Source: Acidicapsa dinghuensis (lineage in GTDB: Bacteria; Acidobacteriota; Terriglobia; Terriglobales; Acidobacteriaceae). From it: a stretch of DNA of 64,000 nt. This document shows, piece after piece, positions 1 through 64,000 of this stretch. The notes under the pieces were generated by a model. That model was given only the letters and a program-made list of their open reading frames with translations. It did no database searches and was not told the DNA's origin. Position numbers and translations under genes: made by a program. Each line of letters begins with the position of its first letter. Within the stretch, counting starts at the first letter, position 1. Location: positions 48,768 through 112,767 of the forward strand of contig NZ_JAGSYH010000002.1 in NCBI RefSeq assembly GCF_025685685.1. Direction: 5' to 3'.

Positions 1-389
1 GGCACACCCACCTGACGGGCCAGGAGCACGTGCTCCTTGGTCTGGGGCATCGGGCCATCGGTCGCCGCTACGACGAGAATTGCGCCATCCATCTGCGCCG
101 CGCCGGTGATCATGTTCTTGATGTAGTCGGCGTGGCCGGGGCAGTCGACGTGGGCATAGTGACGGTTCGCCGTCTCATACTCTACGTGCGCCGTGGCGAT
201 CGTGATACCGCGCTCGCGCTCTTCCGGTGCGTTGTCGATCGTGTCAAACGAACGGAACTGGATCTTCGGGTTGTGCTTCGACAACACCTTCGTGATCGCC
301 GCCGTCAACGTCGTCTTGCCGTGATCGATATGCCCAATCGTCCCCACATTCACATGCGGCTTCGAACGATCAAATTTCTCCTTCGCCAT
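1..389 (-). CDS. tuf: Elongation factor Tu, N-terminal part (cut by window edge)
   Basis: EF-Tu carries aminoacyl-tRNA to the ribosome as a GTP complex. About 129 N-terminal residues are present, and the gene continues beyond base 1. The translation starts [20 protein letters not shown] and continues with the P-loop [10 protein letters not shown], the switch segment ERERGITI, and DCPGHADY (G3). The ATG at 387-389 fits the usual EF-Tu N terminus. It lies 96 nt downstream of the fusA stop, as last gene of the str operon. Whether a second tuf copy exists elsewhere cannot be seen. Confidence 0.97.
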
Positions 390-485
390 GTCCCTTATCC
401 TCGAATTCCCTTGCGGGGTTCGTACTACTTTTCACTCTCGGGGCGCCGGCGTTCCGGCTCCAGCCCCCTGAAACTTTGCCTAAAC

Positions 486-2567
486 CTACTTGCCCTGCGC
501 GCGGCCGATAATCTCGTCGGCGATCATGCGCGGCGCTTCTTCATAGCGCGCAAACTGCATCGAGTACGACGCACGGCCCTGTGTCGACGAGCGGATATCG
601 TTCACATATCCGAACATTTCCTTGAGCGGCACTATCGCTTTGACCAGCTGCGAACCTGCTGCATGCTCGAGCGACTCGATACGTCCGCGGCGCGAGTTAA
701 TATCGCCGATGATCGTGCCGACGAACTCTTCAGGCACCGTAACCTCGACTGCCATCACCGGCTCAAGCAGCACAGGGCTGGCCTTGCGCGCAGCTTCCTT
801 GAAGGCCATCGAACCGGCGATCTTGTACGCCATTTCGTTCGAGTCGACATCGTGGTAGCTGCCGTCATAGAGCGTCACCATCACATCGACCATCGGATAG
901 CCCGCGAGAACGCCGCCTTCCATCGCCTCGCGAATACCCTGATCGATAGGCTTGATGTATTCCTTCGGAATCGAGCCGCCCTTGATGTCGTTGATGAACT
1001 CGTAGCCCTTACCTGGCTCGTTCGGAGCCATTCGAATCTTGCAATGGCCGTAGTTACCCGAACCGCCGGTCTGACGAATGTACTTGCCTTCCGCGTCGGA
1101 CTCTTTGCGGATCGTCTCACGGAACGCAACCTTAGGCTCACCGACGTTCGCTTCCACACGATGCTCGCGCTTCATGCGGTCGACGATGATTTCAAGATGC
1201 AACTCGCCCATGCCCGAGATGATGGTCTGACCCGAATCCTCGTCCGTGCGAACCTTGAAGGTTGGATCCTCATCTGAAAGCTTGCTCAGCGCAATACCCA
1301 TTTTCTCCTGATCAGCCTTCGTCTTCGGCTCGATCGCTACCGAGATAACAGGCTCAGGGAAGGTAATTGCCGAAAGCGCAATCGGAGAAGACGGCGCGCA
1401 GAGCGTGTCGCCGGTCTTCAGCTCCTTCAGGCCCACGCATGCGCAGATGTCGCCTGCCATGATCTCCGTGATGTCTTCACGCTTGTTGGCGTGCATCTTC
1501 ACGAGACGCCCAACCCGCTCCGTCTTGCCGGTACGCGGATTCAGAATCGTATCGCCAGTCTTCAGTACGCCCGAATAAACGCGGATGAAACCCAGCTTGC
1601 CAAAGGGATCATTGATCAGCTTGAAGCCCAACGCCGAAAATGGCTCGCTGTCGTCAGAATGCCGGATAAAAATTTCTTCAGGATTCGCCGGATTCAAACC
1701 CTCAATCGGAGGAATATCCAGCGGGCTAGGCAGATAATCGACCACCGCATCGAGCAGCGTCTGGACGCCTTTGTTCTTGAAGGCCGATCCGCAGATCACT
1801 GGAAAGAGCTTCAGGCCAAGCACAGCGTTGCGCAGTCCCTTCTTGAGCTCCGCCACTGTCGGCATCTCGCCCTCAAGGAACTTCTCAAGAATGTTGTCGT
1901 CCGTCTCGGCGACGAGCTCGATGAGCTGCATACGGAAGGCTTCCGCCTTCTTCACCAGATCAGCCGGAATCTCTTCGACCGAATACTTCGCGCCCATGGT
2001 CTCGTCATGCCACAGAATCGCCTTCTGCTCAATCAGATCAACTACGCCCTTAAAGCCGGCTTCCGCACCGATCGGAATCTGGATCGCAACAGGACGCGCA
2101 CCGAGGCGCTTGCGAATCGAGTCAAGAACAGCCTCAAAATCCGCGCCATTTTTATCCATCTTGTTCACGAAGCATATACGGGGGACGCGATACTTGTCGC
2201 CCTGACGCCATACCGTCTCGGTCTGCGGCTGGACGCCAGATACGGAGTCGAAAAGAGCCACCGCACCATCAAGCACGCGCAGCGAGCGCTCCACTTCGGC
2301 CGTGAAGTCCACGTGGCCAGGCGTATCGATAATGTTGATGCGGATATCTTTCCAGGTGCAGGTCGTTGCAGCAGAGGTGATCGTGATGCCACGCTCCTGC
2401 TCCTGCTCCATATAGTCCATGGTCGCGGTGCCTTCGTGCACCTCGCCAATACGGTGCGTGATGCCCGTATAGAAGAGGATGCGCTCCGTGCAGGTCGTCT
2501 TTCCGGCGTCAATGTGCGCCATGATTCCGATGTTCCGGCAACGTTGTAACGGTACTGTGCGAGCCAC
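486..2567 (-). CDS. fusA: Elongation factor G
   Basis: EF-G is the translocase GTPase that moves tRNA and mRNA after peptide bond formation. The 693-residue product has the P-loop [19 protein letters not shown], the switch region [32 protein letters not shown] and [10 protein letters not shown], followed by domains II to V. I place the start at GTG (2565-2567), which has AGGA a few bases upstream and gives the product [18 protein letters not shown]. The frame stays open 41 codons further upstream, but that extension resembles nothing in EF-G and would make the protein too long. It lies between rpsG and tuf in the str operon. Confidence 0.97.
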
Positions 2568-2690
2568 GATAATTCTTCCTGCGAACCTTACGTTCGCCGT
2601 TTCCTTGCTACTTCCGGCATACGGCGAAGTCCATATGAACTTCGCCCTCCCTAATCCCAACCTGCGGCCACTTATGCGGCCGCTACGCAA

Positions 2691-3161
2691 CTACCAGCGA
2701 TAGTGAGCGAAAGCCTTGTTGGCCTCGGCCATGCGGTGCACGTCTTCCTTCTTTTTCATCGCCGCGCCGCGACCATTGGCCGCGTCCAGCAGCTCGTTCG
2801 TCAGCTTGTCGATCATGCCCTTTTCGCCACGGGCGCGACCGTAGGTGATCAGCCAGCGGATCGCCAACGAAGTACGGCGCTCCGGGTTCACCTCAATCGG
2901 CACCTGATAGTTCGCACCACCCACGCGGCGGGACTTGACCTCAAGCAACGGCTTGCAATTTTCAACCGCGCGCTTGAAGAGCTTCAGCGCCTCGTCACCA
3001 CCACGCTGCTCCAGGTTGGTCATCGCGGTGTAGAAGATGCCCTGCGCCGTCGACTTCTTTCCATCCCACATGAGTGAGTTCACGAACTTGGTAACCAGCG
3101 TCGAACCATACACCGGGTCTGGCGCTACTTCCCGCTTGGCAATGTGACCTTTTCTCGGCAT
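2691..3161 (-). CDS. rpsG: 30S ribosomal protein S7
   Basis: S7 binds the 3' domain of 16S rRNA and nucleates assembly of the 30S head. The 156-residue product begins [20 protein letters not shown] and contains the typical stretch [14 protein letters not shown] and the C terminus [13 protein letters not shown]. Length is normal for the family. It sits 53 nt after rpsL and 123 nt before the fusA start, the classical order of the str operon. In Escherichia coli S7 represses this operon by binding the rpsL-rpsG spacer; nothing here shows whether that applies. Confidence 0.98.
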
Positions 3162-3214
3162 TCCTAAATTCCTTTAGCCCTTTCAGGCTTTCCATCCAAA
3201 GTCGTTAACGGCGA

Positions 3215-3619
3215 CTACTTCTTGCCGCCCTTGGCCGGGGCCGCTCCGCCCTTGCCGCGCTTCGCTCCATACTTGGAACGGCTCTGCGTACGCTTCGCGA
3301 CGCCGACCGAGTCAAGCGTGCCGCGCACTACGTGATAACGCACACCCGGCAGATCCTTCACACGGCCGCCGCGGATGAGCACGATCGAGTGCTCCTGCAG
3401 GTTATGGCCCTCGCCCGGGATATAGCTGGTGACTTCAATGCCATTTGTCAGGCGGACACGGGCAACCTTGCGCAGCGCCGAGTTCGGCTTCTTGGGGGTC
3501 TGCGTATACACGCGCGTGCAAACTCCACGCCGCTGCGGCGAAGCCTGCAGTGCCGGTGAGGCCGTCTTATACCGTGGCGCCGTGCGCCCCTTGCGAACCA
3601 ATTGGTTGAATGTAGGCAA
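3215..3619 (-). CDS. rpsL: 30S ribosomal protein S12
   Basis: S12 sits at the decoding centre and is the streptomycin-resistance protein. The 134-residue product has [11 protein letters not shown], the conserved [18 protein letters not shown], and [13 protein letters not shown] followed by [14 protein letters not shown]; both loops look wild type. I place the start at TTG (3617-3619), with AAGGAG about 9 nt upstream. The frame is open for another 97 codons upstream, but those residues do not resemble S12, and the segment fits better as part of a long 5' leader. First gene of the str operon. Confidence 0.96.
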
Positions 3620-4083
3620 ACCGCAACTCCTTGCAACCGCCGCCGGATTTCCCGGCAAATCTTCTAAATCCCACAGAAGCGCGCAGCACATTCGGCTCTT
3701 TGCACGCGCGGCACCCATCAGGGCGCAACCCAAGCGCAAGCCCGTATTTGCTGCTTCGCGTCTGCTTTCGTACCAATCCAGACGAAAATTGGGACGGTGA
3801 CCGAGCGTTTCCCTAAGAAAGCCGATTCCGTTTCCGCAATTTCGGCCTGCATAGTCCTCCAAGGTGGAGGGTGTCGCAGGCACCGTAGCGACAAGTCCCA
3901 GCCCGCACAAGAAGCGAGCAACTTCAGGACTGATTTGGAGGAGCCGTTAGACCCTATCCATGCGGATCCTTCCTTCTCGCCTGCCTCAACTACTTCAAAA
4001 GGCTCTACTATCGGGCTGGAAGTCCGCTCCGTGACGCCGGTGGGTTCATCACACACGCAGCCCCACTCTTGTGGAACCTTTTA
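3620..4083 (-). other. Long 5' leader of the str operon, no convincing gene
   Basis: Between the promoter and the rpsL TTG lies about 455 nt. It contains short hairpins, for example CCTCCA-AGG-TGGAGG at 3856-3870, and the S12 frame stays open through much of it without a protein-like sequence. I found no known ribosomal leader motif by eye. Confidence 0.4.
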
Positions 4084-4112
4084 AAGATAACAAGAACCGG
4101 GCAAGAGGTCAA
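4084..4112 (-). promoter_or_regulatory. Likely sigma70 promoter of the str operon
   Basis: Read on the minus strand, TTGACC (4107-4112) is followed after exactly 17 nt by TATCTT (4084-4089). Both hexamers are close to consensus and spacing is ideal. Transcription would start near 4077, leaving a leader of about 455 nt before the rpsL start codon. No better promoter was seen nearer the gene. Confidence 0.65.
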
Positions 4113-4210
4113 CGGTCCGCGGCTTTGGTTGTCCCGCACGACCGAGATTTTTATGCAAAAGGATCATTCTCCCAGTTTTCCTGTCCGACAGAAAGCCCAC
4201 TAGAGGATTT

Positions 4211-4252
4211 GCAGTAGACAATCTACAGGCATAGATGTAGATTGTCTACTGC
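4211..4252 (+). promoter_or_regulatory. Nested palindromic operator in front of padR
   Basis: The 17-nt sequence at 4211-4227 (GCAGTAGACAATCTACA) is repeated as a perfect inverted copy at 4236-4252, with 8 nt between. Each arm is itself a palindrome of the form GTAGA-N3-TCTAC. The right arm ends one base before the padR ATG at 4254. PadR proteins usually repress their own operon, so this is the obvious autoregulatory site. Direct binding is inferred. Confidence 0.75.
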
Positions 4253-4253
4253 C

Positions 4254-4625
4254 ATGGCGAAACAATCGGGACGCTATCAGAACCGGATCGAGCTGCTGCA
4301 GGGCACGCTCGACATGCTTATTCTTCAATCACTCCAGTGGGGAGCTCAGCACGGTTACGGGATCGCCCAGGCGATCCGGTTAAAGTCGTCGGAGCTTCTT
4401 CAGGTCGAGACTGGCTCGCTTTACCCTGCATTGCACCGGTTGGAGCGCCAGGGATGGGTTTCATCCGAATGGAAGCTGACGGAGAGTCGCCAGAGGGCGA
4501 AGTTTTACCAGATCACGGTTCTCGGCAAGCAACAGCTGGCCTTCGACCGGGCGAAATGGGAGAGCATGGTCCGCGCCATCGCATCGGTGATGGAGAGTCC
4601 TGAGCCGGAAGGCGGCGCCGCATGA
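4254..4625 (+). CDS. PadR-family transcriptional repressor
   Basis: A 123-residue winged-helix regulator. The motif LLQGTLDMLILQSLQWGAQHG leads into GYGIAQAI, then ETGSLYPALHRLERQGWV, the recognition helix and wing typical of PadR, followed by ESRQRAKFYQITVLGKQQL. I chose ATG at 4254; an in-frame TTG at 4242 lies inside the operator and seems unlikely. The stop overlaps the start of the next gene (ATGA), so the two are translationally coupled. In acidobacteria, PadR genes are often paired with ADOP permeases, as here. The effector is unknown. Confidence 0.93.
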   Translation: MAKQSGRYQNRIELLQGTLDMLILQSLQWGAQHGYGIAQAIRLKSSELLQVETGSLYPALHRLERQGWVSSEWKLTESRQRAKFYQITVLGKQQLAFDRAKWESMVRAIASVMESPEPEGGAA

Positions 4626-7336
4626 GCGACGAAGGCAGAAGAGCCCGTTGGACCTGGCAGCGGCGGAAAGAAGATCTGTGCGAAGAGCTCGAAGCCCATC
4701 TGCGACTCGCAATCGCAGACCGCGTTGCAAGGGGAGAGAACCCAGAGGAGGCTCGCGCCGCCGCTCTGAAAGAAATGGGCAATCTGCCGCTAATCGCGGA
4801 CGTAACGCGCCGGCAATGGGGATGGGAGTGGGCCGAAAGTCTTTGGCAGGATCTGCGCTATGCGATGCGTCAGTTGCGCAAGAGTCCCGGATACACGATG
4901 ACCGCGCTGCTTACTCTGACGCTTGCGATTGGGGCGAACACGGCCATCTTTGGACTGATGTATGCGCTGCTGCTGCGAAGCCTGCCTGTCTACCGGCCTG
5001 ATCAGTTAGTTCAGGTCGAGCTAAAGATTGGCCCTGCGAACTCCTCTCGTAAGCCGAACGACAGAATATCCGGCGGCGAATACGATGTACTGAATGGCAG
5101 TCAACATGTCTTTCAAGGCATGTGCGGATGGTTACCCTGGCCGTCCGATCTGCATGATCGCGGCAACACAATACCGATTCCCACGGCTCGCGTCACCGGT
5201 GGCTGTTTCGAGATGCTGGGCGTACACGCAGCTCTAGGACGACTCTTGACAGCAGCGGACGACCGGCCTGGCGGAGGCCCCGAGGGTTATCCTGCCGTTC
5301 TGGGCTACGACTACTGGCGCACCCGCTTCGGAGCTGACCCACATGTGTTGGGCCATGTGCTCAACATTCACACCGGCTTTTCAGGAATCGAAACAAAATG
5401 CGTAGTTGTAGGAGTGATGGAGCCCGGCTTTCAGAGTGTGAATGTTGAGGAGCGCCCCTGGGTCTATCTTCCTTCTGATATCTCGACGAAAAACGGGCGG
5501 CACGGCTTCGGCTCCTTCAGCATGACTTTGCTGGCGCGGCTCAGGCCTCGCATCTCACCGGCCGCAGCGCAGGCACAGATCGATCCACTGTTTGGTGCAA
5601 AGCTCAAGACCGAGAAGTTCCAATACGCCACGAGCGACAACGGAAGTATCCAGCAAACCTCCGAAGCGCATCTCCTGGTAGTTCCAGCCAAGACAGGCTT
5701 TTCTGACTTGCGAGAGAATTATGCGAAACCCCTCTATCTGATTGAAGGCATGGTCGGCCTATCGATGTTGGTGGCCTGCGCTTTCCTCGCCACGCTCGCT
5801 TCGACACGAGCACTGGCAAGGAGGCGAGAGCTGGCGCTGCGCATCGCACTCGGCGCGAGTCGCATACGCGTCATCCGGCAGCTCTGCTGCGAGAGCCTGT
5901 TGCTTGCCACAGGAGGCAGCCTCCTCGGTATTTTCTTCGCATGGATCTCTGAACAACTCCTGCTTGACCTCATCGCCACGCCAGGCAGCGAACCGCCAGC
6001 GCTTAGCGTCACTCCCGACACGGTTGTGCTGCTCTTCACAGTGGGCCTCTCGGTGCTAACGGTTTTCCTTGCTGGAGTTGGCCCCGCATGGCGCGCGACG
6101 CGAATTGATCCAACCTCCGATATCAAGGCTGGAGAATCGTACGTGCTCAGCCGCAGGGGTTCGAACCTGGGCTCACTATTGATTCCCATCCAGATCGGCT
6201 TTTCGCTCACCATCCTTGTTATCGCCGCCCTTATGTCTTCCACGGTGGCACGTCTGCTGGCGGTCGATCCAGGATTTCGCACCAGCGGCGTCACTTTTTT
6301 CAGCGCGGACTTTTCTCCGCGCGCGAAAGGCTATAGCGCACCTCTGCCACTGGTGCTGAGTCTGCTTGATCGGATTCGTCAATTTCCGGGTGTGGAGTCA
6401 GTCAGCGTCTCGCAGGCGCACCAACTTCAGAGCTTTTATTATGTGCAGTCAGCCAAGACAATAGCGTCCACAGGAGAGAAGCGCGAAGATCCCATGATTC
6501 CTGCTCTCTCTGTCGGGCCTGGCTATTTCCAGACACTTGGCATTCCGCTCATCGCAGGTCGCGATTTCACAAGCGAAGATAGGAATACGAACGCTCAGGT
6601 CTGCATCCTGAGCCGCACAGCGGCTAATTTTTTCTTTCCGGACAAACACGCGCTGGGAGCCACACTGCTCATACCGGATGGCCACAAAGAAGTGCAGGTT
6701 CAAGTGATTGGCATCACCGGAGACACTCTGTACCAGGACTTTCGCGATCACCCGCGGCGCATTCTGTACCAGCCCTATCTTTCGGGTGAAACCTGGAACC
6801 CCATTGGACAGATCGCCGTTCGCTCAGCCAACACCGCTGCGGCCGTTGAAGCAGTACGCACCAGCTTTCGAGAGCTTGCGCCGGAGGTAGCGCTCGACAA
6901 TCCCGAAACAATCTCGGAACTCGTCGGTCACTCGATGAGCCGCGAAAGACTGTTAGCCGTGCTCTCCAGCTTCTTTGCTGTGCTTACGCTTGGCCTCACC
7001 GCTATCGGCCTCTATGGGCTGCTTAGCTATGCAGTCATACGGCGCAGACCTGAGATAGGCGTGCGCATGGCTCTCGGCGCGTCGCCGGCCGGTGTGGTTC
7101 GCATGATTGTGCGCGATGCTTCGCGACTGGTGCTGCCGGGGATCCTACTGGGCGCTTTGGGAGCGTGGGCTTCTACGCGGCTGCTGGGCAATCTTCTCTT
7201 TGGGATCAAACCGCTCGATCCAGCTGCCTGCGCTGCGAGCGTCCTGCTGCTTGCCGCGGCGGTGACGCTGGCTTGCGTTCTGCCGGCAAAGCGGGCGGCC
7301 AGCGTACAGCCGATGGAAGCGCTGCGCCGAGAGTAG
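4622..7336 (+). CDS. ADOP-type ABC permease (duplicated MacB/FtsX permease)
   Basis: A 904-residue inner-membrane permease of the acidobacterial duplicated orphan permease family. Residues about 1-75 form a soluble prefix (EELEAHLRLAIADRVARGENPEEARAAALKEMG). A first membrane helix near 93-118 (TMTALLTLTLAIGANTAIF) is followed by a MacB-like periplasmic domain and an FtsX helix bundle near 375-495. A second MacB/FtsX unit covers about 515-904, with RRRPEIGVRMALGASP before the last helices. No ATPase gene lies next to it, which is usual for these orphan permeases. The substrate is unknown; MacB relatives act in export or mechanotransmission. It is coupled to padR by a 4-nt overlap. Confidence 0.93.
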   Translation: MSDEGRRARWTWQRRKEDLCEELEAHLRLAIADRVARGENPEEARAAALKEMGNLPLIADVTRRQWGWEWAESLWQDLRYAMRQLRKSPGYTMTALLTLTLAIGANTAIFGLMYALLLRSLPVYRPDQLVQVELKIGPANSSRKPNDRISGGEYDVLNGSQHVFQGMCGWLPWPSDLHDRGNTIPIPTARVTGGCFEMLGVHAALGRLLTAADDRPGGGPEGYPAVLGYDYWRTRFGADPHVLGHVLNIHTGFSGIETKCVVVGVMEPGFQSVNVEERPWVYLPSDISTKNGRHGFGSFSMTLLARLRPRISPAAAQAQIDPLFGAKLKTEKFQYATSDNGSIQQTSEAHLLVVPAKTGFSDLRENYAKPLYLIEGMVGLSMLVACAFLATLASTRALARRRELALRIALGASRIRVIRQLCCESLLLATGGSLLGIFFAWISEQLLLDLIATPGSEPPALSVTPDTVVLLFTVGLSVLTVFLAGVGPAWRATRIDPTSDIKAGESYVLSRRGSNLGSLLIPIQIGFSLTILVIAALMSSTVARLLAVDPGFRTSGVTFFSADFSPRAKGYSAPLPLVLSLLDRIRQFPGVESVSVSQAHQLQSFYYVQSAKTIASTGEKREDPMIPALSVGPGYFQTLGIPLIAGRDFTSEDRNTNAQVCILSRTAANFFFPDKHALGATLLIPDGHKEVQVQVIGITGDTLYQDFRDHPRRILYQPYLSGETWNPIGQIAVRSANTAAAVEAVRTSFRELAPEVALDNPETISELVGHSMSRERLLAVLSSFFAVLTLGLTAIGLYGLLSYAVIRRRPEIGVRMALGASPAGVVRMIVRDASRLVLPGILLGALGAWASTRLLGNLLFGIKPLDPAACAASVLLLAAAVTLACVLPAKRAASVQPMEALRRE

Positions 7337-7362
7337 CAATGCGCAACACCATCCGTTCCAGG

Positions 7363-7380
7363 GACACTTCAGAAAGTGTC
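7363..7380 (+). terminator. Hairpin after the ADOP gene
   Basis: GACACTT-CAGA-AAGTGTC forms a perfect 7-bp stem with a 4-nt loop, 26 nt past the permease stop. No T-run follows, so it is a weak terminator candidate. Confidence 0.4.
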
Positions 7381-7469
7381 ACAAGTGCCCGTTTTCTGAC
7401 GAATGCGCCTGCCTAGGATCAATCTTCAAGAGGCTGCTGCCGGTGAAGGAGCAGCCGAGAGAAGGTCCG

Positions 7470-8534
7470 ATGGCTGATGAGCAAACTATTCTTCGATATG
7501 TTTCGGGTGCGCTGGATGCTGGAGTTCCTTACGATGCCGTTGTGGGCATGCTTCGCGCTCGTGGCTGGCGCGATCGGGAGATCTACAAAGCGCTAGGCGT
7601 GCGTTACAGCGACGTCACCGGTATGCAGGTTCCGCTGCGCGCCAGCCCGGCAGCGGGAGCAAAGGATGCCTTCCTTTACCTGCTCGCCTTTTCTACCCTT
7701 GCCACATGGACGATCGCTTCAGGCTCGCTTGCCTTCCGGCTGATCGAGCGCTGGTTTCACGATCCACTGTTCTCAGAGCCTTACCAGCAATACCAGACAT
7801 ACGAGATCACCTGGTCGTTGGCTGCGATTCTGATTGCCTATCCACTCTACATGCTGATCACGCGAACGATCCTGCGCGAGGCTGCGGTTGATCCGGACAA
7901 GCTCGACTCCAGCATCCGTAAATGGCTTACCTACATGGCGCTCGTGATCGCTGCCTCTATCTTCATGGGTGACCTTATCACCGCGCTCGCATTTCTGCTT
8001 CGAGGAGAGCTGACGTCACGCTTCGTCGCCAAGTCTATTGTTGTGCTGCTGCTTTCCGGCGGAGTTTTCTATTACTACTTCGGTGGCTTGCGCAAAACAG
8101 AGCCATCGGAAATTTCCGCAAACCGCGATCGTCTGATGGCCGTCATTAGCGCAGTCGCCGTTACCATCATCGCCATACTCGGGTTCATGCAACTCGGCAC
8201 ACCGCGGGTGCAGCGCGAGATACGAGCTGATTCGCAACGCGTGACGCAGCTTTATTATCTGACCGGCCAGATCAGAAACTACTGGAACGTCCACGGCTCT
8301 CAACTGCCGTCATCACTCGGCGACGTACCCGGCGCGCATCAGTTCGATCCGGTTACGCACGCGCAGTATGAATACATCCCAGGTATTGGTAGTCAGTATC
8401 AGCTCTGCGCCGTCTTTACGGCGGCCAAGCAAAACCAGGAACCTTACAACAATTCAGGCGTATGGGATCATTCCGCCGGTCATGCCTGCTTCAGCCTCGA
8501 TGCCAAAGGCTTCACACCCTATCCGCCACAATAA
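7470..8534 (+). CDS. DUF5671 membrane protein with periplasmic C-terminal domain
   Basis: A 354-residue protein of unknown function. Residues about 1-45 are soluble (DAGVPYDAVVGMLRARGW, a helix-turn-like segment). About 55-215 form a DUF5671-type bundle of four helices starting DAFLYLLAFSTLATWTIASG and containing RKWLTYMALVIAASIFMGDLI. A further helix, VISAVAVTIIAILGF, leads to a C-terminal periplasmic domain that resembles a pilin-type globular domain (QRVTQLYYLTGQIRNYW, FDPVTHAQYEYIPG). ATG at 7470 was chosen because GAGAAGG lies just upstream; an in-frame GTG lies 27 nt further up. Confidence 0.75.
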   Translation: MADEQTILRYVSGALDAGVPYDAVVGMLRARGWRDREIYKALGVRYSDVTGMQVPLRASPAAGAKDAFLYLLAFSTLATWTIASGSLAFRLIERWFHDPLFSEPYQQYQTYEITWSLAAILIAYPLYMLITRTILREAAVDPDKLDSSIRKWLTYMALVIAASIFMGDLITALAFLLRGELTSRFVAKSIVVLLLSGGVFYYYFGGLRKTEPSEISANRDRLMAVISAVAVTIIAILGFMQLGTPRVQREIRADSQRVTQLYYLTGQIRNYWNVHGSQLPSSLGDVPGAHQFDPVTHAQYEYIPGIGSQYQLCAVFTAAKQNQEPYNNSGVWDHSAGHACFSLDAKGFTPYPPQ

Positions 8535-8562
8535 TCATCATGGAAAGCTGTGGGGGCGACGG

Positions 8563-9576
8563 TTACTTCCCCGTCGCCTCTAACCGGCTCAAGAGCAGTG
8601 AGAGAAAGCCGCTCTCATCGGATTTGAGACAAACCTGCGCATTTGGTGATCCATCCACCTGCTTCGTGAAACCCTTGTCATCGACCGCGATCCGCATCGG
8701 TTCCATCGGGCAGAGATCGGGACGGAAGATGTACGACGCAGCCACTGGATCGAAGAGCGTCGGTGTTGGCGCATGTTCGCGGCTTGGCATGATCCATTGG
8801 TGATAAAGCAGCGTGATCTGATCGGTAAGCGCCGCACCCGTTGCGAAGAGCTTGTCGCGCTGCTCCCGTTCGAGATGGATCTGGGTTGAATCGAGCGGCA
8901 TCATGTAGATCGGCACACCGGAGGCAAATAGCTTCTGCGCGCCTTTCGGGTCCTGCAGGATGTTCCACTCGGCATCGGGGCCTTTGCGCTCGCCGTTCGC
9001 GCCATCGTAGCCACGCTGGATGGATCCACCCATCATCACCACGCGCTTCAGCTTGTGAAATGTCGTAGCATCGCGATCGATCGCCGCACCCACGTTAAAG
9101 AGCGGCCCAATAGCAAGCAGCGTCACCTGCCCCGGATGCTCACGAATTGCCGCGAGCATCGCCGCGACTCCGTCAGCGTATTTCCGATCCGGGGAATGCT
9201 CGGCATACGTGCGCTGGGTCATCACGTTACTGGTTTCGGTATGGACTCCCGCGGTTACAGGAATCGACGCTACCCCGCTGGCCTTGAGGAAACGGTCCGT
9301 CAACCGCGCTCGCGTCTCCGTATCGCCGAAGGCCGTGGAGATGCCCAGCACATGGACCTCGGGGCTGCGCACCATCAGGCTCACGGCAAAGGCATCGTCG
9401 ATGTCGTCGCCAATATCAGTGTCGATCCACACCAGTTCGGGACCGTGCATTTCCCCTCGCGAGAAACCGCTCTTCACGGCGCTGCTTTGCGCCAATCCGA
9501 TCATCGGCAGCAGCAACGCTCCCATCCCCGTAAGCAATAGCTTCGCCCTGCCCGACCACCTCAAACCCATCGGCAT
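8563..9576 (-). CDS. Exported inosine-uridine preferring nucleoside hydrolase family protein
   Basis: Nucleoside hydrolases cleave the N-glycosidic bond of ribonucleosides for salvage. The 337-residue product has a signal-peptide-like N terminus (AKLLLTGMGALLLPMIGLAQ), so it probably acts in the periplasm. The Ca-binding motif of the family is present as DTDIGDDIDDAF, followed by TLLAIGPLFNVG, VVMMGGS, AEWNILQDP and a C-terminal DPVAA. All active-site positions I can place are retained. It is divergent from the phosphatase gene at 9740. Substrate preference cannot be read from sequence alone. Confidence 0.9.
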   Translation of the reverse strand: MPMGLRWSGRAKLLLTGMGALLLPMIGLAQSSAVKSGFSRGEMHGPELVWIDTDIGDDIDDAFAVSLMVRSPEVHVLGISTAFGDTETRARLTDRFLKASGVASIPVTAGVHTETSNVMTQRTYAEHSPDRKYADGVAAMLAAIREHPGQVTLLAIGPLFNVGAAIDRDATTFHKLKRVVMMGGSIQRGYDGANGERKGPDAEWNILQDPKGAQKLFASGVPIYMMPLDSTQIHLEREQRDKLFATGAALTDQITLLYHQWIMPSREHAPTPTLFDPVAASYIFRPDLCPMEPMRIAVDDKGFTKQVDGSPNAQVCLKSDESGFLSLLLSRLEATGK

Positions 9577-9739
9577 CCCCTGTTTCCCTCTTACTGCACG
9601 TTAGCTACCCACATACATTCATGTCCAATTCCCGCAGAAGTGCATCGCAAAGCCAACCTCGTGCCGGTACAGTATCAGACAAGCACTTCCCTTACGCGAG
9701 AGGACATTGAGCAAGCTTCCTGGCCACCTGAATTGACAC

Positions 9740-11815
9740 ATGCCTCGGCTATCTCCAATTCGTCGTTGGCCATTCTGGACTTTCTTTGTCCTGCTCATCG
9801 TTGCCGTTTCCGCACAAATCGCAAATGCTGAAGCAACCGATCTTCCGCAAGCCACTTTCGACTACCAGAGCAACCGCGCTCCGCTCGTTTCTCTGGATGG
9901 TAAATGGCGGTTTCATCCTGGTGACGATCCCGACGGCGCGCAGGGCTGGGCAAGCTCTGGGTTTGATGACTCCTCGTGGCCACTGATCTCGAGCGATGCT
10001 CCATGGAACGACCAGGGCTATCCGAATATGAGGGGATTTGCCTGGTATCGCTTCAGTGTCGTGGTTCCGGCGACGCATCCGGCACTTGCAATCGATCTCA
10101 CGCCGATACTGTCGTCGTGGCAGGTCTTTGTCGATGGCAAACCGGCAGGTTCTTTCGGCAACATGCCGGCGAATATCTTTCCGAGGGCCAACTGGCAGTA
10201 CTCCATGGTGCCGCTGGCTCCAGCAGAAACAGCCGCCTCCGGCGCGCCAGCGCATCGGATTCAGGTCGCCATCCGCGTATGGCAATCATCGATATGGGCA
10301 AGCAATCTTGGCGGAGGCACTGAGTTTTCAGGAAATCTGCTCGGAGACTCCGCGCAGATTACAGAAGAACAGACGCATCACGAAGAGCACCGGCGTCTGA
10401 TTTTCGCCGATCGTTTCGCTTATTCAATCGTTGCTTTCATCGTCGGCATCACCATACTCGGCTTGTATTTCTTCCGTCCGCAAGAGCGCGAATATCTCTG
10501 GTTTGCCGTGGTACTGCTCGCCAAGGGCCTTGACGCCACGCTGACGGTTCTCTTCCAAGTCTATGCAGCCCCACCGGTCCCCATCTTCGATCTTCTCGAT
10601 GGCTGTCTCGTCGCCTGCGCGCAGATTGCACTGCTGCTGTTCCTGAATCGTGTCCTCAGATTGCGTCGCAAAGCGCTATTGATCGGCGTTCTGGCCCTGG
10701 CCCTTATCAGCCCGATACCCAACATCCTCTACTGGCCAGGTATCGCTTCCGCTCCGGTCGGATCGCTTTTGCAGGTGTTGTGCCTGCTCCCTTCAGCACT
10801 TTGGATGCTGGCAATCCTCGCCATTTACTCAAACCGGCGCGACATCAATGCGCGCCTGCTGGTCTTTCCTATCTTCCTGATTGAAGGGCTGTGGCTGGCG
10901 AACAGCTTTCTCATATCCATGAACCAGTTCGGCTTCCCGATTGAAGCGCGCATTGTCGAGACGCCGTTCATTGAGGCGCCATTCACAATTCATCCGTCGA
11001 TCCTTGCCGAACTACTTTTTCTCTTCGCGATGCTTGCCTTTATCATCCGGCGCTTTACCATCGCGCGCAGGCGTGAGGAGCGATGGGAGGGCGCACTGGA
11101 AGCTGCCCGGCAGGTTCAGCATCTTCTGCTGCCGGAGGCCATTCCGCAGGTTGTGGGCTTCAAGATCGACTGCATCTACCGGCCTGCCGACGCCGTTGGT
11201 GGGGACTTCTTTCAGATTCTTCCGCAGGAAGACGGAGGTCTGCTTATCGTTGTCGGCGACGTTGCGGGTAAGGGCCTGCCAGCCGCGATGATGGTGTCGA
11301 TGATTGTTGGTGTAATCCAGTCTGAAGTCAGCCACAGCACTGACCCTTCGGAACTGGCCTCGGAGTTGAACACCCGGCTCCTGCACCGCTCGATTGCGCA
11401 AGCCGGTTCTGGATTTACGACCTGCCTTTGCGCACATCTATCCGCGGAAGGACGCCTGACCTTGGCCAATGCCGGGCATCTTCCGCCGTATTCCAATGGC
11501 CGCGAACTCGACCTTCCCGGAGCTTTGCCGCTGGGAATGCTGGAGGGGCTCAACTACCCGCATACGTCTATTCAGTTGCAGCCAGGTGACAGGCTTACAT
11601 TCCTCTCTGATGGCGTAGTTGAGGCGCAAAGCAGGTCTGGAGAGTTGCTTGGATTCGCCCGCGCGGAAGAGATCAGCACAAAACCCGCTGCCGAGATTGC
11701 TGAGATCGCTAGCGCATTTGGCCAGCTGGACGATATCACGGTTGTAACAGTCGAATTCGAGGGTCAGAAGGCCTTGCGAACAGCAGGTCCGCAGGATCAT
11801 GCTGGAAGTTGTTAA
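9740..11815 (+). CDS. Membrane-anchored PP2C/SpoIIE-type phosphatase with periplasmic sensor
   Basis: A 691-residue signalling protein. Residues 1-30 are a signal peptide (FWTFFVLLIVAVSAQIANA). About 45-205 form a beta-rich periplasmic domain that resembles the sugar-binding jelly roll of GH2 glycosidases (SLDGKWRFHPGDD, WASSGFDDSSWP, WYRFSVVVPA). About 222-445 hold roughly seven membrane helices, the 7TMR-DISM layout. The C-terminal RsbU-like domain (about 465-680) has ARQVQHLLLPEAIP, CIYRPADAVGGDFF, VVGDVAGKGLPAAM and FLSDGVVEAQ, with the metal-binding Asp residues in place. It probably dephosphorylates an anti-sigma antagonist. No partner kinase lies adjacent. It is followed after 15 nt by the YkgJ-like gene. 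Confidence 0.9.
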   Translation: MPRLSPIRRWPFWTFFVLLIVAVSAQIANAEATDLPQATFDYQSNRAPLVSLDGKWRFHPGDDPDGAQGWASSGFDDSSWPLISSDAPWNDQGYPNMRGFAWYRFSVVVPATHPALAIDLTPILSSWQVFVDGKPAGSFGNMPANIFPRANWQYSMVPLAPAETAASGAPAHRIQVAIRVWQSSIWASNLGGGTEFSGNLLGDSAQITEEQTHHEEHRRLIFADRFAYSIVAFIVGITILGLYFFRPQEREYLWFAVVLLAKGLDATLTVLFQVYAAPPVPIFDLLDGCLVACAQIALLLFLNRVLRLRRKALLIGVLALALISPIPNILYWPGIASAPVGSLLQVLCLLPSALWMLAILAIYSNRRDINARLLVFPIFLIEGLWLANSFLISMNQFGFPIEARIVETPFIEAPFTIHPSILAELLFLFAMLAFIIRRFTIARRREERWEGALEAARQVQHLLLPEAIPQVVGFKIDCIYRPADAVGGDFFQILPQEDGGLLIVVGDVAGKGLPAAMMVSMIVGVIQSEVSHSTDPSELASELNTRLLHRSIAQAGSGFTTCLCAHLSAEGRLTLANAGHLPPYSNGRELDLPGALPLGMLEGLNYPHTSIQLQPGDRLTFLSDGVVEAQSRSGELLGFARAEEISTKPAAEIAEIASAFGQLDDITVVTVEFEGQKALRTAGPQDHAGSC

Positions 11816-11830
11816 GTTGCAGGTGCCGTC

Positions 11831-12499
11831 ATGCCGTCCGGTCCAGACCGCTTTGAAATCGATATTCCACTCACAGAACTTCTGGTCAAAGATCGAGAGC
11901 TGATTGTTCGCACAGACAAAGCTCTCGCTCACGCCGTCCAGTGTGGCGGCGAACATCTTGTCTGTCGCCCCGGCTGCACGCCTTGCTGTCATGGAGCATT
12001 TGCTATCAGCCAGCTCGACGCTCTGCGCCTCAGGCTCGCGATGAGCGAGCTGGCCATGGCCGACGCAGAGCGCGCAAAAGCTGTCTCGGCACGCGCGGCT
12101 GCTTATCGCGAACAATACGGCTCTTCATTTCCTGGAGATACGGCTTCCGGCATATTAGGAACTACGCCAGAAGCAGAAGCAGCTTTTGAAGATTTTGCAA
12201 ACGATGCCGCGTGCCCGGCTCTGGACCCAACCAGCGGACGTTGTGACCTTTACAACGCGCGCCCGATGACGTGCCGCACCTTCGGGCCTCCCGTTCGACA
12301 CGCCTCGGACGCCGGCGAGGGCTTTGCAGTCTGCGAAATGTGCTTTACCGAGGCTTTCCCGGAAGAGATCGAAGCGGCAGAGATGAAGCCACCGTTTGCC
12401 GAGGAGCAGGAATTGCTTCGGCACTTCAAGCCCGAGTCTGGCGAAACCATCGTCGCCTGGTGTCTGAAGCTGCCCTCAGACCACCCTACTGCCGCTTGA
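11831..12499 (+). CDS. YkgJ-family cysteine cluster protein
   Basis: A 222-residue cytoplasmic protein of the YkgJ family, thought to bind zinc or iron through a Cys cluster. The motif CRPGCTPCCHGAF (near residue 45) is followed by the second cluster PTSGRCDLYNARPMTCRTFG and by CEMCF. Its biochemical role is unknown. It follows the phosphatase with 15 nt between them, so it is probably cotranscribed. Its stop overlaps the 3' end of the convergent gene by 14 bp. Confidence 0.85.
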   Translation: MPSGPDRFEIDIPLTELLVKDRELIVRTDKALAHAVQCGGEHLVCRPGCTPCCHGAFAISQLDALRLRLAMSELAMADAERAKAVSARAAAYREQYGSSFPGDTASGILGTTPEAEAAFEDFANDAACPALDPTSGRCDLYNARPMTCRTFGPPVRHASDAGEGFAVCEMCFTEAFPEEIEAAEMKPPFAEEQELLRHFKPESGETIVAWCLKLPSDHPTAA

Positions 12500-14456
12500 G
12501 AACTACCGTCGATTTCTCGTCCGTCAGGATAGTGGATTCGAGTTTACGGAAGTCCTGTGCCCTTCCCGAAGGCAGTTCTACCTCTTTTACCTTGTAATCG
12601 CGCTCATAGTGCAGGGTCTTGCCTTTGCTGGTCACGGATGAGTGATAGCTGGCGAAATCCATTTCCAGATTCACCGGATCAGGCATCTCGTCGACTGCGT
12701 ATCCCTCCGGCAACGCAATGTCATAGCTGTCATGCCAGTGCCCCGTAGCTTCGAGATCGATCGGAACGGTGCGGGTTTTGTTGTCGCTGGGCAGCACATC
12801 CGATCCAACTACGCGCGGACGCACCAGCAACAACGGTCCGGCCTGGCGGGCGTATTGCTGGGCTGACAGCTCATAGTGCAGCTTCACTGGCTTGTCGAGA
12901 TCCTTGGGCTCGTCATATTTGAAGCCGATCAACGAGACGCCTGGAATGTCCTGCCCGAGAGATCTCTCCAGACCGTCGTGAAGCTCTTTTTGATCTTCCT
13001 GCTTCAATGTCTGGCGAACATCGCCGCCCTCATCACCCATCCGCGTCGTTTCGACCGATCCGGTCAGCAATCCATCGGCCGTGAGTTTGAACTCACCCAC
13101 ACGCTCGGCGCCGCTAGCGTCCGGAGTCAGAATCGGAAGCTGCATCACCTGGCTGGCATCGCCCGCCGCCAGAAGACCATAGCCACCTTGCTCATACGCT
13201 GGCAGATCGCCGGCAGGCGTCCGCTCGTTTGTTGGATCGAAGATGAGATATCGCTTGCCGTCTCTGGCCTTCACCACAGCCTGCAGGCGCGTGTCCTGTA
13301 CATCGGCGGGTATTTCGATTGCGGTGATCATGTGATTGCCTAGTAAAGAAGGATCGTCGGGATCCACAACACCGCGCCGACTATCGACCGGCATGTAGTA
13401 GGCGCGAATGCCCGCGACCTGCAACATCGAGATCAACAGCGTCGTCTTATCCTTGCAGTCACCATAACGATTACGGTAAATATCGCCCGCATAGTGCGCC
13501 TGCAGGCCTCCGATGCCGCGCAGTACGATGAAGTAACGAATCTCGTTCTGAATTGACCCGGTAATACGGCTCAGCTTCGTGTAGAAATCAGGCGCTCCGG
13601 CGATCAGCGTCTGCACACGCGTCGCTATCTCTGGAGTGGGTTCGGGCCTTCCTGACTCCAACTTCGTTACCCAAGCTCCAATCGCCTTCCATTCATTGTC
13701 TTTGCCGTCGACTGCGGCATCGCCCCACTGCACGGACATTCGCATAGCCAATGCAGACCATTCCGGATGGGATGGAATATCACGCAGGTCGAGAGGATGT
13801 ACGTCTCTCATCTCCCATCGCCAATGATTAGGCGATACCTCAACGGCCTTCGCACTCCCTGCTCCGTGCCACGCCTCGAAATGCGCTTTCCCTGGTGGCA
13901 GATCGATTTCCAAAGCTTCGAAGACGACAGGAATTCCCTGCTGTACCTGCCAATCCTTTTCCTGAATGTAAGGCTGCATGACCTCTTCCGACTCACAGAT
14001 GACGACTGCGCCTACGTCGATAGCAGGTGGATGAGCAACCTTCACCTTGTAGGTGGACAGCATGATCGGTATATCGGTATCGCCCACATCGACGAAGTCG
14101 GTGTCCTGCGCCTGATACTGTTTTTCATCAGCTCCGATCGTCCATGCGCGAAAGTAGTTAATCTTTTCGTCTTCATCGTGTCCCACTGCGCATGTATTCC
14201 CGCGTCCCTGCGGCTTCAGTATGCGGATCGCCTCACGTTCGCGCTCAACAGTTCTGCCCTGAGCATCGATGGTTTCCACATATTCGTCATAAAGGATGAC
14301 CGCGTTCGCATCATGAGCATAATCCGGAGTCTTGGTCTTGTAGGCATCGAGCCCCCACTGCGGCACAGGCGCCTTCTTGCCGAAGATGCCTGCAAAACTC
14401 ATCTCCGGCAACAACACAACGGCGGATAACGCGATCCACCAGCAGCTTGCTTTCAT
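12486..14456 (-). CDS. DUF3857/transglutaminase-like protein, intact triad
   Basis: A 656-residue exported protein. It has a signal peptide (MKASCWWIALSAVVLLPEMSFA), a DUF3857 domain (about 45-240) and a transglutaminase-like core with all three catalytic residues: Cys334 in RYGDCKDKTTLL, His375 in GNHMITAIEI and Asp407 in YLIFDPTNE. A C-terminal beta domain follows. The substrate is unknown; the fold suggests a protease or cross-linker acting on periplasmic proteins. The start at 14456 is set by the signal peptide and GGGGAG upstream; a start at 14489 would hide the signal peptide. It lies 36 nt after its paralogue, same strand. Confidence 0.87.
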   Translation of the reverse strand: MKASCWWIALSAVVLLPEMSFAGIFGKKAPVPQWGLDAYKTKTPDYAHDANAVILYDEYVETIDAQGRTVEREREAIRILKPQGRGNTCAVGHDEDEKINYFRAWTIGADEKQYQAQDTDFVDVGDTDIPIMLSTYKVKVAHPPAIDVGAVVICESEEVMQPYIQEKDWQVQQGIPVVFEALEIDLPPGKAHFEAWHGAGSAKAVEVSPNHWRWEMRDVHPLDLRDIPSHPEWSALAMRMSVQWGDAAVDGKDNEWKAIGAWVTKLESGRPEPTPEIATRVQTLIAGAPDFYTKLSRITGSIQNEIRYFIVLRGIGGLQAHYAGDIYRNRYGDCKDKTTLLISMLQVAGIRAYYMPVDSRRGVVDPDDPSLLGNHMITAIEIPADVQDTRLQAVVKARDGKRYLIFDPTNERTPAGDLPAYEQGGYGLLAAGDASQVMQLPILTPDASGAERVGEFKLTADGLLTGSVETTRMGDEGGDVRQTLKQEDQKELHDGLERSLGQDIPGVSLIGFKYDEPKDLDKPVKLHYELSAQQYARQAGPLLLVRPRVVGSDVLPSDNKTRTVPIDLEATGHWHDSYDIALPEGYAVDEMPDPVNLEMDFASYHSSVTSKGKTLHYERDYKVKEVELPSGRAQDFRKLESTILTDEKSTVVLKRQ

Positions 14457-14492
14457 CTTCTTACTCCCCGGTCTCACCACGCATCGCACAGA

Positions 14493-16472
14493 TCAGTTTT
14501 TGGCTGATGCAACCGCTGCCTGCTCCAGGACAAGTTGTTGCTGATCCGCCGCGGCCACCTTCTGGTAGAAATCCCGAAGCGCCGGATAATCTTTTGCGGC
14601 CAGCATCGAGAAACCACGGATGAACGTTCGGGTCAGAACGACAGTCGATTTATCCACCTTTGACTTGGTGCCCAGTGCGGCATAGCTCGCCCACGGAATC
14701 TTCGCGTCCGGCGGTGCGCTCTCCACGGTAAAACCGTCCGGCAGATGATACGTAACGTCATCGACCACCGCCTCGGAGTACTGCATATCTACTGGCATTT
14801 CGCGCTTTTCTTCTGCCACAAAAGGAAGTTTGGCGTGTGAGTCGAAGAACTCACCGGGCAGAAATACCCGCTTGCCCGTCGTAGTGCCGAGACTGCCTGA
14901 GATCTTGGCTATGCCCATCAACTGCGAGTGATAGTCTTCAAGCGCGAGAAAGTGATCGAAGTCTCCCTGCACGCCATCCGGCAAAATGCCCTTCAGGTAT
15001 TCATTGAACTGCTTTTTAACTTCATCTTCGTCATTGCGGATCGCCCTGTGCCGCCATTGCAACGCCGCTGGGCCGGCCATGGAAATACGCACCGTTCCGG
15101 CCACGCTTCCGTCCTTGGCGATGGTTATATCCGCTATCCGGCTCGTGACAGCTTGTTTATAGGGAATGCCGGCGGTATTGCTGAATTCGACACCTTTATC
15201 CGACTGTCGCATCGCCGCTGTCATTGCGTGCCGCCAGTCTAGCTCCCCGAAAGGAGAGAATTTTGCGCCTGGATCCAGCGCGATTTCCTTACCGTCGATC
15301 GTCGCCAGCACCAGGACATCATCAAACTGTCCCATCGACATGAAATAGGAATTGAAGACCACACGATTGCGGTTGCTAACCACAGCTGCATAAGACTTGA
15401 TACCCGCAATCCGCAGCATCGCAAGGTAGAGCAATGCAATCTCATCGCTCGAGCCGCTCTTGTGCGTCCACACATCGTCCGCATCCTTTGCCGGCTTGAT
15501 GTGTTCACTCTTCATTTCAGCTTTCGACTTCTCGCGAGTGAAGTCGGTGTTATCAAGCGCCATCACCGCGTCGTACAGCTTGCGAGCTTTCACTTCCTCG
15601 CTGTCAGTCGGCGCTATCAGCTGGCTCACAGCCTGCTTGAGCCCCTTGCTCTCATCCGCAAAGGCATTCATCTCTTTGGACCACTTGCTGCCTGTGTGCT
15701 GCCAGTACTCATCTTTATTGAAGTAGGCCGAGTAATAAAAAATCACCTGAGCTTTTAGCGTATTCATCGGTGGCATGTAATCCTCATTGGGGATTGCAGG
15801 CATGTCGGCTACTTCGAGCGTATATTTCCGAGAGAGCTTATCCAAATTAACTTGCTCATTCGGGGGAAGCATCGAACTATAGAGCAACTTTCCCAAAGCA
15901 TTCCCGTTTCCATCGGTAACGCTTTCGATATCCCGGCTCGGCTTGAAAGAATAGTGAGATTTACGAACAAAATATGGCCCCTGCACGTCCCAGTCAGGAG
16001 GCACATCCCACTGATCGTCGTATCGAAGCTGCCAGCGATATTCGAGGATGCTTCCTACCCCAACATTTGGCAGCGTAAAAACCATCTTGTTGACCTGAAA
16101 ATCTTTCGACTTCTCCTCGACCAGATCGCTTGGCTTTACATCGAGCGGATAGATCGTTCCATCTGGATGAATCGTTCGCGCTTTGATATCAGTGATCGTA
16201 TAGTTGCGCCGTGAGTAAGGAATATTGACCGTCGCGAGTTCCTTGCCTTTCTCTGTCAGCACCTTAATGCGTGCGTAATACGATTCGAAATGCAGAGTGT
16301 CATCATCAACTTCCTCCCGGTACAGATAAATAGCCGAGGCCCCCGGAGCTTTCGGCTCGGAGGTCATCTGGAGTTCTTCCTGCGTGGGGGCCTGAAACTG
16401 AGCGAGAACCGGCAAAGAGTGCGCGAAAGCCGCAAACACCACTGCTACCGCCAAACCAAGGCGAATCTTCAT
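14493..16472 (-). CDS. DUF3857/transglutaminase-like protein, degenerate triad
   Basis: A 659-residue paralogue of the next gene, with a signal peptide (LGLAVAVVFAAFAHSLPVLAQ), a DUF3857 domain (about 45-250) and a transglutaminase-like fold. In the aligned core the nucleophile is Ser342 (HKSGSSDEIALL), the His position is Asp384 (GQFDDVLVL), and only Asp400 (IALDPGAKF) remains. It is therefore probably not catalytic as a Cys enzyme and may be a binding or regulatory partner. ATG at 16472 has AGGAG upstream. First gene of the pair. Confidence 0.85.
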   Translation of the reverse strand: MKIRLGLAVAVVFAAFAHSLPVLAQFQAPTQEELQMTSEPKAPGASAIYLYREEVDDDTLHFESYYARIKVLTEKGKELATVNIPYSRRNYTITDIKARTIHPDGTIYPLDVKPSDLVEEKSKDFQVNKMVFTLPNVGVGSILEYRWQLRYDDQWDVPPDWDVQGPYFVRKSHYSFKPSRDIESVTDGNGNALGKLLYSSMLPPNEQVNLDKLSRKYTLEVADMPAIPNEDYMPPMNTLKAQVIFYYSAYFNKDEYWQHTGSKWSKEMNAFADESKGLKQAVSQLIAPTDSEEVKARKLYDAVMALDNTDFTREKSKAEMKSEHIKPAKDADDVWTHKSGSSDEIALLYLAMLRIAGIKSYAAVVSNRNRVVFNSYFMSMGQFDDVLVLATIDGKEIALDPGAKFSPFGELDWRHAMTAAMRQSDKGVEFSNTAGIPYKQAVTSRIADITIAKDGSVAGTVRISMAGPAALQWRHRAIRNDEDEVKKQFNEYLKGILPDGVQGDFDHFLALEDYHSQLMGIAKISGSLGTTTGKRVFLPGEFFDSHAKLPFVAEEKREMPVDMQYSEAVVDDVTYHLPDGFTVESAPPDAKIPWASYAALGTKSKVDKSTVVLTRTFIRGFSMLAAKDYPALRDFYQKVAAADQQQLVLEQAAVASAKN

Positions 16473-16632
16473 CACTGCTCCTGAGATTGCTGCAAATAAC
16501 TTACCCTGCGAAAACGCAGAAATGCAACCGCCAGCAGGGGCATTGAAACAACTCCAGAAAGATGCTTAATGATTATCGGTAACTAAAGATTCGCACTATT
16601 TACTACTTTCTATATATGGAGCCATTTCCAAA

Positions 16633-17124
16633 TCAGGCAGCAGCTTTGAAATTCTCCGATTTCTCACCCCGTCGCTCCGCCCTTGCCAAAAGCGACAGGA
16701 GCAGGGCGCCGGGCCACGAAACAAAGCTCACCAACAGCTTCGGAATCCGGCGAAAATCCTCGATGACCGACGCTTCTGCCTCTCCAGTCAGAAATGTTCC
16801 CTGCCGCATCACATGCCTGTGAAAAAGCGCCGAAATCACAGTGAACGCCACCGCGCCAGTGAATGCCCGTGCCGGAGCAGGAGCACCTGCGATCCGATGT
16901 ACCAGCCAATCCAGTGCCTGCGAAAGGCCAGGTACCAGCAGCACGATACATACGTCTCCCAACCAACGCCGGCGTATGCTGAGTGCTCGTTGTTGCAGTC
17001 CCGCGTAAATACCTGCCGTCAGCGTTACGTAGAGCATCTCTATGCCGATAACAGCCAGCCGCTCTCTGTTTCCGCCTCGCACCATTGCAACGCCGTAGAC
17101 CAATGACCGGACCACCGCGCTCAT
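16633..17124 (-). CDS. Small integral membrane protein of unknown function
   Basis: A 163-residue protein that I do not recognise. It has hydrophobic segments at about 20-40 (LAVIGIEMLYVTLTAGIYAG), 55-75 (GDVCIVLLVPGLSQALDWLV), 85-105 (AFTGAVAFTVISALF) and 135-152 (LLVSFVSWPGALLLSLLA), suggesting four helices, and a charged C-terminal tail. The ATG at 17124 follows GGAAG. The longer frame to 17208 has a poor, basic, low-complexity N terminus. It lies downstream of the crp-like gene on the same strand. Confidence 0.65.
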   Translation of the reverse strand: MSAVVRSLVYGVAMVRGGNRERLAVIGIEMLYVTLTAGIYAGLQQRALSIRRRWLGDVCIVLLVPGLSQALDWLVHRIAGAPAPARAFTGAVAFTVISALFHRHVMRQGTFLTGEAEASVIEDFRRIPKLLVSFVSWPGALLLSLLARAERRGEKSENFKAAA

Positions 17125-17300
17125 GAGCGCACACTTCCAGTTCCACGCACACTTCCAGCGAGACGGCACAAACCTTCGCCGCCCTTTGTGCAGATTAACG
17201 GAACACATACCCGTATCTTGCCCTGTTTCGTTCAGGAAAGAATGAACGCGGCATTACATTGAGGGAGGATTTGTGCTGCAGAGGGTACTTCCGTGATTCC

Positions 17301-17336
17301 CGAAGAACCAGCCTCCATATGGAGGCTGGTTCTTCG
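17301..17336 (-). terminator. Perfect 36-nt palindrome right after the Crp-family gene
   Basis: An 18-nt arm (CGAAGAACCAGCCTCCAT) is followed directly by its exact inverted copy with no spacer. It starts one base past the stop codon at 17337. In RNA it would form a very stable hairpin. There is no T-run in either direction, so termination is likely but not certain. Confidence 0.6.
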
Positions 17337-18047
17337 TCAGGAGCGGGCGTAGCTTGCCAATGCGCTGAGATTGGGAATGGTCAGCGTCGAGCCGTTCATT
17401 GCCACCAGGCCGCGCATCTTAAAGGTTGTCAGTGTCCGGGTAACTGTTTCACGCGACGCACCGATGAATTCGCCTATCTCTTCATGCCGCAGTGAGAAGC
17501 GAAAACGCGTTCCATGCTCCGTTGTCTGCCCGCGCTCGCTCCACTCCAGCAACAGACGGGCCAGCTTCTCTGGCGCGGTTGAGGCCAGACCGACCGTTCG
17601 CAACTGCTGGCATGCCATGTTGAATTGCGCGCTCATTTCTTCGGTAACGATCTGGTAGGCTTCCGGGTTCCGCATCAGAAAGCCAAGAAACTCGCGCCGT
17701 CCAATCGGAGCAATGCGTGCCGAATGGAGAGCTTCGGCCGTCATCTCATACGGATTGCCCGACAATGTCGATGTCAAGCCGAGCACCTCGCCGGCGTGCG
17801 CGATCCGCAGAGCCAGCCGTTTGCCATCGCTCGAATTGATCGACAGCTTTACTTCGCCATCAAGGATTAAATACACGCCGCTGGGAGCTTGCTGCTCACT
17901 GAACAAAACCTTCCCCGAAGGGTATTGCATCGGAATTTGCAGCGATGCGAAATCCTTTTGCGCCGCAGGTGAAAGCTTTTGGAAGAATTCTCTTCCGCTG
18001 CGAAAGTCTCTTGTCAGCATGTTCTCTGTGGCCTCGAATGAACGCAT
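17337..18047 (-). CDS. Crp/Fnr-family transcriptional regulator
   Basis: A 236-residue regulator. The N-terminal half is a cyclic-nucleotide-binding fold (about 30-145: YPSGKVLFSEQQAPSGVYLILDGEVKL, GEVLGLTSTLSGNPYEMTAEAL). The Arg-Ser pair that binds cAMP in E. coli CRP is not present, so another ligand is likely. There is no Cys cluster like that of FNR. The C-terminal winged helix is HEEIGEFIGASRETVTRTL. The start is the ATG one base after the STAS gene's stop, with GAGGGG upstream, so the two are coupled. It is followed by a large palindrome. Confidence 0.9.
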   Translation of the reverse strand: MRSFEATENMLTRDFRSGREFFQKLSPAAQKDFASLQIPMQYPSGKVLFSEQQAPSGVYLILDGEVKLSINSSDGKRLALRIAHAGEVLGLTSTLSGNPYEMTAEALHSARIAPIGRREFLGFLMRNPEAYQIVTEEMSAQFNMACQQLRTVGLASTAPEKLARLLLEWSERGQTTEHGTRFRFSLRHEEIGEFIGASRETVTRTLTTFKMRGLVAMNGSTLTIPNLSALASYARS

Positions 18048-18048
18048 G

Positions 18049-18348
18049 TCAACGCCCCTCATCTGCTTTTATCGTGCTATCGGAGATTTCCTGGGCCAGA
18101 TACTGAGTCCACGGTGAGTTGGTCTGCAATTCTGCATGACTGGAGGAATAAATCTCTCGCAACACCGCCAGACCGCCAGCATCGGCAAATGTTGTGTCCT
18201 TCAGGTCAATGATCAGTTTGTGCAGCTGGAGTCCGGGGTTGATCTCGGTCCAGACGCGGCTCAGCTCAGCCACCCAAGGTCCGGCAATCCGGCCTTCGAG
18301 TTTCAAGAGCACCGTCTCTGGTTTTCGGTCAATCGTGATTCTCAGCAA
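18049..18348 (-). CDS. Small STAS-domain protein
   Basis: A 99-residue protein resembling anti-sigma factor antagonists. It shows VLLKLEGRIAGPWVAELSRVW, then KLIIDLKDTTFADAGGLAVL, the STAS core. The usual phosphorylatable Ser (DSSG in SpoIIAA) is replaced by DAGG, so it cannot be switched by a kinase at that site. The first available start is TTG at 18348, with no strong ribosome binding site, so the start is uncertain. It lies one base upstream of the Crp-family gene and is presumably coupled to it. Confidence 0.75.
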   Translation of the reverse strand: MLRITIDRKPETVLLKLEGRIAGPWVAELSRVWTEINPGLQLHKLIIDLKDTTFADAGGLAVLREIYSSSHAELQTNSPWTQYLAQEISDSTIKADEGR

Positions 18349-18542
18349 GTCTTGGCTCGTCCAGCGCCATGCCTATTCCCAATGCAAGACGCATGCCAAA
18401 CCGCTCAGCCTACGGATGGTCGATCTATATACCATTGAAAATAATGAATTTAATCAAATTATCGTCGTCCTTTGGCTTGCAAGGTGACGAAAGCGCTGAC
18501 GAAGTGACGAAGACGAAATTGCGTCGCCACGACTATATTTCG

Positions 18543-20879
18543 TCACTTCTCGAATTCGTCACGCTCAATTCCCAGCTTCTTGAGCTTCGAATTGAGCGTC
18601 GTACGCTTCAGACCGAGGCGCGCTGCTGCTCCGTTCGGGCCGCCGATCTGCCCCTTAGCCTCGCGCAACACCCGCAAAATGTGCTCCCGCTCAGCCTCGC
18701 GCAGCGTCGGATTTTCAACCTCGTCTGCTTCTTCCAGTTCAGCTGAATCCGGATTCTTCAGCTCAGCCAGCGGAACATAGAGCGCCGGGCCTCGCGTTAG
18801 AATCACCGCGCGTTCGAGAAAGTTCTCCAGTTCCCGGATGTTCCCTGGCCAGGACCACCGAACCAGGGCATCCATCGTTTCTTCGGGAATCGTCTCGATC
18901 GACTTGCCCATGCGACGGCTGTGGTTCGAGACGAAGTGCCGCACCAGACTTGGAATATCTCCGGTACGCTCGCGCAGCGGAGGAGCGAACACTGGAAATA
19001 CCCTGAGCCTGTAGTAGAGATCGCTTCTGAATTGTTTATCGGCAACCATGCGCGCCAGATCGCGATTTGTCGCCGCAATCAGCCGCACGTTCACTGGAAT
19101 CGGCTTGCTCCCGCCGACGCGCTCAATCTCCCGCTCCTGCAGGGCGCGCAGCAGTTTAGGCTGCAGATCTAAAGGCAGTTCGCCGACCTCATCCAGAAAG
19201 AGCGTCCCTTCATGCGCAAGCTCCAGGCGTCCGATCTTCCGGTTGATTGCCCCTGTAAACGCACCTTTTTCGTGGCCGAAAAGTTCGCTTTCAATCAGAC
19301 CCGCGGGAATCGCGGCGCAGTTGATTTTGACAAATGTGCGCTCCCGACGCGGACTCAATCGATGAATCGCGCGCGCCAGGAGTTCTTTACCTGTTCCCGT
19401 CTCGCCCTGAATCAGTACTGTGGCGTCTGTCGGCGCCACCTTTTCTATCTCTCCCAGCACCCGCCGCAAACCGGCACTCTCGCCCACAATATCCTCGAAC
19501 TGCCGTTCGCGATTGATCTCCTCTTCCAGGTACTGCTTTTCCTGCTTGAGCCGATCGCGCATTTCGCTGATACGGCGGAGCGCGATCGCATTATTGACCG
19601 CCAGCGCAACCTGCCGGGCGATGTGCAGCAGCACCTGCGCGTCTTCTTCCTTGAAGCGGCCCGCGGTTCGGCTCGACACCATCAGTGTGCCGATGACATC
19701 TCCGCGATTGGACAACGGTACCCAGCAACCAGATTGCAATTCCATTTTAAGAAGCGGTTCTATGCTCTCCGGAATGAATCCTGCCTCGAGTAAGCGCTCA
19801 ACCACAAGCGGTTCCCGAGTCCGGAACGCGAGACCGGACGGGGATCCGTCAACCGGCAGTTTTACCTCTCCATAGATGTCGCGGTCGCCCTGCGCCAGAA
19901 AGTGAGCTATGAGGCAATCGTTTGCAGAGTCGTACATGGTAATGGCGGCACAATCATGCGGAATCATTTCGCCGACTGTTGCGGAAATGGCTGCCAGTAG
20001 CTTGCCGAAATCCATAGTCGCAAGCAGCGCCTGGCTGAGCTGTAACATCATCTCTTCTTCAGCCCGCTTCCGGTCTGTATAGTCCCGTACGACCTTCGCG
20101 AAGCCTGTCACTCGGCCTGCTGAATCCCGAATTGCGGTCAAAACGGATTCGGCCCAGAAACGTGTTCCGTCCTTGCGCACCCGCCAGGACTGATCTTCCG
20201 CTCGCCCACGTTGCGCAGCAATTCTAAGCAGCTCGGCCGGCCTGCCGCGTTCTCGCTCCTCATCCGTAAAAAAAATCGAGAAGTGCTTGCCTATGATCTG
20301 CTCCGACTCGTAGCCCTTGATGCGCTCAGCACCCCGGCTCCAGGTAACGACGGCGCCTTCCGCATCCAGCAGATAGATCGCATAATCGTGCACACTCTCG
20401 AGGATGGAACGCAATTGCTGATCCTGTACTCGTAGTGCCTCCTGCGCGTTGCGTTGGTCCGTCGCATCGCGAACAAAGCTGAGCACAACGAATTCTGTAG
20501 CCGTTTTTAGCGGCTTGAGCATGATGTCTACTGGAAACTCTGTGCCATCCTTGCGGAGTCCAAAGAGATTCCGTTCAGCACCCATCTGACGCGTTCGAGG
20601 GTGCTCCATAAATTTCTGCCGGTGTTGTGGATGCTGGCCGCGGAACCGCTCCGGGACAAGCATCTCCACCGGCCTGCCAGTTAACTCATTGAGCGGATAA
20701 CCGAAGATCTCGACCGCTTTTTCATTCGCTGTTCGAATCAGCCCGTCAGAGCCAGTCAGCACAATAGCGTCCGGCGAGAGCTTGAATAATGTGGCAAATA
20801 AAAACCGAGTCGTGAGCGGAGACACGTCGCCCAGCTCAGGTATCTGCTCAGGAATTGGGGAAGAAGTTCCTGATTTCAT
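18543..20879 (-). CDS. Sigma54-dependent activator with two PAS domains and a GAF domain
   Basis: A 778-residue enhancer-binding protein. Order: PAS (about 27-145, [21 protein letters not shown]), PAS (about 155-275, [17 protein letters not shown]), GAF (about 295-440), a coiled linker, AAA+ (about 470-700) and a Fis-type HTH near 735-770. The AAA+ part has Walker [14 protein letters not shown], the sigma54 contact loop GAFTGA, Walker [12 protein letters not shown] and the Arg finger region [22 protein letters not shown]. It belongs to the FhlA-like class, which senses through N-terminal domains and not through a phosphorylated receiver. The ligand and target promoters are not evident. An in-frame stop ends it at 18543. 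Confidence 0.93.
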
Positions 20880-21223
20880 CGGCTCAGTGTGCGGTGTGGG
20901 TCACAAAAGTGTGTTTAAGAAGGCTTTGCGAATCCAGACTTTGAACATAACTCTCTCTCCTATTGTGCGTCTACTCTGATCGCGCATTACAGAGTCGTGC
21001 TTGCAATGAGTCATGAGATCAATGCGGCCAAGCCCTTTTCTCTCTTCTCAATACACAGCACGAAACTCCTTCACGGAAAGAATGCAAACACCTTGCAGGA
21101 ACGACAGAGCGATGCACAAAACACGAATCACAAAACATCTATGACGCGTAAGTGTCCGCCGCCATTGTCATGATTCGAACAGAACGTCCTTCGCATTGAG
21201 CAATTCAGTCATCCCGCAGGTAC
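20880..21223 (-). other. Intergenic region, nothing convincing
   Basis: About 340 nt between two minus-strand genes. It has no credible reading frame, no sigma54 GG-N10-GC site that I can find and no strong hairpin. It probably holds the promoter of the sigma54 activator. Confidence 0.3.
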
Positions 21224-21994
21224 CTATTGGATATCAGAGACCTGACCGTTCATAAAGATCACTTTCAAGTTCAGGCTCTTGTAGACATACACCAACTTTG
21301 GTCCCACATTGATCTTTGTATCCGGCTGGCCCATGGCAGCCTCAACCTGGGCCGGTGAGTCTCCCTTCTTGATCTGCGACGGAGCTTGTTGCGGCTGGGG
21401 TGGCGGCGCGGCGGCTACGGGCTGGGCCGGTTGTTCAGCGGCAGCCGGTTGCTGTGCCGCCCCTTCATCGGGACCAAGAACCTGGTCTATCACATCCGAG
21501 ACTTGTCCTGGGGCCGCGTTATCGAGAAATCCGGGAGCGAAACTGAATACTACGGAACTCTTCAGGGATGACACCTGCTGAACTCCGTTGCAGGCGTCGC
21601 ACTCCATCACATCGATGGTGATGGTGCTCCTTTTCGTATTCACATCGAGTTTGGTGAGGAAGACCCGCTCGCCTACGTCGAGGAAGCGGCCATTTGGATC
21701 GCCTGCGGTGCAGAAACGTCCGGGAGGCTTGATATCGCCGCCTTTAAACTGGGCCTGACATTTGCCGAAGCTTGTTGGATTTACGCCGAAAAGTCCGCCC
21801 TTCTTCAAGTCAAATACCGGTCCAGCATCGATCACTTGTGTGCCATTGGGACCGAACGCTGTTTTCGTAAGTTTGTATTTGGTGATGAGCAGATTGCGCA
21901 ACGACGGTGGCGGCTCATTCGCATCCTGGGCGATGGCTGTAATGCAGAAGGCAAGGAAGGCTGTGGAGACAGCAACTCTGAGCATGTTCCTCAT
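21224..21994 (-). CDS. Exported protein with SmpA/OmlA-like C-terminal motif
   Basis: A 256-residue secreted or periplasmic protein of unknown function. It has a signal peptide (LRVAVSTAFLAFCITAIAQ, cleavage near residue 23). A central domain contains four Cys residues in pairs (GKCQAQ, RFCTAGD, MECDACNG). A Pro/Ala/Gln-rich linker (about 180-210) leads to a C-terminal repeat of the type found in SmpA-like proteins: IKKGDSPAQVEAAMGQPDTK and YVYKSLNLKVIFMNGQVSDI. ATG at 21994 follows AAGGAG. The frame extends 77 codons further upstream without protein-like sequence. Confidence 0.72.
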   Translation of the reverse strand: MRNMLRVAVSTAFLAFCITAIAQDANEPPPSLRNLLITKYKLTKTAFGPNGTQVIDAGPVFDLKKGGLFGVNPTSFGKCQAQFKGGDIKPPGRFCTAGDPNGRFLDVGERVFLTKLDVNTKRSTITIDVMECDACNGVQQVSSLKSSVVFSFAPGFLDNAAPGQVSDVIDQVLGPDEGAAQQPAAAEQPAQPVAAAPPPQPQQAPSQIKKGDSPAQVEAAMGQPDTKINVGPKLVYVYKSLNLKVIFMNGQVSDIQ

Positions 21995-22223
21995 GGATAG
22001 CTCCTTGACTGGGTATGAAGGTGTGGTTGGGGGCGAGCTGATGCTACCCCATTCCGGACAGGCAAACAAGCGCCTCTGATAAATACTGCGTAGATGTTCC
22101 TCCATTCTGCTCAACTCCAGTGAGGAATTTTCGAGAAAAGTCTTCGTTGCTTTGCAAGCGCATGTGGCGCGGGCAGGAAAGTGCTTTGGGAATTGGCGTT
22201 CCTGTGATTTGCTGTGTTTATTC

Positions 22224-23531
22224 ATGACGAAATCTTTGGAACGCTATTTTGAATTCCATAGGCTGGGGACGAACTGGCGGACGGAGTTGCTGGCGGGGGT
22301 GACTACGTTTTTGACCATGGCGTATATCGTCCTGGTCAATCCGGCCATACTCTCTCTGACCGGAATGCCGCTATCGGCAGTGACGGCGGCGACGTGTCTT
22401 TCGGCGGCGCTGGGGTCGATTCTGATGGGAGTGGTGGCGCGGTATCCCATCGCTCTGGCGCCGGGCATGGGATTGAATGCCTACTTTACCTACACGGTCT
22501 GCCTGACGTTGCATGTATCGTGGCAGACGGCGCTGGGTGCGGTGTTCCTGTCGGGGGTGCTGTTTCTGCTGCTGACGGCGGTCGGCATCCGGCAGTTGAT
22601 TCTGCGGTCGATTCCGCATGAGTTATATGCGGCGGTGGCTTGCGGGATCGGGTTGTTTATCGCGTTTATCGGGCTGACGAAGGCTGGGCTCGTTGTGAAG
22701 AGCGATGCGACGCTGGTGCAGATGGGCAATATCAAGGACCCGGCGACGGCGCTGGCGCTGCTGGGTCTGATCCTGATGGTGGCACTCGAGATCTGGAAAG
22801 TGAAGGGCTCGATCCTGATTGGCGTGCTCACCGTGACGGCGGTTTCGTGGGCGATGGGGTTGACGCACTGGACGAAGACTTCAGGCGGGGTCGAGGATCT
22901 GACGAAGACCTTCCTGAAGCTGGACATTCCAGGAGCGTTCCATATCGGATTGGCTGAGATCGTGTTTGTGTTTTTCTTTGTCGATCTCTTTGACAATCTG
23001 GGCACGCTCGTGGCGGTGACGAAACGAGCCGGCTTGATTGAGTCGGACCACTCGATTCCGCGGTTAAACCGGATCTTGTTTGCGGATGCCGTGGCTACGG
23101 TTGCCGGATCGTTGACTGGAACCTCAACGGTGACCAGTTACGTGGAGTCGACGGCGGGTGTGGCGGCGGGTGGGCGCAGCGGCATCACGGCGATTGTGAC
23201 GGGGGTGCTGTTTCTGGTTGCGATGGTGGCTGCGCCGTTTGTTGGCGTAGTGCCGGGTGCGGCGACCGCTCCTGCGCTGATTCTTGTCGGATCGATGATG
23301 CTGACGACTGTGACCGAGATTCGCTGGACGGAGCCGCTGGTGGCGGTGCCGGCGTTTCTGACGGTGATCCTGATTCCGCTGACGTACTCGATTGCCAATG
23401 GGTTGGGATTTGGGATTATCGCGTGGGCGGTGCTGCATCTGGCCGCGGGGAAGCTGAGCCGCAAGGATTGGTTGCTGTATCTGTTGGCGGCTCTGTTCCT
23501 GGTGCGATTTTTGTATCTATCGGCGAGCTGA
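22224..23531 (+). CDS. AzgA/NCS2-type purine (guanine/hypoxanthine/adenine) permease
   Basis: A 435-residue transporter with 12 or more helices, importing purine bases by proton symport. The N terminus ERYFEFHRLGTNWRTELL leads into AGVTTFLTMAYIVLVNPAIL, the AzgA-like signature, then GMGLNAYFTYTVC, FFFVDLFDNLGTLVAV and the C-terminal substrate-binding segment SLTGTSTVTSYVESTAGVAAGGRSG. The ATG at 22224 matches the family N terminus. No purine riboswitch core was seen in the 229 nt upstream. It is divergent from the exported protein at 21224-21994. Confidence 0.92.
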   Translation: MTKSLERYFEFHRLGTNWRTELLAGVTTFLTMAYIVLVNPAILSLTGMPLSAVTAATCLSAALGSILMGVVARYPIALAPGMGLNAYFTYTVCLTLHVSWQTALGAVFLSGVLFLLLTAVGIRQLILRSIPHELYAAVACGIGLFIAFIGLTKAGLVVKSDATLVQMGNIKDPATALALLGLILMVALEIWKVKGSILIGVLTVTAVSWAMGLTHWTKTSGGVEDLTKTFLKLDIPGAFHIGLAEIVFVFFFVDLFDNLGTLVAVTKRAGLIESDHSIPRLNRILFADAVATVAGSLTGTSTVTSYVESTAGVAAGGRSGITAIVTGVLFLVAMVAAPFVGVVPGAATAPALILVGSMMLTTVTEIRWTEPLVAVPAFLTVILIPLTYSIANGLGFGIIAWAVLHLAAGKLSRKDWLLYLLAALFLVRFLYLSAS

Positions 23532-24095
23532 CTTACTATCCTCCTGCTGAAAATAAACGAGTTGCAAAGTGGGAAGGGGAGGGGGTGTTACGCGGGTAGC
23601 GGTAGGCACCGGTAAGTCTTCTAACGGCTCAAGGTTTTTCAAGGCGGCAAGGCAGATTTCAGCCAGGCCTGTTGGATTTCGGGTCACTGACTTGGTTGGT
23701 TTGTCTGCGTTGAATGGGCTTTGATTTGGCATTGCTGTCTCCCGCGTGGCTGAAGTTTTTCTGCCTACGATTCCAGTTTGCCGAAATAGAGCATAATTTC
23801 ACGCAAAGTTGGGAGACGGCATCTTTGTCGTGTATCAGCAACCCTTTAGCTCGATGGCGTCTGTAAATAGATGTATCGATCGCCCTGAAGTACGATAACC
23901 TTGCGCAGCAGTTTTGATGTTCTTCCTTTAGTTTTCCCGTGCGAACGGCCGGCAGCCGAAGGCGCGATGGAACAATCTTTTCGTTTTTTGCACGCTACCT
24001 GGACTGAGAAGAAATGGCCGAGACCCAAGTGTCGGTCAAGGCGTAAGCGTGGAATTCATTGTGAGCAGAAATCATCTCTGTTGGAGGGCGTGTCC
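23532..24095 (+). other. Intergenic region without a convincing gene
   Basis: About 560 nt. A 71-codon minus-strand frame at 23517-23732 has a possible GGGAGA ribosome site but an unremarkable product and overlaps the permease end; I do not call it. No repeats or strong hairpins were seen. The end of the region probably holds the promoter for the gene at 24096. Confidence 0.35.
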
Positions 24096-25412
24096 ATGAA
24101 AAACATCCTTCGTATTGGTCTTGCTCTGTCCTTGATGCCCGCAGCACTTTCGGTTGCGCATGCCCAAACCGCGGCGACAAAGGATGCAGTGTATTACCCG
24201 GCCTCCTCCGCGCTGCAAACGGAGGCCGACGAATACACGAGCTACGAATTGCTTGCTCCTGAGACGGCAAGTTTCAAGATCCACTACGAAGTGACCGCGA
24301 CGACCGCTGGGGCGAGGTTCTTCTATAACCCGATACGCAAAGGCAGCGTGGCCAGCGACGAAAGCGTATATGACGCGATGAGCGGCGAGCCTCTGCGCTT
24401 TGAAGTGGTGAGCGGCGCCGAAGCACGTAAAGACGCGCTGATGGCGGACGCCGATCTCGATACCGAATACATCAAGGTGGCCCTGGCGCGACCCGTACCG
24501 GAGCATGGTCAGGGGCGGATGATTATCGTCAAGACCTACAAGGATGCCAAAAGCTATTTCGTAGACGGCAAAACGATCGTGTTCAAGCGGCCGTTGGGAA
24601 TCCAGCGCGATAAGGTGATATTACCGTCCGGATATGAAGTGGTGAAGCTGACTGTGCCATCGCAAATTCTCGCCGAAAAAGACGGTCGCATTGCGATTAG
24701 CTTTCTTCATGCAGGGGAAGGCGAGGCTCCTCTTGAAGTGCGCGCGATTAAGGATGCGCAGACCGGCACGAATGCACTTCCAGCGGAATTGACCAAAGAG
24801 AGAAGCTGGGAGTCGCCCTTCACCGGAGAGACGGAGCAGCAGCGGTTGTCAGAGCGGGCCAGGCAGGATCGCGACATTGTGTACTTCCTCCAGCAGCCGG
24901 AGACGCATTCCTTCAGCCTCTATCACGACTACACCGAAGCCCGTGTTGGCATAAACGGATATGCCAACGTTGTGCGCACGGGCAGCGTCGCCAGTCACCC
25001 TTCGGCATACATTCTCGATACTGGAGAGCAATTAAAAGCCGAAGAGATGAGCGGCTCGGAGATGATCGCGTCCAAGATCAACACCGGCGAAACGGTTGAA
25101 GCCAAGGATCGGGTCGTCGTTATTCCCTTTACACCAATCCAGGCTGGGCGATCGTTACGGCTGCGCATTGTCGAAACTTACACCGCTCCTGCAAGCTACG
25201 GGCAGAAGGGTGATGAACTGGTTTTCGACCGCAGCCTGGGCCGGCCACGGAACGCAGTGGTGCTGCCGTCAGGCTGGTATTGCACAGCCAGTGCCGCCCC
25301 AGCGACGGTGAGCCAGTTGCCCGATGGAAGAATACGGCTGGATTATTGGGATAACCGTCCCGAAGCTGTGGATGTGTTGCTTAAGGCAAAGCGGCGAGTA
25401 GGAGCGGAGTAA
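24096..25412 (+). CDS. Exported protein with two copies of a beta-rich domain, unknown function
   Basis: A 438-residue product with a clear signal peptide (ILRIGLALSLMPAALSVAHAQ). Two halves align with each other: LLAPETASFKIHYEVTATTAG with LQQPETHSFSLYHDYTEARVG; KGSVASDESVYDAMSGEPL with TGSVASHPSAYILDTGEQL; IIVKTYKDAKSYFVDGKTIVFKR with LRIVETYTAPASYGQKGDELVFDR; and DKVILPSGYEV with NAVVLPSGWYC. So it arose by an internal duplication of about 150 residues. I do not recognise the domain. The start at 24096 follows GGAGGG; the frame continues upstream without a signal sequence. Confidence 0.75.
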   Translation: MKNILRIGLALSLMPAALSVAHAQTAATKDAVYYPASSALQTEADEYTSYELLAPETASFKIHYEVTATTAGARFFYNPIRKGSVASDESVYDAMSGEPLRFEVVSGAEARKDALMADADLDTEYIKVALARPVPEHGQGRMIIVKTYKDAKSYFVDGKTIVFKRPLGIQRDKVILPSGYEVVKLTVPSQILAEKDGRIAISFLHAGEGEAPLEVRAIKDAQTGTNALPAELTKERSWESPFTGETEQQRLSERARQDRDIVYFLQQPETHSFSLYHDYTEARVGINGYANVVRTGSVASHPSAYILDTGEQLKAEEMSGSEMIASKINTGETVEAKDRVVVIPFTPIQAGRSLRLRIVETYTAPASYGQKGDELVFDRSLGRPRNAVVLPSGWYCTASAAPATVSQLPDGRIRLDYWDNRPEAVDVLLKAKRRVGAE

Positions 25413-25454
25413 GATACCGGGCACGAGGAGATACATTGTTTCTGCACCTCCGAT

Positions 25455-25489
25455 CGCCCTTATAAAACCGGCGCTTGAGCACAAGGGCG
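25455..25489 (+). terminator. Possible terminator hairpin
   Basis: CGCCCTT (25455-25461) pairs with AAGGGCG (25483-25489) across a 21-nt loop, followed by TTTGTCGTT. It lies between the convergent genes ending at 25412 and 25627. The large loop makes it weak. Confidence 0.35.
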
Positions 25490-25626
25490 TTTGTCGTTAC
25501 TAATCCGAATACATTTGACTCAGGGTAAATGAGCGGCTCGCGCTGATTGCATTCATCGGCGGTAGCTTTGGAAGGCTCGACCTTCCCCATAGCTACTGCT
25601 TAACTTCGGCGAGAAGTCGCTTTCGT

Positions 25627-28059
25627 TTACGACGCGCGTATTGCAGCAACGGGATCGACCCGCGTCGCCCGTCGCGCCGGAAAGTAGCATGCGAGAAGCG
25701 ACATCGCCGCAAGCAATACCACTACCACGCTGACCGTCAGAGGATCGTTGGCTCCCACTCCGTAGAGAAACGCGGCAATGAAGTGCGCGAGGCTGAAGGA
25801 GAGCGCCAATCCTAAGCTGAGTCCGATCGCTGTGAGCGAAAGCCCTTGCCACAACACAAGCCTCTGCACGTCGCCGGGTGAAGCGCCGAGTGCGACACGG
25901 ATGCCGATCTCGTGCGTGCGAAGTGCTGTGCGATACGCCATGACACCATAGATGCCGGTCGTCGCGAGGACCAGCGCGATCGCCGCCAGGATGCCCGCAA
26001 ACGTGCTCTGCATGACCGCAAAGATCGTCGCCATCTGCGTGGTCTCGCGCATCGGGCGCACGTCGAAGACCGGCAACCGCGGATCAATGTCGTGAATTGC
26101 ACGCTCCACCGCCGGTGCTATGTCATTCGGATTGCCTTGTGTCTTCACCTGCACAACGGTCTCGTATCCCCACTGGAAGTAGCTCATGTAGACCATCGGT
26201 GCGGGCCGTTCGTTCATAAACTGGTGCTTCGTGTTCTGCACCATGCCAATGACCGCAGCAACGCTGTTCCCTATATGGAGCTTCTTCCCAACCGGGTCCT
26301 GCCCTGGCCAAAACCGCTTCGCGGCTGTCTGGTCCACGATCGCTACCAACGGTGCCTTTCGGTCGTCATACGGTGCGAAGTCGCGACCCTCGAGAATCGG
26401 CATGCCCAGCGTCTCGAAGTATCGAGACGCAACCTCGGCATGAAACACCTCGAGCGATTCATGCGGGTGTGGCGTATAGCCTACCGGATAGGCGTCGTCG
26501 GTCTTGCGGTTGAGGTTCAGCGGTACCCAATCGGTGAGCGACGCAACCGTCACGGTCGGCAATGCCGCTACCCGGTCAAGAATCTTGTGGCAGATCGCAT
26601 CCACCTCTTCGTTGGAGTAGCCGGCTGTTGCGAGCCCCACAGACGCCGTCAAAACATGGTCCTGCTTGAACCCTGGATCACCCGCGGAGAGGTTGCGCAG
26701 TGTCTCAAGAAACAGCCCTGAAATCACCAGCAGCGCCAGAGAAAGTGCGATCTGCGCCACCACCAGGCCGCTGAGCAGCCGCCGGTTGTGCGTGCCGCCT
26801 GAGATGCTGGCCGATCCATCCTTGAGCACCTCTGCCGCAGGGACCTGCGACGACCGCAACGCTGGAAGCACGCCGGACAGCACGCTGGCCAGCGCCGCCA
26901 ACGCCACGATCCCCATCACTACGTTCTGATCTACGGCTCCGTTGAGCGCAATGGGGAGAGAGTTTGCGGGAAAGAATCGAGCGAATGTCTTCGCCGTCAA
27001 CGACGTCAGGAGCAGAGCCACCGCTCCCGCGCCGGCTGAGAGAATCACGCCCTCCAGCACCATCTGCCGCACAAGCTGCAGGCGCTGCGCCCCCAGCGAC
27101 TGGCGAATGGCAAGTTCGCGCCGCCGCGTCACGAACCGCACCAAGGTAAGCGTAGCCACATTGGCGCAAGTAAGCAGTAACACCACACCGGCGATGGCCA
27201 GCAGAATGGGCAGCGTGGCAGCCATATAAACGTTTGCACCGAAGGGCGATCGCCACATGGGGTCCAGCGTGATGGTGTTGGTTCCCAGGTGATCGTTCGG
27301 ATAGGCCGCCACGATCCGCCGCATGATCGTTTCGAGGTCTTGCGTCGCATGCTCGCGGCTCACTCCAGGCCGCAGCCTCCCCAACACAATCAGAAAGGCG
27401 GTGTTGCGATGCGTGAGCCTATATTCGTTCGTCCCAAGCGGGTTCAGCGTCAGCCATGCATCGTCCCGAAGCCCCGGCGCCGCCCCGATAAACCCCTCCG
27501 GCGCTACGCCGATCACCGTCACAGGAACCCGGGCAATCTCGATTACCTTGCCCACAATATGCGGGTCTCCCGCAAAGCGGGTCTTCCATAGCGAATATCC
27601 GAGTACGACGTACGGGACAGCATCTGGCCGCGTTTCCTCCTCGGGCAGAAAGAACCGCCCCAGCAGAGGCTTCACTCCCAGCACGTCGAAGAAGTTCGCT
27701 GACACATTCCCGATATAGATGCGCTCCGGCGTAGCTCCCGCATCTGTCAGCGTGATCCAGTCGGAGTGATAGGCAAGAAGCCCCGTCAGGCTGTGATTCT
27801 GTTCTCTCAGGTCGCGATAGTCGAGATACGAGAGGGGCGGCGTCGGCGAGGTATTCCACACGCCACGCATCACGCTCACCAGTTCCTCGGTATGCCTCGC
27901 TCCAGGAATCGGATGCAGCATGGTTCCATTGATCCAGCTGAAGACCGTGCTGTTGGCGCAGATGGCGATCGCCAGCATTACCGTCGCCGCAATCGTGAAT
28001 CCGAGATTCCTACGCAGTTGCCTGACGGCAAAGCGCGTATCCTGAAGCAATCCTGCCAT
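25627..28059 (-). CDS. ADOP-type ABC permease (second copy in the window)
   Basis: An 810-residue duplicated MacB/FtsX permease. It begins directly with QDTRFAVRQLRRNLGFTIAATVMLAIAI and lacks the soluble prefix domain of the ADOP at 4622. The first periplasmic domain is about 45-280, FtsX helices about 285-410 (RRRELAIRQSLGAQRLQLVRQ). The second unit begins about 430 and ends with HEIGIRVALGASPGDVQRLV and three helices. No ATPase and no PadR gene lies beside it. The substrate is unknown. Confidence 0.92.
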   Translation of the reverse strand: MAGLLQDTRFAVRQLRRNLGFTIAATVMLAIAICANSTVFSWINGTMLHPIPGARHTEELVSVMRGVWNTSPTPPLSYLDYRDLREQNHSLTGLLAYHSDWITLTDAGATPERIYIGNVSANFFDVLGVKPLLGRFFLPEEETRPDAVPYVVLGYSLWKTRFAGDPHIVGKVIEIARVPVTVIGVAPEGFIGAAPGLRDDAWLTLNPLGTNEYRLTHRNTAFLIVLGRLRPGVSREHATQDLETIMRRIVAAYPNDHLGTNTITLDPMWRSPFGANVYMAATLPILLAIAGVVLLLTCANVATLTLVRFVTRRRELAIRQSLGAQRLQLVRQMVLEGVILSAGAGAVALLLTSLTAKTFARFFPANSLPIALNGAVDQNVVMGIVALAALASVLSGVLPALRSSQVPAAEVLKDGSASISGGTHNRRLLSGLVVAQIALSLALLVISGLFLETLRNLSAGDPGFKQDHVLTASVGLATAGYSNEEVDAICHKILDRVAALPTVTVASLTDWVPLNLNRKTDDAYPVGYTPHPHESLEVFHAEVASRYFETLGMPILEGRDFAPYDDRKAPLVAIVDQTAAKRFWPGQDPVGKKLHIGNSVAAVIGMVQNTKHQFMNERPAPMVYMSYFQWGYETVVQVKTQGNPNDIAPAVERAIHDIDPRLPVFDVRPMRETTQMATIFAVMQSTFAGILAAIALVLATTGIYGVMAYRTALRTHEIGIRVALGASPGDVQRLVLWQGLSLTAIGLSLGLALSFSLAHFIAAFLYGVGANDPLTVSVVVVLLAAMSLLACYFPARRATRVDPVAAIRAS

Positions 28060-28681
28060 AGCTGTCTCCCAGGGACACTGTTCTTAGGGCAACGAGAGCA
28101 CTGAGTGGTATGCCAGCATGTAATGTACCAAAGCGCGTCAAAGCCTAAGATATCGCTCATCAGTGATATAGCTTGTGCGTGAGCTCCCAAGCCCTGCTTG
28201 CCAGTGACCACTCTTGCCGCTGCATGTCCATTCTCGAACACCCGAGAGATTCATCTGCCCGCTTGCTATAGGCTGCTTACCGAACGCGCCGTCAGCTCAT
28301 GCCTAATCACCAATGCACTCGTCGAGGCTCGATTAGTAATGACGAAGCTTGATTAGTAATGACTTGATTAGTAATGAGAAGTCGACTTGCGATCAGTAAT
28401 CCACCAACTGCGGCGATGCACGCCTATCGGGATTTGTACTCTGGTTCGAATCGAGCTCGATAGGTAGATCAGTGTTCGATTTTGTAGCGACGTTCTCGAT
28501 TCTGGACAAACGGTCGGGCCAGATCGGGAATGTGCAGCGCGCTTATTTTTCCTTGGGCTATTTCGAATACGCGCGAATTGAAAGGCCAAACGACCGGGTG
28601 GCAAGAGAACTGGACTGGCAATCTCCGCATTGCAATATGGCCATCGGTGTGCTGCCGTCAGAGCGTAAGGAGGCGTGTGTG
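28060..28681 (+). other. Intergenic region with iteron-like repeats
   Basis: About 620 nt between divergent genes. A reading frame runs into the next gene from 28472 but lacks protein-like features. The notable content is the cluster of GATTAGTAATGA repeats listed separately. Confidence 0.4.
28331..28400 (+). repeat. Cluster of GATTAGTAATGA direct repeats
   Basis: Three exact copies of GATTAGTAATGA stand at 28331-28342, 28351-28362 and 28366-28377, with a degenerate fourth (GATCAGTAAT) at 28391-28400. Spacing is uneven (20, 15 and 25 nt). It could be a regulator-binding array or a slippage product. Confidence 0.7.
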
Positions 28682-29455
28682 ATGAAACGAATTCCTGGAA
28701 TGCTGGCAGCGATTTGCCTTGCGACAAGTATGGCGTGTTTGACACAGAGCCCTTTCATCGGCAAGTGGGAGTTTGACTCATCGAGAAGCAGAACTCCGGA
28801 TGAGATGAAGGTTCAAAGCCAGGGCGGCAACAAGTACATCTTCGATTTTGGCGGAGGCGCGGAAACGATTGTGGCGGATGGGACCGATCAGCCGGGCCTC
28901 CAAGGGACTCTGCTTTCAGCGAAGCAGGAAGCGCCGGATACATGGATTATTGAGCGCAAGAAAGATGGCCGGTTGATGCTGAGGGCGACGTGGAAGCTTT
29001 CGGCGGATGGCAATACGCTGACGGACTATTACCGCGAGTTTGAGCAGGACGGTACGACGTTGAGTCTGGATTATGTCTACCAGCGCGTGGGTGGAGGATC
29101 GGGATTTGCCGCGGACTGGCAAAGCATCAAGGAGACGAGGAATACTCCGCTGTGGCTGGAGGTGAAGGCTTATGAAGATGACGGGCTTGCCTTTAACACT
29201 CCTGGACAGCAGAAGCCGCTGAACGTGAAGTTTGATGGCACGGAGCGCGCCATGGATAGCGCGAGCGATGGGCAGGGTCCGGCTGTGTCGGCTCGGAAGG
29301 TGGACGAGCACAATGTCGTGATGACATTTAAAAACAACGGCAAGGTGACGCTGACCCAGGAGGTTGGGCTATCGGCAGATCTGAAAACGTTGACGATCAC
29401 CTTGCGTTTTGTGGGGCGAGAGAAGCCGGATGTAATGGTTTACCAGCGGCAGTAG
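28682..29455 (+). CDS. Small exported protein of unknown function
   Basis: A 257-residue product with an N-terminal signal (RIPGMLAAICLATSMACLTQ). A Cys at residue 19 might be a lipoprotein site, but the -3 residue does not fit well. The first part (FIGKWEFDSSRSRTP, MLRATWKLSADGNTLTDYYREF) resembles the beta-barrel repeats of lipocalin-like domains common in acidobacterial exported proteins. The second part is also beta-rich. ATG at 28682 has AAGGAGG upstream. No function can be assigned. Confidence 0.7.
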   Translation: MKRIPGMLAAICLATSMACLTQSPFIGKWEFDSSRSRTPDEMKVQSQGGNKYIFDFGGGAETIVADGTDQPGLQGTLLSAKQEAPDTWIIERKKDGRLMLRATWKLSADGNTLTDYYREFEQDGTTLSLDYVYQRVGGGSGFAADWQSIKETRNTPLWLEVKAYEDDGLAFNTPGQQKPLNVKFDGTERAMDSASDGQGPAVSARKVDEHNVVMTFKNNGKVTLTQEVGLSADLKTLTITLRFVGREKPDVMVYQRQ

Positions 29456-29478
29456 GTGCGCTGATTGCTCATGCGCAC
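29456..29478 (+). terminator. Hairpin after the exported protein gene
   Basis: GTGCGC pairs with GCGCAC across an 11-nt loop starting at the stop codon. It lies between convergent genes and has no T-run. Confidence 0.3.
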
Positions 29479-29511
29479 AGCGGTTGTGTGAGTGTCCTGA
29501 ACGGGTGGGGA

Positions 29512-30789
29512 TTACCTGAGGCCGGCGGCGGCGGTTTTGGTGATGGTGCCGTTGGCGTCGTCGTCTTTAAAAGCCCAGATGAACGCGCCGCCGAGGCCAC
29601 CGGGGACGCGCTTGCGAATGTACACAGTTTTAAGCCACACGGTGACCGGGTCATCGTAGGACCAGAAGGTCTGCGAGGTGGGGTTGTAGAGCCACACGGC
29701 GAGCCGGCGCTCATCGAAGTAAGACTTGTAGCCGGTGAGGCCGGTAAGCGTGAGATATGTGATGACACCGGGCGTTTGCAGATAATCGGTGGTGGGAAAC
29801 GGAGCTGGATCGGTTGAGGTTTGATACAGGCCATGGTTGGTGCTGGGAACGCCGGTCCAACCGCGCGCATAGGTAGGAATGCCAAGGACGAGCTTTTCTC
29901 CGGGAACGCCAGCCTTAAGATACGAGCGAACGGTGTAGTCGATGTAGAAATTCTCGGAGGCGTCGGGATCCTGTTTGTCGTCGAAGAGTGGAGACGCGTG
30001 ATTGGTGGAAGTCTCCCAGGTGCCGTGGAAGTCGTAACCCTGCAGGTTGAAGAAGTCTAACTGCCGCGCGACTTCGGCTAGCTGGAGGTTGGAGAAATTC
30101 TGCTGACCGGCGGGTCCGAACATCGTCAGCAGATAATGCTTGTGGTTGGCCTTGCCAAGAGCGTCCAACTGCTTGCGAAATTCCTTGAGCAGCAGTGTCG
30201 CGTTTTCTGTGTCGGTGGCGGTGGGAAACTCCCAATCAATATCGATGCCGTCGAAGACGCCCTCAGCGGAAATTCCAGTCGCGACATTGCCTTTGATGAA
30301 CAGATCGATGCAACTGGCGACAATGGCCTGACGGCTCGCAGCGCTACTGGCAGCGGCTGAAAAGCCGGCGGCTCCGGCGAGGGATATCTCCACTTTGAGA
30401 TTTGGATGCAGTTGCTTGAGCTGTTGCAGCGCGGCGAAATTTCCGTACAACGGGCCGGCGTATGGCGCGCCGCTAACACTTGGAAGAGACTGATCCTGAT
30501 AGTCGGCCCAGCTATCGGCGATGGTGCAGCCCGTCGCCGTGGCATTGCCGAAGGCGTAGGTCAAATGCGTGAGCTTATCTGCAACGCCATTGGATTGTAG
30601 ATTGGCAATGTTGAAGCCGGCGAAATAAATGCTCCACTCTTCGAAGTAGCCGCCGACCACTTTGAACTTCTTGTCGTGGTCCGGCTCTCCGGCGAGTAAG
30701 GGACGCGCAATGAAAAATGAAATGAGCAGGCTGGCGAGGAAGAAGATGAGGGCGCGGCGGGGAAGACCTGCAGAGACACGAGTAGGCAT
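29512..30789 (-). CDS. Exported glycoside hydrolase family 18 (chitinase-like)
   Basis: A 425-residue secreted enzyme predicted to hydrolyse chitin or related beta-1,4-GlcNAc polymers. A signal peptide (LIFFLASLLISFFIARPLLA) precedes a TIM barrel beginning KVVGGYFEEWSIY. The GH18 motif is intact: DGIDIDWEFP, near residue 170, with the catalytic Glu. Later strands include HKHYLLTMFGPAG, FFNLQGYDFHG and GIPTYARGW. No separate chitin-binding domain is present. ATG at 30789 follows GAGGGAG. It stands alone between convergent and divergent neighbours. Confidence 0.9.
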   Translation of the reverse strand: MPTRVSAGLPRRALIFFLASLLISFFIARPLLAGEPDHDKKFKVVGGYFEEWSIYFAGFNIANLQSNGVADKLTHLTYAFGNATATGCTIADSWADYQDQSLPSVSGAPYAGPLYGNFAALQQLKQLHPNLKVEISLAGAAGFSAAASSAASRQAIVASCIDLFIKGNVATGISAEGVFDGIDIDWEFPTATDTENATLLLKEFRKQLDALGKANHKHYLLTMFGPAGQQNFSNLQLAEVARQLDFFNLQGYDFHGTWETSTNHASPLFDDKQDPDASENFYIDYTVRSYLKAGVPGEKLVLGIPTYARGWTGVPSTNHGLYQTSTDPAPFPTTDYLQTPGVITYLTLTGLTGYKSYFDERRLAVWLYNPTSQTFWSYDDPVTVWLKTVYIRKRVPGGLGGAFIWAFKDDDANGTITKTAAAGLR

Positions 30790-31071
30790 AGAACTCCCTC
30801 AGGGAGAGGATGTTAACCGGCGGAAGGAATATACAACTCCAGAGCACCGCTGACAACAGGAAACATATGTACCGCAGGATGAGTGTTCTAGCCGAGAGAT
30901 ATATCGCCTGGTCACTTATCGAGCGGTCTGCAGCGGAACGACGGCTCATGGACTGCGATGGCTGGTTCCTTGTAACAGCCATACTTCGTGCGGCGGATTC
31001 TTTCGCTGTCAGGGGTCTGCACGACACTATCTTCGGCATCTCAAAAAGGAGTGACAGATACTATTTCAGCT

Positions 31072-31488
31072 ATGAGTACCGATGTTTTGTTTATTGCGGG
31101 GTTTGGGCCGATTGATCGCGATGTTGCCGAGAGCCGGACTTTGTTTGAGGAGAGTCTTGGCATCCAATTTAAGGAGGACACTGAGGGGTATCTGTACACC
31201 GGTGCTCTGCAAGGTGCGAAGCATTTTGCGCTGTGGCCTCTTGCACAGGCTGCGCGGTCGTGTTTCGGCACCGATGCATGGCCTGCCGATATTCCCATTC
31301 CGCAGGCATGGCTGGAGTTTGAGGTGCAAGACGTGGAGAGAGCGACGGCCGATCTGGAGTCGCGTGGATACCGGATGCTGATCAAGAACAGGACGGAGCC
31401 TTGGGGGCAAACGGTGAGCCGGTTTCTGTCGCCTGAGGGGTTGCTGGTTGCGGTGACGTTTACGCCGTCTTTGCGGGAGTCTGAGTGA
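31072..31488 (+). CDS. VOC/glyoxalase superfamily protein
   Basis: A 138-residue protein with the paired beta-alpha-beta units of the VOC fold: DVLFIAGFGPIDRDVAESRTLFEESLG, then PQAWLEFEVQDVERATADLESRGYRM and SRFLSPEGLLVAVTFTP. Such proteins include glyoxalases, dioxygenases and antibiotic-binding proteins; this one cannot be narrowed down. The start at 31072 is the Met fitting the fold. A purine-rich AAAGGAG lies rather far (20 nt) upstream, so the start is not certain. Confidence 0.75.
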   Translation: MSTDVLFIAGFGPIDRDVAESRTLFEESLGIQFKEDTEGYLYTGALQGAKHFALWPLAQAARSCFGTDAWPADIPIPQAWLEFEVQDVERATADLESRGYRMLIKNRTEPWGQTVSRFLSPEGLLVAVTFTPSLRESE

Positions 31489-31538
31489 TTGAGAGGTTCG
31501 GAGCGCGATTTGGCTCGGATGTTCTGAGTTTGAATTGC

Positions 31539-32072
31539 TTAGGCTGGTTCGACTCCTAATGCTGGATGCACCCAGCCGTGGAGACATTGCTCTGATAGTT
31601 CGAAGGATCGCTCGCGGGTTATGCCGTTTCTTTGCTCGATGGCGAGAGGATGATCTGTCCCCTCAAGCTCGATCCACGAACGCTGCCCGGGTGGGCGGGA
31701 GTGAACGTTGCACTTGAGATTCACGGTATTAGGGTATTGCCAGATGCGATTGCAGAACCAGCCAAAATACGATGGCTCGTGGACGCGCAAAGGGCTATGA
31801 GCCAGTTCGCGCTCACGGTCGAAGTTTGCGCGGCTGAGCGATGACCAAACCCCGAAGGCGAAGATTTCTTCCGATCCTACGACCGGGATTTCCAACATTG
31901 CGCGAATGAAGAAGTGCTCGCCAGCGATGACGCAATAGTCGGAATCGATCCACGATCCGGATGAGGATTGATACGAGTTGCGATACTCCCAGGGGGCGGG
32001 AGCATCGAAGGCGAAGCTATTTGCCACGCCGTTATGAATCTTGCCGCAAGTGCTGCATTTCCAGGAAGTCAT
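31539..32072 (-). CDS. DUF2199 family protein
   Basis: A 177-residue cytoplasmic protein of unknown function. It begins MTSWKCSTCGKIHNGVANSF, a Cys-x-x-Cys zinc-knuckle-like start, then FAFDAPAPWEYRN, DSDYCVIAGEHFFIRAMLEIPV and EIFAFGVWSSLSRANF, the usual layout of DUF2199. The start at 32072 puts the knuckle at the N terminus; upstream codons run into palindromic repeat DNA. Confidence 0.75.
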   Translation of the reverse strand: MTSWKCSTCGKIHNGVANSFAFDAPAPWEYRNSYQSSSGSWIDSDYCVIAGEHFFIRAMLEIPVVGSEEIFAFGVWSSLSRANFDRERELAHSPLRVHEPSYFGWFCNRIWQYPNTVNLKCNVHSRPPGQRSWIELEGTDHPLAIEQRNGITRERSFELSEQCLHGWVHPALGVEPA

Positions 32073-32103
32073 TTGGGAATAATAGCGCTCGCATGTAGAG
32101 CCC

Positions 32104-32158
32104 GCGGCTGAAGCCGCTTCTAGTAAACGCTGTTTATTCAGGGGCATAAATGCCCCTG
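32104..32158. repeat. REP-like pair of palindromes
   Basis: GCGGCT-GA-AGCCGC (32104-32117) is followed 21 nt later by CAGGGGCAT-AA-ATGCCCCTG (32139-32158). The two different GC-rich palindromes beside each other, between genes, look like a repetitive extragenic palindromic element. Only one copy lies in this window. Confidence 0.5.
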
Positions 32159-32234
32159 CTCCCTTCCAAACCCTATTTTGAGTCGCTATTTCAAATAGCT
32201 TTATGAACTTTGGGAAGTGTTCCGATTCAACTGT

Positions 32235-34754
32235 TCATTGCGGAAGGGCTGGTTTTACTACTGGTCTTGGTGGCGGGGAGGATGTGCTGTTTGGCAGGGC
32301 TGGATGAATGGACGGCATAGCAGGCCGGACCTGTGATTGTGGTGCTATTGCATTTGGCCTGATCACGGGCGGAGCCGGTTTTGGCGCTGGATTTTGCTGT
32401 ACTGGTCTGCTGGATTGAGACACGGGTCTGGCAGCGGTTGCTGCGCCCGTGATTCCGGGAGAAGCTTTTGTCGCGGTTGTCTTGGTTTCGATGACCGCCG
32501 ACTTTGCCGCTTCTGCTTTGGCGGTCTCTGCTGTTGCGCTGTCGCCGGGGAAGGTTTCGCCGTCTTTGCCTTTGATGGCTTCGCGCATGAAGTCGATCCA
32601 GATGGGGAGAGCGACCCGGGCGCCTTGTTCCTTGTCGCCGAGGGATTGGCGGCTGTCGTAGCCGACCCAGACGCCGCAGGTGACGGACGGCGAGAAGCCG
32701 AGGAACCAGGCGTCGGTGAAGTCGCTGGTGGTGCCGGTTTTGCCGCCGAGGGCATGTTTCAACTGGGCCGCGGCGGCGCCGGTGCCGGAGCGGGTGACTT
32801 CCTTGAGCATGCCCATCATGGTGCGGGCGGTTTGCTGGGTGGTGACTTCCTTGACTTCGGGGGTTTGTTCCCAGAGGGTGATGCCGTCGGCGTTTTCGAC
32901 CTTGCGGATGAGGCGCGGGGTGACGCGGATGCCGTCGTTGGGAAAGACGGAGTAGGAGGCGACCTGCTGTTCGAGGGTGATTTCGACGGCTCCGAGGGCA
33001 ACGGGCAGGTAGGCGGGGATATTGCTGGTGACGCCGAAGCGGTGGGCGGTGTCGATGACCTTATGGATGCCGACGCGGGCGGCGAGCTTGAGGGCGGGGA
33101 TGTTGCGTGATTCGGCAAAGGCGTTCTGGATGGTCATGGCGCCTTTGTAGTCGCCCTCGTAGTTATGGGGAGTGTAGGAGCCGAAACTGACGGGGGCGTC
33201 GATGATAATGTCGGTGGGCTTGACACCTTCTTCGATAGCGGTGGTGTAGACGTAGGGCTTGAAGCTGGAGCCGGTCTGGCGCTCGGCCTGGGTGGCGCGG
33301 TTGAACTGCGAAGTGGAGTAGTCGCGGCCGCCGACCATGGCGAGGATGTCGCCGGAAGTGTTGTCAATGGCCATGAGCGAGCCTTCAACGCCCGAGTCCT
33401 GCTCGAGGGTGGCTTTATGGGCTGTGCCTTCCATGCCGAGGTCGAGGTGGACGTAGATGATGTCGCCGGGCTTGACGAGATCGTCGCCGTGAGCCTGGCC
33501 GGTCCATTTCCAATCCTCGGGGATCATGACGATGGGCATGGAGCCGACGCGGGCACGGATCTCAAGGGGCAGGACGGAGGTGACGAGGGCGTGGACGTAG
33601 TCGCCGGGGCCGGATTTCATGGCCCAGTCGGGGTGCTTGTACTCGTCCATGTCGCCGCCCTGGGTGATGACGTTGTAGCGTGCGCCTTTCCAGCCGCGAC
33701 GCCGCTCGTCCGCGGCTACACCGTCGAGGACGGCGTGGTTGGCGGTCTGCTGGAGATCGACGTCGAGGGTGGTTTCGACGCGGAGGCCGTCTTCGTGGAC
33801 CTCTTCTGCACCGAACTGCTTTTCGAGCTCGCGTCGGACTTCTTCGATGTACCAAGGAGCGACGGACATCTGAGGTTGGGCGATGTGGAGGCCGAGCGGG
33901 GCGTCGCGGGCGATCTCGGCCTGCTGATGGGTGATGGCTTTGTCGTTCTCCATCTCGGTTAGAACGAGGTTGCGGCGGCGGAGGGCTTTTTCAGGATTGA
34001 TGAGCGGCGAGTAGGCGACGGGGCCTTTGGGAAGGCCAGCCAGGAGGGCCGCTTCGGTCAGGTTGAGCTGGCTGGCGTGCTTGGAAAAGTAGAACTCGGA
34101 GGCGGCCTCGAACCCGTAGTTGCCGTGGCCGAGGTAGATCTGGTTGCCGTAGAGGGTGAAGATCTGCTCCTTGGTGAAGGAGCGCTCGATCTGGATGGCG
34201 AGGTAGGCCTCCTGGAGCTTGCGGGCGGTGGTGCGCTCGGCAGAGAGGAAGAGGTTGCGGGCGAGCTGCATGGTGAGGGTGGAGGCACCCTGGGCGCGTC
34301 CGTGGGAAGCGATGTCATGCCAGGCGGCCCCCATGACGCGGAAGACATTGATGCCCCAGTGGGATTCGAAGTTCTTGTCTTCAATGGAGATAACGGCCTG
34401 GCGAAGGACGGGGGCAAAATCGTCGTAATTGACGATGATGCGGCGCTCGAGGGCGAACGAGCCGAAGGGACGTCCCTTGCGATCGTAGAGATCGGTGGTG
34501 GTAGAGGGACGGTAGCGCTCAAGGTCATGGATCTGGGGCAGATCAGCGGAGTACACGAGCATGAGGCCGGCGAGGGAGCCTGTGACGGCGGCGAGGAAGA
34601 AGAGGATTCCAAAGGCGACGCGGCCGGCGAGCTTGCGCTGGCGACGATTGGCGGCTGGAGCAGCGGTTCGCTTTTGAGGAGGGCGAAAGCCGCCGTGCGC
34701 GGAGTTGCGTTCTGCTGGGCTGGCTGGACGCTGCGGAGGGGAGGTGGAAGCCAA
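32235..34754 (-). CDS. Penicillin-binding protein 1A-type bifunctional transglycosylase/transpeptidase
   Basis: A class A PBP of 839 residues that polymerises and cross-links peptidoglycan at the inner membrane. A membrane helix lies at about 45-70 (GILFFLAAVTGSLAGLMLVY). The GT51 domain (about 85-260) has VISIEDKNFESHWGI with the catalytic Glu, and GRAQGASTLTMQLARNLFL. The transpeptidase domain (about 390-720) has the SxxK nucleophile in QTGSSFKPYVYT, SRN in AFAESRNIPALK, and KTGTT. A Pro/Ala-rich tail of about 100 residues follows. The sequence is strongly GC-rich and gives long spurious frames on the other strand. Confidence 0.95.
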   Translation of the reverse strand: MASTSPPQRPASPAERNSAHGGFRPPQKRTAAPAANRRQRKLAGRVAFGILFFLAAVTGSLAGLMLVYSADLPQIHDLERYRPSTTTDLYDRKGRPFGSFALERRIIVNYDDFAPVLRQAVISIEDKNFESHWGINVFRVMGAAWHDIASHGRAQGASTLTMQLARNLFLSAERTTARKLQEAYLAIQIERSFTKEQIFTLYGNQIYLGHGNYGFEAASEFYFSKHASQLNLTEAALLAGLPKGPVAYSPLINPEKALRRRNLVLTEMENDKAITHQQAEIARDAPLGLHIAQPQMSVAPWYIEEVRRELEKQFGAEEVHEDGLRVETTLDVDLQQTANHAVLDGVAADERRRGWKGARYNVITQGGDMDEYKHPDWAMKSGPGDYVHALVTSVLPLEIRARVGSMPIVMIPEDWKWTGQAHGDDLVKPGDIIYVHLDLGMEGTAHKATLEQDSGVEGSLMAIDNTSGDILAMVGGRDYSTSQFNRATQAERQTGSSFKPYVYTTAIEEGVKPTDIIIDAPVSFGSYTPHNYEGDYKGAMTIQNAFAESRNIPALKLAARVGIHKVIDTAHRFGVTSNIPAYLPVALGAVEITLEQQVASYSVFPNDGIRVTPRLIRKVENADGITLWEQTPEVKEVTTQQTARTMMGMLKEVTRSGTGAAAAQLKHALGGKTGTTSDFTDAWFLGFSPSVTCGVWVGYDSRQSLGDKEQGARVALPIWIDFMREAIKGKDGETFPGDSATAETAKAEAAKSAVIETKTTATKASPGITGAATAARPVSQSSRPVQQNPAPKPAPPVIRPNAIAPQSQVRPAMPSIHPALPNSTSSPPPRPVVKPALPQ

Positions 34755-34903
34755 AACAATGCCTCAAGCCCGAGCCTACCATGATCGGGAGTGTGATTGC
34801 TGGGGCGGGTTATTGGGCGTATCCGGTGTCTAAAGCTGTTCAAAATGCTAACGGGCGGCCGGATTGCTCCTCCGCCCGTTGTTTCGTCAGCTCTAAGTCC
34901 TGC

Positions 34904-36097
34904 TTACGCTGTCTTTGCCTTGAGGATGGAGAGCGCCTTATCAAGAGCGGGATCACCCTTGGGCTCTGCGCCGGTTTCTTCTTCTTCGGCCTGCTGCTCA
35001 GGGGTAAGGCCTGCGGGAACGTTGGGGGTGACGGCGTCATCGAGGAACTTTTTGCCGCTGGGGCTGGAGTAGGTGGCGACGGTGAGGATTACGGCTGCGC
35101 CGTCGGGCAGTTCCAAAGTTTTCTGAACGGAACCTTCGCCGAAGGTGCGCTCACCGACCACATCGGCGCGCTTGTTGTCTTCGAGTGCCGCGGCGGCGAG
35201 CTCGGCGGCGCCGGAGGTGCCACGGTTAACGAGAACGGCCATGGGAGCGGCGGTAATGAATTTCGATGGGTCGGCGGTGAAGGTCTGAGTGGGGAACTTC
35301 TGGCCGCTCAGGGTAGCAATGGTTCCCTGCTTGAGGAAGAAGTTGGCGAGGCGCTCACCCTGGGCTTCGTCGCCCTGGCTGACGTCGCGCAAGTCCAAAA
35401 GAATCTTCTTGTTATCTTTGCCTGCGGTCTTGAGCTGGGCGGCGATCTGGTCCACGCGAGCCTGGGTGAGGACGATGGGCTTGAGGTAAACGATGCTGCC
35501 GTTCTCGAATTGATCTTCGGCGAGAGCCGGAATTGAGGGAACTGTGCGGGCTAGAGTGAGCTTGTCCGGATCTGGTTTGCGGGGACGGATGACGGAAAGG
35601 ACCACTTCCGAACCGGGTTTGCCCTCAAGCATGGCGCGAATCATCGCCAGAGAGAGCTCGCGTGTGGACTGGCCGTCGATGGATTCGATGGCATCACCGT
35701 CGGTTAGCTGCTCTTTTTCCGCCGGAGAGCCGGGCAGAACGCTGACAATAACGGCGTATCCGAAACGCTTGGAGACGGTCAGGCCTACCTGGGCGTCGGC
35801 GCCGACGGGATGGTCCTTATAGATTTTGTACTCGGCCGGGGTCATGTAGCTGGAGTCGGCATCGAGGGACTCAAGCAGGCCATGCAATGCGCCGGTGGTT
35901 ACATCGTTCATGTTGGGCGCGGTGACGTATTCAGCCTGAATGTGCTTGAGCACCTGCTGATAGACGTTCATCTGTTTGTACGCGCCGTCATCGTTGGAAT
36001 CGGCGCGGACGGCGTGGAGGCCAAACTCGCCGGCAATGAGGGCTACAAGCAGCCCGAGAGACAGCACAAAGACCGAACGTTGAAACAAACGATGCAT
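34904..36097 (-). CDS. S41 C-terminal-processing-protease homologue lacking the catalytic dyad
   Basis: A 397-residue exported protein of the CtpA/Prc family. It has a membrane anchor or signal (VFVLSLGLLVALIAGEFGLHAV), an N-terminal helical part, a PDZ domain (about 100-175, GYAVIVSVLPGSPAEKEQLTDGD) and the S41 fold (about 195-380). In CtpA-like enzymes the motif NRGSASASE carries the nucleophile and TFGKG the general base, 25 residues apart. Here they read NRGTSGAAE and TFGEG, so Gly296 replaces Ser and Glu321 replaces Lys, with the same spacing. It is probably a pseudoprotease. It lies downstream of nothing obvious and is divergent from htpG. Confidence 0.85.
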   Translation of the reverse strand: MHRLFQRSVFVLSLGLLVALIAGEFGLHAVRADSNDDGAYKQMNVYQQVLKHIQAEYVTAPNMNDVTTGALHGLLESLDADSSYMTPAEYKIYKDHPVGADAQVGLTVSKRFGYAVIVSVLPGSPAEKEQLTDGDAIESIDGQSTRELSLAMIRAMLEGKPGSEVVLSVIRPRKPDPDKLTLARTVPSIPALAEDQFENGSIVYLKPIVLTQARVDQIAAQLKTAGKDNKKILLDLRDVSQGDEAQGERLANFFLKQGTIATLSGQKFPTQTFTADPSKFITAAPMAVLVNRGTSGAAELAAAALEDNKRADVVGERTFGEGSVQKTLELPDGAAVILTVATYSSPSGKKFLDDAVTPNVPAGLTPEQQAEEEETGAEPKGDPALDKALSILKAKTA

Positions 36098-36289
36098 TTA
36101 CACCCCAAATTCGGGATTCCAGCCGGAAAACCGTACTCTGATAGACGAATGATACTCCAAAGTGGTTTTCGGAAGCTTGGCGCGAGGCGAATTCCAACGT
36201 GGAAACGGCGCGAAATGGAAATTTCATACCATTCGAGTGATTTGGCGGGGCTGGAGCGTAAGCGGGAGTTTTTGGATAATAAGGAAGTT

Positions 36290-38155
36290 ATGTCTAAACG
36301 TGAATTTCAGACAGAAGTAAGCCAACTCCTACAGTTGATTGTCCATTCGCTTTACTCACACCCGGAGATTTTTCTCCGCGAACTGGTTTCGAACGCTTCG
36401 GACGCGCTGGATAAGCTGCGACATCTGACGCTGACCGACGATGCCTATAAGTCGCTGCCTTTTGAGCCGCGGATTGACCTGGATCTGGACGAAGAAAAGA
36501 AGACACTGTCGATCTCGGATACGGGCATTGGCATGAATGAAGAAGATCTGATTTCTCATCTGGGTACGATTGCCCGGTCAGGAACGAAGAACTTTCTGAC
36601 GCAGCTTTCGGGCGATGCGCGGAGGGATTCGAACCTGATTGGCCAGTTTGGCGTGGGGTTCTACAGCGCCTTTATGGTGGCGGACAAGGTTGAGGTGACG
36701 TCACGCAAGGCCGGTGAGGAAAAGGCTTGGCGTTGGATTTCGGACGGAAAGAGCGGTTTTGAGATCGAGCCAGCCGAGAGGGCAGTTGCCGGGACGACGG
36801 TGCTGCTGCACTTTAACGATGAGGGTGCGCAGTATGCCAATAGTTGGCGGCTGCAGGAGATTGTGAAGAAGTACTCGAACCACATCGCGTTTCCGATCTT
36901 TTTGACCTATGACAAGAGCGAGTGGAATGAGGAAGAAAAGAAATCCACGAAGACACGGGTGACGGAGCAGGTGAACGTGGCAAGCGCGATGTGGCGCCGG
37001 TCCAAGTCTGAACTGAAGGATGAGGATTACAAGGAACTGTTCAAGTCGCTGGCTGGTGGATGGGAAGAACCGCTGTTCTGGTTTCATACCAAGGCTGAGG
37101 GGTCGCTGGAGTACACGACGCTGTTTTATGTTCCGGCCAAGGCACCACTGGATCTCTATCGCGCGGATTACAAGAGCGGCGTGAAACTGTATGTGAAGCG
37201 GGTCTTCATCATGGATGACTCGAAGGATCTGCTGCCGGAGTATCTGCGTTTTGTGCGCGGCATCATCGACAGCGAAGACCTGCCGCTGAATGTGAGCCGC
37301 GAGATTCTGCAGCAGAATCGGGTGCTTTCGAACATTCGCACGGCGAGCGTGAAGAAGATTCTTTCGGAACTGAAAAACATTGCGGAGAACGACAAGGAGA
37401 AGTACGCGACGTTCATCGCTGAGTACAACCGGCTGTTGAAGGAGGGTTTGTACAGCGACTTTGCGAACCGCGAGACGCTGCTGGAACTGATCCGCGTAAA
37501 GACGACAAAGGCGGATGGGCTGACGAGCCTGGCTGATGTGAAGTCGCGAATGCAGGATGGGCAGAAGGCGATCTACTACATCACGGGCGGAACAGAGGCT
37601 CTGCTGCGCACCTCGCCGCTGCTGGAGATTTACAGGAAGAAGGGCATCGAAGTGCTGGTGCTCGATGACGAGATCGATGAGATTGTCTTCTCAGGTATTG
37701 AAAAGTACGACGACATCGAATTGAAGTCTGTGAATCGCACTGCGACGAGCGACGACTTCAAGGACGAGGCGCAGGCGGATAAGACGGAAGAGGTGAAGCC
37801 GCTGCTGGAGAAGATCAAGGCGATTCTTGGCGACCGGGTGAAGGATGTACGGGCATCGGCGCGGCTGGCAGATAGTCCGTCGTGCATTGTGACGGATGAG
37901 GATGAGCCCTCGGCGCGGATGCGGCAGATGATGAAGGCGATGGGGCAGCAAAATCTTCCGGAGCTGAAGCCTACGCTGGAGATCAACCCGGAGCACGCGA
38001 TTGTGCAGAAGCTGCTGAACCATGCGGATGACAAGGTGACGGAAGATGCGGCCTGGCTGCTGTTTGACCAGGCGCTGTTGCTGGAGGGAACGCAGTTGCA
38101 GGATCCGGCGGCGTTTGTTCAGCGATTGAACCGGGTACTGCAGCAGTCTGTGTAA
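36290..38155 (+). CDS. htpG: Molecular chaperone HtpG (Hsp90)
   Basis: A 621-residue cytosolic ATP-dependent chaperone. The N-terminal GHKL ATPase domain shows [36 protein letters not shown] and [19 protein letters not shown]. The middle domain has the typical [20 protein letters not shown] and [20 protein letters not shown]; a dimerisation domain follows. Start ATG at 36290 follows AAGGA; the frame is open 160 codons upstream, but that part overlaps the divergent gene and has no resemblance. Confidence 0.97.
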
Positions 38156-38164
38156 TTTGTGGAT

Positions 38165-38190
38165 GCCCAGGCTCGACTACGGACCTGGGC
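38165..38190 (+). terminator. Hairpin after htpG
   Basis: GCCCAGG pairs with CCTGGGC across a 12-nt loop, 10 nt past the htpG stop. No T-run follows, so it is a weak candidate. Confidence 0.4.
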
Positions 38191-38248
38191 GTTCCGACAA
38201 GAGTCAAAATCTGTTGATTCGAGTCTGCCGCCCTGAGAGCATGAGTGT

Positions 38249-38572
38249 ATGAAGGTCTTTTTGTTCGTGCTCCTGGCGACGGTACTCGAAGCAACAGGAG
38301 ATGCGGTTGTGCGGATTGCCCTGCATGAAAATAATGTGTCCGCCCGGCTTGGTTTTTTCCTGTGCGGAGCATTGGCGCTGACTCTTTATGGGACCTCGCT
38401 CAATATGGCTCCTGTGGAGTTTGCTCAGGTCACCGGCATTTATATAGCGACTCTATTTGTAGTCTTCCAGATCGCAAATTATCTGTTCTTTCGAACGCTC
38501 CCTACTGCTCCGGTATTTGTCGGTGGAAGCCTCATTATTGCCGGAGGGCTGATCGTTGGACTTTGGAAATAA
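38249..38572 (+). CDS. SMR/DMT-like four-helix membrane protein
   Basis: A 107-residue protein with four membrane helices, the size and layout of small multidrug resistance transporters. Glu14 in helix 1 (FVLLATVLEATGDAV) matches the essential Glu14 of EmrE. The Trp of EmrE helix 3 is absent (FAQVTGIYIATLFVV), and helix 4 is FVGGSLIIAGGLIVGL. It may therefore belong to another branch of the drug/metabolite superfamily. It stands alone and is followed by a terminator-like hairpin. Confidence 0.7.
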   Translation: MKVFLFVLLATVLEATGDAVVRIALHENNVSARLGFFLCGALALTLYGTSLNMAPVEFAQVTGIYIATLFVVFQIANYLFFRTLPTAPVFVGGSLIIAGGLIVGLWK

Positions 38573-38648
38573 TTGGGGTCACGGGCAAAGACCGGCGCAT
38601 CCAGGTTTACACATGGAGGATCACTGCTTTAGCCTATATATGTGTTTC

Positions 38649-38668
38649 GGAGCGACTTCGCTCCTTTT
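38649..38668 (+). terminator. Intrinsic terminator downstream of the SMR-like gene
   Basis: GGAGCGA-CT-TCGCTCC (38649-38664) is a perfect hairpin followed directly by TTTT. It lies 76 nt after the SMR-like stop and just upstream of the Cys-rich leader frame. Confidence 0.65.
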
Positions 38669-38676
38669 GATTTGAT

Positions 38677-38757
38677 ATGACTGGTCTGAATATATCCCGC
38701 GAATGCAAGTGCCCCTGTTGTTGCGGAGCCGCGCGGGTGTGTATCTCTGTGACCTGA
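38677..38757 (+). CDS. Candidate cysteine leader peptide
   Basis: A 26-codon frame, ATG at 38677-38679 and TGA at 38755-38757. Its middle reads ECKCPCCCG and it holds six Cys codons in all (codons 10, 12, 14, 15, 16 and 22). It lies 104 nt before the peroxiredoxin start, at the head of the cysteine gene cluster, and is followed by a terminator-like stem-loop. Polycysteine leader frames that control cysteine operons are known from mycobacteria. I see no Shine-Dalgarno sequence before the ATG. A weak promoter-like pair (TTGATT at 38667, TATATC at 38691) would start transcription inside the frame and, if real, would rule it out. Confidence 0.45.
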   Translation: MTGLNISRECKCPCCCGAARVCISVT

Positions 38758-38825
38758 TTCAAGATTTCAGAGAGATACGAAGAGGTTCTCGAACCCACCC
38801 GCTGCCAGATGGCCGGGTGGGTTTT
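38733..38825 (+). promoter_or_regulatory. Candidate transcription attenuator with alternative pairings
   Basis: AACCCACCCG (38792-38801) pairs perfectly with CGGGTGGGTT (38814-38823), with an inner GCC-AGAT-GGC and two more T after it: a terminator-like stem with a short T tail. Its left arm can instead pair with GCGGGTGTGT at 38733-38742 (9 of 10 bases against 38793-38802), inside the end of the leader frame. A further perfect 8-bp stem, GTATCTCT (38741-38748) with AGAGATAC (38771-38778), competes with the second pairing. Confidence 0.5.
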
Positions 38826-38860
38826 CACTTTAAGGCTGAATTGCACTCAGGAGAATTCAA

Positions 38861-39517
38861 ATGTCGCTTCGCATCAACGATATCGCGCCGGATTTTACGG
38901 CCCAGACCACGCAGGGACCAATTCATTTTCACGAATGGATCGGCGACAACTGGGCAGTGTTGTTTTCACACCCGAAGGATTTCACGCCTGTATGCACGAC
39001 GGAGCTGGGAGCCGTTGCCGCATTAGAAAAGCAATTCGCCGCGCGCGGCGCCAAGGTGATTGGGCTAAGCGTTGATCCCGTTGAGAGTCACTCGAGCTGG
39101 TCCAAAGATATCGAGGATGTGAGCGGCCATGCCGTGAATTACCCGATTATCGGTGACACTGAGCTCAAGGTAGCAAAGCTGTATGACATGCTTCAGGCCG
39201 ATGCGGGCGATAGTAGCGAGGGGCGTACGCCCGCGCAGAATGCACCTGTGCGCACGGTATTTGTCATTGGTCCTGATAAGCGGATTAAGCTGACGATTGC
39301 TTATCCGATGTCGACCGGGCGCAATTTCGATGAGATTGTCCGGGTTCTCGACTCGATTCAGCTTACGGCCAAGCATCGCGTGTCTACGCCGGCTAACTGG
39401 AAGCAGGGAGACGACATCATCATTGGCGGCGCGGTTTCAAACGAAGAGGCAGACAAGATCTTTCCGGGATATAAGACGGTCAAGCCTTATCTGCGCACCG
39501 CAGCACAACCGAAGTAA
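38861..39517 (+). CDS. Peroxiredoxin, 1-Cys Prx6-like
   Basis: A 218-residue thiol peroxidase that reduces hydrogen peroxide and alkyl hydroperoxides. The peroxidatic Cys is in HPKDFTPVCTTELGAVA (near residue 46). The length, GLSVDPVESHSSW and the C-terminal dimer extension (HRVSTPANWKQGDDIIIGGAVS) match the 1-Cys Prx6 group, and there is no obvious resolving Cys. ATG follows AGGAG closely. First gene in a run with cysM, mec and cysO, which suggests cysteine supply under oxidative stress. Confidence 0.93.
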   Translation: MSLRINDIAPDFTAQTTQGPIHFHEWIGDNWAVLFSHPKDFTPVCTTELGAVAALEKQFAARGAKVIGLSVDPVESHSSWSKDIEDVSGHAVNYPIIGDTELKVAKLYDMLQADAGDSSEGRTPAQNAPVRTVFVIGPDKRIKLTIAYPMSTGRNFDEIVRVLDSIQLTAKHRVSTPANWKQGDDIIIGGAVSNEEADKIFPGYKTVKPYLRTAAQPK

Positions 39518-39522
39518 CAGAC

Positions 39523-39557
39523 AGCGGCTGACCAGCTATTTTGGCGGGTCAGCCGCT
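39523..39557 (+). terminator. Strong hairpin between peroxiredoxin and cysM
   Basis: AGCGGCTGACC (39523-39533) pairs perfectly over 11 bp with GGTCAGCCGCT (39547-39557), loop 13 nt. It begins 6 nt past the peroxiredoxin stop and ends 16 nt before the cysM ATG. There is no T-run, so it may be a partial terminator, an RNA-processing site, or a block on cysM translation. Confidence 0.55.
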
Positions 39558-39573
39558 ATTGATATGGATTGCT

Positions 39574-40515
39574 ATGACACCTGTAGAGAGTGCGGAACAG
39601 ATTGGTTCATCGCTTCTGGAACGGATTGGCAACACGCCATTGATCCGGCTGGATGGGCTTGTTCGTGATTTGGATGGCGTAAACCTGCTGGCGAAAGCGG
39701 AGTGGGTGAATCCGGGCGGGAGCGTTAAGGACCGGGCCGCAGCGAGCATGGTCCTGGATGCGCAGAAGAGCGGCAGGCTCGCGCCGGGTAAGACGCTGCT
39801 GGATGCGACGAGCGGCAATACCGGCATTGCTTACGCGATGCTCGGTGCGGCACTTGGTTTTCCTGTGCTGCTTGCCATGCCGTCGAATGTGTCGCCGGAG
39901 CGCAAGCATATTCTTCGCGCTTATGGCGCTGGCATTGAGTGGACCGATCCAGACCTCGGGTCGGATGGAGCGATACGGCGCGCGCAGGCTCTGGCTGCCG
40001 AAGATCCGGATCGCTTCTGCTACATGGATCAGTACTCGAACGACGCCAACTGGCGGGCGCACTATCGGACCACAGGACCGGAGATCTGGCGACAGACGGA
40101 AGGCACCATTACACATTTTGTTGCGGGTCTGGGCACGAGTGGAACGTTTACTGGCACGGTGCGACGGCTGAGGGAGTTGAATCCTTCTCTGAAAGCGGTC
40201 AGCATGCAGCCCGATTCGCCTTTTCATGGGCTGGAAGGGTTGAAGCATATGGCGACGGCACTTGTACCTGCGATCTACGATCGACAGCTTGCGGACTGGA
40301 CCGAAGAGGTGGAGACGGAATCGGCATATGCGATGGCGAAGCGGCTTGGCCGCGAAGAAGGATTGCTGATCGGCATATCGGCTGCGGCTGCGGTAGTTGC
40401 AAGCCTGCGCGTGGCTCGTGCAGAAGCTGCGGCTGGGCGGCGGGCGACGATCGTGACGGTATTGCCGGATTCCGCGGACAAGTATCTGAGCGAGCGCTTC
40501 TGGGAGGAAGAATGA
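39574..40515 (+). CDS. cysM: PLP-dependent cysteine synthase, CysM-like
   Basis: A 313-residue fold-type II PLP enzyme. The Schiff-base Lys is in NPGGSVKDRAA; the substrate loop is TSGNTGIAYAMLGAALGF; the phosphate-binding loop is GLGTSGTFTGT. The C-terminal part GLKHMATALVPAIYD resembles mycobacterial CysM, which uses O-phosphoserine and the thiocarboxylated carrier CysO. The context with mec and cysO supports that reading over a sulfide-using CysK. ATG at 39574 was chosen to fit the family N terminus; the ribosome site is weak. Its stop overlaps the mec start (ATGA). Confidence 0.9.
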   Translation: MTPVESAEQIGSSLLERIGNTPLIRLDGLVRDLDGVNLLAKAEWVNPGGSVKDRAAASMVLDAQKSGRLAPGKTLLDATSGNTGIAYAMLGAALGFPVLLAMPSNVSPERKHILRAYGAGIEWTDPDLGSDGAIRRAQALAAEDPDRFCYMDQYSNDANWRAHYRTTGPEIWRQTEGTITHFVAGLGTSGTFTGTVRRLRELNPSLKAVSMQPDSPFHGLEGLKHMATALVPAIYDRQLADWTEEVETESAYAMAKRLGREEGLLIGISAAAAVVASLRVARAEAAAGRRATIVTVLPDSADKYLSERFWEEE

Positions 40516-40952
40516 GCGTGTTGCTGTTGAGCCGCGGGCTCTACGACGAGCTTCGCGCGCATGGGGAAGAAACTTATCCGCATGAGTGCTGCGGAGCGCT
40601 GCTGGGTACGCCGGGATCAGGCGGGTGGCATGTAACGAAGGTGGTGCGCGCAGGTAATACCCGCACGGATTCGGCGCACAATCGTTACAGTATCTCGCCG
40701 CTTGAACTGGTACGCATCGAAAGAGACGCGCGTCAGCACGGATTGGAGATCGCTGGTTTTTATCATTCGCACCCGGATCATCCGGCGCAGTGGTCCAAGA
40801 CGGATTTCGAGGAAGCGCACTGGCTGGGCTGCGTCTACGTCATTACGACGGTTGCCAAGGGCAAAGCCGATGTCACGAACTGCTTCCTGCTGTCGGGCGC
40901 GAGTGAAGAGGAGAAGCAGTTTCAGAACATTTCCATCGAAGTTCGGGATTGA
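40512..40952 (+). CDS. mec: JAMM metalloprotease, Mec-like
   Basis: A 146-residue MPN/JAMM zinc protease. The Glu is in YPHECCGALLG and the zinc site in FYHSHPDHPAQWSKTDFE (His, His and Asp). In mycobacteria, Mec cuts free cysteine from the CysO-cysteine adduct made by CysM. The gene overlaps cysM by 4 nt and is followed after 65 nt by the sulfur carrier gene, so the same role is very likely here. A second role, trimming the carrier's extra terminal residue, is proposed in the findings. Confidence 0.92.
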   Translation: MSVLLLSRGLYDELRAHGEETYPHECCGALLGTPGSGGWHVTKVVRAGNTRTDSAHNRYSISPLELVRIERDARQHGLEIAGFYHSHPDHPAQWSKTDFEEAHWLGCVYVITTVAKGKADVTNCFLLSGASEEEKQFQNISIEVRD

Positions 40953-41017
40953 AACATCCCTTTGCAATGAGTACTGCTTGAGCGCTCATTCGGATTTACA
41001 GAACAGAAAGGATAACA

Positions 41018-41293
41018 ATGAAGATTTTTATTCCAACCCCGCTGCGGCCCTATGCTGGCGGAAAAGACGCGGTTGAACTGCAAGCACCGACGATTGCCGC
41101 GGCGCTGGATGAGCTGACCCAATCGAATCCCGAACTGCGGAAACACCTGTTTACGGAGCAGGGGAAGGTTCGCTCGTTTGTGAATCTGTATTTCAACGAT
41201 GAGGACGTGCGATACCTGCCGCAGAAGGAAGAGACGGAAGTATCGGCGAACGATACGCTCACGATTATTCCCTCGATTGCGGGCGGTCTGTAG
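41018..41293 (+). CDS. cysO: CysO/ThiS/MoaD-like sulfur carrier ending Gly-Gly-Leu
   Basis: A 91-residue ubiquitin-fold sulfur carrier. It starts MKIFIPTPLRPYAGGKDAVE and has the CysO-like FVNLYFNDEDVRYLPQ and TLTIIPSIAGG. Carriers of this type end in Gly-Gly, which is adenylated and thiocarboxylated. Here one codon (CTG, Leu91) follows the Gly-Gly before the TAG. The gene has AAGGA before its ATG. No activating E1-like (MoeB/ThiF) gene lies in the window, so activation must be encoded elsewhere. Confidence 0.9.
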   Translation: MKIFIPTPLRPYAGGKDAVELQAPTIAAALDELTQSNPELRKHLFTEQGKVRSFVNLYFNDEDVRYLPQKEETEVSANDTLTIIPSIAGGL

Positions 41294-41409
41294 CGCTCCC
41301 GGACCAGTCTACGGTGTGGAATCGTTCCGTCGTTCAGGATCTTTTCGCATCTGAGACACACGGACGCTCTGCAGCATTTTGATGTCGTTGAAGCGATCAG
41401 AGCAAGGAA

Positions 41410-41544
41410 TTAGTGCGGCTTGAATTTCCCCGGTCCTGGGTTGGGTTTCGGTTCGCCTTTGATACGGAAGTTTGCGGTTATACCGTCTTTGCCTGATTTG
41501 CCGGGTACGGACTTTTGTGGGGTTGCTTTCTGAGTCGTAGCCAT
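41410..41544 (-). CDS. Small basic protein of unknown function
   Basis: A 44-codon frame starting MATTQKATPQKSVPGKSGKD, with GAGGTAA 6 nt before the ATG, ending in a Pro/Lys/Gly-rich tail (PNPGPGKFKPH). It has no membrane segment. I do not recognise it. Composition suggests an unstructured, positively charged peptide. Confidence 0.45.
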   Translation of the reverse strand: MATTQKATPQKSVPGKSGKDGITANFRIKGEPKPNPGPGKFKPH

Positions 41545-41818
41545 ACGATTACCTCTACAACTTGGATGCACTCCGGTTTGCCTGGATAACGCGCCGGAAC
41601 AGAAACAGGATGAATGAGGTGAGCGTGGCATCACAAGCGTCGGTGGCGCTCTGGCAGCATAGAATGGCGCCGCCTTCGGGGAAAGAATTGTCTCCAGCCG
41701 TACCAGCTTGGTCGGCCCACCAGGCTACAACCACTACTGTAGAGTTTCTGCCTGCAATGTAGCCACGTATCACTGATGCCTTGTAGTCGCGACCTTAGTC
41801 ACTGGTCATAAGATCCGC

Positions 41819-42352
41819 TTAGAAGAGATTTCCCGACACCTGTTCTGCAGCAGCTTTGATCTGACTTTTCAGCGCACTCTCAGTAAGAATCGGGTCATCA
41901 GCCAAACTCGTTATGATCATGATTTCGAAAACCTGATCGCGAACGCGCCCTATGGCACGAATACCTTCACTGGATGAATCATCATTCAATGCGCACACAA
42001 CTGTTTCGTTCCCTATCGCCTTCAGGGGCGTCGGTTCCGATTGGCAGGCCATCTTTCTTTTTGTAAAGCCGGCATGCGGATCGTCTTCAAACCTCGTCAC
42101 CACAATCCTGAGCGTGCGTGTTCCATCTGCGGCTTGCTGGGTAAAAGTGCAGCTCGCGGTTGGGCTCTGAGAAGTAGCAATGTATGCGCCTTTGGCATTT
42201 CCACCGAGCAGCCCTGACGCACTTGCTTCATTCATCCACGGACAGGTATTTGCTGCAAAGGCATCGGCTGAAAGCCCCAAAAGCAAGATGCCAGGCACTG
42301 CCGTTGCAATTCTCAGCAAGAAGCGTGATCTTTCAGCTCGCTCAATTGCCAT
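41819..42352 (-). CDS. Exported protein of unknown function
   Basis: A 177-residue protein with a signal peptide (RIATAVPGILLLGLSADAFA) and a mature start ANTCPWMNEASASGLLGG. Four Cys residues are spaced so they could form two disulfides. The fold cannot be named; the opening resembles small acidobacterial exported proteins. Its start overlaps the end of the cytochrome gene by 11 bp, so it is probably cotranscribed. Confidence 0.7.
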   Translation of the reverse strand: MAIERAERSRFLLRIATAVPGILLLGLSADAFAANTCPWMNEASASGLLGGNAKGAYIATSQSPTASCTFTQQAADGTRTLRIVVTRFEDDPHAGFTKRKMACQSEPTPLKAIGNETVVCALNDDSSSEGIRAIGRVRDQVFEIMIITSLADDPILTESALKSQIKAAAEQVSGNLF

Positions 42353-44660
42353 GATCGAGACCTTTCGCTTCGTTCAATATATCCGAATGCATATGCCAGG
42401 GAATGCTTTCGGTCGAGATCTCAGGATGCGATCGCAGATAGTTCAGCGAATACGTTGGCGCGCCTGGGTCAACTTTCTTATCTATAAACATAGCCTGTTG
42501 ATCCGCAGCTTGTTTTGTCATACCCATGCGCCGGTAGAGGATCGACAGATTGTAGTGCGCGGTCAGATCATCGGGATCAATTTGCTGTAGCGCTTCAAAT
42601 TGCTCCATGGCATCATGTTCGTCCTGCTGCTGATAATAGGTAATGCCTAGCTCACGGCGCGCATCACGCGATTGCGGAAACATCTCCACTACTTTCTTGA
42701 AATCTGCGATCTCCTGCTCTGTATTTCCAGCGCGCCGCTGTAGAAGGCCATCGTAATAAAGAGCGCGGGCGCTGTTTGGATTGAGCATGAGCGCTTTACG
42801 AATGGCCATGCGCGCCGAATCGTACTTCTCCCATACGATCTCTGTCAACGCAACATTGGTGTAGGCATCGGCATAGTCGTTACGAAGCTTAATAACCTCA
42901 GTGAATGCTTCCACTGCCTCGGCATATTGGAACTGGTCAAGCAGCGCAATGCCGAGATTGTTCCACCGCATCCAATCCGGGTTATCGGCTGGGTCGGGAG
43001 CTTCCGGGCGATTCTCGCCGATTTGAAGCACTCTTGTGCGCGAGGACAGTTCGACCACAGGGTATGCCGGGTGATCAGTCCCGAAGATATTGTTGAGATA
43101 GCTCTGGCGCAGATGACGATAGTTCACTTTGGCGGTTAGCGTGACCGGTCCGCGAATATCGGCAGGCAAACGGAACTGATAGCGCACAAGCACGGAGCGG
43201 CCTGCCTGAACACTGTTGTCATAAGCTACCGAATGAATCGTCCACACCTTGTGGCTATCAACGAAATCGCCTTCATCGGTTACTGGACGATTTGTAAAGC
43301 TATGCGCTCGAGGATCGAGCATCCCGTCGGGCTTGAGGAACCCACTGTGATAGATCTCATTACCACTCGCATCCTTTACTGTAAATTTTGTCCATGCTTC
43401 GTAGAGGTCTCTCACTTCGGGTATTAGCGAGTGGCCAATGTTCTTGTTTTGGATGACTACGTACGCTTCCATAGCATCGTTGGGAGCGAGCGTATAAGAA
43501 GCTCTCCCCAGCGGCGCAATGAGCTGGTCTTCACCTTGCTTTTTTAAGGCAAAGATATCGACGTTGAGATAGTTTCCTGAGCGCAGGAATTCGATGGTCT
43601 TTTTTAACTGATCGTCAAAGCCGTAGTAAAACGGCACTGCCGTGTTGCCTGCCAACCAACGGTGCGATGCAAAGGTTCCATTCTTTGCGCCATACTCGGT
43701 AAGTGTCACCGGATTGCGCTTCATATGGCATCCCTGACAGGTGGTGAAATCACCCGTATAAAAAGTTAACGGATTGCGCTGAGAGAACTTCGACTGCTGC
43801 CACTCGTCGTACGCCGTAAAAGCACGAATGAACTTGTAATCATTTAAGGTTGCCGGCAGATTTGCCTTGTGGCATGCGGCACAAAACTCAGGCTTATGCA
43901 GGAAATCATGCATTACGGCCTTTGAGTGACGTTCCGGGTGACGCAGGATTTCGGCAAAAGGAACCTCGCCCGGGATACGATTGCCCTTCTCATCAACGAT
44001 GACGGAAGGTATGCCCATCTCGACGCTCGCGTTTCCGTTTGTTGAGTCCAGACTGACCACCGAATGGCATGTCATGCAGGTGAGCCCGTCTGAGTCCATC
44101 TGAGAACGATTAACCTTCGAATCTTCTGTGAGTCCGCCGCTGAGTACTGCGATGGGATTGTGGCAACTGTCGCAAAACCGCGCGAATGCAATGCCGCGAG
44201 TCTGATCCCGGATGAGCAGGTTGACGCTTGTGCGATAGAACGGAGTTCGGAAAGAGTTCGAATGCAGCGCCTGACGCCATTGACTGTACGCATCCTGATG
44301 GCATGTCCCGCAGTATTGAGCTGATGGAAATGCACCTGGCTGGATAAATCCTTCTCCCTGAACCGTAATGTTTCCTGGGACAAATGGATTGGCTTTGCCG
44401 TAATGAAAGTTGTAGCTGGGAGTGACGGCTTCATTATGCGCTGCACGGTCCGCGGCATTTATCTCTTCAGCTTTTGCCTTTAGCCTGCCCAACTCTTCGC
44501 GCTGCGCAGGAGTGTCCTCTGCTGGAACACCTTTCGAAGCGTTACTTCCATATTCGGGTGCAGAAGTCGCTGGGGTGGTTTGCTGCTGCGAAAAGAGAGG
44601 CAGCAAGCAAATAGATGTCAAAGCAAGAACGGAACACACAGCGGATGCTGGTTTTTTCAT
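42342..44660 (-). CDS. Five-haem c-type cytochrome fused to TPR repeats
   Basis: A 772-residue exported protein. After a signal peptide (AVCSVLALTSICLLPLFSQ) come five CxxCH haem sites: CGTCH (117-121), CDSCH (163-167), CMTCH (195-199), CAACH (260-264) and CQGCH (308-312), in a cytochrome c554-like arrangement. A middle beta region (about 380-560) leads to TPR repeats (about 575-740; WNNLGIALLDQFQYAEAVEAF, ALYYDGLLQRRAGNTEQEIADF). It probably moves electrons in the periplasm while docking a partner. The CRTAC1 gene lies just upstream on the same strand. Confidence 0.87.
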   Translation of the reverse strand: MKKPASAVCSVLALTSICLLPLFSQQQTTPATSAPEYGSNASKGVPAEDTPAQREELGRLKAKAEEINAADRAAHNEAVTPSYNFHYGKANPFVPGNITVQGEGFIQPGAFPSAQYCGTCHQDAYSQWRQALHSNSFRTPFYRTSVNLLIRDQTRGIAFARFCDSCHNPIAVLSGGLTEDSKVNRSQMDSDGLTCMTCHSVVSLDSTNGNASVEMGIPSVIVDEKGNRIPGEVPFAEILRHPERHSKAVMHDFLHKPEFCAACHKANLPATLNDYKFIRAFTAYDEWQQSKFSQRNPLTFYTGDFTTCQGCHMKRNPVTLTEYGAKNGTFASHRWLAGNTAVPFYYGFDDQLKKTIEFLRSGNYLNVDIFALKKQGEDQLIAPLGRASYTLAPNDAMEAYVVIQNKNIGHSLIPEVRDLYEAWTKFTVKDASGNEIYHSGFLKPDGMLDPRAHSFTNRPVTDEGDFVDSHKVWTIHSVAYDNSVQAGRSVLVRYQFRLPADIRGPVTLTAKVNYRHLRQSYLNNIFGTDHPAYPVVELSSRTRVLQIGENRPEAPDPADNPDWMRWNNLGIALLDQFQYAEAVEAFTEVIKLRNDYADAYTNVALTEIVWEKYDSARMAIRKALMLNPNSARALYYDGLLQRRAGNTEQEIADFKKVVEMFPQSRDARRELGITYYQQQDEHDAMEQFEALQQIDPDDLTAHYNLSILYRRMGMTKQAADQQAMFIDKKVDPGAPTYSLNYLRSHPEISTESIPWHMHSDILNEAKGLDHGN

Positions 44661-44703
44661 ACGAACTCCGGTTGATCGTTCACCAGAAAAGCCATCAACG
44701 CGG

Positions 44704-46644
44704 TCATTTTCCCGTCCGCATCATTTCAGATTTGGCTGAAGATTTTTCCGCTGCTATGGCGTCGTATACGCTGGGCAACAGGCCTTTCCCTTCTTCAATC
44801 GCAAAGTAGCGGTCGACTCCGGGAAGCTTGTAGCTCTCTTTCACTCCGTCTGGCCAACGTATCTCTATCTTGTCGACGGATGTCACTTCTCCCAGTCCAA
44901 AATGCAAACGGAAGTCGTTGGAGGATTCAAAGCTGCCTCCACTCATTACGTCGCCGCGCTGACGCATCCCTCCGGCTGTCAGATACACGGTGGATCCGAT
45001 CGCATCGCGAGGGCCTTTCGATCCGCCGATGAGAAGCACACCTACCCAGTGATTGTGATCGTCATTCACATTACGCAGCAGAACCGGAGTGTGATCGATG
45101 CAGTTGATGACAACATCGATCTTTCCATCGTTGAAGAGATCTCCGAAGGCGGCGCCGCGAGCCGGAATCACATCAGCCAGACCGGTACCCTCGACTGCAG
45201 GCATCACTTCAAATTTTTTCCCGTGATTCTGGTTATGGAACAGCAGCGGGCGTTCAGCAAAGGATGTGCCCCAATCATGCTTATCCACTTGCGGATAGAC
45301 ATGCCCGCTCACGAACATCAGGTCCTTCCAGCCATCATTGTCGTAGTCGAAGAATTCCGTTCCCCAACTGAGGAAGGGATACGTCGGTTCAGCGATACCC
45401 ATTTGAGGAGTGATATCGACAAAGTTGGCGTCGCCGTCGTTGCGATAGAGCGTCTTATAGTCATCAGAGAATGTAGTCGTATAAAGATCGAGACGGCCGT
45501 TGTTTTGATAGTCGCCGACAGCCAGTCCCATGGAAGCTGTTTCACGCGCATCCTGATTCAACGCGAATCCTGAATAGAAACTTGAATCGTCGAATGTGCC
45601 GTCGCCCTTGTTGATGTACAGGTAGTTGGGCGACGAATCGTCTGTCACGATAAGGTCAACTTTGCCATCGCCATCAATATCTACGAAGGTCGAAGAAAAG
45701 CCATAATTGCGCCTTTTATCGTTTACGCCCGCTTTAACGCTGACATCTGTGAAAGTCCCGTCGCCGTTGTTATGAAAAAGATGATCGGGCTCCCCCGGCA
45801 GCCCGCGCGGACCGCACATCACCTGGGCGCCGCGAAAAGAGCAATTTGCATAGCCAACAGCTTTGCTTCCAGAGGCTGGCATGTTGTTCATGTCCCAATG
45901 AACGTAGCCGGGAACAAAAATGTCCAGTAATCCGTCGCCGTCATAGTCTCCGAAGCTTGGCCCGGTAGACCAGTTTCCGACCGTTACGCCGGCGGTTTCA
46001 GCCACATCCGTGAATGTTCCGTCGTGGTTATTGTGGTAGAGACGATTCTTTCCGTAATTGCCCACGTACAGATCGGGCCAGCCATCGTTGTCGAAGTCTC
46101 CGACTGCGACGCCAAAGCCCCAGCGATCGTTAGTAACGCCTGCTTTCTCCGCTACATTCGTAAATGTTCCATCGTGATTATTGTGAAAGAGAGCGGCGTG
46201 TGGAGGATCAGCCGTACCTTTCTCCGCGTCAAAGGTGGAACCATTCACGAAATAGATATCGAGCCAGCCGTCATGATCGTAGTCCAGCAATGCGACGCCA
46301 GAACCTATGGTTTCCAAAATGTAGGCTTTCTGAGGCGTTCCCATTTTGTGATGCCATGTGGTCAGACCTGCCTTTTCCGAAACATCTTGAAAGATCACTG
46401 GACCGGTTTTGACGAAGCCGCCTGCTGTGATCGGCCTGTGCTCTGAGTCAAGAACAGGAGTAAAGACACCTGCGGTAGAAGATCCAGTTTGCTGTCCAAC
46501 AGGTGCTGATCTCGCATTGCCACCGTAAAGCGCAGGTTCAGAAGGAGTCTGACTGTACCCCAGTTCTACTGCCGTCACGGCAGTCAAACACACTACAAAC
46601 AAATACGCCTTGGGCACGTGAAAGAAAGACAAATGCAGCCTCAT
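44704..46644 (-). CDS. CRTAC1-family protein (FG-GAP/VCBS repeats and ASPIC/UnbV domain)
   Basis: A 646-residue exported protein. Seven or so FG-GAP/VCBS repeats form a beta-propeller with Ca-binding loops (GSGVALLDYDHDGWLDIYFVNG, GVAVGDFDNDGWPDLYVGNYG, VDIDGDGKVDLIVTDD). The C terminus is an ASPIC/UnbV domain (LHFGLGEVTSVDKIEIRWPDG). The start is uncertain: I chose the Met (46644) that gives a signal peptide (YLFVVCLTAVTAVELGYSQ); the frame is open up to 46734. Such proteins often accompany TPR or cytochrome genes, as here. Function unknown; a binding or cell-surface role is inferred. Confidence 0.83.
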   Translation of the reverse strand: MRLHLSFFHVPKAYLFVVCLTAVTAVELGYSQTPSEPALYGGNARSAPVGQQTGSSTAGVFTPVLDSEHRPITAGGFVKTGPVIFQDVSEKAGLTTWHHKMGTPQKAYILETIGSGVALLDYDHDGWLDIYFVNGSTFDAEKGTADPPHAALFHNNHDGTFTNVAEKAGVTNDRWGFGVAVGDFDNDGWPDLYVGNYGKNRLYHNNHDGTFTDVAETAGVTVGNWSTGPSFGDYDGDGLLDIFVPGYVHWDMNNMPASGSKAVGYANCSFRGAQVMCGPRGLPGEPDHLFHNNGDGTFTDVSVKAGVNDKRRNYGFSSTFVDIDGDGKVDLIVTDDSSPNYLYINKGDGTFDDSSFYSGFALNQDARETASMGLAVGDYQNNGRLDLYTTTFSDDYKTLYRNDGDANFVDITPQMGIAEPTYPFLSWGTEFFDYDNDGWKDLMFVSGHVYPQVDKHDWGTSFAERPLLFHNQNHGKKFEVMPAVEGTGLADVIPARGAAFGDLFNDGKIDVVINCIDHTPVLLRNVNDDHNHWVGVLLIGGSKGPRDAIGSTVYLTAGGMRQRGDVMSGGSFESSNDFRLHFGLGEVTSVDKIEIRWPDGVKESYKLPGVDRYFAIEEGKGLLPSVYDAIAAEKSSAKSEMMRTGK

Positions 46645-47031
46645 GGATGAAAGTAAGTTGGCCCCAACCATGAATTCTGCCGTGTCTACTATTGCAATGT
46701 CGCCGCCTGATTGGTTGAATTGAGCTTCCTCCATTTGGTGGAAGCGAGCAGCAAGGGTGTAACTTCACTATGTTTTCTAGCAATATGTTGAAAATTGCGC
46801 AGCGGAGCACTCTGGGTTTCGGCGATTCACGTGGCCTGTGTCTTAAGGAAGGACGGTAGCACCCATTCGAGAACTCATTGCCCAAGAATCTGCGCATTAT
46901 AGAGTCGGCCAATTGAATCTAAATCTACGTCTAAGCCGCAGGTCTTCCCGCAACACGGGACGTGCAAGATTCAATCGTGGGTGACGATTTCAGAGCCGTG
47001 AGCCGCGGCGTCGGCACTGCGCTGGAGGAGA
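46645..47031. other. Intergenic region, nothing convincing
   Basis: About 390 nt before the tRNA fragment. The upper part of the CRTAC1 frame may reach to 46734. Beyond that I see no gene and no strong repeat. Confidence 0.3.
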
Positions 47032-47060
47032 TTCTGGTGGCGGAGGGCGGGGTCGAACCG
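47032..47060 (-). repeat. Copy of the tRNA-Met 3' end (candidate att site)
   Basis: These 29 nt match the 3' end of the tRNA-Met at 47812-47840 at 28 of 29 positions (one G for A at 47052). The copies are exactly 780 nt apart. They cover the acceptor end and T-arm, the part of tRNAs most used as integration sites. Confidence 0.7.
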
Positions 47061-47072
47061 CAACACGGCGAA

Positions 47073-47375
47073 CTATTGCAATAGCCCAATACCTTTTGAC
47101 TCGATAAGCAGGAACTGGATCTCGCCTATTTCAAGAATGCTCTTGCCAATATTGTTCTTGAGGATCTTCTCGATGCGCAATGCATCCCCCTTGTCAGGCG
47201 CTTCGAAGTCATACGTGTGATCAGTACCTTCAAAAGAACATACAAACGTTACCCAATTGCGGTGCGTTCCCACTACCCCTTTCAACATCGCCTGCTCGAT
47301 TTTAGGCACTACGTAGGATCCAGGGTGAATCCCGCTGGACTGAGGTGGCCAACCATCTAGTTCTCTTAATTTCAT
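47073..47375 (-). CDS. Small protein of unknown function (mini-island)
   Basis: A 100-residue product starting MKLRELDGWPPQSSGIHPGS, with GGAGG 5 nt before the ATG. It has a beta-rich middle (NWVTFVCSFEGTDHTYDFEA) and a helical part (DALRIEKILKNNIGKSILEI). No membrane segment. I do not recognise it. It is divergent from the membrane protein at 47456. Confidence 0.6.
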   Translation of the reverse strand: MKLRELDGWPPQSSGIHPGSYVVPKIEQAMLKGVVGTHRNWVTFVCSFEGTDHTYDFEAPDKGDALRIEKILKNNIGKSILEIGEIQFLLIESKGIGLLQ

Positions 47376-47455
47376 GGAGACCTCCGTTGCGGAGAATCCT
47401 ACCATCGAAGCGTATTCAAATCTTCCCAGGCGTACAATCTCGCCATGAGGTGTGC

Positions 47456-47758
47456 ATGTCCTCAATCACCGATTATTTCGAGCGGATGCACCGCAGGGAA
47501 TATGAGAACCCTACATCCCATCGGTTTACGGTCGCCGGCGGAATCCTATTCCTATTGGCTGGGATAGCGGTCGAGATATGGACGCACGACCTGACTCGCG
47601 CACTCTCGCTTGCCGCTATTGGTCTCGGAATGGTCTTATACGGCATTTCCAATGTAAGGCTTCGTGAGTCGCGCTGGTACTGGCTCCCGTTCGCCACGGG
47701 AATTGTGCTGTGGTTCACCGCCATCTACTGGATGGTGCGCCCAATATTTGTGGGCTGA
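47456..47758 (+). CDS. Small membrane protein of unknown function (mini-island)
   Basis: A 100-residue product with three predicted helices: FTVAGGILFLLAGIAVEIW, ALSLAAIGLGMVLYGISNV and WLPFATGIVLWFTAIYWMV. The ATG follows GAGGTG. I do not recognise it. It is divergent from the neighbouring small gene with 80 nt between, which leaves room for a shared promoter region. Confidence 0.6.
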   Translation: MSSITDYFERMHRREYENPTSHRFTVAGGILFLLAGIAVEIWTHDLTRALSLAAIGLGMVLYGISNVRLRESRWYWLPFATGIVLWFTAIYWMVRPIFVG

Positions 47759-47814
47759 TTACCACGTGCCGGCTTTTGCTCGGACTGCAAATATTGAAAA
47801 TAAAAGAGATGTTC

Positions 47815-47891
47815 TGGTGGCGGAGGGCGGGATCGAACCGCCGACCTACGGGTTATGAATCCGTCGCTCTAACCATCTGAGCTACTCCGCC
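47815..47891 (-). tRNA. tRNA-Met (anticodon CAT)
   Basis: Read on the minus strand, the acceptor GGCGGAG pairs with CTCCGCC, the D stem is GCTC/GAGC, the anticodon loop is TTCATAA and the T arm is GGCGG-TTCGATC-CCGCC; CCA is encoded. The last pair of the anticodon stem is A-C, a mismatch. It reads as elongator-type Met; a tRNA-Ile read after lysidine modification of CAT cannot be excluded without comparison. Confidence 0.92.
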
Positions 47892-48027
47892 GGGTGGGCG
47901 CGCAGGAAGGGAAAATGCAAAGATGCGCCTCTTTGATGATACGGATGGCTGGAAGTCCGGTCAAACGTGCGCGCTGAAATCCAGATACACGATAGCGGTT
48001 GCTTCGAGGCTTTAGACTCGTAGGGTT

Positions 48028-48777
48028 ATGTCGATTCTGATTGAGCGTCGTTTTGGTGTTTTGGGGGTGATTCCTGCCCGTCTTGGTTCTACTCGTCTGC
48101 CGCGCAAGGTGCTGCGTGATATTGCAGGCAAGCCTATGGTGGAGTGGGTTTGGCTGGCTGCCAAGGGTAGTGGGCAGATGGACGAAGTAGTGGTGGCGAC
48201 CGATTCGGACGAGGTTGCGACGGCATGCCAGTTTCGCGGGATTCCGGTGATTTTGACTTCGCCGGAGTGCGCCAGTGGCAGTGACCGGGTGTATGAGGTT
48301 TCACGAAAGCTGGATGCGGGAATCTATGTCAACATCCAGGGGGATGAACCACTGATGACGCCGGGGCATTTTGCTCCGATGCTGAGCCTGTTTGCGCGAG
48401 CGGAGGTTGCTGTGGCGACGGTTTCAGTTCCCTGCCCTGCGACGAATATTGCGAATCCCAATGCGGTGAAGGTGGTGACGGCCGCCGATGGGCGGGCGCT
48501 TTATTTTTCGCGGTCAACGATTCCCTACGACCGGGATGGCGTAGGATTCTCCGGTTATCGCAAGCATCTGGGGCTGTATGCCTATCGCAAAGCAGCGCTG
48601 GAGCAGTTTGCGGCGCTGAAACCCTCGCCGCTGGAGCAGACGGAGCGGCTGGAGCAGCTTCGGATGCTGGAGAACGGCATGGCTATCTATGTGGGCGAGG
48701 CTGAGGGTGACACCATCGGCGTCGACACAGAAGACGATTTGACGCGCGCGGATGAGATTCTGCGCGCTCGTGGGTGA
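48028..48777 (+). CDS. kdsB: 3-deoxy-manno-octulosonate cytidylyltransferase
   Basis: KdsB makes CMP-KDO from CTP and KDO for the inner core of lipopolysaccharide, which points to a Gram-negative envelope. The 249-residue product has VIPARLGSTRLPRKVLRDIAG (CTP site), VVVATDSDEVATAC, NIQGDEPLMTP and ALYFSRSTIPYDRD, then GLYAYRKAALEQF and LEQTERLEQLRMLENG. Length is normal. It is convergent with the HAD gene. Confidence 0.96.
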   Translation: MSILIERRFGVLGVIPARLGSTRLPRKVLRDIAGKPMVEWVWLAAKGSGQMDEVVVATDSDEVATACQFRGIPVILTSPECASGSDRVYEVSRKLDAGIYVNIQGDEPLMTPGHFAPMLSLFARAEVAVATVSVPCPATNIANPNAVKVVTAADGRALYFSRSTIPYDRDGVGFSGYRKHLGLYAYRKAALEQFAALKPSPLEQTERLEQLRMLENGMAIYVGEAEGDTIGVDTEDDLTRADEILRARG

Positions 48778-48792
48778 GAAGCGGCCGGTGGC

Positions 48793-49527
48793 TTATTTCT
48801 GGATCGCCAGAGGCGCAAAGGTCAGCTCAAAACTATCCTGGCCGGGGGTGGCGTGGACTGAGATGCCGGTCAGGTCTTCAATGAGGTAGTGGGCAGCGCT
48901 GAGTTCTTCGACTGGATGCGAGAAGGTGGTGCCAATGACGATGCATCCGGCAGCGCGGCCTGATTTTGTGCCAGAAGCGGAGTCTTCGAAGACGACGCAA
49001 TCTTTGGGGTCCATGCCGAGCAGCGCTGCTCCAGCCAGATAGGGTGCGGGATGGGGCTTGCCGCTGGTGACGTGATCGGCAGTGATGATCTTTTCGGGAA
49101 CCGGCACACCACCTGCTGCGAGGCGGACGCGGGCGAGGCGTTCCGTGGCCGAGGTGACGACGGTCCAGCTTGCGGTGGGCAACGCAGCGAGCAGGTCAAG
49201 GACGCCGGGGAGAACGGCGAGGCCGTCGTTATCGGCCACTTCCAAATCTTCGATGTGCTTGAGCTCGGCTTCTGAGTCCAGGTCAGGGCACAGGAGCTGG
49301 ATGGTTTCGATGGCGCGGCGTCCGTGGGCGGTGTGGATGGTCTTCGCGACGTCCAGACTGTGAGAGACAGCCCAGGCGCGCCAGCTTCGCTCAACGGAAC
49401 CAAGGGATGAGATGAGAATGCCGTCCATATCGAAGAGGACGCCTTTGCAACGAATGGTGACTGGAGTTGCGTTGCGAGAGGTTTGAGAGGAAACAGGCTG
49501 CGGCGGAGCAGTGAAAGAGGCCGTCAT
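48793..49527 (-). CDS. HAD-superfamily (HAD-IA) sugar-phosphatase-like hydrolase
   Basis: A 244-residue phosphatase. Motif I FDMDGILISSLGSVERSW, motif II VVTSATERLARVRL, Lys of motif III in TSGKPHPAPYL, and motif IV VVFEDSASGTKSG are all present. The order resembles glycerol-3-phosphate or sugar phosphatases of the YfbT type; the substrate is not known. The ATG at 49527 fits the domain; the longer frame overlaps the AsmA gene. It lies 22 nt after the AsmA gene. Confidence 0.85.
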   Translation of the reverse strand: MTASFTAPPQPVSSQTSRNATPVTIRCKGVLFDMDGILISSLGSVERSWRAWAVSHSLDVAKTIHTAHGRRAIETIQLLCPDLDSEAELKHIEDLEVADNDGLAVLPGVLDLLAALPTASWTVVTSATERLARVRLAAGGVPVPEKIITADHVTSGKPHPAPYLAGAALLGMDPKDCVVFEDSASGTKSGRAAGCIVIGTTFSHPVEELSAAHYLIEDLTGISVHATPGQDSFELTFAPLAIQK

Positions 49528-49549
49528 CTTTCTATTGTACGGGGGAGGC

Positions 49550-52500
49550 TTATTTCTGTTCAGCTTTGGCTGGCGGTGCGAAGGCGAGCTTCGCCGGCTC
49601 TCCGAATGGGAGTGAGCCGGAGACCGTGACAGATTGTTTGCCATGGCTGAGGGTGTTGGCATCCAGCTCGGCCTTGCCGGCTGAGAGGCTGGTGTCGCCG
49701 CTCCAGTCGTCGAAACGAGAAACAGCCGGTTGACCGGGAACCTGAAGCGAGCCGCCTTGCCAGTCAAAGTGGAGCTTGCCTTTCACGGAGGCTGCTAAAT
49801 CCTTGACGGTCAATCCAGTGAGCTGAATCTGACCGCTGCCTGAGATAGCGCCTCCTGAGGCGTGAAGACCAGTGAAGGCTGCAAGAGACGAGCCGTTGGC
49901 CTGCTTGAAGGAGCCATCGAGCGAATAGGTAGGTTTGCCGTCAGTAAGCGAAACCTCTCCGGTGCCTTCGACTGAGCCTCCAAAGAGAGTCGCCGTCCAG
50001 TTGTCGAGGATAAAGTTTCCCTGCTGCGGATGGAGTTTTGCACTGAACGGGAAGGCCAGTGTGCCAAGGGTGAGGCTATCGACGTGGATTTCGGCATCGA
50101 AATCGGGTAATTTTGCCGGAGCCGAGGATCGCATGCGGTCGATCAACGGGGCCAGGAAGCCTTGGGGCTGGGGTGTATTGAGCAGATCCGATTGAAGATC
50201 GGCGGCGTTGAGCGTGACGAAATGCAGTTGCATCTGCGGCTGACACTTGCCTACAGGGCAGACGATTGGACTGCTGATGATGACGCTTCCCCGGATAGCG
50301 CGGGAACCGGTGATGTTTTGGGTCTCAGCGACAGGCGCGTTCCCTGTTTTGGCTGACGCTTCGCTCTTTGGTTCGGGATTTTGAGGTTTGGCAGCTTTCG
50401 GCTCAGCCTCGCGGATTGGTTCTTTCGCGCTGCCGAAGTTGAAATCGGAAGCAAAGGTAAGGTTTGCAGAAGAAAGGCCAAACGACACCTGGCTAAGCGT
50501 GACCGGAGAAACCAGGAAGGCGGGGGACCAGATCGCGCGCCTCATGACCACTGTTCCGCTCAGCGAATCCTTAACGGGAAAGGGGGCAATCGGTGGCAAC
50601 GGAGCAGCGGATGCAGCAGATTTTCCAGAGACAGGCTGCGCCGGCTGGGATGCTTCGCCGGGGACTGGCACCGGCGCGGGAGAAGGCGCAGTCTCTACTC
50701 CAATGTCACTGGAAGGCAGCCAGGGACCTGCTGCGTGGAGGGCGAGCTGGTCTACTGAGCCGCTCAGGGTGTCCGCCACATCCAGGTGCGGCGTGCCAAG
50801 AGCGTACGCAAGTTCGCGCAGGCGGGTGATATTCCCTGCTCCGTCCATCTCTGCCTGATAGCCGTTTTGACCGAAAATGAGTTGCACCGTGAGAGCCTGG
50901 GCTTCGGGACGTGCAGGCGGTTGTGCGATGGGGGAAACTGCAGATTTCGTCCGCTGCTTGTCGGGGGATGTTTCTGCGGCGGGTGACGACGGCTCCGCAG
51001 GTTGCGGCGCAGGCCGCGATGCTACAGCCTTTTCCGTTCCGATAGGAATAACGAAACGGGTAGTCATTGCGAGCCCGGCCTGCTCCGACCCAGCTACCTT
51101 GGCGGAAGCCGTGTGCTTTTGAGCAGGAGCGGCGGAGACCGGCGTAGCCGGAACCCAAGTAATGCGCGGGAAAGTCAGCGGTTCCTTGAGCGCGTCACCT
51201 TCGATCTTCGCGCCTTCTACAACGAGTTCGCCTCGAAGTGACGAAGGTGGAGCCTGGATCTCCTTTGCCTGCTGCGCGAGCTTCGTGGCATGCAGCGCTG
51301 GTGCAGGCATGGATGGTTCAGGCTGAGCGTACGTGAGGCTTCCGTTGATCTTGCCGCCGATGGACAGGCCAGGCGCAAAGCCGCTGCGGATGGAGCGCAA
51401 CAGGTCGAGGCCACCCTGAAGCGGAACATCGTGGACTTCGACGGTCCCGTGCGGTGCGCCCGCGGTTCCGGGCAGATCGGCGCGAAGGTGGATCTGACCG
51501 CCACCGGAGTCTGTGTCGCAGGCCAGATCATGCACGGCGTGAGCAGAATGCTGGTAGCGGAGCGTACAGTTGGCGTCGAAATTGAGCGTAGTCTGCGGAG
51601 TGAACTCCTCACGGCGGATACCGACGACGCGAAGGCGAGCGCGGGTTTGTGCATTTTCAGCGGTGCCATGCACCTCGATATCGGCAGTAACGTCGCCGCG
51701 CCAGCCTGAATCCGAACCCAACAGCAGACGAGAGAGCTGGCCGAGCTGCGCTTCTCGCCACTCGATTTGTAAGGAAAGCGGCATATCGCGCAGCGTAACG
51801 GCGCTGCGCAGGCTACCCTCGGCGCGTAGCTCACCGGCATCAGCCGAACTCATGGGAATGTCCGTTCGCACAGGCAGGCCTCTGAGCCGGAAGCGCCATT
51901 GGCCCGGCTCGTCCTGCCAAAGAGAGAGATCGGTACCGCTGAGTGCGTATGGCTTCTTTTCGTAGCCCTCTTTCAAGTGGATCCACGAATTGGTGGCTTC
52001 GAGATAAGGAAAGTGCGCGTAAGAGCGGGAGACCGGTCGGCCTGGCTGAGCTTGTCCGGTGAGTGCGGGCTGGGCACCGAGCATGAGGGAATCAATGTTC
52101 CAGCGACCGTCGGCTGCGCGCACCAAATTGAGGCTTGCCTCATCGACGCTGATACGGCTGATCTCAAGCTTGCCGCTCCACAGAGCAAGAAGATTTACGC
52201 GGGCAACCACGGTCCCAGCGGACAGAACGGGTTCGGAGCCGAAGCGGGGATCTTCGCTGACGGAAAGATCCTGGAGGACGAAACCAGGCATCGGCAGCAA
52301 GCGCAGGCCAACGCTGGACAGATGCACCGGACGACCCAGCGATCGAGCCATCAGCGCTGTGATCTGGTGCTTGTAGCGGCCAATGTTAACTAACGGCGGC
52401 AGGATAATCGCAGCGGCGATAAGCGTAATGACGATGGCGGCAATGGCGAAACGGCGACGCCAGCGATTGCGGAACTCCGCTTCTTCATTGCTTGCTTCAG

Positions 52501-52648
52501 GATTTTCCGGCTCTGACTCGGGAGCGGAGCCGGACTGGTTCAAGCCAGTTACATCGGTCCCGGCCGCATCGGTCATTAATCCGTTCCGCTCGGATCCGTT
52601 CTGCCGGGATTCATCCTTCGCGGCTGCACCCGCACCTGGGGCATCCAT
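49550..52648 (-). CDS. AsmA-family envelope protein
   Basis: A 1032-residue protein with a cytoplasmic N terminus, one membrane helix at about 66-88 (RFAIAAIVITLIAAAIILPP) and a long periplasmic part with AsmA-type repeats (LGRPVHLSSVGLRLLPMPGFVLQDLSV at the start; TATLFGGSVEGTGEVSLTDG near the end). Pro/Ala/Glu-rich linkers lie near 590-640 and 760-800. AsmA proteins are thought to help lipid transport to, or biogenesis of, the outer membrane. The start could also be the Met 24 codons in. It follows lepB with 4 nt between. Confidence 0.85.
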   Translation of the reverse strand: MDAPGAGAAAKDESRQNGSERNGLMTDAAGTDVTGLNQSGSAPESEPENPEASNEEAEFRNRWRRRFAIAAIVITLIAAAIILPPLVNIGRYKHQITALMARSLGRPVHLSSVGLRLLPMPGFVLQDLSVSEDPRFGSEPVLSAGTVVARVNLLALWSGKLEISRISVDEASLNLVRAADGRWNIDSLMLGAQPALTGQAQPGRPVSRSYAHFPYLEATNSWIHLKEGYEKKPYALSGTDLSLWQDEPGQWRFRLRGLPVRTDIPMSSADAGELRAEGSLRSAVTLRDMPLSLQIEWREAQLGQLSRLLLGSDSGWRGDVTADIEVHGTAENAQTRARLRVVGIRREEFTPQTTLNFDANCTLRYQHSAHAVHDLACDTDSGGGQIHLRADLPGTAGAPHGTVEVHDVPLQGGLDLLRSIRSGFAPGLSIGGKINGSLTYAQPEPSMPAPALHATKLAQQAKEIQAPPSSLRGELVVEGAKIEGDALKEPLTFPRITWVPATPVSAAPAQKHTASAKVAGSEQAGLAMTTRFVIPIGTEKAVASRPAPQPAEPSSPAAETSPDKQRTKSAVSPIAQPPARPEAQALTVQLIFGQNGYQAEMDGAGNITRLRELAYALGTPHLDVADTLSGSVDQLALHAAGPWLPSSDIGVETAPSPAPVPVPGEASQPAQPVSGKSAASAAPLPPIAPFPVKDSLSGTVVMRRAIWSPAFLVSPVTLSQVSFGLSSANLTFASDFNFGSAKEPIREAEPKAAKPQNPEPKSEASAKTGNAPVAETQNITGSRAIRGSVIISSPIVCPVGKCQPQMQLHFVTLNAADLQSDLLNTPQPQGFLAPLIDRMRSSAPAKLPDFDAEIHVDSLTLGTLAFPFSAKLHPQQGNFILDNWTATLFGGSVEGTGEVSLTDGKPTYSLDGSFKQANGSSLAAFTGLHASGGAISGSGQIQLTGLTVKDLAASVKGKLHFDWQGGSLQVPGQPAVSRFDDWSGDTSLSAGKAELDANTLSHGKQSVTVSGSLPFGEPAKLAFAPPAKAEQK

Positions 52649-52652
52649 GAGA

Positions 52653-53474
52653 CTACTTCACCATGTGGAAGGTTCGCGTCCAGCGCGTATCTGTGAAGAA
52701 GTGAATCGCAACATGGCCCATCCATGCAATATGGTCGCCGATGCTGGTCTTGTCGATTTCGTCATCGGGCGTTTTGAAGGACCAGTAATTGAAGAGCGGC
52801 CTGCCGACAATATTGGCGCGTGGCACAAAACCCCAGAAACGCGAGTCGAGGCTGTCGTGGCGATGATCACCCATCATGAAAAACATGCCTGGAGGCACTA
52901 CGAGATCATTGCCCTGGATATGGTTGGGAAGATCGACGGCCCATTCTTCGGTGACGCCATTTGCATCAGCAGTTGAAACAGACGGGAAATCGTCGATGTA
53001 GGGGTAGTAGGTATCGCCGGGCCAGAGCTTGGCGTACGGCTCATTCTGGGCAACTCCGTTGAGGATGACGACGCCGTTGCGCAGATGAATGTGATCGCCG
53101 GGAACCCCGATGAGGCGCTTGACCAGGAACATATCTGGATTCCCAGGCTTGAAGAAGACGACTATATCGCCATGCTTAGGTTCACGGTAGTGAACGAGCG
53201 GCATCCAGTAGGAAGGCGGCGCAATGGTGATGCGGTCAACCAGCAGGTGATCGCCGACGAGCAGTGTGTGCTCCATCGAGCCGGAGGGGATGACGAAGTT
53301 CTGCGCGAGAAAGGTCAGGATGTAGAGACCGATGACGAGAACGGAGCATATGCTGGCGAGTGCTTCGAGTGGAGTTTCCTCGGCCTCTCCGCTGGCTGCC
53401 TCAGCCGGCACCGGCACAACATCAGCGGGGACCGGAGTGAGAGTTTCTGCTGCTAGTTTCTCTGCCTTAGGCAT
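52653..53474 (-). CDS. lepB: Signal peptidase I (second of two)
   Basis: A 273-residue membrane protease that removes signal peptides. A membrane helix lies near 45-62 (VLVIGLYILTFLAQNFVI). Box B has the catalytic Ser in IPSGSMEHTLLVGDHLLV, and the catalytic Lys is in FLVKRLIGVPGDHI. Box E is GDHRHDSLDSRFWGFVP. It is paralogous to the gene at 53617; the pair lies between rnc and the AsmA gene on one strand, so all four may be cotranscribed. Confidence 0.93.
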   Translation of the reverse strand: MPKAEKLAAETLTPVPADVVPVPAEAASGEAEETPLEALASICSVLVIGLYILTFLAQNFVIPSGSMEHTLLVGDHLLVDRITIAPPSYWMPLVHYREPKHGDIVVFFKPGNPDMFLVKRLIGVPGDHIHLRNGVVILNGVAQNEPYAKLWPGDTYYPYIDDFPSVSTADANGVTEEWAVDLPNHIQGNDLVVPPGMFFMMGDHRHDSLDSRFWGFVPRANIVGRPLFNYWSFKTPDDEIDKTSIGDHIAWMGHVAIHFFTDTRWTRTFHMVK

Positions 53475-53616
53475 ATTTCCGTTTCCGTGACCAAACCGAT
53501 TTTAAGATTCGCGAGGAATGTCTCGATGTCCTCTAATGCACTACGAACGCCGAGCCGCGTTTCGTTCCGTAGCGCGTTTGCTCCTTCTGCTGCCGGGTTG
53601 CAAACCTGACGGATAT

Positions 53617-54516
53617 CTATCGCACGACGCGAAAGATGCGCTTCCACCGGGCGAAACCGGCCCAACTGCCAGGAGCATCGCCTTGCTGCCCAAGTCTATC
53701 ATCCGACGCCTGCTGCACATCGGTGCGCGACGGGCGGGTGAGGGAGAAGTAGATGACCAGCGGACGAGCCACGATCTCATCGCGCGAAACGAAACCCCAG
53801 TAGCGCGAATCGCGGCTGTGATTGCGGTTATCACCGAGCATGAAGTATTTGCCGGCAGGGATAACGAGCTCACCGTTGTGCGACAACTGCTGCATCTGCT
53901 TCCACCAGCCGGGTTCAACGCCGGGGTCGCTGTAGACGTTGGTCGGGAAGCGATCGAGATAGGGATTCTCGGGGATGGGCTCGAAGGTGGCGTAAGGCTC
54001 GTCGAGCAGCTGGTCATTGACGAAGACTGCGCCGTGGTCAATGCGGAGATGGTCGCCTGGCATGCCGATGACGCGCTTGACCAGATATTCCTTTCGATTG
54101 AGCGGAGAGTGGAAGGTGACGATTTCGCCGCGCTGCACGCCGTCGTACGGCAGAATGCGTTTCCAGATGCCTGGAGGAGCGAGCGCTTCGCGGTTCATGA
54201 GCAGGAAGTCTCCGACGAGCAAGGTGTGCTCCATGCTCTCGGAGGGAATGACCATGGGCTGCGTGATAAATGTGAGTACGAAGAGCGCGACGATGAGTGT
54301 GCGCAGGAGGGACGTGAACGCCTCCGGAGCGCCGTGGATCGCGTCATGGGCGATAGCCTTGCCCAGCCCCATCGAGGGAGTGTTTCGCACACTCGCCGCT
54401 TGAGGCAGTGTCACGGCAAGCACTTCTGGCCGACTGCCCTGAGCGAATGTCCCGGCAGAATGATTTTCCGGGACGGCGAGTTCGGCGGATGCCGGGAAGG
54501 CGGGAGCGCGGTTCAT
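53617..54516 (-). CDS. lepB: Signal peptidase I (first of two)
   Basis: A 299-residue paralogue of the neighbouring lepB. The catalytic Ser is in IPSESMEHTLLVGDFLLM, the Lys in YLVKRVIGMPGDHL, and box E is GDNRNHSRDSRYWGFVS. It carries a longer N-terminal extension (about 75 residues). The start overlaps the rnc stop (ATGA), so the two are coupled. Two copies may differ in substrate or expression. Confidence 0.93.
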   Translation of the reverse strand: MNRAPAFPASAELAVPENHSAGTFAQGSRPEVLAVTLPQAASVRNTPSMGLGKAIAHDAIHGAPEAFTSLLRTLIVALFVLTFITQPMVIPSESMEHTLLVGDFLLMNREALAPPGIWKRILPYDGVQRGEIVTFHSPLNRKEYLVKRVIGMPGDHLRIDHGAVFVNDQLLDEPYATFEPIPENPYLDRFPTNVYSDPGVEPGWWKQMQQLSHNGELVIPAGKYFMLGDNRNHSRDSRYWGFVSRDEIVARPLVIYFSLTRPSRTDVQQASDDRLGQQGDAPGSWAGFARWKRIFRVVR

Positions 54517-55400
54517 ACTTCGGCAGGCTCCTGCATCGTTTCGGGAGAGATCGGAGCGTCTCCATCCGGTGGAGCGCTCGCCAGGCCACGCATCAAAAGC
54601 CCAAGGGCCCGGCGAGCTGCTTCCTGCTCGGCTTTTTTCTTGGTGGTTCCAAGGCCATGGGCCAACGCGTCTCCTGTGCGGCCATCTTTCGATTTGACGC
54701 GAACTTCGACCTCGAAGCGTTTCCGATGATCCGGGCCACTTTCGTTCTCAACTACATATACGGCAACGCCAGCATGATTGGCCTGCAAATATTCCTGCAG
54801 CGCGGATTTGTGATCTCCGAGGGAGGCTCCGGACAGCAGTTCGCGGGCCAGCTCGTCTTCCGCGGGACCGAGTATATGCTTTTGCGCAAAGCGGCGAACA
54901 GGTCCAAGAGCGCCCTGACTGTCCTTCTCCGGATCGCCATCGAGATACATGGCCGCGAGCACCGCCTCCATGGCATTGGCCAGGATGGCCGATTTACGAC
55001 GGCCACCAGAACGCTCTTCTCCTTTACCCAGCAGAAGATGCGCGCCTAAATCGATTGCCTGCGCCACCTCAGCCATGTGCTTGCGGCTGACGAGCTGAGC
55101 ACGGATGCGGGTCAGCTCGCCCTCGCGCCAGCCAGAATGCCGCTGATAGAGTGCTTCGGCTACCAGGAGCCCGAGTACGGCGTCGCCGAGAAACTCGAGC
55201 CGCTCGTTGTCTCCGCGCTCAGATTCGGTATTTTCACCACTATCCATCGCTTCTTCATAGGCTTGCGAGCGATGGGTAAGGGCCTGCAACAGCAGCTCGG
55301 GGTGGCAGAAGCGATGCCCCAGAGCCTGCTCCAGGTTGGATATGGAGCCGGGTGCGCGCCTGGAGGATCGTGCTGTGGAAATGGCGGGCGTCTTCGGCAT
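54513..55400 (-). CDS. rnc: Ribonuclease III
   Basis: RNase III cuts double-stranded RNA, for example in rRNA processing. The 295-residue product has the catalytic motif NERLEFLGDAVLGLLVAEAL, then REGELTRIRAQLVSRKHMAE and the second acidic residue in ANAMEAVLAAMYLDG. A double-stranded RNA-binding domain follows (KSALQEYLQANHAG to TKKKAEQEAARRAL). Both N- and C-terminal tails are longer than usual. Start ATG at 55400, preceded by an in-frame GTG. Confidence 0.95.
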   Translation of the reverse strand: MPKTPAISTARSSRRAPGSISNLEQALGHRFCHPELLLQALTHRSQAYEEAMDSGENTESERGDNERLEFLGDAVLGLLVAEALYQRHSGWREGELTRIRAQLVSRKHMAEVAQAIDLGAHLLLGKGEERSGGRRKSAILANAMEAVLAAMYLDGDPEKDSQGALGPVRRFAQKHILGPAEDELARELLSGASLGDHKSALQEYLQANHAGVAVYVVENESGPDHRKRFEVEVRVKSKDGRTGDALAHGLGTTKKKAEQEAARRALGLLMRGLASAPPDGDAPISPETMQEPAEV

Positions 55401-55459
55401 CACTTCTATGGTAGACGCAAACGAAATCGAAATTGTCCGGCGGTCAAACGGAAGTGTCT

Positions 55460-57286
55460 CTATTTTGGTGCAGCTGTACCGGAAGAGGCCGCTGACGAAT
55501 CGCCGGGAGCGGGCGCTTTCACGCTGCCGGCTGCCGGATCGGAGCCGTCTTTTGCAGCTCCGCTGCCATCATCGTTCGAATCGTCAGCCGAACAGGTATG
55601 CCCTTGTTGCGCCTCGTATGCCTTTTTCAGGCCATGCTCGGCAGCCAGACGGGTATCCTGCTGGCCGTCGCGAACCGCAAGCGCCTGATTGTATTGAGCA
55701 ACAGCATCATTCCGCTTACAGGCCAGGTCCATCATGCGCCCCAGGTAGATATGCGACCAGGCGCGAATGCGGGTTTCCTTTGCGGTGTCGGCTGCCTTCT
55801 GGAAATCTGTCATGGCGCTGTCGGGATCGCCACCCATGATGGCAGTTCGGGCAAGAATAAAGTTCGCCCGGCCTGTGTCTACGCTTGCATCGTTAGCGGC
55901 CAGAGCCTGGCGGGCGAGTGAAGCCGCAGTTGCCGGATCGCCGGTAGAGAGCTTGGCTTCCGCGAGGTCGAGACCGGTGAGTACGCGGGGCTTGGAGCGA
56001 CGTAGAACATCGTCGTCGGCCTGCTGATCGAAGGTAATATCGCGCGCGCGATGAACCTCGTGATCGACATCCATGCTGTAGACAATCTCACCGATCGAGT
56101 CCTTGATACTGGCCGGATCGCGCTCAAAATGCAGGAGCTGCTCATAGAAATAGGCGGTGAGGACCCAGCCCTGATTCATGTCGTGACGGACCTGGGCCTG
56201 GCGGACTGTTTCCATCTTCGCCGCAACGGCGTTGCGTTCAGTTTCGATGCGGGCGAAATCCTGACGCCGCTCATCGGTGGGTGTGACGTAAGGCTTGATG
56301 CCGGTATCCATGGTCCGCGCCTCGATGGCTTTAATGAGGCACTCGATGGTGAGATCGACGATGTCAGAGCGATAGCGGTAATCGAGAGGAGCTTCGCGCA
56401 CTTCCTTGAGGATGGGAAGATAGCGTTCCATGGCATCGGCGCGCTGGTAGAGCAGAGGCTCGATGAGGTAATGCAGGTAGGTGTGACGCACGTCCAGCAT
56501 GCGGATCTGATTGTGTGCCGGCGATACGACCACGACATAATCCGTGCCGTAGATACGAGCGTTGACCGTGCCTGGATTCAACTGCGGCTCGACCACAACA
56601 ACGAAGCGGCGGCCATCGTAGGTGGAGACCGGCGTCTTCAAATAGTAGTTGGTGGTGAGGATCATCTTGGTGAGCGCGTCATGGAGCTGGTTCACATACT
56701 CGTCATAGGAGTGATGCAGGGTAAGCCAGATACCATGCAGATCGACCGCTGTGGCAAAATCGCGCAGCAATGGCAAAATCTCAACAACCTGGGTTGAGTC
56801 GGGGGGCATCTCAGGCAGCTCTACTGAGGTTTCAAGCGCTGGCGGAGGTGTGAGATACAGCGCCAGAGATACATACTGGGAGATATCTTTCACGGTACCG
56901 GTCATGCGGTGCTGGGCGATGTAGAGGCAAACAGCATCCCGCTTCTTACGGGCGTCCTCGCTGGTGGCCAGCACTTTCTGGATCTGGTCGCGCACGTTCT
57001 GGCGCATAGGGTCGCTGTCGGCGAGACCGTCATCGTAGCCGCATTGATTGAGAGCCGCAGCCATGAAAAAAAGCTGCTCAGAGGGGATGAGTTCAATTGC
57101 CGGGCCGGCTGGATCGACCAGCGACGGGGCTTTTTCCTGTGCGAACGTGGGCCTTGGAGAAGACGAGGAAGACGACGAGCTGGATGCCTGCGCCAAAGCA
57201 GTTTTGGCCGGAATCAGAGGCGCAGCTATCAGCAGCACGAGCGTGAGAGCGAAGGGAACGAAGCGGGAATCTTTGCGAAACAACAT
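55460..57286 (-). CDS. Large exported TPR-like protein, unknown function
   Basis: A 608-residue product with a signal peptide (FVPFALTLVLLIAAPLIPA) and a Ser-rich stretch just after. The middle (about 95-400) is helical, with tracts such as HHSYDEYVNQLHDALTKM and a hydrophobic ARIYGTDYVVVVSPAHNQI. The C-terminal part (about 440-560) has TPR-like pairs (DLAEAKLSTGDPATAASLARQAL, ARTAIMGGDPDSAMTDFQKA), ending in an Asp/Ser/Ala tail. I do not recognise the whole. It may serve as a scaffold in the envelope. Confidence 0.75.
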   Translation of the reverse strand: MLFRKDSRFVPFALTLVLLIAAPLIPAKTALAQASSSSSSSSSPRPTFAQEKAPSLVDPAGPAIELIPSEQLFFMAAALNQCGYDDGLADSDPMRQNVRDQIQKVLATSEDARKKRDAVCLYIAQHRMTGTVKDISQYVSLALYLTPPPALETSVELPEMPPDSTQVVEILPLLRDFATAVDLHGIWLTLHHSYDEYVNQLHDALTKMILTTNYYLKTPVSTYDGRRFVVVVEPQLNPGTVNARIYGTDYVVVVSPAHNQIRMLDVRHTYLHYLIEPLLYQRADAMERYLPILKEVREAPLDYRYRSDIVDLTIECLIKAIEARTMDTGIKPYVTPTDERRQDFARIETERNAVAAKMETVRQAQVRHDMNQGWVLTAYFYEQLLHFERDPASIKDSIGEIVYSMDVDHEVHRARDITFDQQADDDVLRRSKPRVLTGLDLAEAKLSTGDPATAASLARQALAANDASVDTGRANFILARTAIMGGDPDSAMTDFQKAADTAKETRIRAWSHIYLGRMMDLACKRNDAVAQYNQALAVRDGQQDTRLAAEHGLKKAYEAQQGHTCSADDSNDDGSGAAKDGSDPAAGSVKAPAPGDSSAASSGTAAPK

Positions 57287-57403
57287 CACAATGCAGTCTA
57301 GTGCATCTCTCGTTTCTGTGCAGAAATGCGCGGGATGAGGCTTAGACGCTGCGCCAGCCGGGAAAGTGATCGCTTCCCGGCTGATTCCTAAGCATTTACA
57401 GCA

Positions 57404-58702
57404 TTAAGCATTTGCGAATGGCTCTTCCAGTGACGGGCTTTGTGGAGTAAAGAGCTTTGCGCCGTCTTCGGTGATGTGTATGTCGTCTTCGAGGCGGACG
57501 CCGAACTCTCCGTGTATGTAAATGCCCGGCTCATCGGAAAAGCACATTCCCGCCTGCAGAAGCTGCGGATTGCCGCGCACGAGATATGGCCATTCGTGGC
57601 CATCCATGCCGATGCCGTGGCCGACGCGATGGGTGAAGTGCGCGTAGTTAGGGCCGAATCCCGCGTCGTCGATGACCTTGCGTGCGGCGGCATCGACAGA
57701 GCCGCAGGCTACTCCGGGTTTGGCTGCTGCGAGCGCCGCTGCCTGAGCGCGGTGGACCATGTCGAAGACCTGTTTCATCTTGTCGGTGGGCTTGCCGATG
57801 GTGAAGGTACGGCTGATGTCGGACTCATAGCCATCGACGTTGCAACCATCATCGATGAGAACGATGCTTCCCTCTTTGAGCATCTGCGGTTGGATGGAGC
57901 CGTGAGGCAAGGCGGAATATTCATCGACCTGACAGCTTGCATCGCCAGGGAAGCCTACCAATCCATAGGCTGCTCCGATCCATTCGCTGACCTGGGCGTT
58001 GGTGATGCCGGGATGGATCGATTTCCAGGCGGCCTCGTACACGCTTAGGGTGATGTCGTTGGCAAGCTGCATCAGCTTCAGTTCCGCAGAGCTCTTGACG
58101 GCGCGACAGCCAGCGGTGATGGGGATGGCGCTGACGATTTCGAAGCCCGGTGCGGCTTTGTGAATACCGTCGGAAAATACGAAGGTGACGCGCTCCTCGA
58201 TGCCGATTTTGCCGCTGGTCAGGCCGAGATCGTTGAGGCCGCGGGTGACGAGCACATAGGGATTTTCGTCTTCCTGCCAGGTGTAGACGCGAGCTTCGGC
58301 TCCGCCGGGTGCGCTGCGTATCTGCTCACGGGCGCGATCTTCTTCAAAGGCCGGGCTTACATAGAACGGCGCACCTTTGCGCGGAATGACGCAGACGAAG
58401 AGACGCTCGCTGTTCCACCATCGGATACCTGTGAAGTACACGAGCGAGGTGCCTCCGATCATGACGACGGCGTCGATTCCCTCTTTTCCCATGAGTTCGC
58501 GAGCGTGCTCAAAACGCTGTTCGCGCTCGGCGGAGGTAATCGGCGTGGCCTCATGCCGGCGGTTCTTGAGTGCGGCTAATGCGGGCGGCAGCGAGGTGGT
58601 CGAGGATTCGTGAGCGGACTCCTGGGCGCGAGCCGCCGAGGAAAGCCACGGAAATGCAGCCGCGGCTGCGAAGGCTGAGAGGAAGCGGCGTCGATTGAGC
58701 AT
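57404..58702 (-). CDS. Tat-exported M24 (Xaa-Pro) aminopeptidase
   Basis: A 432-residue metallopeptidase that removes N-terminal residues before proline. The twin-arginine signal NRRRFLSAFAAAAAFPWL suggests export in folded form. The pita-bread domain keeps the metal ligands: Asp in LIDDGCNVDGYESDISRTF, His in THRVGHGIGMDGHE, and Glu in SDEPGIYIHG and VRLEDDIHIT. Exact substrate unknown. It is divergent from the hydrolase gene at 58761. Confidence 0.9.
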   Translation of the reverse strand: MLNRRRFLSAFAAAAAFPWLSSAARAQESAHESSTTSLPPALAALKNRRHEATPITSAEREQRFEHARELMGKEGIDAVVMIGGTSLVYFTGIRWWNSERLFVCVIPRKGAPFYVSPAFEEDRAREQIRSAPGGAEARVYTWQEDENPYVLVTRGLNDLGLTSGKIGIEERVTFVFSDGIHKAAPGFEIVSAIPITAGCRAVKSSAELKLMQLANDITLSVYEAAWKSIHPGITNAQVSEWIGAAYGLVGFPGDASCQVDEYSALPHGSIQPQMLKEGSIVLIDDGCNVDGYESDISRTFTIGKPTDKMKQVFDMVHRAQAAALAAAKPGVACGSVDAAARKVIDDAGFGPNYAHFTHRVGHGIGMDGHEWPYLVRGNPQLLQAGMCFSDEPGIYIHGEFGVRLEDDIHITEDGAKLFTPQSPSLEEPFANA

Positions 58703-58760
58703 GTTCGTACCAATGTAAATGCCATTTGCTCTAAGGGCCAGTGCTTATACTCGGGTCATC

Positions 58761-60809
58761 ATGCTACGGTCTCTCCGCGCAGGCTTCGCCGTCCTCGTTG
58801 TCCTCGCATTCTCCACTTCCGCACTGGCCCGCGTCACGCGGGTTGAGGTGCTTTCGCGCACGCCACTGGCCGCTGATAGCTCTCTGGGGATTCCGGCCTA
58901 TGAGAAGATCACGGCGCGGGTCTACTTTGCGGTCAATCCTGCGAACGAACACAACAGGCGCATCATGGACCTCAACAAAGCTCCGCGCAATGCAAAAGGC
59001 GAGGTCGAGTTTTCAGCCGATCTCTACCTGCTGCGTCCGATGTCCAGAAGTAATGAGGCCATGCTGCTGGAGATTCCGAATCGCGGCGGCAAGGGTATGT
59101 TGTCGATTGTGGATGGTAGCAAAGGAGACCCGGCGAGTGCTGCCGATTTTGGCGATGGATGGCTGCTGAAGCAGGGTTACACCTATGCGGCACTGGGATG
59201 GCAGTGGGATGCGCCGAGCGGCCTTAGGCTGTATGCTCCGGTTGCTTATGACGCAGGCGGCAAGCGCATCACTGGCCTGCTACGCGATGATTTCACTCCC
59301 TTCAAAGCAGAGAACGAGGTCCCGCTTGGGCACATCATGGGCTGGCGGCTCGGTGGAACAGAGTATCCGGTGGCGACTCCGGATGATCCACGCAATGTGC
59401 TGACTGTGCGCGATACGCCGCATGGGCAGCGCACGGTCATTCCGCGTTCGGAATGGAGCTTTGCCCATACAGTGGATGGCAAACTGACGCCTAGCGACAG
59501 GTTCCTTCGTCTGAATACAGGATTTGTGCCGGGCAAGATCTATGAACTGGTCTATGTCGCGCAAGATCCGGTGGTGGCAGGACTGGGATTAGCGGCGGTG
59601 CGCGATTTTGCTTCGTGGGTCAAACATTCTCCAGATGCGCACTCTCCCGATGCGCTGGCTCCGGTGCATTCCGTGTATGCGAGCGGCATCTCGCAGAGCG
59701 GGCGTTTTCTGCGCGATCTTCTGTACGAGGGATTCAATGCGGATGAGAACGGGAAGATCGCACTCGATGGCGTGCTGGCGCACGTAGCCGGTGGAGGTCG
59801 CGGCGATTTCAATTACCGCTTTGCGCAGCCTTCACGCGATGCACAACCAATGGCCTCAATCGACTGGCCGACCGATATCTTTCCCTTCACCGATCTGCCG
59901 GAGAGCAATCCGGCGCATCCCGGCGATGGCAAAAGCGGCATTCTCGATGCGGCCGTGCGTGAGCATGTCGTGCCGAAGATATTTTTCTCGCATACTTCGT
60001 ACGAGTATTGGAGCAGGGCGGCTTCGCTGATTCACACCACAGCCGATGGCAAGGCCGATGTGCCTATCAGTCCGAATGTGCGGATTTACTTTTTCTCGGG
60101 CCTGCAGCATTTCTCTGTTCCCTTTCCGCCAAAAATGGAAGACGGCGACCTGCTTAGCCAGAACCTGCCCAGCCCGCTGCCGATACGGTGGTTCTGGCGG
60201 GCGATGATCGCGAACATGGACAGATGGGTTCGCGATGACAGGAAGCCACCAGCGAGTCGCTATCCGAAGATTGCCGATGGAACGCTGGTACCTGTGGATC
60301 AACTGACGTTTCCTGCGATTCCTGGCATAAAGCTGCCGCCGGACAATGCGCAGGGTTGGGAGTTCGATTTCGGGCCCGGCTGGCGAGCAGGCATACTATC
60401 GGAGCAACCCCCAAAGGTTCTCTATGACTATCGAGCGTTGGTGCCGCAGGTCGACGCAGATGGCAACGATCTTGGCGGCATCGCGTTGCCGGAAATTACC
60501 GTGTCGCTGGCGACGTATACCGGCTGGAATCTAAGGTCGCCTGCGATTGGCGCGCCGACGCAGCGGATCTCGTTCCTAGGTTCATTCTCTCCATTCCCGC
60601 TCAAGAGCGGAGAGCCCTCCAAGGCGCTCGATCCGCGTGTGCCGATTGCAAAGCGCTATGAGAGCTATACCGATTACAGAGTCAAGTTTGAGCAGGCGCT
60701 GGGTGCTCTAGTGAAAGAGCGCTACATTCTGCCCGAGGATGCGCCACAGCTTCTCGATCGCAGCAAAGAAGAATGGGACTGGATCACCAGCCCCGCGCAT
60801 AAGCAATGA
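58761..60809 (+). CDS. Exported alpha/beta-hydrolase-like protein
   Basis: A 682-residue exported protein of the large family with an alpha/beta hydrolase domain of unknown function, common in acidobacteria. A signal peptide (RSLRAGFAVLVVLAFSTSALA) precedes it. The nucleophile region is probably VYASGISQSGRFLRDLLYEG (Ser in SQSG). ATG at 58761 gives the clean signal peptide; the frame starts 42 nt earlier. Substrate unknown. Confidence 0.75.
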   Translation: MLRSLRAGFAVLVVLAFSTSALARVTRVEVLSRTPLAADSSLGIPAYEKITARVYFAVNPANEHNRRIMDLNKAPRNAKGEVEFSADLYLLRPMSRSNEAMLLEIPNRGGKGMLSIVDGSKGDPASAADFGDGWLLKQGYTYAALGWQWDAPSGLRLYAPVAYDAGGKRITGLLRDDFTPFKAENEVPLGHIMGWRLGGTEYPVATPDDPRNVLTVRDTPHGQRTVIPRSEWSFAHTVDGKLTPSDRFLRLNTGFVPGKIYELVYVAQDPVVAGLGLAAVRDFASWVKHSPDAHSPDALAPVHSVYASGISQSGRFLRDLLYEGFNADENGKIALDGVLAHVAGGGRGDFNYRFAQPSRDAQPMASIDWPTDIFPFTDLPESNPAHPGDGKSGILDAAVREHVVPKIFFSHTSYEYWSRAASLIHTTADGKADVPISPNVRIYFFSGLQHFSVPFPPKMEDGDLLSQNLPSPLPIRWFWRAMIANMDRWVRDDRKPPASRYPKIADGTLVPVDQLTFPAIPGIKLPPDNAQGWEFDFGPGWRAGILSEQPPKVLYDYRALVPQVDADGNDLGGIALPEITVSLATYTGWNLRSPAIGAPTQRISFLGSFSPFPLKSGEPSKALDPRVPIAKRYESYTDYRVKFEQALGALVKERYILPEDAPQLLDRSKEEWDWITSPAHKQ

Positions 60810-60864
60810 GATGTATGTGAAGCAAATCGCAGACGAGAGAACCAGAGCAGCAAATCAATCGGCA

Positions 60865-60880
60865 GGCTGACAGCTCAGCC
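60865..60880 (-). terminator. Hairpin between convergent genes
   Basis: GGCTGA-CAGC-TCAGCC forms a 6-bp stem overlapping the stop of the anti-sigma gene, between two convergent genes. There is no T-run. Confidence 0.35.
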
Positions 60881-61597
60881 GTGAACCGAAACACCAGAGA
60901 ACGACAATACTGCGAGGCCGCGTACCGGCTGTCCGAAGAACCGGGCCGGCTCAAAGACGCTGAATAGCAGGATGTTTTCAACCTGCGCGCGGGTTTGTGG
61001 GTCGTCAGGTCCGCTGACGATGCGGTAGTCGTAGACCCGTCCGGAACCGTTGACGTAGGCCTCAACGACGACAGGGCCGCTGGCGGTGCCGATGGGCACG
61101 ACATCAGGAGCGGCGTCGGAGTTGTACAACAGCTTCGGCGCGGTTGCTGCACCAAGCGGCTCATCCTGAGCCGAGGCGTGCTCGGGATGGGCAAACATGC
61201 CCACGACCAGTCCGACGCTACCCAGCAGCAGAACAGCGCTGGCAAAGCCTGCAGAGAGTTGCAGCAGAAACGGCCCAATCGTATTGCGCCAGGCGAGAAT
61301 CCATTGCTCTTTGCGGTCGCGATGACGCTCGCGGCGCTCCTGTGAGATCGCCACACGGATGCGCAGGACCAGATCATCTGGCTCTTTGGCTGCGCCTGAC
61401 ACCGGACCGAGCGAAGAAAGCACGCGCAGCATACGCTGCTCGGCCTCGAAATGGACGGCGCACTCGCTGCAGCTTTCCAGGTGACCCGACACGCGCTGCA
61501 TTTCGCGTCCGGTCAAACGACCATCCAAATACTCGCCAAACTTGCTTCGGACTGTCGAGCAGGATGGCGAAGCGATATAGGAAAGAATCGAGATCAT
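60875..61597 (-). CDS. Anti-sigma factor with zinc finger and TonB-like C-terminal domain
   Basis: A 240-residue protein. A cytoplasmic anti-sigma zinc-binding domain has the ZAS pattern HLESCSEC (near residues 39-46). After a basic linker comes a membrane helix at about 115-135 (LSAGFASAVLLLGSVGLVVGMF). The periplasmic part (about 150-240; VVVEAYVNGSGRVYDYRIVSG) looks like a TonB C-terminal domain. Overlaps the sigma gene by ATGA, so the pair is coupled. It presumably holds the sigma factor inactive until an envelope signal arrives. Confidence 0.85.
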   Translation of the reverse strand: MISILSYIASPSCSTVRSKFGEYLDGRLTGREMQRVSGHLESCSECAVHFEAEQRMLRVLSSLGPVSGAAKEPDDLVLRIRVAISQERRERHRDRKEQWILAWRNTIGPFLLQLSAGFASAVLLLGSVGLVVGMFAHPEHASAQDEPLGAATAPKLLYNSDAAPDVVPIGTASGPVVVEAYVNGSGRVYDYRIVSGPDDPQTRAQVENILLFSVFEPARFFGQPVRGLAVLSFSGVSVHG

Positions 61598-62298
61598 CGC
61601 GCCTCCTCTCCTTGCCCCACCAAGGCAGCCCCGGCTAATGCCGTCTGGGCTGCAGCCACACGCTGCGCGTCATCAGCCAACAGCAGCTGCCGCAGACAGG
61701 CGCGTCCACGCACCAATCTCGACTTCACGGTGCCGAGGTTCACGCCGAGCATGTCGGCCACTTCCTCGTAAACAAAGCCCTCGATATCGCGCAGGATCAA
61801 TGTCATGCGAAACGGTTCAGGAACTTTACGAAGTGCAGCTTCTACGCGTTCCCGTGTCTCGGTGTGGGTCGCCATCTCATACGGCGATTCGCCCGAGTCG
61901 ACCAGCATTTCCTTGAGCCGTGCCGGTTCGCCGTTCTCGCAGTCGATCATCTCGGTTTCGATGGTGACTTCCTGCTGCTTGTGCCGACGCCACCAGCGCC
62001 GCTGGTTCAGGCCTTCACGCAGTGCGATGCGGTAGATCCAGGTACGAAGGGAAGACTCGCCGTGAAACGAGCCGATGCCGCGAAATATCTTCACGAAAAC
62101 TTCCTGCGTGAGATCGGCAGCGTCTGAGGGATCACGCACCGTTCGCGCCAGAAGGCTGTAAATGGGCTGATGATACCGGGTGATAAGCCACGAAAAAGCC
62201 TCTTCCGATCCCGCCTGTAACTCGGTGATCAGAGCGGCTTCTTCCGTCTGAAGTGAAAGCGCACTGGCGATGTTTCCCAACGTAACTCCCGCCTGCAA
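61594..62298 (-). CDS. ECF (RpoE-like) RNA polymerase sigma factor
   Basis: A 234-residue extracytoplasmic-function sigma factor. Region 2 is LITRYHQPIYSLLARTVRDPSDAADLTQEVFVKI with FHGESSLRTWIYRIALREGLN; region 4 is VPEPFRMTLILRDIEGFVYEEVADMLGVNLGTVKSRLVRGR. I place the start at TTG (62298), with AGGG upstream; a GTG start further up is possible. It is followed by its anti-sigma factor. Target promoters cannot be read here. Confidence 0.9.
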   Translation of the reverse strand: MQAGVTLGNIASALSLQTEEAALITELQAGSEEAFSWLITRYHQPIYSLLARTVRDPSDAADLTQEVFVKIFRGIGSFHGESSLRTWIYRIALREGLNQRRWWRRHKQQEVTIETEMIDCENGEPARLKEMLVDSGESPYEMATHTETRERVEAALRKVPEPFRMTLILRDIEGFVYEEVADMLGVNLGTVKSRLVRGRACLRQLLLADDAQRVAAAQTALAGAALVGQGEEAR

Positions 62299-62568
62299 GT
62301 CCGTGCCCTCCACATTAACGCATACGACGTTATCTTTGCATGTGCCGGCGCAAGCGCCAGACACACTAATCGTGCCGAAGTGAAAGAATTGGTGTGATTT
62401 GCCGATGCCAGAAGTTTTTGCCGCTCGGCCGGTAAATCCGGCCTGACGGCGAATCTTTCCGCGTTGGCTCTTCACCACAGCTCTACTTCGTTAGACACCA
62501 ACCCCCGGCAGAAGTGTTCCCGACTATATGCGGAAAAAACGGATGCGCTCTGACTGGTGCGCTCCTGA

Positions 62569-63522
62569 CTATTCAATCGTGAAAACGACCCGTTTTCCTT
62601 TTTCAGTGCGTCCCCAGGCTTCGGTAACTTCTGCGAGCGGCACTGGCTCGACCGCAACTTGAAGACGTCCCTCTGCGGCAATCTGCAGCAGTTCCTGAAT
62701 GCCACCGAGAACCTGTTTGAGCGGAACACTGCCAAAGCCGCTGCCAGATAACGTGAGATCCACGCTGCGCAGCAAGGCGCCGGGCAATGCGATTGTTTTA
62801 CCTGCGCTCTCGCCGACTTCGATCAGCCGGGTGCTCCTGGTAGCATCCGGGCGAAAGCTTTTCGCCAATGCTCCGAGGAAAAGCTCTGTCGGGCGGCCCC
62901 AAAGATAGTCGATGACCACATCGAAGCCTCCTTGCGATAACTGATCGGCAAAGGCCCTGGAGATGGCCTCTTCGGGATCGGTCAGCGTAATGATCGCGTC
63001 CACACCGGAATCCCTGAGGGCATCTACATTACGGCCGGCGCCGATGATGCGCGACGCTCCGAGCTGGCGCGCGGCCTGCACAGCTAACTGCCCAGCCACG
63101 CCTGTCGCACCAAGAATAAGAACAGATTCACCCGGTTTGAGCGCGGCGCGCAATTTGAGCGAGAGCCATGCCGACATGCCGGGATTAGCGATCGCCGCAG
63201 CTTGTAAAGGGTCAAGGCCAGGTGGCAGTGGATAGCAGTTCTCTGGCCTAGCGACCGTCTTTTCCGCCATGGTTCCTAGCCCTTCTTGCGAGCCGAAACA
63301 GTAGACGAGCTTCCCGTCCAGTTCTCCCACGCCGTCAATGCCGGGAATGAGAGGAACTTTGCCGGAACTGGAGTAGTGTGCGCCACTGGCGCGAGACTTC
63401 ACAATCGGGTGAAGTCCCGCGGCGAGCATTTTGACCACAACCTCGCCTTGTCCGGCGACGGAATCGGAAAACTCTTGAAACTGGGGTGGTTGGCCGAGAA
63501 CATTGACGACGGCTGCTTGCAT
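62569..63522 (-). CDS. Zinc-independent quinone oxidoreductase (MDR family)
   Basis: A 317-residue NADPH-dependent reductase of the medium-chain dehydrogenase family. The cofactor site is ILGATGVAGQLAVQAARQLGASRIIGAGRN. The catalytic zinc ligands of alcohol dehydrogenases are absent. The N-terminal part has VPLIPGIDGVGELDGKLVYCF. ATG at 63522 has GGAGGT just upstream. It is divergent from a TetR gene, across an intergenic stretch with twin operators, so TetR control is likely. It may reduce quinones or electrophiles. Confidence 0.88.
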   Translation of the reverse strand: MQAAVVNVLGQPPQFQEFSDSVAGQGEVVVKMLAAGLHPIVKSRASGAHYSSSGKVPLIPGIDGVGELDGKLVYCFGSQEGLGTMAEKTVARPENCYPLPPGLDPLQAAAIANPGMSAWLSLKLRAALKPGESVLILGATGVAGQLAVQAARQLGASRIIGAGRNVDALRDSGVDAIITLTDPEEAISRAFADQLSQGGFDVVIDYLWGRPTELFLGALAKSFRPDATRSTRLIEVGESAGKTIALPGALLRSVDLTLSGSGFGSVPLKQVLGGIQELLQIAAEGRLQVAVEPVPLAEVTEAWGRTEKGKRVVFTIE

Positions 63523-63533
63523 TGCATACCTCC

Positions 63534-63546
63534 TTAACTTAGTTAA
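63534..63546. promoter_or_regulatory. TetR operator, site 1
   Basis: TTAAC-TTA-GTTAA, a perfect palindrome, just upstream of the MDR ribosome binding site (GGAGGT). It matches site 2 in form, 21 bp centre to centre. Confidence 0.65.
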
Positions 63547-63554
63547 ATAAAACT

Positions 63555-63567
63555 TTAACACCGTTAA
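63555..63567. promoter_or_regulatory. TetR operator, site 2
   Basis: TTAAC-ACC-GTTAA, a perfect palindrome. It overlaps the -35 region of the predicted tetR promoter, so binding would repress tetR itself. Confidence 0.65.
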
Positions 63568-63584
63568 ATTGAATTTGCTAGAAT
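63555..63584 (+). promoter_or_regulatory. Predicted tetR promoter
   Basis: TTAACA (63555-63560) and TAGAAT (63579-63584) are spaced by 18 nt. Transcription would begin about 63591, directly at the GTG start of tetR, suggesting a leaderless mRNA. Confidence 0.5.
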
Positions 63585-63591
63585 TTTCTTC

Positions 63592-64000
63592 GTGCCACTT
63601 GATCGCCAATCCATCTTGCAGCAGGCCTTCGCTGCTCTGAATGAATCCGGGCTGGAGAAATTGACGTTGCGACGCCTGGCAGCCCGGTTGAACGTGCAGG
63701 CGCCAGCGATTTACTGGCACTTCCGCAACAAGCAGGATCTGCTGGATGAGATGGCGACGCAGGTCATGCGCGATCTTGCCGGGCAACTGCCAGCTTTGGA
63801 GTCGGTGGAGCACTGGCAGAACTGGTGTCTTCAATTGGGCGGGCAGCTTCGTCGAACGCTTCTGGCGTATCGCGACGGGGCAAGAATGTTCAGCGGCACT
63901 TATCTGACGGATGCCTCTCTCTACGCGGCGATGGACGCAAACCTGCGCAGGCTGGTGAATAGCGGCTTCTCACTACGGCAATCCGTTGTGGCGACGACGT
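63592..64000 (+). CDS. TetR-family transcriptional regulator (cut by window end)
   Basis: The first 136 residues of a TetR repressor; the gene continues past 64000. The HTH is LTLRRLAARLNVQAPAIYWHF, then RNKQDLLDEMATQV, typical for TetR. The ligand-binding domain begins at about residue 70 (LPALESVEHWQNWCLQLG) and resembles the TetR class C-terminal type. Start GTG at 63592. Divergent from the quinone oxidoreductase gene, which it probably represses. Confidence 0.88.
   Translation, partial: MPLDRQSILQQAFAALNESGLEKLTLRRLAARLNVQAPAIYWHFRNKQDLLDEMATQVMRDLAGQLPALESVEHWQNWCLQLGGQLRRTLLAYRDGARMFSGTYLTDASLYAAMDANLRRLVNSGFSLRQSVVATT

Follow-up and report, generated by a model that had tools for sequence, protein, structure and literature searches.

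The window analyzed here, a 64,000-nucleotide stretch of the Acidicapsa dinghuensis genome, contains a short polycysteine frame in front of a peroxiredoxin gene, and the element is read, with a probability of roughly 85%, as a ribosome-mediated transcription attenuator that responds to the supply of cysteinyl-tRNA. This reading rests on sequence comparison, without expression, 5′-end, or ribosome data; conservation of the frame, its Cys codons, both predicted alternative helices, and their geometry is supported by comparison, and the transcription start, translation, stalling, and the effect of cysteine and its direction are inferred. From the matches found, devices of this kind seem to recur throughout the family, in front of sulfur genes and peroxiredoxins as well as a tRNA-Cys gene, and the set is read as a putative ribosome-mediated cysteine attenuation regulon of Acidobacteria, although its function is inferred and there are no bench data. 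The bacterium would probably sense usable cysteine and switch on a peroxide-removing enzyme together with cysteine-making genes when it is low.

In the proposed mechanism, RNA polymerase would start near position 38642 and make the leader, and a ribosome would enter at 38677. With charged tRNA-Cys scarce, the ribosome would stall at codons 10 to 16 and leave a segment of the leader (segment 2, 38733-38742) free to pair with segment 3, so that no terminator forms and prx-cysM-mec-cysO is transcribed. With cysteine plentiful, the ribosome would run on and mask segment 2, and pairing of segments 3 and 4 would terminate transcription.

The leader and its likely promoter

All features of the locus lie on the forward strand. 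The leader frame (38677-38757; MTGLNISRECKCPCCCGAARVCISVT followed by a stop) has 26 codons, of which codons 10, 12, 14, 15, 16, and 22 are Cys; the first five (38704-38724), which correspond to homologous Cys runs in relatives, are the putative control codons, and codon 22 (38740-38742) lies outside this cluster. Segment 2 (38733-38742; GCGGGTGTGT), supported by covariation and folding as the 5′ arm of the antiterminator, has the core GCGGGTG at 38733-38739, and is followed by a hairpin (38741-38778, with arms 38741-38748 and 38771-38778) that is predicted by folding and lacks sequence conservation in the leader alignment. Segment 3 (38792-38802), for which there is likewise folding and covariation support, is common to the antiterminator (38796-38802) and to the intrinsic terminator formed with segment 4 (38792-38825), whose arms (38792-38801 and 38814-38823) fold with −22.3 kcal/mol and are followed by the short T tail TTTTCACTTT. 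Segment 2 matches the complement of the left terminator arm at 9 of 10 positions, and the fold of the 184-nt leader as a whole beats shuffles (z = −2.7), with 2 of 200 shuffles equally good. Downstream, domain matches identify an AhpC/TSA peroxiredoxin with a 1-cysPrx_C domain (prx, 38861-39517), a cysM-like pyridoxal phosphate (PLP) enzyme (39574-40515) and a mec-like JAB protein (40512-40952), both with inferred start codons, and a cysO-like ThiS-family sulfur carrier (41018-41293). The sequence-only reading had described the six-Cys frame, the stem-loop with its short T tail, the alternative pairing of the left terminator arm with segment 2, the lack of a Shine-Dalgarno sequence, and the gene order prx-cysM-mec-cysO, and all of these stand: the hairpin folds as drawn, no Shine-Dalgarno sequence is seen ahead of the frame, and the four genes carry AhpC/1-Cys Prx, PLP-dependent enzyme, JAB, and ThiS domains. 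Before the leader is a 107-aa small membrane-protein-like frame (38249-38572) without a Pfam match.

The promoter is likely the site TTTACA-18-TAGCCT (38606-38635), with a −35 at 38606-38611 and a −10 at 38630-38635, although this is a consensus match only, without a mapped 5′ end, and a stricter consensus promoter scan of the window region listed no promoter. The site scores 9.6, with a predicted start near 38642, and its −10 and spacing recur as TTGACA-18-TAGCCT in four relatives (L207, L226, L233, and L238), in line with the need of the mechanism for a promoter upstream of the frame. A possible promoter inside the frame, which had been raised as a weakness of the original proposal (TTGATT-18-TATATC, 38667-38696), scores 5.1 versus 9.6 for the upstream site, near the shuffled background of 4.5 ± 1.9, and was rejected. 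Across the 113 called leaders, the top-scoring upstream site averages 8.5, compared with 4.5 for shuffles, and 60 of these sites score at least 9.5, mostly as TTGACA-17/18-TANNCT; in 49 of the 60 an in-frame start codon lies 5 to 13 nt after the −10, and many of the frames could thus be leaderless or almost leaderless. In the window, as in L195, L205, L206, and L238, an in-frame start is found only at least 20 nt past the −10. The predicted 5′ untranslated region of the window (∼35 nt) contains a hairpin (38649-38664; −10.9 kcal/mol), a layout shared with L238, which has a hairpin in the equivalent position between promoter and ATG. The window hairpin is also in the list of terminator-like structures, and it is not excluded that it is the terminator of the preceding gene, although the L238 counterpart speaks otherwise.

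Conservation, pairing, and ribosome geometry

In searches for prx, 97 of 150 relatives had a match at E ≤ 1e-30 and at least 231 of 398 family genomes had one at E ≤ 1e-60; many of these loci, though not all, were fetched together with 80 named loci and oriented by tblastn, those left out among the ∼80%-identity prx matches listed including G456, G448, G183, and G274. A Cys cluster was scored where a frame of 8 to 60 codons, no more than 330 nt upstream of prx, has at least three Cys in six codons. All 90 fetched close prx loci, window included, have such a frame (at least 78.5% identity, with non-identical upstream sequences), whereas 4.65 are expected from dinucleotide shuffles of these loci. 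Among more distant prx loci the frame is present in 17 of 74 (1.95 expected), and in 3 of 59 (1.35 expected) outside the class; the latter were sorted by record title and include L159 (Vicinamibacterales), which is of the same phylum, and two titled only "bacterium." None of four second prx copies (77 to 78% identity, chosen as such and including that of the window genome) has a Cys-cluster frame; both copies in genome G259 carry leaders (L233 and L238). A DNA search with the leader region gave matches in just 2 of 61 genomes, the window's own included. Codons starting with TG in the frames of 77 leaders are 315 TGC, 182 TGT, and 16 TGG, and the other two frames differ; TG-starting codons are thus almost only Cys, suggesting that the Cys meaning is kept rather than a TG repeat.

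In most relatives no cysM follows the prx behind the leader, and all 29 other genomes examined have cysM-mec-cysO elsewhere, as a locus of its own (with mec and/or cysO alongside cysM in 28). None of these 29 cysM loci has a leader-like frame (in 8 of them a script picked up frames containing scattered Cys no more than 1,400 nt away, none leader-like by eye), and the leader as a property of cysM was therefore rejected. A polycysteine leader with the complete prx-cysM-mec-cysO order recurs in genus g9 (L226 and L238), in which L207 is prx-cysM-mec as far as fetched and L233 is prx-cysO. Judged from these neighborhoods, what is conserved next to the leader is prx, itself followed by tRNA-Cys, and not the cys genes. 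The sequence-only reading of an attenuator of a cysteine operon thus keeps the support of comparison for its mechanism, but not for its partner, which is prx, or for a device confined to this operon.

Type A leaders (alignment A1, 60 sequences taken from 75 candidates; a later alignment took 15 of 16) have a Cys run, GCGGGTG near the stop, and a terminator of ACCCACCCG and CGGGTGGGT. Type B leaders (alignment A2, 13 sequences) end in ...CCC..APVCG before the stop, and their GCGCCGG....TGGGT pairs with ACCCACCCGGCGC. In three type B leaders (L039, L091, and L092) segments 2 and 3 are kept and the right arm of the terminator is apparently lost; such leaders could work at the level of translation or be in decay.

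In the 76 type A leaders measured, the median distance from the start of segment 2 to the end of the stop codon is 16 nt. With an assumed ribosome footprint, segment 2 is wholly free in 75 of the 76 when the A site holds the first Cys codon, and a ribosome at the stop covers at least half of it in 67, which is the geometry that the mechanism predicts for stalled and finished ribosomes. In all 76 the terminator starts 16 to 49 nt past the stop codon, which should put it out of reach of a ribosome positioned there. Compared with the type A median, the window leader stops ∼3 codons later, with segment 2 starting 25 nt before the end of its stop codon, and masking of segment 2 would thus be partial in this copy. 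In folding predictions for the window, nascent RNA occupied up to 38716, before arm 4 is made, adopts the 2:3 pairing, and the RNA left free by a ribosome at the stop adopts 3:4. For the complete RNA, even when a ribosome occupies the first Cys codon, the terminator is better by 7.7 kcal/mol (−47.9 versus −40.2 kcal/mol), and the choice must therefore be kinetic.

The window copy is atypical in its displaced stop, its −35 (TTTACA), and its short T tail, and it could be a decaying relic of an element that is functional elsewhere in the family. It has just three consecutive Cys codons and a weaker −35, there is no tRNA-Cys found behind its operon, and the second copy in the genome sits at a tRNA-Cys gene; however, the promoter-like site, the hairpin, the Cys cluster, and both helices are kept, and the window matches the leader model with 70 bits (E = 6.8e-17), albeit as a member of the training set. 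Decay is unlikely, without being negligible, and a working attenuator remains the preferred reading of the window copy.

Both helices of that attenuator covary in type A leaders. In the antiterminator of the 60 aligned sequences, 79.7% of cells are paired, compared with 39.2 to 54.3% when the partner is slid by 1 to 3 columns, and there are 31 two-sided changes, a number reached in none of 500 shuffles, although they are concentrated, with columns 39 and 41, two of four such pairs, carrying most of them. The terminator is 88.2% paired with 9 two-sided changes (as high in 0 of 500 shuffles). The type B antiterminator and terminator fit (85.2% and 94.9% paired) without significant covariation in either helix among the 13 sequences, and the CTGGCG:CGCCAG pairing of type C leaders is 94.4% paired with 2 two-sided changes, a count that 10 of 500 shuffles also attain. 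Native duplexes of segment 2 and arm 3, computed for 101 of the 113 called leaders (90 after removal of near duplicates), are better than swapped pairs (0 of 5,000 permutations), but clade structure may contribute to this, and relatedness inflates the shuffle tests. The advantage over mononucleotide-shuffled segment 2 is modest (−14.5 versus −11.6 kcal/mol), with 18% under the 5th percentile. Conservation of the Cys codons in relatives and compensatory changes in the stems had both been proposed as checks by the sequence-only reading and are both found, and every prediction of its attenuation mechanism that comparison can address held, the dependence on cysteine being inferred.

This covariation of a conserved terminator and antiterminator in type A leaders is what tells against a leader acting mainly on translation or on Rho-dependent termination, in which the hairpin would be incidental. 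Polycysteine frames that start close behind a promoter do resemble mycobacterial ones, and a few leaders are without a terminator (such as L039, L091, and L092), leaving this as a slim possibility. For 8 of the 113 called leaders the script returned no terminator, and a few frames that pass the Cys-cluster threshold are without a good one, the terminators of L218 and L260 being very weak. A third alternative, a functional small Cys-rich peptide binding metal or active in redox, with a terminator that only separates its frame from prx, is suggested by the strong conservation of Cys and the neighboring redox enzyme; it is very unlikely, as length and non-Cys residues vary widely, the conserved C-terminal letters follow the RNA pairing, and leaders also stand before genes without a redox theme (cysD, ssuA, and cysG).

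Relationship to known systems

The trp, his, and leu attenuators of enterobacteria combine a leader peptide containing control codons with mutually exclusive 2:3 and 3:4 helices. The Acidobacteria leaders are alike in both respects but would sense cysteine and often have a start codon near the predicted 5′ end; neither a conserved 1:2 hairpin nor homology is claimed. They have the features expected of an attenuator of the trp and his kind: a Cys-rich leader frame, an intrinsic terminator between the frame and the first gene, a predicted antiterminator that excludes the terminator by taking up its 5′ arm (without significant covariation in type B), and control codons placed such that segment 2 is free with a stalled but not a terminating ribosome, an arrangement only partly present in the window copy. 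The genes behind the leaders also largely serve the amino acid that would be sensed.

Mycobacterial polycysteine leaderless small open reading frames (sORFs) place a short polycysteine frame at or near the mRNA 5′ end before cys and sulfur operons, a position that the predicted promoters suggest for many of the Acidobacteria frames, and such attenuators (Canestrari et al. 2020) are reported to be cysteine responsive, according to the available portions of PMC13236596 and PMC9094748. The mycobacterial system is termed translation attenuation in what is accessible of PMC13236596, whereas the Acidobacteria leaders have a covarying intrinsic terminator and antiterminator, lie in another phylum, and have prx and tRNA-Cys as targets; conserved terminator hairpins were not found in Mycobacterium cys leaders, as far as the accessible part of PMC1262725 goes. 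Given the conserved terminator, the Acidobacteria leaders are described as working like the mycobacterial polycysteine sORFs and are not filed as a member. The uORFC-8-2 element shares tandem Cys codons, a terminator, and predicted ribosome-mediated attenuation, but it has two tandem Cys codons and, in the available sections of PMC8632094, is described from Rhodobacterales alone and from no gene other than cysS; the opened Acidobacteria leaders stand before prx and other genes, with no cysS among them. PBC-28-3, from the same sections of PMC8632094, is also a cis element before peroxiredoxin (ahpC-like) genes, but no uORF is described there, and its long stem beside the start codon is read as protein binding. 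A known ligand-binding riboswitch or T-box, which a terminator and antiterminator before sulfur genes might also suggest, is disfavored and scarcely credible, with no match to an Rfam riboswitch or T-box covariance model in either the window region, where there is one chance-level snoRNA match (E = 4), or 20 related loci, where there are tRNA genes only.

According to the available part of a 2010 survey (PMC2965389), hardly any of the attenuators predicted in Acidobacteria has an associated function, and the literature searched, with few subscription papers and some sources only in part, showed no polycysteine attenuator from Acidobacteria and none governing a tRNA gene or a peroxiredoxin. As far as searched, then, the kind of device is known, and its lineage, targets, and terminator-based layout are new. 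If the reading is true, one recognizable device would explain a set of these Acidobacteria attenuators and tie thiol supply to peroxiredoxin.

tRNA-Cys genes and the wider set of leaders

A tRNA-Cys(GCA) gene lies on the same strand, 22 to 182 nt after prx, in 84 of the 95 type A leader loci, a set that includes the doubtful leaders L065, L086, and L090 (no tRNA-Cys) and L252, which has too little sequence behind prx; none of the 59 loci placed outside the class by their record titles has a tRNA-Cys behind prx. The promoter signal between prx and tRNA-Cys is not above that of shuffles (mean of 4.24 versus 4.00), and none of the 84 gaps scores at least 10, in contrast to 46% of the 95 leaders. 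An inverted repeat without a T run, possibly a processing site, stands just before tRNA-Cys in seven loci (L184, L188, L190, L194, L195, L205, and L076). In type B, 4 of 18 loci (L043, L057, L091, and L092) have a tRNA-Sec gene no more than 400 nt past prx, and there is one behind a second prx type (L322).

The window genome has a second leader (L360; G000:C10, 328440-328549, minus strand), followed by a terminator, tRNA-Cys (328310-328385), and an SDR gene, and a leader directly before tRNA-Cys is likewise found in the window's genus in genomes G001, G005, and G011. Among 20 tRNA-Cys loci (L448 to L467), a Cys frame followed by a terminator was flagged ahead of the tRNA gene in 15 (L455 being doubtful), L458 and L467 have model matches upstream, and no leader was found upstream of L457, L463, and L465. 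The window genome has 48 tRNA matches, 46 of them named by ARAGORN, and two are tRNA-Cys; the other tRNA-Cys has no Cys-cluster frame in the 500 nt upstream. ARAGORN also reports a tRNA with the stop-reading anticodon TTA in this genome (L510; G000:C9:613731-614016).

A closed translational feedback loop can be envisaged, for which we judge the odds to be about even, in which a leader sensing charged tRNA-Cys would control a tRNA-Cys gene, a peroxiredoxin, and much of sulfur assimilation, so that cysteine supply, tRNA dosage, and peroxide defense form one regulon governed by ribosome stalling. In the window's genus the leader would act on tRNA-Cys directly; most type A loci would do so by way of a prx-tRNA-Cys transcript, and some other loci would rely on prx-tRNA-Sec. 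This is the boldest part of the reading, and all function in it is inferred from genome sequences. It would be unusual for attenuation to govern a tRNA gene through stalling at the very codons that its tRNA reads. The idea can be tested directly in Terriglobus albidus (DSM 26559, L107), a cultured species that carries leader-prx-tRNA-Cys.

Models of the leaders (R1 to R3) were run over the genomes, and matches were opened in sets of 28 and 30, which share 7 and represent 51 distinct places. All 28 of the first set have a Cys-containing frame (at least three Cys), and the first large gene is a second peroxiredoxin type in 5, prx in 2, a sulfite/nitrite reductase-like gene in 11 (type A in 7 and type B in 4), cysK in 2, an SDR gene in 2, and cysG, ssuA, a rhodanese-type sulfurtransferase, and a tannase (with tRNA-Cys between leader and tannase) in 1 each, with 2 lacking an assigned gene. 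The second set has reductase A in 18, reductase B in 2, cysG in 2 (one 588 nt away), and 8 others, which include TauE-like genes (L406, with L412 and L413 alike by eye), cysD, an SrpI-like encapsulin behind a rhodanese-like frame, carbonic anhydrase, and threonine ammonia-lyase; L414 has no Cys frame, and that of L409 is doubtful. Gene names from HMMs rest on representatives, with the reductases, whole-length cysG, and the sulfurtransferase below NCBIfam cut-offs and cysK, ssuA, cysD, and the encapsulin above them. The models contain the Cys-run sequence, and the Cys richness of the matches is thus partly built in, but the gene functions are not; these are largely sulfur and cysteine functions, and prx and SDR do not fit simply. 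An SrpI encapsulin and a cysteine desulfurase are upregulated on sulfate starvation in a cyanobacterium, as given in the accessible part of PMC8049743, in keeping with the sulfur regulon reading.

Model R1 at E ≤ 0.1 has matches in 149 of 150 genomes; the window genome has 30 at E ≤ 1, of which two were accepted (the window and C10:328440) after nine others were opened, C16:83789 being doubtful. Model R3 at E ≤ 1e-4 matches in 21 of 247 phylum genomes, of which 14 are in the family and the other 7 are uninspected; of its matches in other families of the class, only L406, L410, L412, and L413 were opened. The doubtful match in the window genome (L379; G000:C16:83789-83892) is weakly leader-like, with ICCWAC and a terminator, and precedes a threonine ammonia-lyase gene. 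A locus in the window's genus (L411/L446; G003:C8:150973-151099) has a Cys-rich leader ahead of a rhodanese-like frame, and 506 nt farther along lies the gene for a family 2A (SrpI-like) encapsulin.
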